Origin: Pseudonocardia sp.
Lineage (GTDB): Bacteria; Actinomycetota; Actinomycetes; Mycobacteriales; Pseudonocardiaceae
Reading direction: 5' to 3'
Assembly (NCBI GenBank): GCA_029263115.1
Contig: JAJCYC010000336.1
Span: forward strand, 1-36,058
Length of the DNA stretch: 36,058 nucleotides
In this document: positions 1 through 36,058 of the stretch, piece by piece
Layout of the letters: the number at the start of each line of letters is the position of its first letter
Position numbering within the stretch: position 1 is the stretch's first letter
Position numbers and translations under genes: made by a program
Notes under the pieces: generated by a model
What the model saw: the letters and a program-made list of their open reading frames with translations, nothing else
What the model was told of the DNA's origin: nothing
The model's database searches: none

Positions 1-789
1 CGGCGCGACGGTGTCGTAGAGCGCCTCGGCGGCGGCCATCTTCATCGGCTGCTGCTCGGTCATCAACCGGGCCTGCAGGTCGCCGGTCACCACCACGCCG
101 GCGCTGGCGACCAGCACGGTGACCAGGGCCAGCCGGATGGAGGGACCGAACACCTCGGTGTGCTGACGCCGGGAGAGGTGCCAGGCGCTGATGGCCAGCA
201 CGAACACCCCGGCGGTGACGAAGCACGCCGTGATGGTGTGGGTGAACGCGCCGACCGCCGTCGAGTTGGTCAGCACCGCCCCGAAGTCCGTCAGCTCGGC
301 CCGCCCGGCGGCGTCGTTGACCACCGACCCGACCGGGTGCTGCATCCAGGAGCTGGCGGCCAGGATGAAGTACGCCGAGAGCAGCGTGCCGATCCCGGCC
401 AGCCAGATCGTGGCCGCGTGCACCTTCTTCGGCAGCCGGTCCCAGCCGAAGATCCACAGTCCGAGGAAGGTGGACTCCAGGAAGAAGGCGACCAGACCCT
501 CGATCGCCAGCGGGGCACCGAAGATGTCACCGACGAACCGGCTGTAGTCGCTCCAGTTCATCCCGAACTGGAACTCCTGGACGATCCCGGTGACCACACC
601 CATCGCAAAGTTGATCAGGAACAGCTTGCCCCAGAACTTCGTCATCCGCAGGTAGTTCTCGTCGCCGGTCCGCACCCAGGCGGTCTGCATACCGGCCACC
701 AGGAACGACAGCCCGATGGTCAGCGGCACGAACAGGAAGTGGTAGACGGTGACGATGGCGAACTGCCATCTCGCCAGGTCCAGGTTCAC
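1..789 (-). CDS. cydA: Cytochrome bd ubiquinol oxidase subunit I, 3' end beyond window
   Basis: Subunit I of the membrane-bound cytochrome bd oxidase, which oxidises quinol and reduces oxygen at very low oxygen tension. The N-terminal 263 residues are visible, starting MNLDLARWQFAIVTVYHFLF. They include the conserved quinol-oxidase stretches KLFLINFAMGVVTG, EFQFGMNWSDYSRFVGDIFG, GLVAFFLESTFLGLW and the conserved S-x-W-M-Q-H-P-V-G motif. Several hydrophobic helices are obvious. The start is GTG at 789, preceded by a good GAGGGAGA ribosome site. The frame is open to the window edge, so the C-terminal half and any cydB lie outside. A cluster of DosR-type boxes lies 80-160 bp upstream, suggesting hypoxic induction. 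The identification is secure from sequence motifs; the regulation is inferred. Confidence 0.95.
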   Translation of the reverse strand, partial: MNLDLARWQFAIVTVYHFLFVPLTIGLSFLVAGMQTAWVRTGDENYLRMTKFWGKLFLINFAMGVVTGIVQEFQFGMNWSDYSRFVGDIFGAPLAIEGLVAFFLESTFLGLWIFGWDRLPKKVHAATIWLAGIGTLLSAYFILAASSWMQHPVGSVVNDAAGRAELTDFGAVLTNSTAVGAFTHTITACFVTAGVFVLAISAWHLSRRQHTEVFGPSIRLALVTVLVASAGVVVTGDLQARLMTEQQPMKMAAAEALYDTVAP

Positions 790-866
790 GGTGTCTCCCT
801 CTGGTGTGTCGGCCGCTGTCGGTGGCGTTACCGACAGCCTGCGGTGTGCCGGGCTCGGGCGGGCAG

Positions 867-947
867 GGGACGAGCGGCCCGAAGATCAGGCGGTGCGGCC
901 CGACGATCAGGGGCCGGGAGTCCCGGTCAGTTCGGGACCTTCGGCCC
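867..947 (-). promoter_or_regulatory. Array of DosR-type boxes upstream of cydA
   Basis: Three good matches to GGGAC-N4-GNCCC lie here: 867-880 (GGGAC GAGC GGCCC, both halves perfect), 911-924 (GGGCC GGGA GTCCC, one mismatch) and 934-947 (GGGAC CTTC GGCCC, perfect, with the flanking TTC and GAG of the mycobacterial 20-mer). A weaker site at 888-901 has a perfect right half, GGCCC. Centres are near 873.5, 894.5, 917.5 and 940.5, about two helical turns apart. The nearest centre is about 85 bp from the cydA start. The motif is known from Mycobacterium tuberculosis DosR; its use here is inferred from the DevR encoded in this window. Confidence 0.75.
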
Positions 948-956
948 GAGGTGCGG

Positions 957-2024
957 TCACCACAGCTGGGCGCGGTCGTGCGGGTCGCGCCGATCGCATC
1001 GGTACCGGCCGGGTCCCTGTTCGGGGCCTGCGAGCAGCAGGTCCTCTACCGGCAGCCGCGGGCTGCCGACCACCGGCCAGCCGTATCCGATCCGCAGCAC
1101 CGCCTGCGGCGGCCGGGCCGTCCCGACGAGCTCCCGGACGGCCGCCCGGATCTCCGGCAGCTCGACGAGCTGGGACACCGGAGAGACCGCGAGCCCGTGC
1201 GCCGTGGCGGTGAGCAGGACCCGCTGCAACGCCTCGCCGGCCAGCAGATCACCGAGCGGCCCGGCGGTGTGCGCGGTGAGCGTCGCGATCAGCGGCTCGC
1301 TCTCGAAACTAGAGTGCCCGGCCGGTTCCGGGCGCCGGTCGCCGGTGAAGTCGCGCAACACCCACGGGTCCCTCGGTGCCGGTGCCGGCCCACCGGCGCG
1401 GGCCGACACCCCGTCGCCGCGCGAACCGGTCTCGCCGCTCCACAACCCGAACTCGGCTACGAACCGGGGATCGGCCAGCTGCCGCCGGTGGGCTCGTGCG
1501 GACAGCTCACCGAGCTTCGCCAGCCGCTCCGGATCGGCGACGATGTCCAGCGTCGCTCCTTCGCGGCGGGCCGCCGAGCGGAGCTCGTGCCGGTGGGCGC
1601 CGGATACCGGATCGTCGGCGAAGGGCCGGCGGTTGGTCCGGCGCAGCGGTATCGCCGCGACCAGCGCGGCCTCCTCCGGCGTCGGTGGCTTCGCACCGCC
1701 GACGCGCACCTTGGCCAGCAACGTCGGGTGCCGCGGCTCCGGCATCCGGGTCACGATCGGGCGGACACCCACCTCGGACAGCGCCAGACGCAGGTTGAAC
1801 AGTGCCGCGCCGCAGCTCATCCGCAGTTCCACGCCGTCGGGGTCGGCGACCGGGAGCTGGCGTCGCGGGTCGGCGTGCAACTCGATCGCGGACTCGGTCA
1901 ACCGGAACCGCCACGGTTGGGTGTTGTGCACCGACGGCGCGCGGCCAGCGGCGCGCAGGACCCGTCGGACCTGCTCAGCGGTCAGCCCCATGGTCCCGCT
2001 GACTCGTGCGGTGACCTCGGCCAT
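957..2024 (-). CDS. Acg/Rv3131-type nitroreductase family protein
   Basis: A 355-residue protein of the Acg family, divergent flavin nitroreductase-fold proteins typical of dormancy regulons. In mycobacteria Acg-type proteins bind FMN but lack clear reductase activity, so the substrate is unknown. The family signature A-P-S-V-H-N-T-Q-P-W lies near residue 29. Further blocks are RRTNRRPF in the middle and LTATAHGLAVSPVSQLVELP near the C-terminus. The ATG at 2024 is chosen because AGGAGG sits a few bases upstream; the open frame extends further upstream but reads as non-coding. A DosR-type box pair lies about 80-115 bp upstream, between this gene and sulP, so it probably has its own promoter. 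A second family member is at 12120. Confidence 0.9.
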   Translation of the reverse strand: MAEVTARVSGTMGLTAEQVRRVLRAAGRAPSVHNTQPWRFRLTESAIELHADPRRQLPVADPDGVELRMSCGAALFNLRLALSEVGVRPIVTRMPEPRHPTLLAKVRVGGAKPPTPEEAALVAAIPLRRTNRRPFADDPVSGAHRHELRSAARREGATLDIVADPERLAKLGELSARAHRRQLADPRFVAEFGLWSGETGSRGDGVSARAGGPAPAPRDPWVLRDFTGDRRPEPAGHSSFESEPLIATLTAHTAGPLGDLLAGEALQRVLLTATAHGLAVSPVSQLVELPEIRAAVRELVGTARPPQAVLRIGYGWPVVGSPRLPVEDLLLAGPEQGPGRYRCDRRDPHDRAQLW

Positions 2025-2104
2025 CACTACCTCCTGGGATCCGTCCACCGGGATGGTGCAGGCCGCGCCGATGCCGGCGCACCGGCCGAGACGACCCAGG
2101 TCAG

Positions 2105-2140
2105 GGGACTTTGGGCCTGTCCTTCCGGGCCCTTCGACGC
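2105..2140. promoter_or_regulatory. DosR-type box pair before the nitroreductase
   Basis: 2105-2118 reads GGGAC TTTG GGCCT, one mismatch from GGGAC-N4-GNCCC and very like mycobacterial sites. 2127-2140 reads GGGCC CTTC GACGC with one mismatch per half. Centres are 22 bp apart. The nearer centre is about 87 bp upstream of the nitroreductase ATG at 2024. Confidence 0.65.
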
Positions 2141-2221
2141 GACCGATCACCGAGCGTGACGCTGAGGTCCCGTTGCGGCCGGTGGGCATCTCAAGTCCCC
2201 GGCGACACCGCCGGGCCGCGA

Positions 2222-3883
2222 TCACGACGACTGCGTGGTCTCGGCTCGGTAGGCGGCCACGGCGGTCGGCAGCGTGGGGAAGATGCGGTCCTTGCCGATC
2301 CGCTCCAGCAGGCCGGACGGCCGCAGGTCGGCGCGCAGGTCCTGCTTGACCCTGGCCATCGCCAGCACCACCCCGCGCCGGTCCAGCTCGTCGGCCAGCC
2401 CGAGCAGCATGTCCGCCGCCGTGAGGTCGATCTCGATCACCGCTTCGGCATTGAGCAGCAGCCAGGCCGGTGGGGTTGGGGCGTGGTCGAGCGCGTCCAG
2501 CGCGCGGTGGTGGAAGTCCTCGGCGTTGGCGAAACACAGCGGGGCGTCGTAGCGGTAGACGACCAGGCCGGGCACGACCGTGGAGTCCGGGTAGTCGTCG
2601 ATGTCGTGCATGCCGGCCAGGCCGGGGACGTAGCCCAGGATGCCGTCGTGTGGCCGGGACACCCGGCGCAGAAGATCGAGAACGGACAGGCCCACCGCCA
2701 CCAGCACCCCGGTCAGCACGCCCAGGACCAGCACCGCCGCTGTGGTGGACACGGCCAGCAGCAGCTCGGTGCGCCGGAACCGGGCGATCCGCCGGAACTC
2801 CGCCATCTCCACCAGCCGCAGCGCCGCGTAGATCACCAGCCCGCCCAGCGCCGCCGTGGGCAGTGTGGCCAGCAGCGGTCCGCCGACCGCCAGCACGACA
2901 AGCACCGCTCCTAGCGTGACCAGCGAGTACAGCTGGGTGCGGGCCCCGGCGGCGTCGGCCAGCGCGGTCCGGCTGCCGCTGCTGCTGACCGGGAAGCCGG
3001 AGAACAGCCCGGTGGCCACGTTCACCGCGCCGAGGGCGAGCATCTCCCGGTCGGGGTCGAGCCGCTCACCCTGCCGGGACTGGAACGCCCGCCCGGTGAG
3101 GACGGTGTCGACATAGCCCACCACCGCCACCCCGACGGCCGGGAACGTCAGCGCGGCCAGCTCGGATAGCGTGACCATGGGCAATGTCGGTGCCGGTAGG
3201 CCGGCGGGCACCGCGCCGACGGTGCGGACGCCGTGGTCGCCCAGCCCGAGCACCGCCGCCGCACCGGCGGCCAGCAACACCGCCAACAGCGGCCCCGGCA
3301 TCTTCGGCAGCCATCGGCCGACGGCCAGCAGGAACACCAGGACCGAGGCCGCCATGGCCAGCGTCGGCGGGTGCACCGAGGGCAGCCCGCGCACTGCGGC
3401 GGCCAGCTGGTCGCCGACGCCGCCGCCGTGTACCGGGATCCCGGTGACGTTGCCGAGCTGGCCGACGATCATGATGCCGGCTATCCCGGCCATGTAGCCC
3501 ACCAGCACCGGGCGAGACAGCATGTCGGCCAGGAACCCCAGCCGGATCAGCCGTCCCAGCAGGCAGACCAGCCCGACCAGGATCGCGAGCGCGGCCGCCA
3601 GCACCGGCGCCCGGTCGGGGTGTGCGGCGGCGATCGGGGCCACGGCCACGGCGGTCATCAGCGCGGTCGTGGACTCTGGGCCGATGGACAGCTGTCGGGC
3701 CGACCCGACGAACGCGTACACCACGAGCGCAGCGGCCGATGCCCACAGCCCGGCCAACGGCGGCACCCCGGCCACCCCGGCGTAGGCCAGTACCTGCGGA
3801 ACCAGGTAGGCCGCGACGGTGATGCCGGCGATCACGTCGCGTCGTGGCGCCGCGCCGAACCGTCGCACCACCCAGCTACGCAC
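2222..3883 (-). CDS. SulP-family anion transporter with STAS domain
   Basis: A 553-residue SulP/SLC26-type membrane transporter. The first ~400 residues are strongly hydrophobic with many helices. They open with DVIAGITVAAYLVPQVLAYA, the characteristic SulP entry helix, followed by G-x-S-x-x-L-S-I-G-P-E-S-T. The last ~130 residues form a soluble STAS domain (LLLNAEAVIEIDLTAADML, then VVLAMARVKQDL). Substrates in the family include sulfate, bicarbonate and dicarboxylates, and none can be assigned here. The start is GTG at 3883 with GGAAGGGG upstream. It is divergent from the USP at 4066, with a DosR-type box pair in the shared spacer. SulP genes beside USP genes are known in DosR regulons (Rv1739c in M. 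tuberculosis). Confidence 0.92.
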   Translation of the reverse strand: MRSWVVRRFGAAPRRDVIAGITVAAYLVPQVLAYAGVAGVPPLAGLWASAAALVVYAFVGSARQLSIGPESTTALMTAVAVAPIAAAHPDRAPVLAAALAILVGLVCLLGRLIRLGFLADMLSRPVLVGYMAGIAGIMIVGQLGNVTGIPVHGGGVGDQLAAAVRGLPSVHPPTLAMAASVLVFLLAVGRWLPKMPGPLLAVLLAAGAAAVLGLGDHGVRTVGAVPAGLPAPTLPMVTLSELAALTFPAVGVAVVGYVDTVLTGRAFQSRQGERLDPDREMLALGAVNVATGLFSGFPVSSSGSRTALADAAGARTQLYSLVTLGAVLVVLAVGGPLLATLPTAALGGLVIYAALRLVEMAEFRRIARFRRTELLLAVSTTAAVLVLGVLTGVLVAVGLSVLDLLRRVSRPHDGILGYVPGLAGMHDIDDYPDSTVVPGLVVYRYDAPLCFANAEDFHHRALDALDHAPTPPAWLLLNAEAVIEIDLTAADMLLGLADELDRRGVVLAMARVKQDLRADLRPSGLLERIGKDRIFPTLPTAVAAYRAETTQSS

Positions 3884-3940
3884 CGCTGCCCCTTCCGGAG
3901 GAGGCCTTCAGCTTGCCACCCCGCGGCGGTTGTCGATCAG

Positions 3941-3976
3941 CAGCCGACGGTCCCGTCGACGCGGGACGTTCGTCCG
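3941..3976. promoter_or_regulatory. DosR-type box pair between sulP and usp
   Basis: 3963-3976 reads GGGAC GTTC GTCCG, one mismatch from GGGAC-N4-GNCCC. 3941-3954 reads CAGCC GACG GTCCC with one perfect half. Centres are 22 bp apart. They lie about 60-90 bp from the sulP start and 95-120 bp from the usp start, so either or both genes could be served. Confidence 0.6.
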
Positions 3977-4065
3977 TGTCGAGGCTGGTCAGGGTGCGAG
4001 TAAACCAGAGCTGACCGATCGTCGAGGAGGCCGAAAGACATGTCCGAGCAGCCGGGAGGCACGTC

Positions 4066-4938
4066 ATGACCGAACGGGACCGGCCGCTGGTGGTGGTCGG
4101 CGTGGACGGCTCCACGAGCGCCACGCAAGCGGCCCGCTGGGCGGCGGCCGCGATGTCCGATCGGCGGCCGAGGCTGCGGTTGCTGCACGTGTCCGACCGC
4201 CCGGTTCCGCACTGGCTGTGCGATCTGGTCACCGAACTCGGACCGGACACCGAGGTCAGCCAGGTGCCGCTGCGCGACGGGCGAGGCGAGGGCCCTGCGC
4301 CGCCGCAATCCACCGAGGCCGGGATCCGGGCCGCCACCGCGCTCGCGGACGCGGCCACCGATGCCGACCTCGCCGTGGTCGGCAGCTACGGCGCCGGCGG
4401 CGGGGTCCAGGTGGGATCCACCGCGCTCGCCCTGCTCGACCTGGTCACCTGCCCGGTGGCGGTAGTCCGGGGCTCCCGGCGTGAGGACCCGCCGCCGGAG
4501 CACGGCCCGGTCGTGGTGGGCTTCGACGGATCCGAGTCGTCGGCCGCCGCGCGCGAGATCGGCGCCCGGCTGGCCGGTGGGGCGAGTGCACCGCTGTTCG
4601 TGGCGCACACCTGGTCCGACGTCGGCGCAGACGCCCGGCGAGGCCTCTATCGGCAGCTGGACACCTGGGACGCACTGGCCGACGAGGCGCGGACGATGGT
4701 CGACGAGGCGGTCGAAACCGTGCGTGGCCGCCACCCCGGGCTGACGGTGAAGCCGCACGTGGTCGGAGACACCCCGCTGCGCGACCTGCTCGACGCCGCC
4801 GCAACGGCCCGGATGGTCGTCGTCGGACAGCGTGGGGCGCGACCGGCCTCGATCACCCGGCTCGGCTCCACCAGCCGGGGGCTGGTCGAGTTCGCCCCGT
4901 GCCCGGTGGTGGTCGTCCCGCCGGGCCGGTGCCCGTGA
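4066..4938 (+). CDS. Tandem-domain universal stress protein
   Basis: A 290-residue protein with two UspA-type domains. Domain 1 begins LVVVGVDGSTSATQAARWAA. Domain 2 begins near residue 146 (GPVVVGFDGSESS). The ATP-binding motif G-2x-G-9x-G-S/T is exact in domain 2 (GQRGARPASITRLGS) but shortened to seven spacer residues in domain 1 (GSYGAGGGVQVGS), which may weaken nucleotide binding there. Tandem USPs such as Rv2623 bind ATP and slow growth in dormant mycobacteria; a similar role is inferred. The ATG is preceded by GGGAGG. It is the first gene of a plus-strand group with the USP at 5078 and the PPOX gene, downstream of a DosR-type box pair. Confidence 0.92.
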   Translation: MTERDRPLVVVGVDGSTSATQAARWAAAAMSDRRPRLRLLHVSDRPVPHWLCDLVTELGPDTEVSQVPLRDGRGEGPAPPQSTEAGIRAATALADAATDADLAVVGSYGAGGGVQVGSTALALLDLVTCPVAVVRGSRREDPPPEHGPVVVGFDGSESSAAAREIGARLAGGASAPLFVAHTWSDVGADARRGLYRQLDTWDALADEARTMVDEAVETVRGRHPGLTVKPHVVGDTPLRDLLDAAATARMVVVGQRGARPASITRLGSTSRGLVEFAPCPVVVVPPGRCP

Positions 4939-5011
4939 GCGGGTGGCCAGGGGGCCCGGCCGGGACGGGCCCTATGGCCGTAGCCCGACAGGGGGCGCGA
5001 GCCGACAGTGA

Positions 5012-5028
5012 GGCCGGGAACCCCGGCC
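5012..5028 (+). other. Short inverted repeat between two usp genes
   Basis: GGCCGGG and CCCGGCC arms (7 bp, perfect) flank a 3-base loop in the 139-bp gap after the first USP. No T-run follows, so a Rho-independent terminator is doubtful. It may be only a mRNA hairpin. Confidence 0.25.
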
Positions 5029-5077
5029 GTGACCCGCGGGCCGGGCGCCGGCCGCGACGAACGTGAGGAGCAAGCAG

Positions 5078-5962
5078 ATGGACGCCCGACCGACCTCTCC
5101 GAAGACCGAGACCGCCCCGATCGTGGTCGGGGTCGACCGCTCGGGCGCGGCTCTGGCCGCTACCCGTTGGGCGGCCGAGCAGGCCCGTGACCTCGGGGTG
5201 CCACTGGTAGTGGTGCATGCCGCGCCGTACCTGACCGCCGCCGCGCCCGCCGAGAAGCAACCGAGGCGTCGGGCCCGCGGCATCCTCGCCCGGGCCTGGA
5301 CCGAGGCGATCCGGCTCGCCCCTGGCCTGAGCGGGCACACCGAGCTGACCACCGACGACCCCCGGTCGGCGCTGACACGTATCTCCGCCGGGGCGCGGCT
5401 GCTGGTGCTCGGGCTGCCCGGCTCCGGCGGGATCGAGGAGCTGCAGTTCGGCTCGCCCATCTCCGGGGTGCCCGACCACGCCGGATGCCCGGTGGTGGGG
5501 GTGCGGACCTGGCCGCTCCCGGACACCGGCGAACGCGAGATCGTGGTCGGCGTGCGAGACGTCCCGGGCGACGCCGCCGTGATCGACACCGCGTTCCAGG
5601 AAGCGGAGCGTCGAGGCCGGCGGCTGCTGGTGCTGCACTCCGGTCCGGAGGCCCGCGACGACCGGTCCTACCAGCGACAGGTACTCGAACAGCTCGACAC
5701 GTGGCGCCGCCGGCATCCGGACGTCCGATTCCACTACAAGGTCGAACCGGGTCCGGCCGCCCTCGCGCTGCTACGCCGGACCGAGGACGCCGAGCTGATC
5801 GTGCTCGGACGGCACGCCAAGGGTCCGATTGCCCGCGCTGTGCTCGGCTCCACCAGCCGGGCCCTGCTGCGGCACTCCCAGGTCCCGGTCTGGGTGCTGG
5901 ACCGGACCGGGTCCACAGCGGAGCGGTCCGACCGGTCCGAACCCGCCGTCGCCGGTCGCTGA
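5078..5962 (+). CDS. Tandem-domain universal stress protein
   Basis: A 294-residue two-domain USP. Domain 1 starts IVVGVDRSGAALAATRWAAE and carries the nucleotide motif GLPGSGGIEELQFGS, spaced as in ATP-binding USPs. Domain 2 starts REIVVGVRDVPGDAAVIDTA. Its motif reads GRHAKGPIARAVLGS, with the second glycine replaced by alanine, so it may bind nucleotide poorly. The ATG at 5078 is chosen over an in-frame GTG at 5063 because GAGGAGC sits correctly before it. The stop TGA at 5960-5962 overlaps the ribosome site of the PPOX gene, so the two are almost certainly co-transcribed and coupled. A dormancy role is inferred from family and context. Confidence 0.9.
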   Translation: MDARPTSPKTETAPIVVGVDRSGAALAATRWAAEQARDLGVPLVVVHAAPYLTAAAPAEKQPRRRARGILARAWTEAIRLAPGLSGHTELTTDDPRSALTRISAGARLLVLGLPGSGGIEELQFGSPISGVPDHAGCPVVGVRTWPLPDTGEREIVVGVRDVPGDAAVIDTAFQEAERRGRRLLVLHSGPEARDDRSYQRQVLEQLDTWRRRHPDVRFHYKVEPGPAALALLRRTEDAELIVLGRHAKGPIARAVLGSTSRALLRHSQVPVWVLDRTGSTAERSDRSEPAVAGR

Positions 5963-5973
5963 GGAGCCGTCCC

Positions 5974-6435
5974 ATGGGTACCACTCAGCACCGCGACCCC
6001 GCCGTCACGCTCGACGTGTCCGAGTCCTGGGCACTGGTGCGCGAAGCTGTAGTCGGCCGGCTGGCGGTGGTCACGATTGATCAACTCTCGCCGGACGTCT
6101 TCCCGGTCAACCATGTCGTCGATCACGGCAGCGTCGTGTTCCGTACCGCACCGGGAACCAAGCTGTCGGCCGCCGTGGACCGTCCCGTCGCGTTCGAGGT
6201 GGACGGCTACGACCCGGACACGGGTGTGGCATGGAGCGTGGTCATCAAAGGGATCGCGCGCGAGGTGCGGAGGCTCTACGACGTGGTCGACGCCATCGAC
6301 CTGCCGCTGTTTCCCTGGCATGCCGCACCAAAGCCACGGATCGTACGGATCGAGCCCGAAGAGATCAGCGGGCGGCGCTTCCACATCCTCGACCGTCCGG
6401 CGCAGGTGCCTCCCCGGCGGGCCGCTCCGGAATGA
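5974..6435 (+). CDS. Pyridoxamine 5'-phosphate oxidase-fold flavoprotein
   Basis: A 153-residue small protein of the PNPOx-like split-barrel family, which binds FMN or F420 and includes many actinobacterial reductases. The run LVREAVVGRLAVVTIDQLSPDVFPVNHVV is the typical first strand pair. VVFRTAPGTKLSAAVDRPVAFEVDGYD and WSVVIKGIAREV follow in family order. A conserved W-H-A-A-P-K-P-R-I-V-R-I segment near residue 118 is also typical. The ATG at 5974 is preceded by GAGGAG, which overlaps the previous USP stop. It converges on acetate kinase with a 25-bp gap. The cofactor and substrate cannot be decided from the sequence. Relatives such as Rv2031c-region PPOX proteins are linked to hypoxia regulons. 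Confidence 0.85.
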   Translation: MGTTQHRDPAVTLDVSESWALVREAVVGRLAVVTIDQLSPDVFPVNHVVDHGSVVFRTAPGTKLSAAVDRPVAFEVDGYDPDTGVAWSVVIKGIAREVRRLYDVVDAIDLPLFPWHAAPKPRIVRIEPEEISGRRFHILDRPAQVPPRRAAPE

Positions 6436-6460
6436 ACCTGAAAGATGTCCTGGATGGCAC

Positions 6461-7558
6461 TCAGGACGATCCGCGGAGGAGGCCACGGACCTCCCGGGCG
6501 ATCTCCAGGTCCTCCCGGGCACCGATCACTAGTGTCCGGACCCGCGCGTCGTCGGTGGATACGTCGAGGTCCGAACCGGGCGCGGAGGCGTTGCGGGCCG
6601 GATCGATCGTGACGCCGAGGTAGCCAAGCCGCTTTGCGGCCCGCCGCCGCACCAGCTCCGAGTTCTCGCCCACCCCACCGGTGAACACCAGCGCATCCAA
6701 GCCGCCGGTCGCGGCGGTCATCGCACCGATCCCGCCCACCAACCGGTGGACGTATACATCGAGGGCCAGCAGCGCATCTCGTTCGCCTCGACCGGCCGCT
6801 GCCTCGATGGCTCGCAGATCACCAGTCCCGGCCAGTCCGGCGAGCCCCGAGCGGTGCTCCAGCGCGACGGCCACCTCACGCGGCGTCAGGCCCTCGTGCT
6901 CGGTCAGCCACAGCACCAGCCCGGGGTCGACGCTGCCGGACCGGGTGGCCATGACCAGCCCTTCCAACGGGGTAAACCCCATGGTGGTGTCCACCGAACG
7001 GCCGTCGAGCACCGCCGCCAGGGAGGCGCCGGCGCCCAGGTGGCAGGTGACCAGCCGGCGCACCGGGCGGCCCAGCAGCCGCGCGGCGCGGCGTGCGCTG
7101 TAGGCGTGGGACAGCCCGTGGAAGCCGTACCGTCGCACGTGGTAGCGCTCCCGCCACTCGCGCGGGATGGCGTAGGTGGCGGCCCCGGCTGGCAGGGTGT
7201 GGTGGAAGGTGGTGTCGAAGCAGGCGACCGCCGGGGTCCGGGGCAGCAGGGCGGTCACCGCGTCCAGCGCGGCGAGCGACGGGGGCTGGTGCAGCGGGGC
7301 CAGGTCGGTGAGCTCGCGCAGCTCAGCCTCCACCATCTCGTCGACCACCGCCGGTCCGGTGAAGCGCTCGCCGCCGTGCGCCACCCGGTGCCCGACCGCG
7401 TCCGGCGCGGCCCACCCGGCGAGGATGTCCGTCAGCGCCGCCGCGTCGAACCCGTGCTCGCCGGACGGCAGGTCCGCGCTGTGCTCCAGCCGGTCCGCGC
7501 CATCCAGCAGCCGCAGCTTCAGGCTCGAAGAGCCGGCGTTGACCACCAGGACCCGCAT
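6461..7558 (-). CDS. ackA: Acetate kinase
   Basis: A 365-residue acetate kinase, interconverting acetyl phosphate + ADP and acetate + ATP in the cytosol. It starts MRVLVVNAGSSSLKLRLLDG, the phosphate-1 motif with the N-A-G-S-S-S-L-K signature. H-R-V-A-H-G-G lies near residue 58, and FDTTFHHTLP, RRYGFHGLSHAY, CHLGAGASLAAV and the catalytic-region MGFTPLEGLVMATRSGSVDPG follow. It is slightly short of the usual ~400 residues but all core motifs are present. The ATG at 7558 matches the canonical N-terminus; the ribosome site is weak, consistent with coupling to the phosphoketolase gene 28 bp upstream. Together they give the phosphoketolase to acetyl phosphate to ATP branch. Confidence 0.96.
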   Translation of the reverse strand: MRVLVVNAGSSSLKLRLLDGADRLEHSADLPSGEHGFDAAALTDILAGWAAPDAVGHRVAHGGERFTGPAVVDEMVEAELRELTDLAPLHQPPSLAALDAVTALLPRTPAVACFDTTFHHTLPAGAATYAIPREWRERYHVRRYGFHGLSHAYSARRAARLLGRPVRRLVTCHLGAGASLAAVLDGRSVDTTMGFTPLEGLVMATRSGSVDPGLVLWLTEHEGLTPREVAVALEHRSGLAGLAGTGDLRAIEAAAGRGERDALLALDVYVHRLVGGIGAMTAATGGLDALVFTGGVGENSELVRRRAAKRLGYLGVTIDPARNASAPGSDLDVSTDDARVRTLVIGAREDLEIAREVRGLLRGSS

Positions 7559-7586
7559 CAGCCCATGATCGCGCAACACCGTGGCC

Positions 7587-9986
7587 TCAGTGCGGCCAGG
7601 TCCAGCCCGCGATCTCCGGGTCGTCCTCGCCGTGCTCACGGGTATAGGCACGCGCGGCCAGCCGGGCATCCTCCATCCGCTGGCGCAGCACGGCCGCGGA
7701 CTCGGCCAACCCGGGCACCCGGTCGATCACGTCCATGACCAGGTGGAAGCGGTCGAGGTCGTTGAGCATCACCATGTCGAACGGCGTGGTGGTGGTGCCC
7801 TCCTCCTTGTAGCCGCGGACGTGGATGTTGTGGTGGTTGGTCCGCCGGTAGGTCAGCCGATGGATCAACGTCGGGTAGCCGTGGAAGGCGAAGATCACCG
7901 GCTTGTCCGTGGTGAACAGGGCGTCGAACGCCGCGTCGGACAGGCCGTGTGGGTGCTCGGAGTCCGGTTGCAGCCGCATCAGGTCGACCACGTTGACCAC
8001 CCGCACCGCCAGACCGGGCAGATGCCGGCGCAGCAGGTCGGCGGCGGCCAGGGTCTCGCACGTGGGGACGTCCCCGGCGCAGGCCAGCACCACGTCCGGT
8101 TCGCTGGTTGAGTTGCCCATCGGGGTGCTGGCCCAGTCCCAGATCCCCAGACCCTGGATGCAGTGCGCGATGGCCTCGTCCGGGCCGAGGTAGGTCAGTG
8201 CGGGCTGTTTGCCGGCCACGATGACGTTGACGTAGTGCCGGCTGCGCAGGCAGTGGTCGGCCACCGAGAGCAGGGTGTTGGTGTCCGGGGGCAGGTAGAC
8301 CCGGACGATCTCGGATTTCTTGTTCACCACGTGGTCGAGGAACCCGGGGTCCTGGTGGGAGAAGCCGTTGTGGTCCTGGCGCCATACGTGGGAGGAGAGC
8401 AGGTAGTTCAGCGACGCGATGGGTGGTCGCCACGGGATGTCCCGGGTGACCTTGAGCCATTTGGCGTGCTGGTTGAGCATCGAGTCGATGATGTGGATGA
8501 ACGCCTCGTAGCAGTTGAACAGCCCGTGCCGGCCGGTCAGCAGGTAGCCCTCCAGCCAGCCTTGGCACAGGTGCTCGGAGAGCACCTCCATCACCCGGCC
8601 GTCCAGCGCGAGGTGGTCGTCGCCGGGCCGGGTCTCGGCGTTCCAGGCCCGGTCGGTCACCTCGAACACGGCATCCAGCCGGTTGGAGGCGGTCTCGTCC
8701 GGGCCGAACAGCCGGAACCGGTCCGGGTTCGCCACGATCACGTCGCGTAGCAGCCGGCCCAGCACCCGGGTGGCCTCGCTGGTCTCGGCGCCCGGCCGCT
8801 GCACCGGCACCGTGTGCCGGCGGAAATCGGGCAAGTCGAGCGGGCGCAGCAGCTGTCCGCCGTTGGCGTGTGGGTTGGCGCTCATCCGTCGGGTGCCGGT
8901 GGGGGCGAGCGCGCGCAGCTCGGGCACCAGCCGGCCGGTGGCGTCGAACAGCTCCTCGGGCCGGTAGGACCGCAGCCATTGCTCCAGCGCGGCGCGGTGC
9001 CCGGCGTCATCCCGGGTCCGGGACAGCGGCACCTGGTGGGACCGGAAGGTGCCCTCCACCGGCAGCCCGTCGACCTCGGCCGGGCCGGTCCAGCCCTTCG
9101 GGGTTCGTAGCACGATCATCGGCCAGGCCGGCCGGGTGGTGCGTCCGTACCGGCGAGCCCACCGCTGGATGCCCGCGATCCGGTCGAGCACCCGGTCCAG
9201 GGTCGCCGCGAGCTGCCGGTGCACCGAGTCGGGGTCGTCGCCGGACACCAGGTGCGGCTCGTAGCCGTAGCCGGTGAGCAGCGCCTCCAACTCCTCCGGA
9301 GCGATCCGGTCCAGCAGGGTCGGGTTGGCGATCTTGTACCCGTTGAGGTGCAGCACCGGCAGTACGGCGCCGTCGCGGGCCGGGTCGAGGAACTTGTTCG
9401 AGTGCCAGCTCGCGGCGAGCGGCCCGGTCTCGGCCTCGCCGTCGCCGACCACGCACACCGCCAGCAGGTCGGGGTTGTCCAGCACCGCGCCGAAGGCATG
9501 CACAAGCGAGTAGCCGAGCTCGCCGCCCTCGTGGATCGAGCCCGGGGTCTCCGGCGCGACGTGGCTGGGGATGCCGCCGGGGAAGGAGAACTGGCGGAAG
9601 AGCGCGCGCAGCCCGTCCTCGTCCTCGGTGATCGCGGGGTAGACCTCGCTGTAGGTGCCCTCGAGGTAGGCGTTGGCGACCAGCCCCGGGCCACCGTGAC
9701 CCGGTCCGGTCACGTAGAGCACGTCGAGATCGCGGTGCCGGATGGCCCGGTTCAGGTGCGTGTAGATCAGGTTGAGGCCGGGTGTGGTGCCCCAGTGACC
9801 GAGCAGCCGCGGCTTGACGTGCTCCGCGCGCAGCGGCTCGCGCAGCAGCGGGTTGTCCAGCAGGTAGATCTGCCCGACCGACAGGTAGTTGGCCGCCCGC
9901 TAGTAGGCATCCACCAGGCGAAGCTGCTCGTGGTCGAGCGGCCGGGCACAAGGCTCCTCGATCATGTGAGCCGTACCGATCGTCAT
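7587..9986 (-). pseudogene. xfp: Phosphoketolase interrupted by an in-frame TAG at codon 29
   Basis: Xylulose-5-phosphate/fructose-6-phosphate phosphoketolase, a thiamine-diphosphate enzyme making acetyl phosphate and glyceraldehyde-3-phosphate. The reading frame spans 799 codons, the full family length, from ATG at 9986 (MTIGTAHMIEEP). At 9900-9902 a TAG replaces the tryptophan of the conserved [16 protein letters not shown] motif. After it the frame is intact for 770 codons, including [23 protein letters not shown], the ThDP/Mg region [19 protein letters not shown] and [11 protein letters not shown]. The ATG overlaps the stop of the membrane protein upstream (ATGA). A start downstream of the TAG would delete the N-terminal substrate region. 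It could be a true nonsense mutation, a suppressed amber or a base error. Confidence 0.93.
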
Positions 9987-10345
9987 GAAACCAAACCTCG
10001 CCTTCTGAACCTACCCGGCTCTCGGGTCTGCCGGTGGCTATGCCTGGCCATGAGCTTGTCGGCGATCAGCCAGAGCAGACCCAGCATGAACCACCCGGCA
10101 CCGAATACGACGAATCCGGCAAGCACGCCCACGATGGACGGATTGAGCTGGCTCCCCGTGTTGGGCGTGGATCCGGCGGTGGTGACAACGCCACCGGCCC
10201 AGATGCCGGCGGCGCACCCCGCCCACGTCGCTGCCAGGGCGGTCGCCAGCGCGGCTACGCCGACCAGGATCAGGACCGCGGCGGCAATGCGGTCCGATCG
10301 TCGGTCCGGCGCGGGGACCGGGTTTCGAACCTTGTGGATGTTCAT
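9983..10345 (-). CDS. Small two-helix membrane protein
   Basis: A 120-residue protein that I do not recognise at family level. Helix 1 is about residues 20-50 (AAAVLILVGVAALATALAATWAG). Helix 2 is about 72-98 (SIVGVLAGFVVFGAGWFMLG). A basic N-terminus and a basic C-terminal tail (ARHSHRQTREPGRFRRR) flank them, suggesting both ends face the cytosol. The ATG at 10345 lies 7 bp after the USP stop, and its own stop overlaps the phosphoketolase ATG, so it is translationally locked into this operon. The WFMLGLLWLIADKL motif resembles the second helix of the Rv1733c-like protein at 25287 (ALGLLWLLVERLLL), so a shared ancestry of the second helix is possible. Function unknown. Confidence 0.75.
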   Translation of the reverse strand: MNIHKVRNPVPAPDRRSDRIAAAVLILVGVAALATALAATWAGCAAGIWAGGVVTTAGSTPNTGSQLNPSIVGVLAGFVVFGAGWFMLGLLWLIADKLMARHSHRQTREPGRFRRRGLVS

Positions 10346-10352
10346 GCCGGTG

Positions 10353-10847
10353 TCAGGTCGATGCGGCGGTGACCCGCTCGTCGGGCATGGTCGGCGTTGT
10401 CGCTGGCACCGGTACGACCGTGACCGGACAGTGGGCGTGCAGCACGCACTGCAGGCTTACCGAGCCCAGGACCATGCTGGCGAACCCGCCGTGGCCCCGG
10501 TTGCCGACGACGAGCAGCTGCGCGTTGTGCGCGGCGTCCAGCAGCACCGCGGCGGCGTTGCCCCCGATCGCGCGCACCCGCACCACGGCGGCGCCGGCGT
10601 CGCCGAGGTTGGCCCGTGCGGCCGCGACGATCTGCTCGACCCGGGTGAACACCGCGTCCCGGACCTCCTCGACCGAGGGGCCCATGGACCAGCCGGGAAC
10701 GGCCGGGCCGGGCCAGAAGTCCGGCAGCGCGAACGCCCCGACCACGTCGACCTCGGCGCCCCGGATCGCGCCCTCCCGCAGCGCGTGCTCCAGCGCCGCC
10801 CGGCCGCCGGCCGAGTCGTCCACGCCCACCACGATCCGCTCGGTCAT
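10353..10847 (-). CDS. Single-domain universal stress protein
   Basis: A 164-residue single UspA domain. It opens MTERIVVGVDDSAGGRAALE and has an exact G-2x-G-9x-G-S motif (GNRGHGGFASMVLGS) followed by HAHCPVTVVPV, so ATP binding is likely. The ATG at 10847 follows GGGAGG; an adjacent GTG at 10850 is an alternative. It is the first gene of the operon USP > membrane protein > phosphoketolase > acetate kinase, with an 8-bp gap to the next gene. A divergent DosR-type box pair 100-130 bp upstream lies between it and the GAPDH-like gene. It is closely similar in layout to the USP at 21338, including the long segment before the ATP motif. Confidence 0.92.
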   Translation of the reverse strand: MTERIVVGVDDSAGGRAALEHALREGAIRGAEVDVVGAFALPDFWPGPAVPGWSMGPSVEEVRDAVFTRVEQIVAAARANLGDAGAAVVRVRAIGGNAAAVLLDAAHNAQLLVVGNRGHGGFASMVLGSVSLQCVLHAHCPVTVVPVPATTPTMPDERVTAAST

Positions 10848-10943
10848 CACGAACCTCCCGTCAGGCGGGCCGCCTATCGGCCCGGACAGCGCCTGCACCG
10901 GCGCGTCGAGGTCAAGGGTGCGTTCGTGCAGCGGTCGGCGGCA

Positions 10944-10979
10944 CGGTCATGGGTCCCGAAGACCCCGGCCGAAGGTCCT
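10944..10979. promoter_or_regulatory. DosR-type box pair between usp/xfp operon and gapdh-like gene
   Basis: On the minus strand 10966-10979 reads AGGAC CTTC GGCCG, one mismatch per half from GGGAC-N4-GNCCC. 10944-10957 reads GGGAC CCAT GACCG, with a perfect left half and one mismatch on the right. Centres are 22 bp apart. They lie in the 238-bp spacer between the divergent genes starting at 10847 and 11086. Confidence 0.6.
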
Positions 10980-11085
10980 GCCCCGGACCCGACGGCGGCC
11001 CGTCTGATCGCGCCCAACGACCCGATTGCCGGGGCGGCGCGGACGAGCACGATCGGCGGACCAGTCGAAACGAGCGGAGGACGCC

Positions 11086-12123
11086 ATGCGCACCCGGGTA
11101 GGCATTGACGGCATGGGTCAGGTGGGGCGTGCACTGTTGCGCGTCGTGAACGACTACCCCGACCGCGCGTTCGAGGTGGTGGCCGTCAACGACTCCGGGT
11201 CGGTCGACGGGCCGGTATCCTTGGAGACGCTCGCGCACCTGCTCCGACACGACCCGCCGTCCGCGCGACCGCCCGGCCGGATCGAGACCGGGCATAACCA
11301 GCTGGCCCTCGACGGGCGGCCGGTCCAAGTGCTGAGCGAGCCCGGTCCCGGGACGCCGCCGTGGGCCGATCTCGGGGTGGACATCGTCGTCGACGCCGCC
11401 GGTGGCCGGACGCCCGACCGCGCCGCGGCCCACTTGGCCGCCGGTGCCCGCAAGGTCGTGCTCGCCGGACCGGGCAGTGCCGCGCAGGTCACCGTGGCGA
11501 TCGGGATCAACGAGGACGACTACGAACCGTCGAGCCACCGGGTGGTCGCGAACGCCTCCGGCGCCGCCGCCTGTGCGGCGGCCATGATCACCGTCCTGCA
11601 CCGGGGTTTCGGAATCCGGCGCGGCCTGGTGACCACGGTCCGCGGGGACACCGAAGTGGACGACCGACCCGACGCCCTACGCCGCGAGCTGGGCCGCTCC
11701 CACCCGACACCGTTGGCGGTCATCCCGCGGACCAGCGACGTGATCAGGGCACTCGACGCGGCCACCCCGGAACTGGCCGGTCGGCTCAACGGCATGGCGC
11801 TGCGGGTGCCGATGGCCGACGCCTCGATTACGGACCTGACCGTGCAACTGAACGAGGTCGCGACCCCGGGGCAGGTGAACCGGGCCTTCGCCGAGGCGGC
11901 CCGTGGCCCGCTGAAGTCGATCCTGCGCTACGCCACCGAGCCGCTGATCTCCACCGACGTCGTCGGTGACCCCGCGTCCTGCGTGTTCGACGCCGGCTTG
12001 ACGACGACTTCGGGGACGATGGCGAAGGTCCTCGGTTGGTACGACCAGCTGGCCGGCCAGGCGCATCGCACGGTGGAGCTGGTCGACCTGGTCGCCCGCA
12101 TGCTGCCGGAGGTGCGGTCGTGA
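11086..12123 (+). CDS. GAPDH-fold paralogue lacking the catalytic Cys and His
   Basis: A 345-residue protein clearly built on glyceraldehyde-3-phosphate dehydrogenase. It has an N-terminal Rossmann G-x-G-x-x-G variant (GIDGMGQVGR), AVND near residue 33, LGVDIVVDAAGGR, KVVLAGPG, a C-terminal TSGTMAKVLGWYD, and usual length. The active-site run S-C-T-T-N-C is replaced by S-G-A-A-A-C: residue 159, the nucleophile, is glycine and only the second cysteine (C163) remains. The catalytic histidine position (usually T-T-V-H) reads TTVRGDT. Phosphorylating GAPDH activity therefore looks impossible. NAD binding or a regulatory role is conceivable. The ATG at 11086 follows GGAGG. Its stop overlaps the GTG of the nitroreductase. 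Confidence 0.88.
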   Translation: MRTRVGIDGMGQVGRALLRVVNDYPDRAFEVVAVNDSGSVDGPVSLETLAHLLRHDPPSARPPGRIETGHNQLALDGRPVQVLSEPGPGTPPWADLGVDIVVDAAGGRTPDRAAAHLAAGARKVVLAGPGSAAQVTVAIGINEDDYEPSSHRVVANASGAAACAAAMITVLHRGFGIRRGLVTTVRGDTEVDDRPDALRRELGRSHPTPLAVIPRTSDVIRALDAATPELAGRLNGMALRVPMADASITDLTVQLNEVATPGQVNRAFAEAARGPLKSILRYATEPLISTDVVGDPASCVFDAGLTTTSGTMAKVLGWYDQLAGQAHRTVELVDLVARMLPEVRS

Positions 12124-13103
12124 TCGTCGAGACCGTTTCCGAGAAGTCGGTGCTGGCCGCGCTGGACCTGGCCTGCTGTGCGCCGTCGGTGCACAACAGC
12201 CAGCCCTGGCTGTGGCGATTGGGCCCCGGTGTCATTCACCTCTACTCCGACCCCCGGCGTTGGCTGACGGCGACCGACCCGGATGCCCGTGACCTGGTGC
12301 TCAGCTGCGGCGCCGTGCTGCACCACCTGACCGTCGCGCTGGTCGCCACCGAGATCGGGTCGGTGGTGCATCGGCTGCCCAACCGCGCGGAGCCTGACCA
12401 CCTGGCCGCCGTCGAGCTGATGCCGGGAACCAGCACGGCGACCGACCTGGAACTCGCCGCAGCGATCTCCCGGCGTCGCACCGACCGCCGCCGGTTCGCC
12501 GACTGGCCGCAGCCCGCCGGGCACCTGGATCTGCTGACCAGGGCGGCCGCCGGACAGGGTGCGCTGCTGCGTGCGGTGACCGAGCCGACCCAGCGACGCC
12601 TGTTGGCCGCCGCGATCGACTACGCTGCGGTGGAGCAGGACTCCACCCCGGGCTACCCGACGGAGATCGGCCTGTGGAGTGGCGGGCGGGCTGCGGCGTG
12701 CGGCGTGCCGGCGGCGAACGTGCCCCGGTCCGGGAACGACGCCATGGTGCTGCCGATGCGCCGCTGGGCTGACGGTGATCTGGTCCAGCGCCGCTCCGGC
12801 GAGGATGGTGCGACGATCCTGGTGCTCGGGACGTCGTCGGACGACCGGCTCTCCCAGCTGCGGGCGGGGGAGGCGTGCAGCGCGGTGCTGCTGGCCGCCA
12901 CCGGTCTCGGTCTGGCCAGCAGCGTGCTGAGTCAGCCGCTCGAGATACCGGCCACCCGCCGCCTGGTTCGGGACGGCGTGCTCGGCGGCACGCTGTGCCC
13001 GCAGCTGGTGATCCGGGTGGGCTGGCCACCGGCGGGCGCCCCGCCGCTGCCGGCGACCCCGCGACGGCCGGTGTCCGAGCTCCTGCGGCCGACCTCGGAG
13101 TGA
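12120..13103 (+). CDS. Acg/Rv3131-type nitroreductase family protein
   Basis: A 327-residue second Acg-family protein. It carries the signature A-P-S-V-H-N-S-Q-P-W near residue 21, RRRTDRRRFADW near residue 118, and LLAATGLGLASSVLSQPLEIP near the C-terminus. The GTG at 12120 overlaps the GAPDH-like stop by GTGA and is preceded by GGAGG, so translation is coupled. It differs much from the copy at 957 outside the signature blocks, so it is not a recent duplicate. Like Acg it may bind or store flavin; the reaction is unknown. The following permease starts 8 bp downstream. Confidence 0.9.
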   Translation: MIVETVSEKSVLAALDLACCAPSVHNSQPWLWRLGPGVIHLYSDPRRWLTATDPDARDLVLSCGAVLHHLTVALVATEIGSVVHRLPNRAEPDHLAAVELMPGTSTATDLELAAAISRRRTDRRRFADWPQPAGHLDLLTRAAAGQGALLRAVTEPTQRRLLAAAIDYAAVEQDSTPGYPTEIGLWSGGRAAACGVPAANVPRSGNDAMVLPMRRWADGDLVQRRSGEDGATILVLGTSSDDRLSQLRAGEACSAVLLAATGLGLASSVLSQPLEIPATRRLVRDGVLGGTLCPQLVIRVGWPPAGAPPLPATPRRPVSELLRPTSE

Positions 13104-13110
13104 GTGCGCG

Positions 13111-14334
13111 ATGTCGGCACTCACCGAACGGGAGGCCGCGCGGATCGCGTTCCGGGCGTTGCGCGCCAACCGGTTGCGCTCGGCGCTGACCACCCTGGGC
13201 ATCGTCATCGGCATCGCAGCCGTGATCATCGGTGTCGCCTTGGGCAACGGGGTACAGGCGTTCTTCGACGACGTCGTGGGCCCGTTGACCACGCAGATCA
13301 CCGTCCGGTCGATGACCAACGTGGCCGGCGGCCGCCAGGTGCACGAGCTCGACGACGCGGATGCGGCCGCGCTGGCCGATCCGGTCGCGGCCCCGGATAT
13401 CGCCAGCGTGACCCCAATGGTCACCGGCGGCGCGGTGGCCCGGATCGGCACCCGGACGCGGCGGATCAACGTCCTGGGCACGCGGGCGAACTACTTCCCG
13501 GTGACCGATCGGGACCTGGTCGCCGGCCGGTTCTTCGACGACGCGGAGGAGGCCGATGCCAGCCGGGTCGCCGTGCTCGGACCGGTACCGGCGCGGGAGC
13601 TGTTCGGCGGCGACGGGTCGGCGGCGGTGGGGGAGTCGGTGCGCCTGGGCCGCCAGACGTTCACCGTGGTCGGGGTGGTCACCTCGAACAGCCAGCAGGA
13701 CGACGTCGCGGTGCTGCCGTTGGCGGCCGCTCGCGCCTACATGTTCGGCGACCGGGGCACCTTGGACCAGATCGTGGTGCAGGCCGCCGACGTCACCGCT
13801 GTGGACGCCGCCGAGGTGGAGCTGGGCCTGGTGCTGGACGCCCGCCATCGCATCTCCGACCCCACCGAGCGGGACTACGAGACGATCTCGCTGCGCAGCC
13901 TGATCGAGTAGCGCGAGCAGTTCCTGAGCGCACTGCGGGGGTTCATCGGGGCGGTGGCCACGATATCGCTGCTGGTCGGCGGGATCGGGGTGGCCAACAT
14001 CATGCTGGTCTCGGTCACCGAGCGGACCCGGGAGATCGGGCTGCGACGCGCGGTCGGGGCCACCCGCAAGGCGATCATGCGACAGTTCCTCACCGAGTCC
14101 AGCGTGCTGGCGGTGGCCGTCGGCACCGTGGGCGTGCTGTTCGGCGTGACGCTGTGCTGGCTCGCCCAGGTGTACTTCCCCCGGTTCGTGCCGAACTTCC
14201 CGGCGCCGGTGGTGTCAATGGGTTCGGTACTGGTGTCGTTCGCGATCAGCGCGGTGGTCGGACTGGTCGCCGGCGTGTACCCGGCGGCCCGGGCCGCCCG
14301 GATGCGCCCCATCGAGGCGCTGCACTACGAGTAG
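13111..14334 (+). pseudogene. MacB/FtsX-type ABC permease with in-frame TAG at codon 267
   Basis: A 407-codon frame for an ABC permease of the MacB type. A first helix follows ALRANRLRSALTTLGIVIGIAAVIIGVALG. A periplasmic MacB_PCD-like domain spans about residues 60-260, and an FtsX domain follows (ATISLLVGGIGVANIMLVSV, TERTREIGLRRAVGAT, then AARMRPIEALHYE). At 13909-13911 a TAG follows RSLIE, and the frame continues without shift into REQFLSALRGF. A CAG (Gln) to TAG change is the simplest explanation. The stop separates helix 1 plus the extracytoplasmic domain from helices 2-4. No ATPase or MacA partner is adjacent. It lies 8 bp after the nitroreductase. It could be a nonsense mutant or a read-through gene. 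Confidence 0.85.
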
Positions 14335-14370
14335 CGGACCTCGGCCGGATCCGGGCCGTCCCGGCGGATC

Positions 14371-14406
14371 GGGGCCGATGGCCCACCGGGACGGGACCCC
14401 GGTCCC
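14371..14406 (+). promoter_or_regulatory. DosR-type box pair before the CBS gene
   Basis: 14393-14406 reads GGGAC CCCG GTCCC, a perfect palindromic match. 14371-14384 reads GGGGC CGAT GGCCC with one mismatch. Centres are 22 bp apart, the nearer about 84 bp before the ATG at 14484. This argues that the CBS gene has its own promoter despite following the permease. Confidence 0.78.
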
Positions 14407-14483
14407 TGGTCAGGCATCGCCACTCCGGGCCACCCTGGTCAGCAGGTCCGCCGGCCCGTGGCGGACGCGAGGAGGTCACTCGA

Positions 14484-14945
14484 ATGAAGTTGACTGCGCC
14501 CACGCCCGGACCCCGACCGACCCGGGTGACGGAGGTGATGACCAGACCGTTCACCTCGGTCCGGCCGCACATGCGGCCCGCCGACGCCGCTTCCCGGATG
14601 CGACACCACGGCGTGCACACCGCGCCGGTGCTGACCGCGGAGGGGCACCTGGTGGGCGTCCTGTCGCTATCCGACCTACCGAAACCCGGGTCGGCCTGGC
14701 CCGTGGACGACGATGAGCCCGCCCGGACCAGCCCGGGAAGCACCGTGGCCGACCTGATGAGCCCCCACGCGGTGACGGTGTCTCCGGACACCGAGATCAC
14801 CGAGGCCGCAGAGATCATGCGGCGGCGCGGACTGCACTGGCTGGTCGTCGTGGACGAGCAGCGACACGTGGTCGGTGTGCTCAGTCGATCCGAGCTCCCC
14901 ACCGGCGGTATGCCTCGGCCCCGGCCGTTGGCGGACGTCCCCTGA
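14484..14945 (+). CDS. CBS-domain pair protein, Hrp1-like
   Basis: A 153-residue protein made of two CBS domains. CBS1 runs from VTEVMTRPFTSVRPHMRPADAASRM to HLVGVLSLSDL. CBS2 runs from VADLMSPHAVTVSPDTEITEAAEIM to HVVGVLSRSEL. CBS pairs bind adenosyl nucleotides. The family includes hypoxic response protein 1 (Rv2626c), a strongly DosR-induced mycobacterial protein; no CxxC zinc motif is visible here. The ATG at 14484 follows GGAGG. A perfect DosR-type box lies about 80 bp upstream. The USP pseudogene follows after 28 bp, so both were probably one transcript. The function in dormancy is unknown even in the reference species. Confidence 0.88.
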   Translation: MKLTAPTPGPRPTRVTEVMTRPFTSVRPHMRPADAASRMRHHGVHTAPVLTAEGHLVGVLSLSDLPKPGSAWPVDDDEPARTSPGSTVADLMSPHAVTVSPDTEITEAAEIMRRRGLHWLVVVDEQRHVVGVLSRSELPTGGMPRPRPLADVP

Positions 14946-14973
14946 CCGACAGGACTGGAGAAGAGGAGCAGGA

Positions 14974-15855
14974 GTGACGGTCACCAGCGGCAAGCGACCG
15001 ATCGTGGTCGGGATCGACGGATCGAGGTCGGCGGAGAACGCCACCCGCTGGGCGGCCGGTTAGGCCCGGGCGGCGCCACCTTCCGCTCAGCCTGGTGCAC
15101 GCCTACCCGTGGGCCGAACGTCTCCGCAAGACTGGAAAGCCCCAGCCGGGTTGCCCGCCGAGGAGCTGTTCCGCCGCCAGGCACACGACTTCCTGGAGAG
15201 TGCGCAGGCACAGGTCCGGGCGGCCGCGCCGGAGATCGAAGTGACCACCGAAGTGGTCGATGCCCGACCGGTCGAGCTGCTGACCAGCCGGGCATCCGGC
15301 GCCGAGCTGGTGGTGCTGGGCAGCCGCGGTCTGGGTGGGGTGAGCGGTTTGCTGCTCGGCTCGGTCGCCGTCGGGCTGGCCTCGCACGCCCCGTGCCCCG
15401 TCGTGATCGTGCGCGGAGAGGTCGCCGAGGACCCGGATGCGCCGGTGGTGCTGGGGCTGGAGTACAGCTCGCACAACGACGGGATCCTCGCCTTCGGCTA
15501 CGACTACGCCGCGATGCACCGCGCGCCACTGCTCGTGGTGCGCGCCTGGGCCGACACGGTGATCGACCCGGCGACCGCCCTGTTCCTCGACGAGGAAGCG
15601 ATCCGCGAGGACGAGCACCTTCAGCTCGCCGAGCAACTGGTCGGCTGGCGGGAGAAGTACCCGGACGTCGCCACCCGCACCCAGGTGATCATCGACCGGC
15701 CGGCGCACGCGCTGCTCGAGGCGAGCAAGGGCGCCCGCATCGTCCTGGTGGGCGCTCGCGGACGCGGCGGCATGGCCGGGCTGCTGCTCGGCTCCACCAG
15801 CCAGGCACTGATCCACCGCGCCACCTGCCCGGTCGCCGTGGTGCACAACCGGTAA
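14974..15855 (+). pseudogene. Tandem universal stress protein with TAG and two compensating frameshifts
   Basis: A two-domain USP. It starts at GTG 14974 after AGGAGCAGGA with RPIVVGIDGSRSAENATRWAAG. A TAG at 15061-15063 is codon 30, where family members have Q or E. From about 15066 to 15140 the conserved sequence (LPLSLVHAYPWAE) is in another frame, then the first frame resumes at AEELFRRQAHDF. That implies one added and one lost base. The rest is intact, with exact ATP motifs in both domains (GSRGLGGVSGLLLGS and GARGRGGMAGLLLGS). Re-initiation would give a protein missing the first strand and its DGS loop. It resembles the fragment at 30886 closely in domain 1. Confidence 0.85.
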
Positions 15856-15946
15856 CCGGTCGGGACAACCGGCGAGGACGGCCTTCGTCCACGGCTCTCC
15901 AAACCCGCGACGTCTCCGGGCCTGACGGTCGATCGGCGGGTGCTGA

Positions 15947-15960
15947 GGGGCCGAAGTCCT
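15947..15960 (+). promoter_or_regulatory. Possible weak DosR-type box before the SHOCT gene
   Basis: GGGGC CGAA GTCCT has one mismatch per half from GGGAC-N4-GNCCC. It lies 87 bp before the ATG at 16047, the same distance as stronger sites in this window. No convincing partner at 22 bp is seen. Confidence 0.35.
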
Positions 15961-16046
15961 CTGGTTCGCCAGGTCGGCGAGGGACAGATTTGGGTTCGTG
16001 GACCGGCGTCGGACGACGCGGGACGAAATGGGAGCAGGTGGTCAGG

Positions 16047-16304
16047 ATGATGTGGGGCTACGACGGTTCGGGTTGGGGACCCTGGCTCGGCATGGGTTTC
16101 GGGATGATCGTGTTCTGGGGGTTGATCATCGCCGGTGGGATCGCACTGGTGCGCTATACCGGTAGCTCTCGGGACCGCCGCGAGTCCGCCGAAAGCGGCG
16201 GCCGTGGCGGTCCCGAGCAGGTCCTGGCGGATCGGTTCGCCCGCGGCGAGATCGACGAGGACGAGTACCGGACGCGGCGTCTGCTTCTGGGCGAGGGCCG
16301 GTGA
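16047..16304 (+). CDS. Small membrane protein with SHOCT domain
   Basis: An 85-residue protein. It has a Gly/Trp-rich N-terminus MMWGYDGSGWGPWLGMG, one membrane helix at about residues 17-37 (GFGMIVFWGLIIAGGIALVRY), a charged linker, and a C-terminal SHOCT motif (QVLADRFARGEIDEDEYRTRRLLL). SHOCT is a short oligomerisation module found at the ends of many small membrane proteins. The start is the first of two consecutive ATGs; GGAGCAGG lies upstream. The stop overlaps the GTG of the DUF305 gene, so the two are coupled. SHOCT and DUF305 genes often travel together with copper-handling genes, which is the best functional hint, not proof. Confidence 0.85.
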   Translation: MMWGYDGSGWGPWLGMGFGMIVFWGLIIAGGIALVRYTGSSRDRRESAESGGRGGPEQVLADRFARGEIDEDEYRTRRLLLGEGR

Positions 16305-17044
16305 TCGCGGTGCGCTGGCGGAAGGTTCTGTTGTTCGCCGCCGCCCCGGTGGCGGCGATCGTGTTGGGTGTGGTGTCCACTGTCGCTGTCCTGGGCTGGC
16401 CGCAGGCGCACCCGTACGCCGCGACCCCATGGAGCGTGGATGACTCGGGTCCGGGTATGGGTCCGATGCGGTGGAGCATGGGCGGGGTCAGCGTGGATGG
16501 GGAGTTCGACTACTTGACGCACATGGTGGCCCACCACCAGGAGGCGGTCGACTCGGCTCGCCAGCTCGAGCGTTCGGGCCGGGCCGAGATGCGGGCGTTG
16601 GGCTCCTCGATCGTGACGACGCAGTCGGCCGAGATCACCAGGATGAACGCGTGGCTGGCCCAGTGGTATCCGGGACGTTCGACGGCGGTCGACTACCGGC
16701 CGATGATGGGCGACCTGTCCGGGCTCACGGGCGACCCGCTGGACGAGGCATTTCTGCGCGACATGATTCCGCACCACATGGCCGCGGTGATGATGTCCCA
16801 GCGGCTCCTCGTCCAAGGCCGCATCCCGCATCAGGAAGTCGCCGGCTTCGCCAGCACCGTGCGCGACACCCAACACTCCGAGATTCTCCAGATGCGTCGC
16901 TACCTGGCCGGTTGGTTCGGCGGTCGTGCCCAGATGCCCTTCGGTACCGGCCCGGCGGGCTCGCCGGCGCCGTGCATCGGCGACAGTGGGTGGGGACCCG
17001 GCGGAATGATCGGTGGAGGACCTGGCGGAATGAGGGGCTGGTAG
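16301..17044 (+). CDS. DUF305 family protein, membrane-anchored
   Basis: A 247-residue protein with an N-terminal signal-anchor helix (VLLFAAAPVAAIVLGVVSTVAVLG, about residues 9-32). Two DUF305 four-helix-type repeats follow, with the hallmarks HMVAHHQEAVDSARQ and DMIPHHMAAVMMSQRLL. The tail is Gly/Met/Trp-rich (GGMIGGGPGGMRGW). DUF305 proteins are ferritin-like, extracytoplasmic and often metal- or copper-linked; the His and Met clusters fit metal binding. The GTG at 16301 overlaps the SHOCT stop. A GC-rich hairpin follows the stop. The family call is firm; the metal is inferred. Confidence 0.9.
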   Translation: MIAVRWRKVLLFAAAPVAAIVLGVVSTVAVLGWPQAHPYAATPWSVDDSGPGMGPMRWSMGGVSVDGEFDYLTHMVAHHQEAVDSARQLERSGRAEMRALGSSIVTTQSAEITRMNAWLAQWYPGRSTAVDYRPMMGDLSGLTGDPLDEAFLRDMIPHHMAAVMMSQRLLVQGRIPHQEVAGFASTVRDTQHSEILQMRRYLAGWFGGRAQMPFGTGPAGSPAPCIGDSGWGPGGMIGGGPGGMRGW

Positions 17045-17072
17045 CCAGCGAGGCTAGCGACGTGACCGTCCT

Positions 17073-17110
17073 CGGTGGCGGCGGACCTGACGACTGGACC
17101 GCCGCCACCG
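17073..17110 (+). terminator. GC-rich hairpin after the DUF305 gene
   Basis: Perfect 12-bp arms (CGGTGGCGGCGG and CCGCCGCCACCG) surround a 14-base loop, 28 bp after the stop. There is no T-run. Actinobacterial terminators often lack one, so this may end the 14.4-17.0 kb transcript. Confidence 0.45.
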
Positions 17111-17132
17111 GGAACGCCCTACTGGTAGGCCC

Positions 17133-17765
17133 ATGAACGATCATGCCGACCGCCGGATCCGGCTGGGCCTCCGGGCGAACCTCCCACAGTTCTCCCTCCT
17201 CGTCGCCGTCAACGGGCTGGTCGGCGGGGTACTCGGCCAGGAGCGGACGGTTCTACCGCTGCTGGCGGAACGCGAGTTCCGGCTCACCGCTCACGCTGCC
17301 GCGCTGAGCTTCATCCTCGTGTTCGGTCTGACGAAGGCGGCGACCAACTACTTCGCAGGCAGCTGGTCGGACCGGTTCGGCCGCAAGCCCGTGCTGGTCA
17401 GCGGCTGGTTGTTCGCCATCCCGGTACCGCTGCTGCTGATCTGGGCCCCCAGCTGGCGCTGGGTCGTGGCCGCCAACGTCCTGCTCGGCATCAGCCAGGG
17501 CCTGACCTGGTCCACCACCGTCATCATGAAAATCGACCTCGCCAAACCGGAGCGGCGTGGGCTGGCGATGCGCCTGAATGAAGCGGGCCGGCTATCTCGC
17601 CGTGGCCGTCACCGCACTCGCCACCGACTACCTCGCCGCCCGCTATGGCCTGCGCCCCGCGCCGTTCCTGCTCGGGCTGAGCTACGCCGCCCTTGGGCTG
17701 GGGCTCCCGGCGGTCATTGTCCGCGAAACCCGCGACCACGCACGCCTGGAAGCCGCTCACCACAC
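17133..17765 (+). pseudogene. MFS transporter, frameshifted and lacking its C-terminal half
   Basis: The N-terminal half of a major facilitator superfamily transporter. It starts at ATG 17133 and includes VNGLVGGVLGQERTVLPLLA, the motif-A region G-S-W-S-D-R-F-G-R-K-P, and WVVAANVLLGISQGLTWS. After GLAMRLNEA the frame changes at about 17587 (an extra G in GCGGGCCGGC), and the protein continues in the next frame as AGYLAVAVTALATDYLAARYGL to RETRDHARLEA. Homology then stops: helices 7-12 of a normal ~420-residue MFS protein are missing. The break lies against the remnant of a convergent DMT gene, so one deletion probably removed both 3' ends. The frameshift alone might be a sequencing error; the truncation is not. 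Confidence 0.85.
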
Positions 17766-17976
17766 TGCCCGCGCAGACGGCCGCCACGACCACCTACAGG
17801 CGGATCGGGCAGGTGGCGCAGCGCCAGGACGGTGCCACCCAGCCGAGGCCGTCCACCGCGAGACCGCACAGGTAGCTCGGCCGAAGCACCAGTCGAACGG
17901 TGGCCCGGGCGGCTGCGGACTGGAGCAGACCGGCGAAGCTGTTCAGGGTCATCGCGAGCAGCGCGAAAGAACTCTC
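17766..17976 (-). pseudogene. DMT/EamA-type transporter N-terminal remnant
   Basis: The minus strand codes for SFALLAMTLNSFAGLLQSAAAR, then LRPSYLCGLAVDGLGWV, the first two helices of actinobacterial DMT-type integral membrane proteins. A frame change then gives VLALRHLP and a change back gives IRL, a TAG, and VVVAAVCAGSVV. The stop falls where relatives usually have Q before A-V-x-A-G-S. No start codon or ribosome site is clear, and nothing of the remaining seven or so helices is present. It is decayed beyond doubt. It abuts the MFS remnant tail to tail. Confidence 0.6.
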
Positions 17977-18066
17977 CGCTCAGCACGAGCTTCCAGCGCA
18001 AACCCTGCCGGTGCCGGGAATGTAGGTGGGGCGGGCAGGGTTGTTCGTCCCTGTCTGAGCGGCCGT

Positions 18067-19371
18067 TCATGGCCAAGAGCTAGTCAGGGGGCCGCCGCGG
18101 CGGTGTACGCGGCGGATCAGCCGCAGGAAGGCCTGGTTCATGTCGTGAGCGCCGGTGGTGGCTCGCAGCGCGGCCGGTGAGTCGTTGGCGACCAGGCGGC
18201 CCTGGCGCATCAGCAGCAGGCGGTCGCATCGGTCCGCCTCGTCCATCACGTGGCTGGAGACGAACAGGGTCGTGCCTGCTGCGGCCAGGGCGTGGAACCG
18301 GGCCCACAGGTCGTCGCGCAGCACGGGGTCCTGGCCCACCGTCGGCTCGTCGAGCACGAGCAGCTCCGGCTCCGCGAGCAGGGCGCACGCCAGCGACACC
18401 CGGGCGCGTTGCCCACCGGACAGCGTGCCCACCCGCTGGTCGGCCAGCCCGCCGAGACCGACGTCGACCAGTGCCCGGTCCGCGGCCGTCTTGGACACTC
18501 CGAACAGGGACGCGAAGTAGCGGACGTTGTCCCGGCCGGTCAGGTCGGTGTAGACCGACGCGGACTGGGTCACGTACCCGACCCGGCTACGCAGTGCGGG
18601 TGACCCGGCCGGCAGACCCAGCACCCGAAGCTCCCCGCCATCGAAGCGCTGGGCGCCAACCACACACCGCATCAGGGTCGTCTTGCCGCAACCACTCGGT
18701 CCGAGCAACCCGGTCACCGCACCGGTCGGCACGGCGAAGGTGAGATCGCGCAGCACCGGCCGGCCGCCGAGATCGACCTGGAGCCGTCGCGCCTCGATGG
18801 CACACGCGGTCGCCGGTTCGCCGTGTCGGCGGGACAGTGCCTCGGCGTAGGCGCCCTCGATCCGTTCGGGCACCTCGATCAACAGGTGGGTCACTGGACC
18901 GTCGTACTCGCGGCGGATCGTGAGTCCGGAGTCGGCCAGCACCCTCAGCATCAGGGTGTTGGTGGCTAGAACGTCCGCGGTCAGAACCCGCACGCCGCGC
19001 TCACGGGCCAGCCCGATCAGCGCTTCGAGCAGCAGTGTCCCGATGCCGTGGTGCTGGGCGGGGTGCGCGACGGCGACGGCCATGTCCGGTGGTTCCGCGC
19101 CGCGGAAGTTGGCCACACCCTCGAGCTCGCCGTGCTGGAACAGCCCGACCGCGACGCTGTCCTCACCGACGGCCAGCCGGGCGGCCTCCCGTGCCGCGCG
19201 CCTGGAGATCCCGAAGAAGCGCAGGTAGGTGTCGCGGTCGGGCAGGCGCTCGTGTAACCGTCGCACGGCATCGAGGTCGGCGGGCGTCAGTCGGCGGATC
19301 ACTGCGGGACTCCCGTCCGCGAGCCGCACCGGTCCCTCGATGGTCTCGTGGACCGGTTCGGCGGCGGGCAT
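18067..19371 (-). CDS. GNAT acetyltransferase fused to ABC transporter ATPase
   Basis: A continuous 434-residue frame. Residues ~10-170 are a GNAT N-acetyltransferase of the type seen in protein lysine acetyltransferases (VIRRLTPADLDAVRRLHERL, RDTYLRFFG, acetyl-CoA loop QHHGIGTLLLEAL). Residues ~190-425 are a complete ABC ATPase of the DrrA/ABC-2 class: Walker A GPSGCGKT near 224, Q-loop GYVTQSAS, signature LSGGQRARVSLA, Walker B LLVLDEPTVGQDP, and switch His in VSSHVMDEADRCD. There is no stop or frame change at the join. The ATG at 19371 overlaps the upstream USP stop (TGATG). A permease would be expected downstream but only a DMT remnant is there. The fusion could couple acetylation to transport or be a chance gene merger that stayed in frame. 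Confidence 0.88.
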   Translation of the reverse strand: MPAAEPVHETIEGPVRLADGSPAVIRRLTPADLDAVRRLHERLPDRDTYLRFFGISRRAAREAARLAVGEDSVAVGLFQHGELEGVANFRGAEPPDMAVAVAHPAQHHGIGTLLLEALIGLARERGVRVLTADVLATNTLMLRVLADSGLTIRREYDGPVTHLLIEVPERIEGAYAEALSRRHGEPATACAIEARRLQVDLGGRPVLRDLTFAVPTGAVTGLLGPSGCGKTTLMRCVVGAQRFDGGELRVLGLPAGSPALRSRVGYVTQSASVYTDLTGRDNVRYFASLFGVSKTAADRALVDVGLGGLADQRVGTLSGGQRARVSLACALLAEPELLVLDEPTVGQDPVLRDDLWARFHALAAAGTTLFVSSHVMDEADRCDRLLLMRQGRLVANDSPAALRATTGAHDMNQAFLRLIRRVHRRGGPLTSSWP

Positions 19372-20420
19372 CAGGACTCCCGGTGGGCACCGGAGCCGGA
19401 CCCGTCCGCGTGGGCCCGAGCTCGGCCGGCCCCGTGACGTCCCGACCGCGGATGGAGCCGCTCCTCCCGTCGCCGTCCCGCGCCGTCCGGACCCGGAGCC
19501 TGGTACCGGACCACCGCGACCGGGCAGGGAGCCCGATGCAGTAGCGCCTGGCTGGTGGAGCCGAGCAGCGTCCCGCTGAGTGCGCCGCGACCGCGGCTGC
19601 CGACCACCAGCAGCCGGGCGCCGGCCGCTTCATCCAGGAGGGCCCGGACCGGCCGGTCGAGCGCCAGGATCCGGTGCACCACCACGTCCGGGTAATCCCG
19701 CGCGGCGTGCTCGACCTGCCCCGCCGGCAGGCCGCCCCGTACCGACTCCCACGAGGTCGGCGGCCGGCCCGGACCGTGTGTGACCTCGAGCCGGGCGTGC
19801 ACGGCCACCAGTTCGGCGCCGGTCGAGCGGGCGGCGTCGAGGGCGAAGGACAGGGCGGCGTCGCTGCGCGGGGTGCCGTCCACTCCGACCACGACCGGAC
19901 CGGTGTCCGGCGGTGCGGTGTCCGGCGGTGCGGTGTCCCGGACGACGACCACCGGGCACCGGGCCCGGGCGGCGATCGCCGTGGCCACTGTGCCGAACAT
20001 CAGCTCGCTGATCGCACCAAGGCCCCGCGATCCCACCACCACCATGGAGGACTCCCAGGAGCCGTGGACCAGCAGCTCGACCGGGTGCGCCACTCGTAGA
20101 TCGGCGCTCACCTCCAGCCCGTGGACCGTCGATCGGGCGGTGGCCTGCGCCTCGATCAGCCAGCCGCAGGCGCGATCCATCAGCACGTGGTGCTGGTCCT
20201 TGCCGATCCCCGGATCACCCATGTGCTGGTGGGTGTCGGGCCATTCGTAGCCGTGCACGATCCGCAGCGGAAGGCCGCGACGCGCGGCTTCCCGCGCGGC
20301 CCAGCGCACCGCGTGGAGCGCGTGCTCCGAACCGTCCACGCCCACCAGGACCGGCAGGTCCGCGGCAGGATGCCCGGCGTTCGGTGCGGGTCCTGGCTCA
20401 GGTCGTTCTGTCTCGGTCAT
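19371..20420 (-). CDS. Tandem-domain universal stress protein
   Basis: A 349-residue two-domain USP. Domain 1 (LPVLVGVDGSEHALHAVRWAA) has GSRGLGAISELMFGT; domain 2 (GPVVVGVDGTPRSDAALSFA) has GSRGRGALSGTLLGS. Both ATP motifs are exact. The inter-domain linker carries a short direct repeat at DNA and protein level (DTAPPDTAPPDTG). A basic tail of about 40 residues (rich in Arg, Gly and His) follows domain 2 and is not part of the USP fold. The ATG at 20420 follows GGAGGA. A strong DosR-type pair lies about 60-90 bp upstream. The stop overlaps the start of the GNAT-ABC gene, so the two form an operon. Confidence 0.92.
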   Translation of the reverse strand: MTETERPEPGPAPNAGHPAADLPVLVGVDGSEHALHAVRWAAREAARRGLPLRIVHGYEWPDTHQHMGDPGIGKDQHHVLMDRACGWLIEAQATARSTVHGLEVSADLRVAHPVELLVHGSWESSMVVVGSRGLGAISELMFGTVATAIAARARCPVVVVRDTAPPDTAPPDTGPVVVGVDGTPRSDAALSFALDAARSTGAELVAVHARLEVTHGPGRPPTSWESVRGGLPAGQVEHAARDYPDVVVHRILALDRPVRALLDEAAGARLLVVGSRGRGALSGTLLGSTSQALLHRAPCPVAVVRYQAPGPDGAGRRREERLHPRSGRHGAGRARAHADGSGSGAHRES

Positions 20421-20474
20421 GGCTGTCCTCCGGTCGTTGAGATCATCATCGGCCGGGTGAACCCGGCCGAGGAG

Positions 20475-20510
20475 GGGGCCAAGGTCCCGATCCGCCGGGA
20501 CAAGGGTCCG
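20475..20510. promoter_or_regulatory. DosR-type box pair between usp and the small helical gene
   Basis: On the minus strand 20475-20488 reads GGGAC CTTG GCCCC, a full match to GGGAC-N4-GNCCC. On the plus strand 20497-20510 reads GGGAC AAGG GTCCG with one mismatch. Centres are 22 bp apart, about 60-85 bp from the usp start at 20420. The small gene at 20621 could share it. Confidence 0.75.
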
Positions 20511-20620
20511 GCGAGGTCGAGGACCGATCGAGTCCCGAGTGGTGGATTCGGGCGGTGATCACCGCGCGACCACTCGCTGCCGGCGTCGAGAGCGGCCAGG
20601 GTGTCGCCGACGCCGAGGCG

Positions 20621-20842
20621 ATGAGCACCCTCGCAGAGCTCGTGTCCCTCACCGCTGTGATCGCGGACCTGAGCGAGCAGGTTCGCACGCACCTCGCGGC
20701 CCGGCCGACCGTCACCGCGCACCTCGGACAGGCCCGATCCCACCTGGACCAGCTCCGACGAGCGCTCACTCACGCCCAAGGGACGCTGGAGTTCGACTCG
20801 GGCCTACCCCCGACGCGTGCCCTGCGGCTGGTGTCGCACTGA
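20621..20842 (+). CDS. Small helical protein of unknown function
   Basis: A 73-residue protein, MSTLAELVSLTAVIADLSEQ then a long amphipathic helical stretch (VTAHLGQARSHLDQLRRALTHAQG) and a short tail. I do not recognise a family. The heptad-like Leu/Ala spacing suggests a helical hairpin or coiled coil. The ATG at 20621 is chosen for its GAGG; an in-frame GTG at 20555 would add 22 residues that look non-coding. It sits between two DosR-type box pairs and just before the HPF-like gene. It is a plausible but unproven gene. Confidence 0.5.
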   Translation: MSTLAELVSLTAVIADLSEQVRTHLAARPTVTAHLGQARSHLDQLRRALTHAQGTLEFDSGLPPTRALRLVSH

Positions 20843-20858
20843 GTGGACCTCCCCACCC

Positions 20859-20894
20859 GGGTCTTCGGTCCCGAGGATCCGGGACCGGCGTACC
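20859..20894 (+). promoter_or_regulatory. DosR-type box pair before the HPF-like gene
   Basis: On the minus strand 20859-20872 reads GGGAC CGAA GACCC, a full match to GGGAC-N4-GNCCC. 20881-20894 reads GGGAC CGGC GTACC with one mismatch. Centres are 22 bp apart, and 43-65 bp before the ATG at 20931. This is closer to the start than at other promoters here, so the leader would be short. Confidence 0.68.
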
Positions 20895-20930
20895 TGGTCC
20901 TGGCGTCGTCGCCGGGCGCAGGCTGGAGCC

Positions 20931-21335
20931 ATGGTTGACAACCCGGGCACGAACCCGCTGATCACCGTGCAGCTGAACGGCCGCATCGCCGGCGACCTCG
21001 TCGGCTACGCCGAGGACAAGATCAGGGTCGCGTTGCGGCGCACCTCGATCCCCGTCCTGCGGACCGCGATCGTGGTGACCCGGCACCCGGATCCCGCGCG
21101 GAACCGCCCGGTGACCGCACACGTCAACGTCGACCTCAACGGGCGCCCGGTGCGGATGTACACCGACGCCGGATCGCCGCGGGAGGCAGTGGACATGCTC
21201 GCCGACGGCTTACGGAGCCGCATCGAGCGGCTCGGGTCCGGATGGCGGTTCCGCCGAGGTCACGGTGACCGGGCCCCGGCGCACATCGGCTCAGCCGGAC
21301 CCATTCCGGTGAAATGCCCTACCGAGGAGGTCTGA
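20931..21335 (+). CDS. HPF/RaiA-like ribosome-associated protein (Rv0079-like)
   Basis: A 134-residue protein whose middle (about residues 25-100) reads like a ribosome hibernation factor: VGYAEDKIRVALRRTSIPVLRTAIVVTRHPDPARNRPVTAHVNVDLNGRPVRMYTDAGSPREAVDMLADGLRSRIERL when traced in pieces, giving the beta-alpha-beta-beta-beta-alpha order of the S30AE fold. Mycobacterial Rv0079, a DosR-regulated translation inhibitor, has the same kind of domain. The ATG follows GGAG. A DosR-type box pair lies immediately upstream, and the USP starts 2 bp after the stop. A role in silencing ribosomes in hypoxia is inferred; the sequence is divergent so the fold call is moderate. Confidence 0.7.
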   Translation: MVDNPGTNPLITVQLNGRIAGDLVGYAEDKIRVALRRTSIPVLRTAIVVTRHPDPARNRPVTAHVNVDLNGRPVRMYTDAGSPREAVDMLADGLRSRIERLGSGWRFRRGHGDRAPAHIGSAGPIPVKCPTEEV

Positions 21336-21337
21336 CG

Positions 21338-21862
21338 GTGACAAGGTCCGAGATCGTGGTCGGGGTGGACGGCTCCGCCGAGTCCCGATCCGCGTTGGAG
21401 TACGGCCTCGCCGAGGCGGTTCGTCGCAATGCCCGGGTGCGGGTGGTGGGCAGCTATGCCTACCCGGCGTACTCCGGGCTCGGTTACGCCTACCCGATGC
21501 TCATCTCATCCGCCGAAATCGAGGCGTCGGTGTTCAGCGCGGTCCAGAGCATGGTCGACGAAACGTTGTCCAGGTCGGCCACCGCGCCGCCGCTGGCGAT
21601 CGTGGTCCGGCCAGGACCGGCCGGTCCGCTGCTCGTCGAGGAGTCCGAGGACGCCGAGATGCTGGTCGTGGGGCACCGGGGCCGAGGTGCGGTGGCGAGC
21701 AGGCTGCTCGGCTCGGTCGGTCTGCACTGCGTGCTGCACGCCCGGTGCCCGGTCACCGTGGTACGCCCGGCGCCGGTGGCCGCTTCCGCGCGCTCCGGAC
21801 GTCCTGTCGACATCGCCGCCGGCGTGCCGCTGGCCTCCAGCTCGCCGGCATCGGCCGGCTGA
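21338..21862 (+). CDS. Single-domain universal stress protein beside devS
   Basis: A 174-residue single USP domain. It starts at GTG 21338 with GAGGAGG upstream (VTRSEIVVGVDGSAESRSALEYG). It has an exact G-2x-G-9x-G-S motif, GHRGRGAVASRLLGS, then HARCPVTVV. It lies 2 bp after the HPF-like stop, so they form an operon, and 121 bp before devS. In M. tuberculosis the USP Rv3134c likewise precedes devR-devS, so the position is a conserved hint that this USP belongs to the sensory locus. The last ~30 residues (Ala/Ser/Pro-rich) are a disordered tail. Confidence 0.92.
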   Translation: MTRSEIVVGVDGSAESRSALEYGLAEAVRRNARVRVVGSYAYPAYSGLGYAYPMLISSAEIEASVFSAVQSMVDETLSRSATAPPLAIVVRPGPAGPLLVEESEDAEMLVVGHRGRGAVASRLLGSVGLHCVLHARCPVTVVRPAPVAASARSGRPVDIAAGVPLASSSPASAG

Positions 21863-21983
21863 GCGGCCTTGCCTCATCCGGAGTTCGCTTGACCGATGTC
21901 GACGCCCGGGGCGACGATTGTCCGCTGGTCGACCGGGACGTCGCTGGGGCGCGCCCGGGCCGGCCGATGAAGGAGCCGGACGC

Positions 21984-23765
21984 ATGGCATCGGGTGTCGA
22001 CCCCGCGCACCTGCCGGCCGATCCCGCCGATGGTGCGCCGCCGGCGGGCCCCACCGACCAGCAGGAACTCTCGTTGAGTTTCCCGGAGCTGCCGCGGTTG
22101 GAGCTCGACGACCTGCTGGCTCAGCTGGTCGAGCGCGCGCAGGAGGTGGTGGCCACCCAGGGCCGGCTGCGCGGGCTGCTGCGGGCGAACCAGGCGATCA
22201 TCGGCGACCTGGCGCTGCCGGTGCTGCTGCGGCGGATCGTCGAGGCCGCCCGGACTCTGGTCGGAGCCCGGTACGCGGCGCTCGGGGTGATCGCTCCGGA
22301 CGGTCACCTGGCGGAGTTCGTGCACCTGGGGATGCCCACCGACGCGGTGGAACGGATCGGTCATCTTCCGGAGGGCAAGGGTCTGCTCGGTGCGTTGATC
22401 GACGACCCTCGGCCGATCCGTCTGCGGCAGATCACCGCTGACGAGCGATCCTCCGGCTTCCCTGCCGGCCATCCGCCGATGCACAGCTTCCTCGGGGTGC
22501 CGATCCGGGTACGGGACATCGTGTTCGGCAACCTCTACCTTTCCGAGAGCACCAAGGGCGAGTTCAGTGCCGAGGACGAGGAGCTGGCCGCCGCGCTCGC
22601 TGCCACGGCCGGAATGGTGATCGACAACGCCCGCTTGTTCGAGGTCGCGGGCGCCCGGCAGGACTGGCTCCGGGCCTCCGGGGAGATCACCCGGGAGTTG
22701 CTCTCGGGTGAGGCCGACGATGCGGTGCGGCCATTGCGGCTGATCGCCGAGCACTGCCGCGAAGTCGCGCGGGCCAAGATCGTCACCGTGGTGCTACCGG
22801 TGCCCGGTGCCGAGGAGCTGCAGGTCGAGGTGGCGGTCGGTCCCTTCGAAGGCGACCTGACCGGGGTACGGGTGCCGTTGGATCGGTCGCTGTCCGGGCG
22901 GGTGTTCGCGTCCCGGGTCCCGTTGCGCGTCACCTCGCCCGATGATCCGTCGCTGGGCGCGGTCACCTCGGGGGAGCTCGACGTCGGCCCGGTGATGGTG
23001 CTGCCGCTACTGGGGTCGGAGAAGGTGCACGGTGTGCTCACCGCAGCCCGCGATCGGGGACGCGCGGCGTTCACCGAAGAGGACCTCGATATGGCGGCCG
23101 GGTTCGCCAACCAGGCGTCGGTGGCCATCGAGCTGGCGGCCGCGCGCACCGAGCAGCAGCGGGTCGCCATGCTCGACGATCGTGACCGGATCGCCGCCGA
23201 CCTGCACGACCACGTCATCCAGCGACTCTTCGGCACCGGCTTGTCGTTGCACGGCATCGCCGCGACCTTGAGTCCAGGACAACCGAAGGAGCGGCTGATG
23301 GCCGCCGTCGGGGACATCGACGGCACCATCAGCCAGATCCGGACCACCATCTACCAGCTGGGCCAAGCGGCGGACCCCGACCGGGGCCTGCGCGGCCGGC
23401 TGCTGGACGTGGTCATCGACCTCACCCCGACACTGGCGTTCGACCCGGCCGTCCGGTTCGCCGGGGTGCTGGAGGGCACGGTCCCAGACGAGGTCGCCGA
23501 CGACCTCGTGGCGGTGCTGCGGGAGGCGCTGACGAACGCGGCCCGGCACGCCCAGGCGCGAAGCGCGACCGTCAGCGTCACGGCCGGCTCGGGATTGGTC
23601 ACCCTGGTGGTGGCCGATGACGGCCACGGCATCGACTGGGCCCTGACTCGTCGCAGCGGGCTGGCCAACCTGCGCCGGCGGGCCGAGCAGCACGACGGCG
23701 AGCTGGAGATCCGCGCTGTCGAGCCGCACGGCACCGAGCTCCGATGGTCGGCTCGGATCAGCTGA
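21984..23765 (+). CDS. devS: DevS/DosT-type heme-GAF oxygen-sensing histidine kinase
   Basis: A 593-residue cytosolic sensor kinase. GAF-A is about residues 75-220, GAF-B about 240-385, the dimerisation/phosphotransfer domain about 390-460, and the ATPase domain about 500-593. H163 in the H-P-P-M motif aligns with the heme-ligating H149 of M. tuberculosis DevS, and Y185 in FGNLYL with the distal Y171. Residue 101 is Gly, as in DosT, where DevS has E87. The phospho-acceptor is H408 in DRIAADLHDHVIQ. N-box (REALTNAARHA) and G-boxes (ADDGHGI, SGLANLRRRAEQ) are present. The ATG at 21984 follows AAGGAG. It is convergent with devR. It would autophosphorylate when oxygen falls and pass phosphate to DevR (inference). 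Confidence 0.95.
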   Translation: MASGVDPAHLPADPADGAPPAGPTDQQELSLSFPELPRLELDDLLAQLVERAQEVVATQGRLRGLLRANQAIIGDLALPVLLRRIVEAARTLVGARYAALGVIAPDGHLAEFVHLGMPTDAVERIGHLPEGKGLLGALIDDPRPIRLRQITADERSSGFPAGHPPMHSFLGVPIRVRDIVFGNLYLSESTKGEFSAEDEELAAALAATAGMVIDNARLFEVAGARQDWLRASGEITRELLSGEADDAVRPLRLIAEHCREVARAKIVTVVLPVPGAEELQVEVAVGPFEGDLTGVRVPLDRSLSGRVFASRVPLRVTSPDDPSLGAVTSGELDVGPVMVLPLLGSEKVHGVLTAARDRGRAAFTEEDLDMAAGFANQASVAIELAAARTEQQRVAMLDDRDRIAADLHDHVIQRLFGTGLSLHGIAATLSPGQPKERLMAAVGDIDGTISQIRTTIYQLGQAADPDRGLRGRLLDVVIDLTPTLAFDPAVRFAGVLEGTVPDEVADDLVAVLREALTNAARHAQARSATVSVTAGSGLVTLVVADDGHGIDWALTRRSGLANLRRRAEQHDGELEIRAVEPHGTELRWSARIS

Positions 23766-23786
23766 ACAGGGGAGGCACGAGTCTCG

Positions 23787-24464
23787 CTACAGCGGCTGTG
23801 CGACCTTGCGGCCGTTGGTGCGCTCATTGATCCGCAGTTCCGCCGCGTACACGGCAGCTTCGGTGCGGCGGTTGAATCCCAGCTTGTGAAGCAGTGACGA
23901 CACGTAGTTCTTCACGGTCTTCTCGGCCAGGTAGAGCTCCGCGCCGATCTGCCGGTTGGTCATCCCGTCCGCGATCAACCCGAGGATCCGCTTCTCCTGG
24001 GGGCTGAGCGCGCCCAGCTTCGGGTCCTCCGGCTCGGCGCCGCGCCGCAGCCGCTCGAGGACGGTGGTCGTGGCCCGAGGATCCAGCAGTGACTTGCCTT
24101 CCGCCACCGTGCGTACCGCGCCGACCAGGTCGATCCCGGTCACCTGCTTGAGCAGGTAGCCGGCGGCGCCGGCCATGATCGCGGCGAACAGCGCCTCGTC
24201 GTCGGAGTAGGAGGTCAGCATCAGGCAGGCCGGCGGCGGGTCGACCGAGGACCGCAGCTCCCGGCACACCTCCACCCCGTCCCCGTCGGGCAGCCGCACA
24301 TCCAGCACCGCCACGTCCGGGCGCAGCGCCGGCACCCGGGCCAACGCCTGGGCCGCGTTCGCGGCCTCACCGACCACGGTGATGTCCGGTTCGGCTTCGA
24401 GCAGCTGCGCGATGCCCCGGCGCACGATCTCGTGGTCGTCGAGCAGGAACACCGAGATGCTCAC
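23787..24464 (-). CDS. devR: DevR/DosR-type NarL-family response regulator
   Basis: A 225-residue response regulator. The receiver domain (residues 1-120) has acidic D9/D10, phospho-acceptor D55 in VAVLDVRLPDGDG, T84 and K106, matching D54, T82 and K104 of M. tuberculosis DevR. The LuxR-type DNA-binding domain (about 155-215) contains LSPQEKRILGLIADGMTNRQIG and the recognition helix E-K-T-V-K-N-Y-V-S, identical to mycobacterial DevR at the known DNA-contact positions. This supports the GGGAC-type boxes in this window as its targets. The GTG at 24464 follows GGAGG. A DosR-type box 60-70 bp upstream suggests autoregulation. It is convergent with devS (21-bp gap). Confidence 0.95.
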   Translation of the reverse strand: MSISVFLLDDHEIVRRGIAQLLEAEPDITVVGEAANAAQALARVPALRPDVAVLDVRLPDGDGVEVCRELRSSVDPPPACLMLTSYSDDEALFAAIMAGAAGYLLKQVTGIDLVGAVRTVAEGKSLLDPRATTTVLERLRRGAEPEDPKLGALSPQEKRILGLIADGMTNRQIGAELYLAEKTVKNYVSSLLHKLGFNRRTEAAVYAAELRINERTNGRKVAQPL

Positions 24465-24522
24465 GCGAACCTCCAGGTCGTAGGTGACACCGAGGCTAGG
24501 TCCCGCGATCGGTCCGCGACTC

Positions 24523-24536
24523 CGGCCGAAGGTCCC
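24523..24536 (-). promoter_or_regulatory. DosR-type box before devR
   Basis: The minus strand reads GGGAC CTTC GGCCG: the left half and spacer are identical to the perfect cydA box at 934-947, with one mismatch at the end. The centre is 65 bp before the devR start. A partner at 22 bp is not convincing. Confidence 0.6.
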
Positions 24537-24689
24537 CACCCCGCGGGAGACACCGACCCGGCGGGAACGGGTCCGGAGGACCTTCGCCACGGCAGCCGGG
24601 GACGTTCGGCCGCGGCCGCTGCATCGGGGAGGCGACGACCATCGGCGGTGCCATCACACCGGGCGGTGTCGTCGAAGGATCGAGCCGAG

Positions 24690-24794
24690 ATGATGTGGGG
24701 ATACGCCGGCCCGGCGGCGCGGGGGGTTCTGTGGCGCTGGCCGGTCACCGTGATCACCGGAGCGGCGGCCGACGTTCACGCCGCCACCTGCTGA
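24690..24794 (+). pseudogene. Possible remnant of a second MMWGY-type small membrane protein
   Basis: A 34-codon frame starting MMWGYAGPAARGV. Its first 16 bases differ from the SHOCT gene at 16047 by one base. After that neither a membrane helix nor a SHOCT motif follows, and the frame stops. It looks like the 5' end of a related gene joined to unrelated sequence, or a chance short frame. Confidence 0.3.
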
Positions 24795-24886
24795 CCAGAT
24801 GACCCACCCAGCAAAGACCCCGCCGCGACGTGATCGGTCAGGATTGCCGCCACATCGATCGCGGTCACCGCGTGTTCCGTGGGCCC

Positions 24887-25270
24887 GGCCGGTCGGCGAG
24901 GTCCTCGCCGAGCTGGCCACCGACCCGACCGTCGGGCTGACCGGGGAACGGGCTGGCCGCCCGGCTGGCCGCTGACGGGCCGAACGAGCTGCCCGCCGAA
25001 CCGGCCCGATCGCTCGCCCGCTCGGTGACCGCCCAGCTGCGCGAGACGATGATCCTGGTCCTGCTCGGCGCCGCGGCGTTGCTCGCCGCGATCTACCTGC
25101 CCGGGTTCAGTGACCTACTCGGCACCGAGCGGCTCACCACGTTCGAGCTGCTGGTGTCGCTGGCGGTGAGCGTCGTGCCACTGGCGACCGTTGAAGTGGC
25201 GAAGTGGGTGCTGCGGCGCCGGGACCGATCGGCCGGATTAGCCGGTTCACCGACGACCCCGGCGGGTTGA
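24887..25270 (+). pseudogene. P-type cation ATPase remnant: N-terminus joined to C-terminus
   Basis: The 5' part encodes the start of a type II P-type ATPase (PVGEVLAELATDPTVGLTGE, then in another frame ARLAADGPNELPAEPARSLA and QLRETMILVLLGAAALLAAI). The sequence then passes in frame directly to the extreme C-terminus (YLPGFSDLLGTERLTTFELL, VSVVPLATVEVAKWVLRRRDR). A full enzyme has about 900 residues, so the whole catalytic core, including the DKTGT phosphorylation loop, is gone. An extra base near 24955 also shifts the frame in the N-terminal part. CtpF (Rv1997) of this family is in the mycobacterial DosR regulon, so this was probably a CtpF-like gene. Confidence 0.75.
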
Positions 25271-25286
25271 TCCCCGCCGGGGCCGT

Positions 25287-25874
25287 CTATCCCGCCGCCG
25301 GCTTCGCCCAGCTCCGCTGTGCCCGGCGCCACTCCGCTTCCCAGAGCCCGAGGTTGTGCCACAGCAGCAGCCGTTCGACCAGTAGCCAGAGCAGGCCGAG
25401 CGCGATCCAGGCGGTGAGCAGGGCGAATGCTCCGACGATGAACCCCACCGAGGTGGGGTGGTAGGCGTCCGGGGTCTTGGGCTGGCCGGTGACGTCCACC
25501 CGCACCGGGACCTGGGCGCCCATCGGGGCCGGTGCGTACAACGGCATCGTGTAGTTGTGCCGCGTGCCGTCGGATTCGGTCCAGGTGACGGGCGTGAACC
25601 ACGGTGAGTTCACCCCGTCGCCGGCCGGGCCCGGCGTGGCGTGACCGCGGCCGGTCACCGTCACGGTGACCGGGTGACTGGTGGCCACCCAACGGCTCTG
25701 TCGCTCCCGCTCCCCGTCGGCGGCGGAGTTCCCGATCCACAATGCGACTCCGACAGCCGCCATACCGGCGGCCAGCAGCACAACGGCGACCAGTCCCTCC
25801 ACACGGTCCGATGGACGTACCAGCTCGTTGCGCCGCGACCGCAGGCCCCGGCCCCGATGATTCCTGACGTCCAC
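25287..25874 (-). CDS. Rv1733c-like membrane protein
   Basis: A 195-residue protein of the Rv1733c family, a DosR-regulated mycobacterial membrane antigen. A basic N-terminus (RNHRGRGLRSRRNELVRPSD) precedes helix 1 at about residues 31-53 (VAVVLLAAGMAAVGVALWIG). An extracytoplasmic domain (about 54-140) contains VTWTESDGTRHNYTMPLYAP and GAQVPVRVDVTGQP. Helix 2 is about 148-172 (GFIVGAFALLTAWIALGLLWLL), followed by a short C-terminal tail. The GTG at 25874 is chosen for the GAGGAGG just upstream; the longer open frame above it is not coding-like. A DosR-type box pair is 60-95 bp upstream, shared with the divergent Rv2004c-like remnant. Function unknown. Confidence 0.87.
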   Translation of the reverse strand: MDVRNHRGRGLRSRRNELVRPSDRVEGLVAVVLLAAGMAAVGVALWIGNSAADGERERQSRWVATSHPVTVTVTGRGHATPGPAGDGVNSPWFTPVTWTESDGTRHNYTMPLYAPAPMGAQVPVRVDVTGQPKTPDAYHPTSVGFIVGAFALLTAWIALGLLWLLVERLLLWHNLGLWEAEWRRAQRSWAKPAAG

Positions 25875-25932
25875 GGCTGCCTCCTCTTCCGCATCTCCGG
25901 TCAAAGGTGCCGGTGGGACGCCGAGATCTTCA

Positions 25933-25968
25933 GTGCCAAGAGTCCCGAGCCCTCGCGCCCATCGGCCC
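25933..25968. promoter_or_regulatory. DosR-type box pair between the Rv1733c-like and Rv2004c-like genes
   Basis: On the minus strand 25933-25946 reads GGGAC TCTT GGCAC with one mismatch. 25955-25968 reads GCGCC CATC GGCCC with a perfect right half. Centres are 22 bp apart. They lie 66-88 bp before the GTG at 25874 and 70-93 bp before the ATG at 26032, so a bidirectional promoter is likely. Confidence 0.62.
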
Positions 25969-26031
25969 GACGACCTCGGGCGACCGGACGGGCACCCCTC
26001 GGGGCAGTAGTGCGAGGACCGGGAGGACCTG

Positions 26032-26330
26032 ATGGGCACATTCACCGGCGCCGATGGCGTTCGGCCGAGTCCGTACGTCCACGAGACCCATGTCGGTGTG
26101 GTGTTCCTAGTGGGAGACCGGGCATACAAGATCAAGAAACCGGTGCGCAACGCGTTCCTGGACTTCAGCACCGCCGAACGCCGCCGCAACGCCTGCAGAC
26201 GGGAGGTCGAGCTGAACCGCCGGCTCGCCCCGGATGTCTACCTCGGGCTGGCCGAGATCACCGACCCCGTCTCGAAGGGCGGATCCCGGCTGGCCGCGCG
26301 CGTGGAACGGCCGCCAGCCACGCAGCCGGA
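26032..26330 (+). pseudogene. Rv2004c-like kinase/phosphotransferase, N-terminal fragment
   Basis: It starts at ATG 26032 after GGGAGGACC. The first ~80 codons match the N-terminus of the Rv2004c family (YVHETHVGVVFLVGDRAYKIKKPVRNAFLDF, then REVELNRRLAPDVYLGLAEITDP), a ~500-residue protein with an aminoglycoside-phosphotransferase-like and a P-loop kinase part. After about residue 95 no frame continues the family. The catalytic regions are missing and the 3' end of the neighbouring minus-strand USP lies where they should be. It is a truncated relic of a DosR-regulon gene; an intact promoter box pair remains in front of it. Confidence 0.75.
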
Positions 26331-26498
26331 GCTCCCCGTGCATCGTCAACTCGACCGACGACTACAGCGGTGTACCGGAAGCCACCGCGTGGCTCAGCCA
26401 GCGCCGCGCCGCCTGCGGCAAACGCGCAGTCAGCTCGGGAGCGAACCGCTGTCTCGGAGCGTCGCCGGCCAAGCGGTGCCACTCGGCTGCCACCACTC

Positions 26499-27167
26499 TC
26501 ACGGCAGCGGGAGCCTGGGCGCGAGGAGTACCGGGCACGGAGGGTGTTGCAGCGCGCAGTTGAGCACGAGCCCCGCCCGGTCACCGCCGTCCTCCCTCGG
26601 CCCGCCGATGACCAGGAGGTCGGCGTCCAAGGCCTCGCCGACCAACTCGTGCGGCCGAGTCCGGACGAGTCGGGAATGCAGGTGAGAGCTCTCGGACAGT
26701 TGGCTGGTGGCGGCTCGGATCGCGGTCGCCAACTGCGTTCGCCCGTGCTCGACCGCCTCCTCGAGTGCCACGCTGCGTTCCGCGAAGGATTTCGGTACCG
26801 CGTTGGTGACGGCCAACGTCGCGCCCAGATGCGCGGTCGCGGCGGTGGCCTCGGCGAGTACAGCCGCGTCGCCGGGCAGGTCGCGGATAGCGGCGACCAC
26901 CTTGGCCGGCCGGCCGTCGTGATGGCTGCGGGTCACCCATACGGTGCATCCGGCGAGCTGGTTCACCGCTCGCGCTAGACCGGGCGCCGCGAGGAGGGGC
27001 CCGGCGTCACGCGGCGACTCGTCCGGCCACGTCTCGAGTGCCCGGCCAGTGGCCCTGCACATCTCGGACAGCCAGGCCGGTGGACCTGAACCCAGCACGA
27101 CCACCGGAAGCCGACTCAGTGCATTGTGCAGGAGTACGTCCTCACCCAACACCGTAGGCCTGGACAT
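26499..27167 (-). CDS. Divergent universal stress protein-like protein
   Basis: A 222-residue protein. The C-terminal half (about residues 85-222) has a USP-like order: AKVVAAIRDLPGDAAVLAEATAATAHLGATLAVTNAVP, then ADLLVIGGPRED and HPPCPVLLAP. The nucleotide motif is degraded (GGPREDGGDRAGLVLN), lacking the final G-S. The N-terminal ~75 residues (LPVVVLGSGPPAWLSEM to GCTVWVTR) look like a shortened first USP domain that lacks its DGS start. It may therefore be a naturally reduced USP or a 5'-truncated tandem USP with a new start. The ATG at 27167 has only a weak ribosome site (GGAAG). No clear DosR box is upstream. In M. tuberculosis the USP gene Rv2005c neighbours Rv2004c, matching this arrangement. 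Confidence 0.68.
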   Translation of the reverse strand: MSRPTVLGEDVLLHNALSRLPVVVLGSGPPAWLSEMCRATGRALETWPDESPRDAGPLLAAPGLARAVNQLAGCTVWVTRSHHDGRPAKVVAAIRDLPGDAAVLAEATAATAHLGATLAVTNAVPKSFAERSVALEEAVEHGRTQLATAIRAATSQLSESSHLHSRLVRTRPHELVGEALDADLLVIGGPREDGGDRAGLVLNCALQHPPCPVLLAPRLPLP

Positions 27168-27510
27168 GGCGAGCTTCCGACCAGCGAACTGCCGGCTGGC
27201 CGGTTCCGGCCGACAACCAACGATCTTGCTGCCTCATCCCGACTCCTTCGGCACTGCGGGTGTCGCCGCCGGATACGACCGTGCCCGGTGGCCTGGCAAT
27301 GGTGAACCGGTCCACCGGCCCAAGACCGACGGTCCGTCCGGCCCCGGTTCTCGTGTCCCCTGGCCCTGGCGGGGAGTGATCCGTGAAGTCGAGGCTTCGC
27401 CGTCGACGCGCGCCCGTGTTTCCCGAACGCCGTGTGGCCGTCCGCGGCCGGCGTACAGGCGGCCGTTCGAGAGAAGCTCTACTCACCCCGACTCGATCAG
27501 GAGGACGGAC
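27168..27510. other. Intergenic region between usp-like gene and alcohol dehydrogenase
   Basis: 343 bp with no gene I can support. It must hold the divergent promoters of the flanking genes. No GGGAC-N4-GNCCC box was found; CGGTCC-GTCC-GGCCCC-like GC tracts near 27330 do not fit. Confidence 0.4.
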
Positions 27511-28511
27511 ATGCGTGCCTGGGTGATTGAACGGCCCGGCCCGATCGGGAGTGCCCCGTTACGGGAGGTGGAGCTGCCCGACCCCGAGCCGGGACCGGGG
27601 GAGGTACGGCTGCGGGTGTCCACCTGCGGCGTCTGCCGCACCGACCTGCATCTCGCCGAGGGCGATCTGACCCCGCGCCGGCCCCGGACCGTGCCCGGCC
27701 ACGAGGTCGTCGGACGGGTCGACCTGAAGGGGAGCGATGCCGACCGGTTCGCCCTGGGGGAGAGGGTCGGCGTGGCGTGGCTACGGGGCACCTGTGGTAG
27801 CTGCCGGTGGTGCCGTCGCGGCCGGGAGAATCTGTGCCCGGGTGCGACGTTCACCGGTGGGACGTCGACGGCGGCTACGCCGCATTGGTGGTGGTGCCCG
27901 AGGCTTATGCCTACCGGTTGCCCGCCGGGCTCGACGACCTGCACGCCGCGCCGCTGCTGTGCGCGGGCATCGTCGGCTACCGCGCCCTGCGGCGGGCGGA
28001 GTTACCACCGGGCGGACGGCTGGGTATCTACGGATTCGGGGCGTCCGCCCATGTGGTGGCACAGTTGGCGATCGCCCAGGGCGCGACCGTGCACGTGCTG
28101 ACCCGGGCGGAGGAGGCCCGCGGGCTGGCACTGAGGCTCGGTGCGGCATCCGCGGGGTCGGCCGATGCCGCACCGCCGGAGCCGCTGGACGCCGCGGTCC
28201 TGTTCGCTCCGGCGGGGGAACTGGTGCCGGTGGCCATGCGTGCGCTGGACTCCGGCGGCACCCTCGCGGTGGCCGGTATCCATCTCACCGACGTCCCACG
28301 CCTCGACTACGCGGGCGAGTTGTTCCGGGAGAAGCAACTGCGCAGCGTCACCGCCAACACCCGCGCCGACGGCGAGGAGTTCCTCCGGCTGGCCGCCGCC
28401 CTCGGGGTACGGCCCACCGTCGAGGAGCGGTCGCTGTGGACGGCGGATGAGGCATTGGCCGACCTGGCCGCCGACCGCGTGCGCGGGGCGGCGGTCCTCG
28501 TCGCGGAGTAA
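27511..28511 (+). pseudogene. adhA: Zinc-dependent alcohol dehydrogenase with a single frameshift
   Basis: A medium-chain Zn-dependent alcohol dehydrogenase. Frame 1 from ATG 27511 (GAGGAC upstream) gives MRAWVIERPGP, catalytic zinc site CGVCRTDLHLAEGDL, GHEVVGRV and the structural zinc cysteines ([22 protein letters not shown]). At about 27858 one base is missing (ACCGGTGGGACGTC, where relatives code F-T-G-W-D). The second frame continues [23 protein letters not shown], the NAD site [20 protein letters not shown] and an intact C-terminus to 28511. Combined length is about 333 residues, the normal family length. Only this one lesion separates it from a working gene, so a sequencing error is possible. 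Confidence 0.85.
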
Positions 28512-28617
28512 TCGCCTCCGAGGTCGATCTGGTGCGCTGTGCACCGGTGGCCACAATGGTCCTGGTCAGCGACGGCGTTGGGCGGGTCGCGTTTCCCGCC
28601 CCTCGCCGCTCGCACGG

Positions 28618-29079
28618 CTACTGCGTGGTGTCGACCGGCGCACCCGACGGCAGCGGCACGACCCATCGGACCTCGGTGCCACCTTCTGTTCGGACATGCA
28701 CCGTATCGCCGCCGTGCCACCGGCGCGCTCGGGCCGCGATGTCAGCGAGTCCGGCACCCGGGTCCGGCCGGCGCGCCACGTTCTGGCCGTCGTCGCGCAC
28801 CGTCAGGCGCAGCTTCCCGGCTCCGGCGTCCGCGACCACCTCCACGGTGAGCATGGTGACGTGGGAATGTCCGGCGACGTTGGCCAGCGCCTCGTACAGG
28901 ACCGCCTGCAGGTCGGTTCGGACCCCCTCGGGGGCCAGGGCGTCCAACGGACCCTCCAGAGCGAGCCTGGGCTCGACGCCCAGGTGGGCGGCTGTTCTCC
29001 GGACGGCGTGCCGCAGCTGGCCGCGCAGGCCTGCCTCATCAGCTAGCTCGGCGCTCTTCACGTCATCGGCCGTCGTCAT
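28618..29079 (-). CDS. Stand-alone histidine-kinase-type ATPase domain
   Basis: A 153-residue protein consisting only of a HATPase domain like that at the C-terminus of DevS/NarX kinases. It has N-box ALYEALANVAGHS in its core (EALANVAGHS), G1 box VRDDGQNV, G2 box GAGLADIAARARRW, and terminal EVRWVVPLP. There is no dimerisation/phosphotransfer helix pair and no sensor domain. The ATG at 29079 has GAGGAG upstream and overlaps the WS/DGAT stop (ATGA), so it is a designed start rather than a random truncation. It could serve as an anti-sigma-type or accessory kinase domain, or titrate the DevS system. Role unknown. Confidence 0.75.
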   Translation of the reverse strand: MTTADDVKSAELADEAGLRGQLRHAVRRTAAHLGVEPRLALEGPLDALAPEGVRTDLQAVLYEALANVAGHSHVTMLTVEVVADAGAGKLRLTVRDDGQNVARRPDPGAGLADIAARARRWHGGDTVHVRTEGGTEVRWVVPLPSGAPVDTTQ

Positions 29080-30420
29080 GGTGACTCCTCACTCATCGAT
29101 CCCGGACCTCCGGAGATCGAGCTCGTCGCCGCTTCCCGCAGTGCTCGTAGGTCGTTCTCGATGCCGCTGCCGAGCACGTCGAGGTCGGTGGCCGAGTCGT
29201 CGCCGGTCAGCCCGAAGGTCACCCGATCCCGGTAGCTGAAGATGGACACACCGATCCGCATCCGGCTCGAGATCGGCACGTAGGGCACGACCTCGAGCAG
29301 CTCCCGCCCCAGGCAGTAGAGCGGCTCGCGGGGTCCGGGGACGTTCGTGGTGACCGTGACGACCGCGTGCTGCGAGGCGTGCGCGGCGGCCCGAACCGGA
29401 GCGGCGAGCAGCGGGAAGGGCTGGAAGCGAGCCAGCGAGGTGAGCATGGCCCCGGCCTCGGCCTCACCGCTGGTCTTCAGCGACGACAGCTCGGCGCGCA
29501 CCGCTGTCAGCCGGTCCACCGGGTCGTCCAGGTCTACGGGCAGTCGGGCCAGCAGTAGCGACACCTGGTTGTCGCGGACGCTCTCCGCGCCGGGGGCACG
29601 GACCGACACCGGCGCCAGAGTGCGGATCGCCGTGGGGGTCGGCTGTTCGCCGCGCTCGAGCAGCAGCGCCCGGAAGCCACCGGTCACCGCCGCGAGGACG
29701 ACGTCGTTGAACGTCCCGCCCAGTGTCGATGGTGTCCTTGGCGCTGCTCGCCCAGCTGTGGTGCCGGGGGCGGGCCAGCGGGCCGGTCAGCGATGTACGC
29801 CTGGCGGGCCACATGCTGCGGGTCAGGGCCGCCGACCCGCGCGCCGCCGCGACGAGCCGGGTCGGCCATCCCGACGGGCGCACAAGGACCCCGGCCAGGG
29901 CGCGGGCCTGGCGGGCCGGCAGCCATGCGATCTCGGCGACCGCATCGAGTACGAGACGCGCCGCGGCCGGGTCGGAGTCCGGCAACCACTCGTCGGGAGG
30001 TACGAGGCACGGGATCGGGGTCGGGTCCAGAACCGCGCGGTAGATGTCCGTGCTGGACACCCCGTCGACCATGCAGTGGTGCACCTTCGAGATCAGCGCC
30101 CATCGGTCACCCGCCAAGCCTTCAACCAGCCAGTTCTGCCAGAGTGGACCGTTCCCGATCGAGACGCGCCGACATCACCCGGCCCATCAGCGCACGCAGC
30201 TCTCCGTCTCCTCCCGGCGACGGTAGGGCGGTCCGCACCAGGTGGCGGTCGATGTCGAACGACGGATCGTCCACCCACACCGGAGGAGCGAGGTCGAGCG
30301 GAACCTCCCGGACCTTCTGCCGGTAGCGGGGGATGAGCGGCAACCGCGCGATGAGGTGCGCGCGTAGCTCCTCCAGCGTCGGTACCGATCATCCAGGGGT
30401 GTCATCCGATCACCTCGCAT
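29076..30420 (-). pseudogene. WS/DGAT acyltransferase (Tgs1-like) with deletion and frameshifts
   Basis: A wax ester synthase/diacylglycerol acyltransferase, the family of the DosR-regulated triacylglycerol synthase Tgs1. From ATG 30420 or 30405 it reads MTPLDD, then jumps past about 30 expected residues to LEELRAHLIARLPLIPRYRQKV. An extra base near 30148 shifts the frame within LDRER-PLWQNWLVEGL. The catalytic motif H-H-C-M-V-D-G is intact near 30075. Another lesion near 29725 precedes LGGTFNDVVLAAVTGGF. The C-terminal 200 residues are intact (DNQVSLLLARLPVDL, TNVPGPREPLYCLG) to 29076. Three or more lesions make this a true pseudogene. Good ribosome sites remain at the 5' end. Confidence 0.85.
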
Positions 30421-30808
30421 CTGTGCCTCCCTCGATGTCGTTTGGCAACCCTGTCCGGGGTCGATACCGGTACGCACCCGCCTCACGGCCCGACATGGAG
30501 GGCCATGAGGCCCGGCTCCGGGTTCCGCACGCAGTACACGGGCCGGACGGCCGTCCGGCTCAGGACCAAGGACGGTCGCCCGTCGACATTCGGAGATTGT
30601 TGGCTGATGAACCAGCGTCAGACGGCCCCCAAGGCAACTCGCTTGCGGCGATGGCTCCGCGCGCTGGGCCTGACCGGAGTCATGTGGATCTGGGGTCTGC
30701 CGTGTACCACGCCGTACCACGCCGAAATCCGATGCCGCCCCGGCTTGCACCGCCAAGCGCATCATCGGCGACCTGACCGCCAGCAGGTCCATAGTCAGTC
30801 GCCAACTC
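30421..30808. other. Non-coding stretch with a palindrome and a short tandem repeat
   Basis: 388 bp with no recognisable gene. It contains a perfect 16-bp palindrome, CCGGACGGCCGTCCGG, at 30543-30558, and two adjacent copies of GTACCACGCC at 30704-30713 and 30714-30723. A GGGCC-ATGA-GGCCC element near 30500 only loosely resembles the dormancy boxes. Local base composition is less GC-rich than its neighbours around 30590-30640. Confidence 0.45.
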
Positions 30809-30846
30809 CGTGGAGGCCGTGCAGCCGTAGCTGCACGGCCTCCACG
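30809..30846. repeat. Perfect 17-bp inverted repeat (hairpin)
   Basis: CGTGGAGGCCGTGCAGC and its exact complement flank a 4-base CGTA loop. No T-run follows on either strand. It lies between the non-coding stretch and the truncated 3' end of the USP fragment. It could be a strong transcription barrier, a mobile-element end or a recombination site. Confidence 0.75.
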
Positions 30847-30885
30847 AGCACCGGCTGCCGCCGCAGGTACTCCGTTGCCGGCGGC

Positions 30886-31605
30886 TAGGTTTCTCGGGCG
30901 AGTCGAGCAGGGCTCGCGCCGGACGCTTCCGCGGGAGCTCCCGGCGTACCTCGACATCGGGGTACTTCTCCTGCCAGCCGGCCAGCAGCTCGGCCAGCAT
31001 CCGGGTTTCCTCCTCGCGCACGTCGTCGGAGTACAGCAGGTTGACGATCTTCGAATCGACTGCCGTGTCCGCCCAGGCGTCTACCACGACCAGCGGGGCG
31101 GCGTGCCGCGACGCCCAGACGTGGGCGAACGCCAGCGTCGCCTCGCTGGCCGGAGACCCGTCGACGCCCACCACGACGGGCGCCGGGAGACCGGCCTGCT
31201 CGATGGCCGCTTCCTCGGCGTCCCCGCGCACGACCACCACCGGGCACTTCGCGCGCGACACGACGCCCACCGCGACGGATCCGAGCAGCAGGCCGGTCAG
31301 CCCACCCAGACCTCGGTCGCCCAACACCACCAGTTCCGCCTCCACCGAGCGGTCGCTCAGCAGATCTACCGGCTGGGCCGTGCACAGGTCGGTCGTCACC
31401 TCGACATCGGGAGCCGCCTCACGGGCCTGCGCGGCGGCCTGTCGCAGGCAGTCCCGGGCCCACCCGAGAACGGTGTCTCGGTAGCCGGTGACAACACCCG
31501 GAGCAGAGTCCGCGCCGCCCCAGTCGTAGGCGTACACCAAGGTCAGGGGAACTCCCCGGACAGCGGCCTCCCGGGCCGCCCAGCGGGCGGCCCGCTCGGG
31601 CGGGG
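30886..31605 (-). pseudogene. Tandem universal stress protein, both ends missing
   Basis: A USP reading frame that enters at RAARWAAREAAVRGVPLTLVYAYDWGG. It lacks the usual VVGIDGS start, has a complete first-domain motif (GDRGLGGLTGLLLGS) and second domain start (PAPVVVGVDGSPASEATLAF), and ends abruptly after RPARALLDSPEK, before the second ATP motif. There is no start codon of its own: upstream the frame runs into the integrase remnant. Domain 1 is close to that of the USP pseudogene at 14974, so the two were probably duplicates. Loss of both ends next to an integrase remnant and a perfect hairpin points to recombination damage. Confidence 0.8.
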
Positions 31606-32266
31606 GGGGAAGACCGAAGCGTCCTTCCCTGCGGTGTTCCGAGCGGCGAGCATGGATACGACGAACTGGGGGAGCGGAACGATTCGCAATGACGTGGCGG
31701 TCTTGCCGGCGTGCCGGTGCAGGCCCCTTGCCCCGGTGGCGCACGATGTTGCCGGTGATGGCCACGATGGGTACCAGGCGGATGTCGTTGCGGCCGACGA
31801 CCGGTACGCCCTCCAGGTCGACGTCGTCCCAGCGAACGGCGAGGGCCTGCCGATGCGGACTCCGGTGCCGAGCATGCAGGTGACGATGTCGGGCAGGTCG
31901 CGCCGGCGGGCGTTCGCCTGGGCTCGAGCTTCCTCGGGATCGTCCGGTCTTGCGGGACTGTGCGCCTTGCGATGAGGCCAGCTCAGTGAAGAAGGTGTCG
32001 AGGCGGGGCACGGTGCACTCCCTCAGCCGCCATTGGCCCACCGCGGGCAGGATCACCGAGTTCAGCCGCTGCCGGTAGGTGCCGGCGGTGGTCATAGCTC
32101 GGGTCCCCTCGGCGACTTGGGCGCTGAGCTTGGCCAGCCACATTTCCGCAGCGCGCGCGAATGTGTCCTCGGGACGAAGGGGACTGCTGACAGTGGCCGT
32201 CGATGATGTGTTGTCACAGGTCAGCGCGATCTGCCAGCCGCTACGGTGTTGAGTGTGATCGGTCAT
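31606..32266 (-). pseudogene. Tyrosine recombinase (phage-type integrase) remnant
   Basis: From ATG 32266 it encodes an integrase core-binding domain (TFARAAEMWLAKLSAQVAEG, TTAGTYRQRLNSVILPAVGQ, RECTVPRLDTFFTELASSQG). Part of the linker is deleted. The start of the catalytic domain follows in changing frames (PDIVTCMLGTGVRIG with the first catalytic Arg, ALAVRWDDVDLEG, then KTATSLRIVPLPQFVV). The HxxR and Tyr nucleophile regions are absent, replaced by the USP fragment. It is the type found on actinobacterial integrative elements. No tRNA gene or att duplication is visible nearby. It marks an old integration that has been lost or rearranged. Confidence 0.82.
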
Positions 32267-32323
32267 GATCTGTCGTAGGCGTGGGGCAAACCGTGGGCAA
32301 GATCGTCGAGGTCGAGTGGCTCG

Positions 32324-33148
32324 ATGTCGAGCCGGAAGCGTTGGTTTGAACGGGCTCCCGCGATACCGTGGGAGGTGCCGGCGCTGTGGTCCTTCGACGA
32401 TCAGCCCCGCACCGGCGACCCGCTGCTGGCCGGGGCGACGCCGGCGGCGATCCGCGAGTCGCTGCTGCCCGAGGACCGGACGAAGTTCGACATCGCCTAC
32501 CAACGCGCACTCGCCACCGCTCGGGAGGAACTCGACCTCACCGACCTGTTCCGCTGCCTGGAGAACTGGCGCCGCCTCGCGCTCCTGCAGCGGGACCCTG
32601 AGCGGTTCGCCTCGCTCGCTCGTCGCGCCGTGGAGCGCCTGACCGGCGAGCCGGTGCCCGACGACGAGCCACTGGCCGGGACCCGGCGCCGCGCCGGCAT
32701 GCAGCCGCCGGTGTACCAAGCCACCACCGACGAGCGGTCCCAGCCGCGGTCTCGCCCACCCGGATGTCCGCTGATTCGAGCAGAGAGGCACACTCACAGC
32801 AATAACCCCGGTGATGTAGCTCGCCAAGGTCGGCGGCCAGGGATCGCTCCGGGGTCTTCGTATCTCAGCATAGAGGTGCATGCCGAGCGTGTCGGGTTCA
32901 CCACTCACGGCGGCACCCGCGTCCGGTTCCGGCTACACGAGACGGAGGGATCGACCGGGCCGCGCGATGATCACGACGAGGCGCTCGGCGGTCCAGGTCA
33001 GACGGCTCCGTACAAGATGAACGACGTGGCAGACGTTCCCATCGGTTCAGGCGGTGACGCGGCCACCGTGCCGGGGGAAGGTACCGGGAGTGCTCGTCGT
33101 CGCGACGTCCGGCGAGATCGACATCGCCTCAGCGCCTGCATTGCGTGA
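32324..33148 (+). CDS. DUF6247-like small protein with an extended, unrelated 3' frame
   Basis: The first ~110 codons encode a compact helical protein: PALWSFDDQPRTGDPLLAG, IRESLLPEDRTKFDIAYQRAL, and LTDLFRCLENWRRLALLQRDPERFA. This resembles DUF6247 proteins of actinobacteria, which often sit beside toxin-antitoxin genes; I hold this assignment loosely. The stop expected after about residue 130 is missing, and the frame runs on to 33148 through sequence that looks like debris, including GGTRVRFRLHE (ATPase-like) and the STAS remnant's first codons. The start is uncertain: ATG 32324 has no good ribosome site. It is probably a real domain with a degraded end. Confidence 0.45.
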   Translation: MSSRKRWFERAPAIPWEVPALWSFDDQPRTGDPLLAGATPAAIRESLLPEDRTKFDIAYQRALATAREELDLTDLFRCLENWRRLALLQRDPERFASLARRAVERLTGEPVPDDEPLAGTRRRAGMQPPVYQATTDERSQPRSRPPGCPLIRAERHTHSNNPGDVARQGRRPGIAPGSSYLSIEVHAERVGFTTHGGTRVRFRLHETEGSTGPRDDHDEALGGPGQTAPYKMNDVADVPIGSGGDAATVPGEGTGSARRRDVRRDRHRLSACIA

Positions 33149-33188
33149 CGAACTGCACCGGGCTATCCGGGATCCCGACGTGCGGTGA
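33017..33188 (+). pseudogene. STAS-domain anti-anti-sigma factor fragment
   Basis: It begins MNDVADVPIG at 33017. One extra base near 33089 then shifts it into VLVVATSGEIDIASAPALRD and ELHRAI, the first strand and helix of SpoIIAA-like anti-sigma-factor antagonists. It stops at 33188, before the conserved D-S-S-G phosphorylation loop. Only about 55 of ~110 residues remain, so it cannot work as a switch. Confidence 0.6.
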
Positions 33189-33260
33189 CCGGCCTGCGCG
33201 GGCCGTTGTCCCTCTACCCGAGCGTCGAGGCAGCATCGGACGGTTGAGCGCGCCGTGCGT

Positions 33261-33698
33261 TCAGTCGTCCGGCTGTCCAACGATGCCGACCTCGTCCTCG
33301 CCGCGGTAGTGCACCGCGGCCTCCTCGGCCGAGGCGCCGCCGCCGTCGATGCCGACATCCCGACCCTCCATGGACCGGATGTATTCCCCGTCCGCCCCCG
33401 CATCGGATGTTTCGAGCCGGCCGGAACGGCCCTCGTCGCCGAGGTCCCCGCCGCCGGATTCCGCCAGTTCGACCTCCGGGCGCTCCCGGTTCAGCCGCTC
33501 GTCCAGTCCCTCTGGCTCGGCACCGGCCGGTGCCCCGGCCCTCGGGTCGTCGAGGCCGTACGGCCGGTCCGGCGGAACATAGCCGGCGTCCAGCGCATCC
33601 GTGCCGGGCGGGCCGACCAGAGTCTCAGCGGATTCCTCCTGGACGAACTCGCCGAGATCGGGGGCTTCGGGCTGTTGCTCGTACTCTCGCTGGCTCAC
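33261..33698 (-). CDS. DUF5709 family acidic protein
   Basis: A 145-residue acidic, probably disordered protein typical of actinobacteria. It has an ETLVGPPGTDALDAGYVPPDRPYGLDD region near residue 25, LDERLNRERPEV near 65, a basic spot GRSGRLE, and the conserved tail DVGIDGGGASAEEAAVHYRG. These blocks in this order define DUF5709. The ATG at 33698 lies after GGTGAGC-like sequence, a modest ribosome site. It is monocistronic as far as visible. Function unknown; its family is widespread in stress-tolerant actinobacteria. Confidence 0.85.
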   Translation of the reverse strand: MSQREYEQQPEAPDLGEFVQEESAETLVGPPGTDALDAGYVPPDRPYGLDDPRAGAPAGAEPEGLDERLNRERPEVELAESGGGDLGDEGRSGRLETSDAGADGEYIRSMEGRDVGIDGGGASAEEAAVHYRGEDEVGIVGQPDD

Positions 33699-33871
33699 CT
33701 CCGGGCGTTACCCGGCCGGTGCCACGGCTAACCGCCGTCCGACATGTTCGGCTCGGCGACCGGCGGTGGGGGGACGGAACGTCGACCGGCTCGGCGTCAC
33801 GGCCTACCCGCTCAGCGACGTGCTCGGCCGCCGCATGTGTCGATCACGCGATAACGGGTAAAGACCACCTC

Positions 33872-34087
33872 ATGGGGCTGTGGTTGTCGCTTGCGGTACC
33901 GCTGGGTGTGATGCTGGTCCTCCAGCTCCTGGAGCGTCTCGAGCGTGCCATGTTGCCACCGGTTCGCCGGTCGGACGTCCGCATGCCCGACCGATCACCG
34001 AGTTGCGCGGTGAAGTCCGTCGCGGGGCGGGTGGTCGCGGCCGAGCCCGTCCTACACCCTGTGCCCGATTCGGCGCGGGCGGCGTGA
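33872..34087 (+). CDS. Possible small single-helix membrane protein
   Basis: A 71-residue frame, MGLWLSLAVPLGVMLVLQLLERLE then a basic soluble tail (RRSDVRMPDRS and on). One membrane helix at residues 2-20 with a following cytosolic tail is plausible. The ribosome site is weak. I do not recognise a family; it may be an undescribed small membrane protein or a chance frame. Confidence 0.4.
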   Translation: MGLWLSLAVPLGVMLVLQLLERLERAMLPPVRRSDVRMPDRSPSCAVKSVAGRVVAAEPVLHPVPDSARAA

Positions 34088-34261
34088 CCAGCCGCCACGC
34101 AGTGATCTTGGTAAATGTCCGTTGCGGGACCCGGACAGCGGAAGCTCGGCTCGCGCGGATGGGTTGCCGGACGCCTCGACCGGGTATCTGCGCAGGTGCG
34201 TCCAGAACAGGTTGATCAGAAAGCTCGTACCCGTGCTCGGCCGCTTCCGGAGGAGGCCGCA

Positions 34262-34405
34262 GTGCAGACCCAGGACGAGGATCGCGGCGCGGAGGCCGCG
34301 ACCATCCTCGGAGAATCCGAAGGGCGAATCGCGGACGCCTCGATGCCCGAGCGGCCGACGGACGTGGTCCGGGAACACCGGAGGTCGGAGGACACCAGTA
34401 CGTAG
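34262..34405 (+). CDS. 47-residue acidic small protein with strong ribosome site
   Basis: GTG at 34262 is preceded by GGAGGAGG at an ideal distance. The product, VQTQDEDRGAEAATILGESE then GRIADASMPERPTDVVREHRR and an SEDTST end, is charged and probably unstructured. It is followed within 13 bp by a 15-bp hairpin that looks like a terminator. That combination of start signal, coding-like composition and terminator suggests a real small gene, though I do not recognise a family. Confidence 0.5.
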   Translation: MQTQDEDRGAEAATILGESEGRIADASMPERPTDVVREHRRSEDTST

Positions 34406-34417
34406 ACACCGGTAGAC

Positions 34418-34452
34418 ACGGCGCCATCGGGCGTGCTGCCCGGTGGCGCCGT
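34418..34452 (+). terminator. Hairpin terminator candidate after the 47-residue gene
   Basis: 15-bp arms (ACGGCGCCATCGGGC and GCCCGGTGGCGCCGT, one G-U pair) flank a 5-base loop. GTTTC overlaps the end. This is the most terminator-like structure in the window. Confidence 0.6.
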
Positions 34453-34776
34453 TTCGGACGGCCCCGACGACTGTGACCAGGCGGCCGTCGCGGTCCGCCG
34501 CACGTGTTCCCACAACTCCTCGCGCACTACCGGTGTCTCCGGGCCCGGTCCGAAGGAGTAGGTCCGAGGACGAGCCCGGCGGCCCAGGCACGAAGGGGCC
34601 CGTCCGCGCCACCCGACTCGTCGACGGAGTTCTGCGGGCCCGGGTCGTCACCCTGGCCCGCGTCAGCGCCAGCTGAGTGACCGCCGGCGCCTGACCTGCT
34701 CTGTGGCCGCAGAGGCCATGTCGCCGGTCAGCCCTCGTGTCGGCCGCCCACGGTATCCTTGCCGAACTGGGCCGTC
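34453..34776. other. Intergenic region before the converging conserved protein gene
   Basis: 324 bp in which I see no supportable gene, RNA or dormancy box. Open frames cross it on both strands but show no family motif or ribosome site. Confidence 0.4.
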
Positions 34777-35196
34777 CTACCCGGCCCTGGCCCCCTCGAT
34801 CGCGGCCGCGAGTCCGTGCGGATCCGACACGGTGACCGTGAGACCGGGGTGGTGAAGCAACCCGAACGGCTCGATGGCGGGTACCGGTCCGGCGAATCGC
34901 AGACACACCCCGAGATCCCGGTTGGTCGCGAAGGTCAGCCCCCGGTCCGCCAGTGACAGCCTGGCGGGTCCGGCGGTGAGCAGCGGGTGGTAGGGCCCGG
35001 ACACCGACGTCGAGACCACGTTGCTCAGCGGCGTACGCAACCGCCACGGCCCGAACCTGGCGTCCACGTCGCCGTCGTCGGTCAGCCGGACCAAGGTGGT
35101 GCCCGGCCGGACGCCGAAGATCGAGCCGGCCAACCGGTACAGCGGGTCGAACCTGAAGTCGAAGACGCGCTCGGGCTGGTGCGGATGGTCGGACAT
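34777..35196 (-). CDS. Conserved actinobacterial protein of unknown function
   Basis: A 139-residue protein with a beta-rich pattern: RVFDFRFDPLYRLAGSIFGV, then TTLVRLTDDGDVDARFGPW, TPLSNVVSTSVSGPY, GLTFATNRDLGVCLRFAGPV, and HPGLTVTVSDPHGLAAAIE. I recognise it as a widespread mycobacterial/actinobacterial hypothetical but know no function. The ATG at 35196 overlaps the stop of the HhH-GPD gene (TGATG), so they are one operon. Confidence 0.8.
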   Translation of the reverse strand: MSDHPHQPERVFDFRFDPLYRLAGSIFGVRPGTTLVRLTDDGDVDARFGPWRLRTPLSNVVSTSVSGPYHPLLTAGPARLSLADRGLTFATNRDLGVCLRFAGPVPAIEPFGLLHHPGLTVTVSDPHGLAAAIEGARAG

Positions 35197-35840
35197 CAGG
35201 CGGCCGCCCCGAGTCGCTCGGCCAGGTGCCGGTCCAGGCTGACTCGCACGAGTCCGGCGGCGAACTCCGCTATGCGCTCGGCGGGCACGAGTGCGGCCAA
35301 CTCCACCGGATCGGTCGGTAGACCCAGCCGCTCGGCGCCGGCCAGCGATCTGGCGTCGAGGGCCGGCCGCAGCTCGGGCCAGACGTCCTGTACCTCGCGC
35401 ACGAAAATGTCCGAAGCGACCGGACCCAACCTGGGAAACTCGACGAGCAACTCGCGGACGCGTGCCGGGTCACCGTCGGCAGCGGCGCGCAGTCGACGCA
35501 GATCACCGCAGTACCGCTCTGACACCAGGTGCGCCCCGTCGCCGAGCGCCGTCGCGGTCGACTCGTCGTAGCGGCGGTAGCCGGCCGACCCAGCGCGTCG
35601 ACCAGGGTCTGCCACGACGCTCCGGACCTCCGGCCGGGCGTGCCGAGCCCAGCGCGGACCAGCTCGACCGTCGCGGCCACCGCGATGTCGGCCTTGATCC
35701 GCGTGGACAACAACACGGACAGCACCAGGAGCCGGTACAGCGGGGCCGGCTTGTCGGTCAACCGGACGCCGGCCTGGGCGGCGTAGGTCATGCCCCCGCA
35801 AGCCCAGCAGCTGTTCGGTGGAGCGCTCAGATTTACTCAT
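35196..35840 (-). pseudogene. HhH-GPD (endonuclease III-like) protein with two frameshifts
   Basis: A base-excision-type HhH protein. From ATG 35840 (MSKSERSTEQLLGL) the frame shifts near 35790 into TYAAQAGVRLTDKPAPLYRL, LLSTRIKADIAVAATVELV and SWQTLVDALGR. It shifts back near 35590 (a missing G in CGGCCGGC) to GYRRYDESTATALGDGA, RYCGDLRRLRAAADGD and VREVQDVWPELRPALD. Assembled, it matches the ~210-residue family in which the Lys-dependent lyase site is usually absent. A start at the ATG near 35791 would remove the need for the first shift. The downstream conserved-protein gene overlaps its stop. Single-base errors could explain it. Confidence 0.75.
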
Positions 35841-35976
35841 TCCCGCGCGTACCCGGGTGGGCGCGGTCGACACACGCGCCATTCTCCCGGATTGCGCTTA
35901 CCTGGGCGGACGCCGGCCTAAGGACTCACGACGAAGTAACGTAGGTTTTCGGGTCCGGGGACTTACCGTCTGTGCT

Positions 35977-36058
35977 ATGGCGATCGATGGGCAGGTCGGG
36001 CAGTCGGTAGCGCGTAGGTATGCGGTGTTGCGTCCGTATCTGGACGAGCGGCAGCGCC
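35977..36058 (+). mobile_element. ISAzo13-like transposase, 5' end only
   Basis: ATG at 35977 starts MAIDGQVGQSVARRYAVLRP followed by YLDERQR, the N-terminal signature of ISAzo13-family transposases. The gene runs off the window after 27 codons. The left end of the element should lie within roughly 60-100 bp upstream, but the terminal repeat cannot be fixed without the other end. Confidence 0.75.

Follow-up and report, generated by a model that had tools for sequence, protein, structure and literature searches.

The window, meaning the whole stretch of 36,058 nucleotides of Pseudonocardia DNA analysed here, contains a gene for a glyceraldehyde-3-phosphate dehydrogenase (GAPDH)-like protein, GAPx [Table 1]. 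Its reading frame translates without a stop into 345 amino acids, and both GAPDH domains lie above the Pfam cut-offs (Gp_dh_N, 63.5 bits; Gp_dh_C, 114.7 bits). The best E-value against solved GAPDH structures was 3.5e-73; a single-sequence structure prediction was uninformative (pLDDT 35). On the divergent side, the genes follow in the order USPc, small ORF, xfp and ackA. A preliminary description had placed GAPx divergent from a phosphoketolase operon; xfp indeed lies on that side, but the nearest gene is USPc, followed by the small ORF. The same description assigned the locus to a dormancy cluster, in agreement with the DosR/DosS-like pair and the universal stress protein (USP) and nitroreductase genes near GAPx, which form a DosR-like cluster. 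At the far end of the window, about 140 bp (35918-36058) recur on 14 contigs, the window's included, and are found several times at a contig end; we take them to resemble the start of an insertion-sequence transposase.

Table 1. Coordinates of the features in the window
Feature	Position	Strand	Remark
NTR1, second nitroreductase-family gene	957..2024	-	
ackA, acetate kinase	6461..7579	-	divergent side, beyond xfp
xfp, phosphoketolase	7587..9986	-	in-frame stop at codon 29
Small ORF	9983..10345	-	without Pfam match
USPc, universal stress protein	10353..10847	-	nearest divergent neighbour of GAPx
Divergent promoter region, USPc/GAPx	10848..11085	.	intergenic
DosR-type site GGGACN4GNCC	10945..10957	-	141 bp upstream of GAPx
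GAPx	11086..12123	+	GAPDH-like pseudoenzyme, 345 aa; Gly159 for Cys149, Arg186 for His176
GAPx codon Gly159 (GGC)	11560..11562	+	replaces catalytic cysteine; motif S158, C163 retained
GAPx codon Arg186	11641..11643	+	replaces catalytic histidine
Former S-loop of GAPx	11653..11751	+	residues 190-222; dN 0.42, dS 0.43 (dN/dS ~1) between copies
NTR2, nitroreductase-family (Acg-like) gene	12120..13103	+	GTG start overlaps GAPx stop codon by 4 nt
DosS-like GAF-GAF histidine kinase	22074..23765	+	
DosR-like response regulator	23787..24464	-	receiver and GerE domain

Across the window, the motif GGGACN4GNCC has 15 matches, one palindrome among them scored on either strand, versus 8.2 matches expected, a number reached in 3 of 100 shuffles. 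In the first 25 kb, of which 81% is called coding, 13 of 14 matches fall between called genes. The full DosR palindrome, allowing two mismatches, showed no enrichment in the window (48 matches versus 68 expected). The shape of GGGACN4GNCC is that of the OsdR consensus AGGGCCGATCGGCCCT, as presented in PMC5069765.

Active site and second copy of GAPx

Residue numbers and roles follow throughout the scheme of B. stearothermophilus GAPDH. Catalysis by the cysteine of GAPDH is textbook knowledge. The nucleophile motif of GAPx reads S158-G159-A-A-A-C163, versus SCTTNC in active relatives, and the histidine region reads T183-T-V-R186 versus TT(I/V/L)H. All 88 control rows (78 active dormancy-type, 10 housekeeping) possess Cys149 and His176, and GAPx has neither. 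T150, T151, N152, Y178, D181, G209, N313, Y317 and S119 are substituted as well. Judged by these residues, GAPx has probably lost GAPDH activity. An apparent TTIHGDQ motif in BLAST alignments was a gap-placement artefact, exposed by MAFFT realignment.

Three GAPDH-like genes occur in the assembly: GAPx, a copy that is 78% identical to it and lies on contig C259 (L061/P0002), and a housekeeping copy adjoining pgk. The last was found as an ORF beside pgk and is of gap-type by its SCTTNC motif and its TIGR01534 score. The C259 copy shows the motifs SGSVSC and TTVR, i.e. the Gly and Arg of GAPx, and a sequencing slip as cause of the two changes is thereby ruled out. This copy is preceded at 119 bp by a GGGACN4GNCC site. 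The replacement of cysteine (position 159) and of the catalytic histidine within an intact frame, reported beforehand from the letters of the window, was thus confirmed by translation, alignment and the C259 copy. The Rossmann motif and the coupled downstream neighbour of that report were recovered too, the former with N6→D and R10→Q, the latter as the overlap with NTR2. Residues 38-43 of GAPx (11197-11214) are a six-residue insertion past the second Rossmann strand, absent from the C259 copy. T179, R195 and R231, which we take to be the substrate-phosphate residues, are retained in both copies. S119, N313 and Y317, presumably on the nicotinamide side, are A, Q and Q in both. The remaining changes in the NAD site of the pair are N6→D (window copy), R10→Q/E and T96→A. 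On NCBIfam model TIGR01534 (cut-off 367.2 bits), GAPx (228) and the C259 copy (224) both stay below the threshold; the housekeeping copy scores 433.

Most of the window, from position 1 to about 32200, has a counterpart on contigs C259 and C6, made up of collinear pieces with 85-94% nucleotide identity. Two stretches are largely or wholly absent there: about 2.8 kb (12.8-15.6 kb), and 20.5-23.3 kb for the most part. The second copy may derive from a binned related organism, the two genes being orthologues without any duplication. This origin falls somewhat short of an even chance; the nucleotide identity and an estimated contamination of 2.5% speak for it, the single full match of the housekeeping gap-pgk region in the assembly against it. 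Whether the C259/C6 stretch arose by duplication of the dormancy island or belongs to a binned relative, the lost residues are common to two diverged genes. Both islands are in partial decay, because neighbours of GAPx are broken in each: xfp carries its stop in the window and is open in C259, and NTR2 is open in the window and broken in C259. GAPx itself is open in both copies (339-345 codons) at a dS of 0.49.

Nucleophile loss among relatives

Searched with a profile, 390 genomes of the family yielded 83 rows of at least 485 bits, set off by a gap from rows at 471 bits and below. All 83 active sites were read, including one row (G247) that lies outside the clade in trees. Cys149 is intact in 73 and lost in 10. 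Three further genes without the nucleophile score below 485 bits (G202, G004, G372). The total is at least 13 genes in 12 genomes, with low-scoring family rows read among the matches listed and as second copies in selected genomes, so that dead low scorers were possibly missed. Glycine occupies the position in 11 genes of 10 genomes (this genome with two, six genomes of genus g24, two of g44, and G335), alanine in two (G202, G004). Glycine at the nucleophile therefore occurs beyond this genome, the point on which the preliminary description had asked for a homologue search. Private decay is ruled out by the C259 copy together with 11 nucleophile-less genes in other genomes. The change of His176 to Arg is restricted, among the genes read, to the two copies of this genome. 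Split copies of the paralogue were found in G299 and G015. The other GAPDHs of the 12 genomes, among the matches listed, look to be of housekeeping type or more distant, and none looks like an intact clade member. A non-catalytic function of the kept paralogue is suggested, because the dead copy seems to replace the intact one in its genome.

Beyond the family, the analysis covered 9 of 24 new rows at the level of the order and 10 of 16 at that of the class. All 19 keep the cysteine; 18 are dormancy-type and one (L156) is housekeeping by its pgk neighbour. The paralogue clade is scattered across the class, and its active site is mostly intact (SCTTNC). A search of 264 plasmid records returned none at 60% identity or more, and a wider scan of genome contigs a single match (30%) in a Desulfobacterales assembly. 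The TIGR01534 cut-off is passed by the active dormancy-type proteins L070, L091 and L157 (400-421 bits) and by the nucleophile-less L145 (384) and L144 (391), and is failed by P0003, L077 and L078, which also lack the nucleophile. The gene-naming model consequently calls some dead proteins (L144, L145) type I GAPDH.

With the active-site columns removed, a tree of 67 rows (13 of them lost, L190 included) requires four changes, and none of 200 bootstrap trees had only one. Thirty-four near-duplicate, partial or housekeeping rows had been dropped beforehand. A single ancient loss, i.e. one clade of all 13, was rejected (p-AU 0.004). Constraining the window pair together with the G202/G004 pair was not rejected (p-AU 0.32), and an earlier quick tree joined these pairs and required three changes. 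Quick trees that likewise omitted the active-site columns required four changes, or three with L077 and L078 left out. Three or four losses are thus indicated by the trees, each nested among intact clade members; the count is a range because the window pair and G202/G004 may share one loss. The codons at the nucleophile position are GGC, GGT and GGA for glycine and GCC and GCG for alanine. A single base separates Gly GGC from TGC, and one more base leads from GGC to Ala GCC. In the g24/g44 clade, glycine is fixed in 8 of 8 genes with three codons, and the next three residues drift. The recurrent conversion to a pseudoenzyme in this dormancy GAPDH clade is real.

Neighbourhoods were labelled with a simple gene caller and BLASTP against the window genes (E 1e-6). 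The counts exclude the window itself, L190 and all loci with less than 8 kb of flank, the latter being 1 of 11 lost, 5 of 78 active and 1 of 9 housekeeping loci. Within 7 kb of the 10 lost loci, USP and nitroreductase genes were present at all 10, CBS at 6 and Xfp at 2. The 73 active loci had USP at 53, nitroreductase at 34, CBS at 35 and Xfp at 4, and any of the four at 62. Among eight housekeeping loci, USP occurred once and nitroreductase, CBS and Xfp not at all; pgk lies beside 6 of these 8 and beside none of the lost or active dormancy loci. The nitroreductase excess at lost loci (10/10 versus 34/73) has a Fisher p of 0.001, the loci being related and hence not independent evidence. After removal of upstream regions shorter than 200 bases, a DosR-like site was counted upstream of 24 of 78 active genes (4.8 expected), 3 of 11 lost genes, two of these three sites being this genome's own, and 1 of 10 housekeeping genes.

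Individual loci showed further neighbours. An M50-peptidase gene (L081:9601-10356, g24) and an M50-CBS gene (L145:8022-9233, g44) each directly follow a nucleophile-less GAPDH. L077 has an HSP20 neighbour, and L078 has AAA_33 and CBS neighbours. In L157-L159 and L067, active dormancy GAPDHs lie beside or between DosR-like and DosS-like genes. An active dormancy GAPDH is immediately preceded by a PPDK/PEP-synthase-like gene (L112:4456-6699), and at several other loci the GAPDH adjoins a 749-aa gene.

Constraint and retained residues

Between the window and C259, the GAPx pair has a dN/dS of 0.25 (95% bootstrap 0.18-0.35). Eleven of 13 measured neighbour genes range from 0.10 to 0.35 between the islands; USPe reaches 0.63, and the thirteenth, USPd (0.86), was paired with the wrong gene. 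Six other lost pairs gave 0.14-0.23 (four pairs of g24), 0.09 (g44) and 0.39 (G202/G004), and four active pairs 0.13-0.24. The G335 gene is without a close partner and stands outside this set.

Residues were compared in 12 lost, 78 active and 10 housekeeping rows; L190 is absent from this table as well as from the upstream-site, neighbourhood and conserved-position counts. The lost rows fall into two grades. Grade 1 comprises eight rows (G335, two of g44, five of g24) in which the cysteine is lost and in some rows also T150, T151, N152 or T174. S119 and P121 are changed in addition in the five g24 rows. His176, T179, R195, T208, G209, R231, N313 and Y317 are retained in 8 of 8. Grade 2, formed by the window pair, G202 and G004, has also lost the histidine, Y178, D181, G209, N313 and Y317. 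The aligned row of L190 (G372, g24) retains the histidine and shows altered S-loop residues. S148, C153, D32, G7, G12, T173, W310 and R231 are retained in all 12 lost rows.

Conserved positions of the dinucleotide half are kept at 12 of 15 in both GAPx and the C259 copy, those of the C-terminal half at 31 and 30 of 41, respectively. Around the catalytic residues, 13 of 21 are kept in both. The S-loop, which we take to build the tetramer core and the substrate pocket in GAPDH, preserves 3 of 18 positions in GAPx and 5 of 18 in the C259 copy. Drift in the S-loop of the window pair is neutral, and the dinucleotide-binding and C-terminal parts are kept. Residues 170-189 form a run of 20 residues identical in both copies, which includes TTVRGDT.

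Function and comparison with known systems

GAPx descends from a GAPDH paralogue found mostly in DosR-type neighbourhoods, whose nucleophile was lost in at least three lineages with the gene still constrained. The paralogue would accordingly have a non-catalytic task in dormancy, one that does not require the enzymatic reaction. GAPx is read here as a pseudoenzyme of a DosR-type regulon in which a non-catalytic role outlived the GAPDH activity, most likely the binding of NAD(H) or another adenine dinucleotide beside an Acg-like partner; for the reading as a whole the chances are about even. Its first part, the constrained pseudoenzyme, is well supported. An adenine dinucleotide is the probable ligand because the dinucleotide half is kept and the mycobacterial protein Acg holds FMN without using NAD(P)H. 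The retained half of the site is presumably the dinucleotide-binding half of GAPDH. Translated together with the Acg-like flavoprotein NTR2, GAPx would bind NAD(H) or ADP-ribose via the retained half of the Rossmann fold and could thereby retain pyridine nucleotide, or report on it, in the resting cell. Since several residues that contact NAD differ in the window pair, this pair may have lost the ability to bind NAD(H).

The neutral S-loop, the broken xfp here and the broken NTR2 in C259, and the split copies in G299 and G015 could also be expected of relaxed decay, in which GAPx would be on its way to inactivation, though not yet frameshifted, within a dormancy island that is itself decaying. 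This is unlikely, as the whole-gene dN/dS, even at its upper bound of 0.35, lies within the range of 11 of the 13 neighbours and near the active paralogues, both copies are open at the divergence given above, and the same loss is kept in other lineages at dN/dS 0.09-0.39. Catalysis of another reaction in the remodelled site, without Cys149, would fit the TTVRGDT motif inside the identical run and the Ser148 and Cys153 retained in 12 of 12 lost rows. It is very improbable, the nicotinamide-facing residues being lost in the window pair, so that NAD-dependent hydride transfer is unlikely there.

The preliminary description had favoured a sensor of triose phosphate or NADH, or a subunit poisoning housekeeping GAPDH tetramers. 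T179, R195 and R231 persist in the window pair, and the eight grade 1 rows keep the residues listed above, much like engineered Cys149 mutants. Against this stand, in the window pair, the nearly unconserved and neutral S-loop and the loss of G209, D181, N313 and Y317, further the changed S119 of five g24 rows, and a xfp neighbourhood that is not conserved. A sensor or poison is therefore improbable overall. For the window lineage, the S-loop makes mixed tetramers unlikely and tells against the poisoning proposed; mixed tetramers are possible for grade 1 proteins. A triose-phosphate/NAD(H) sensor may exist in the lineages in which hardly more than Cys149 has gone (G335, g44 and most of g24). 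The link drawn from phosphoketolase to its product glyceraldehyde-3-phosphate is not supported, with Xfp so rare near lost and active loci alike and the window xfp stopped early. What stands of the earlier proposal is a dead GAPDH, its catalytic residues gone and its gene constrained, kept in a dormancy cluster.

The pseudoenzyme reading can be extended: selection may have turned the dormancy GAPDH of several actinomycete lineages into a cofactor-holding pseudoenzyme, by Cys→Gly first and then across the whole reaction site. With Acg-like FMN proteins it would form a store or sensor of redox cofactors, and active members would share a hidden non-catalytic function. This wider proposal is tentative and rather doubtful. 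Repeated loss of the cysteine in a constrained paralogue would amount to a natural experiment separating an enzymatic from a non-enzymatic role of GAPDH. It offers a way to learn the function of dormancy-regulon GAPDHs, Streptomyces Gap3 among them, and suggests that DosR-type regulons gather cofactor-binding proteins without turnover.

Among the open-licence papers listed, titles and abstract starts named no nucleophile-less or inactive dormancy GAPDH; one paper, on human GAPDH in mitophagy (PMC4604685), uses the term 'catalytically inactive GAPDH'. The main text of the OsdR paper (PMC5069765) contains neither 'glyceraldehyde' nor 'GAPDH'.

Type I phosphorylating GAPDH (TIGR01534/PF00044 and PF02800) shares with GAPx both domains, the length, and T179, R195 and R231; unlike it, GAPx is without Cys149, His176, N313 and Y317 and far below the model cut-off. 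The Cys149 mutants of B. stearothermophilus GAPDH (1nq5/1nqo) are without the nucleophile but keep the rest of the site (SSTTNC), much as g44 and G335 do. The Cys→Ser protein of these structures reportedly binds ligand. The mutants are engineered, however, and the window lineage has changed much further. Human ALDH16, which we take to belong to a superfamily different from that of GAPDH, is likewise a dehydrogenase without a nucleophile, but has a human host and no dormancy context, and serves as an analogy only. It is described as a natural aldehyde dehydrogenase without the catalytic cysteine and a proposed binding protein (PMC8160307). Streptomyces Gap3 resembles GAPx in being a GAPDH paralogue linked with an OsdR/DosR-type programme, its function being termed unknown (PMC6302529); the likeness is one of description, clade membership and active site aside. 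Mycobacterial Acg (Rv2032) is an FMN protein induced by DosR; it can use neither NADH nor NADPH, and a cofactor-sequestration model is given for it (PMC11841060). Acg has a nitroreductase fold and is not homologous to GAPx; it represents the likely type of partner, nitroreductase-family genes adjoining GAPx, and by this analogy NTR2 may work like Acg.
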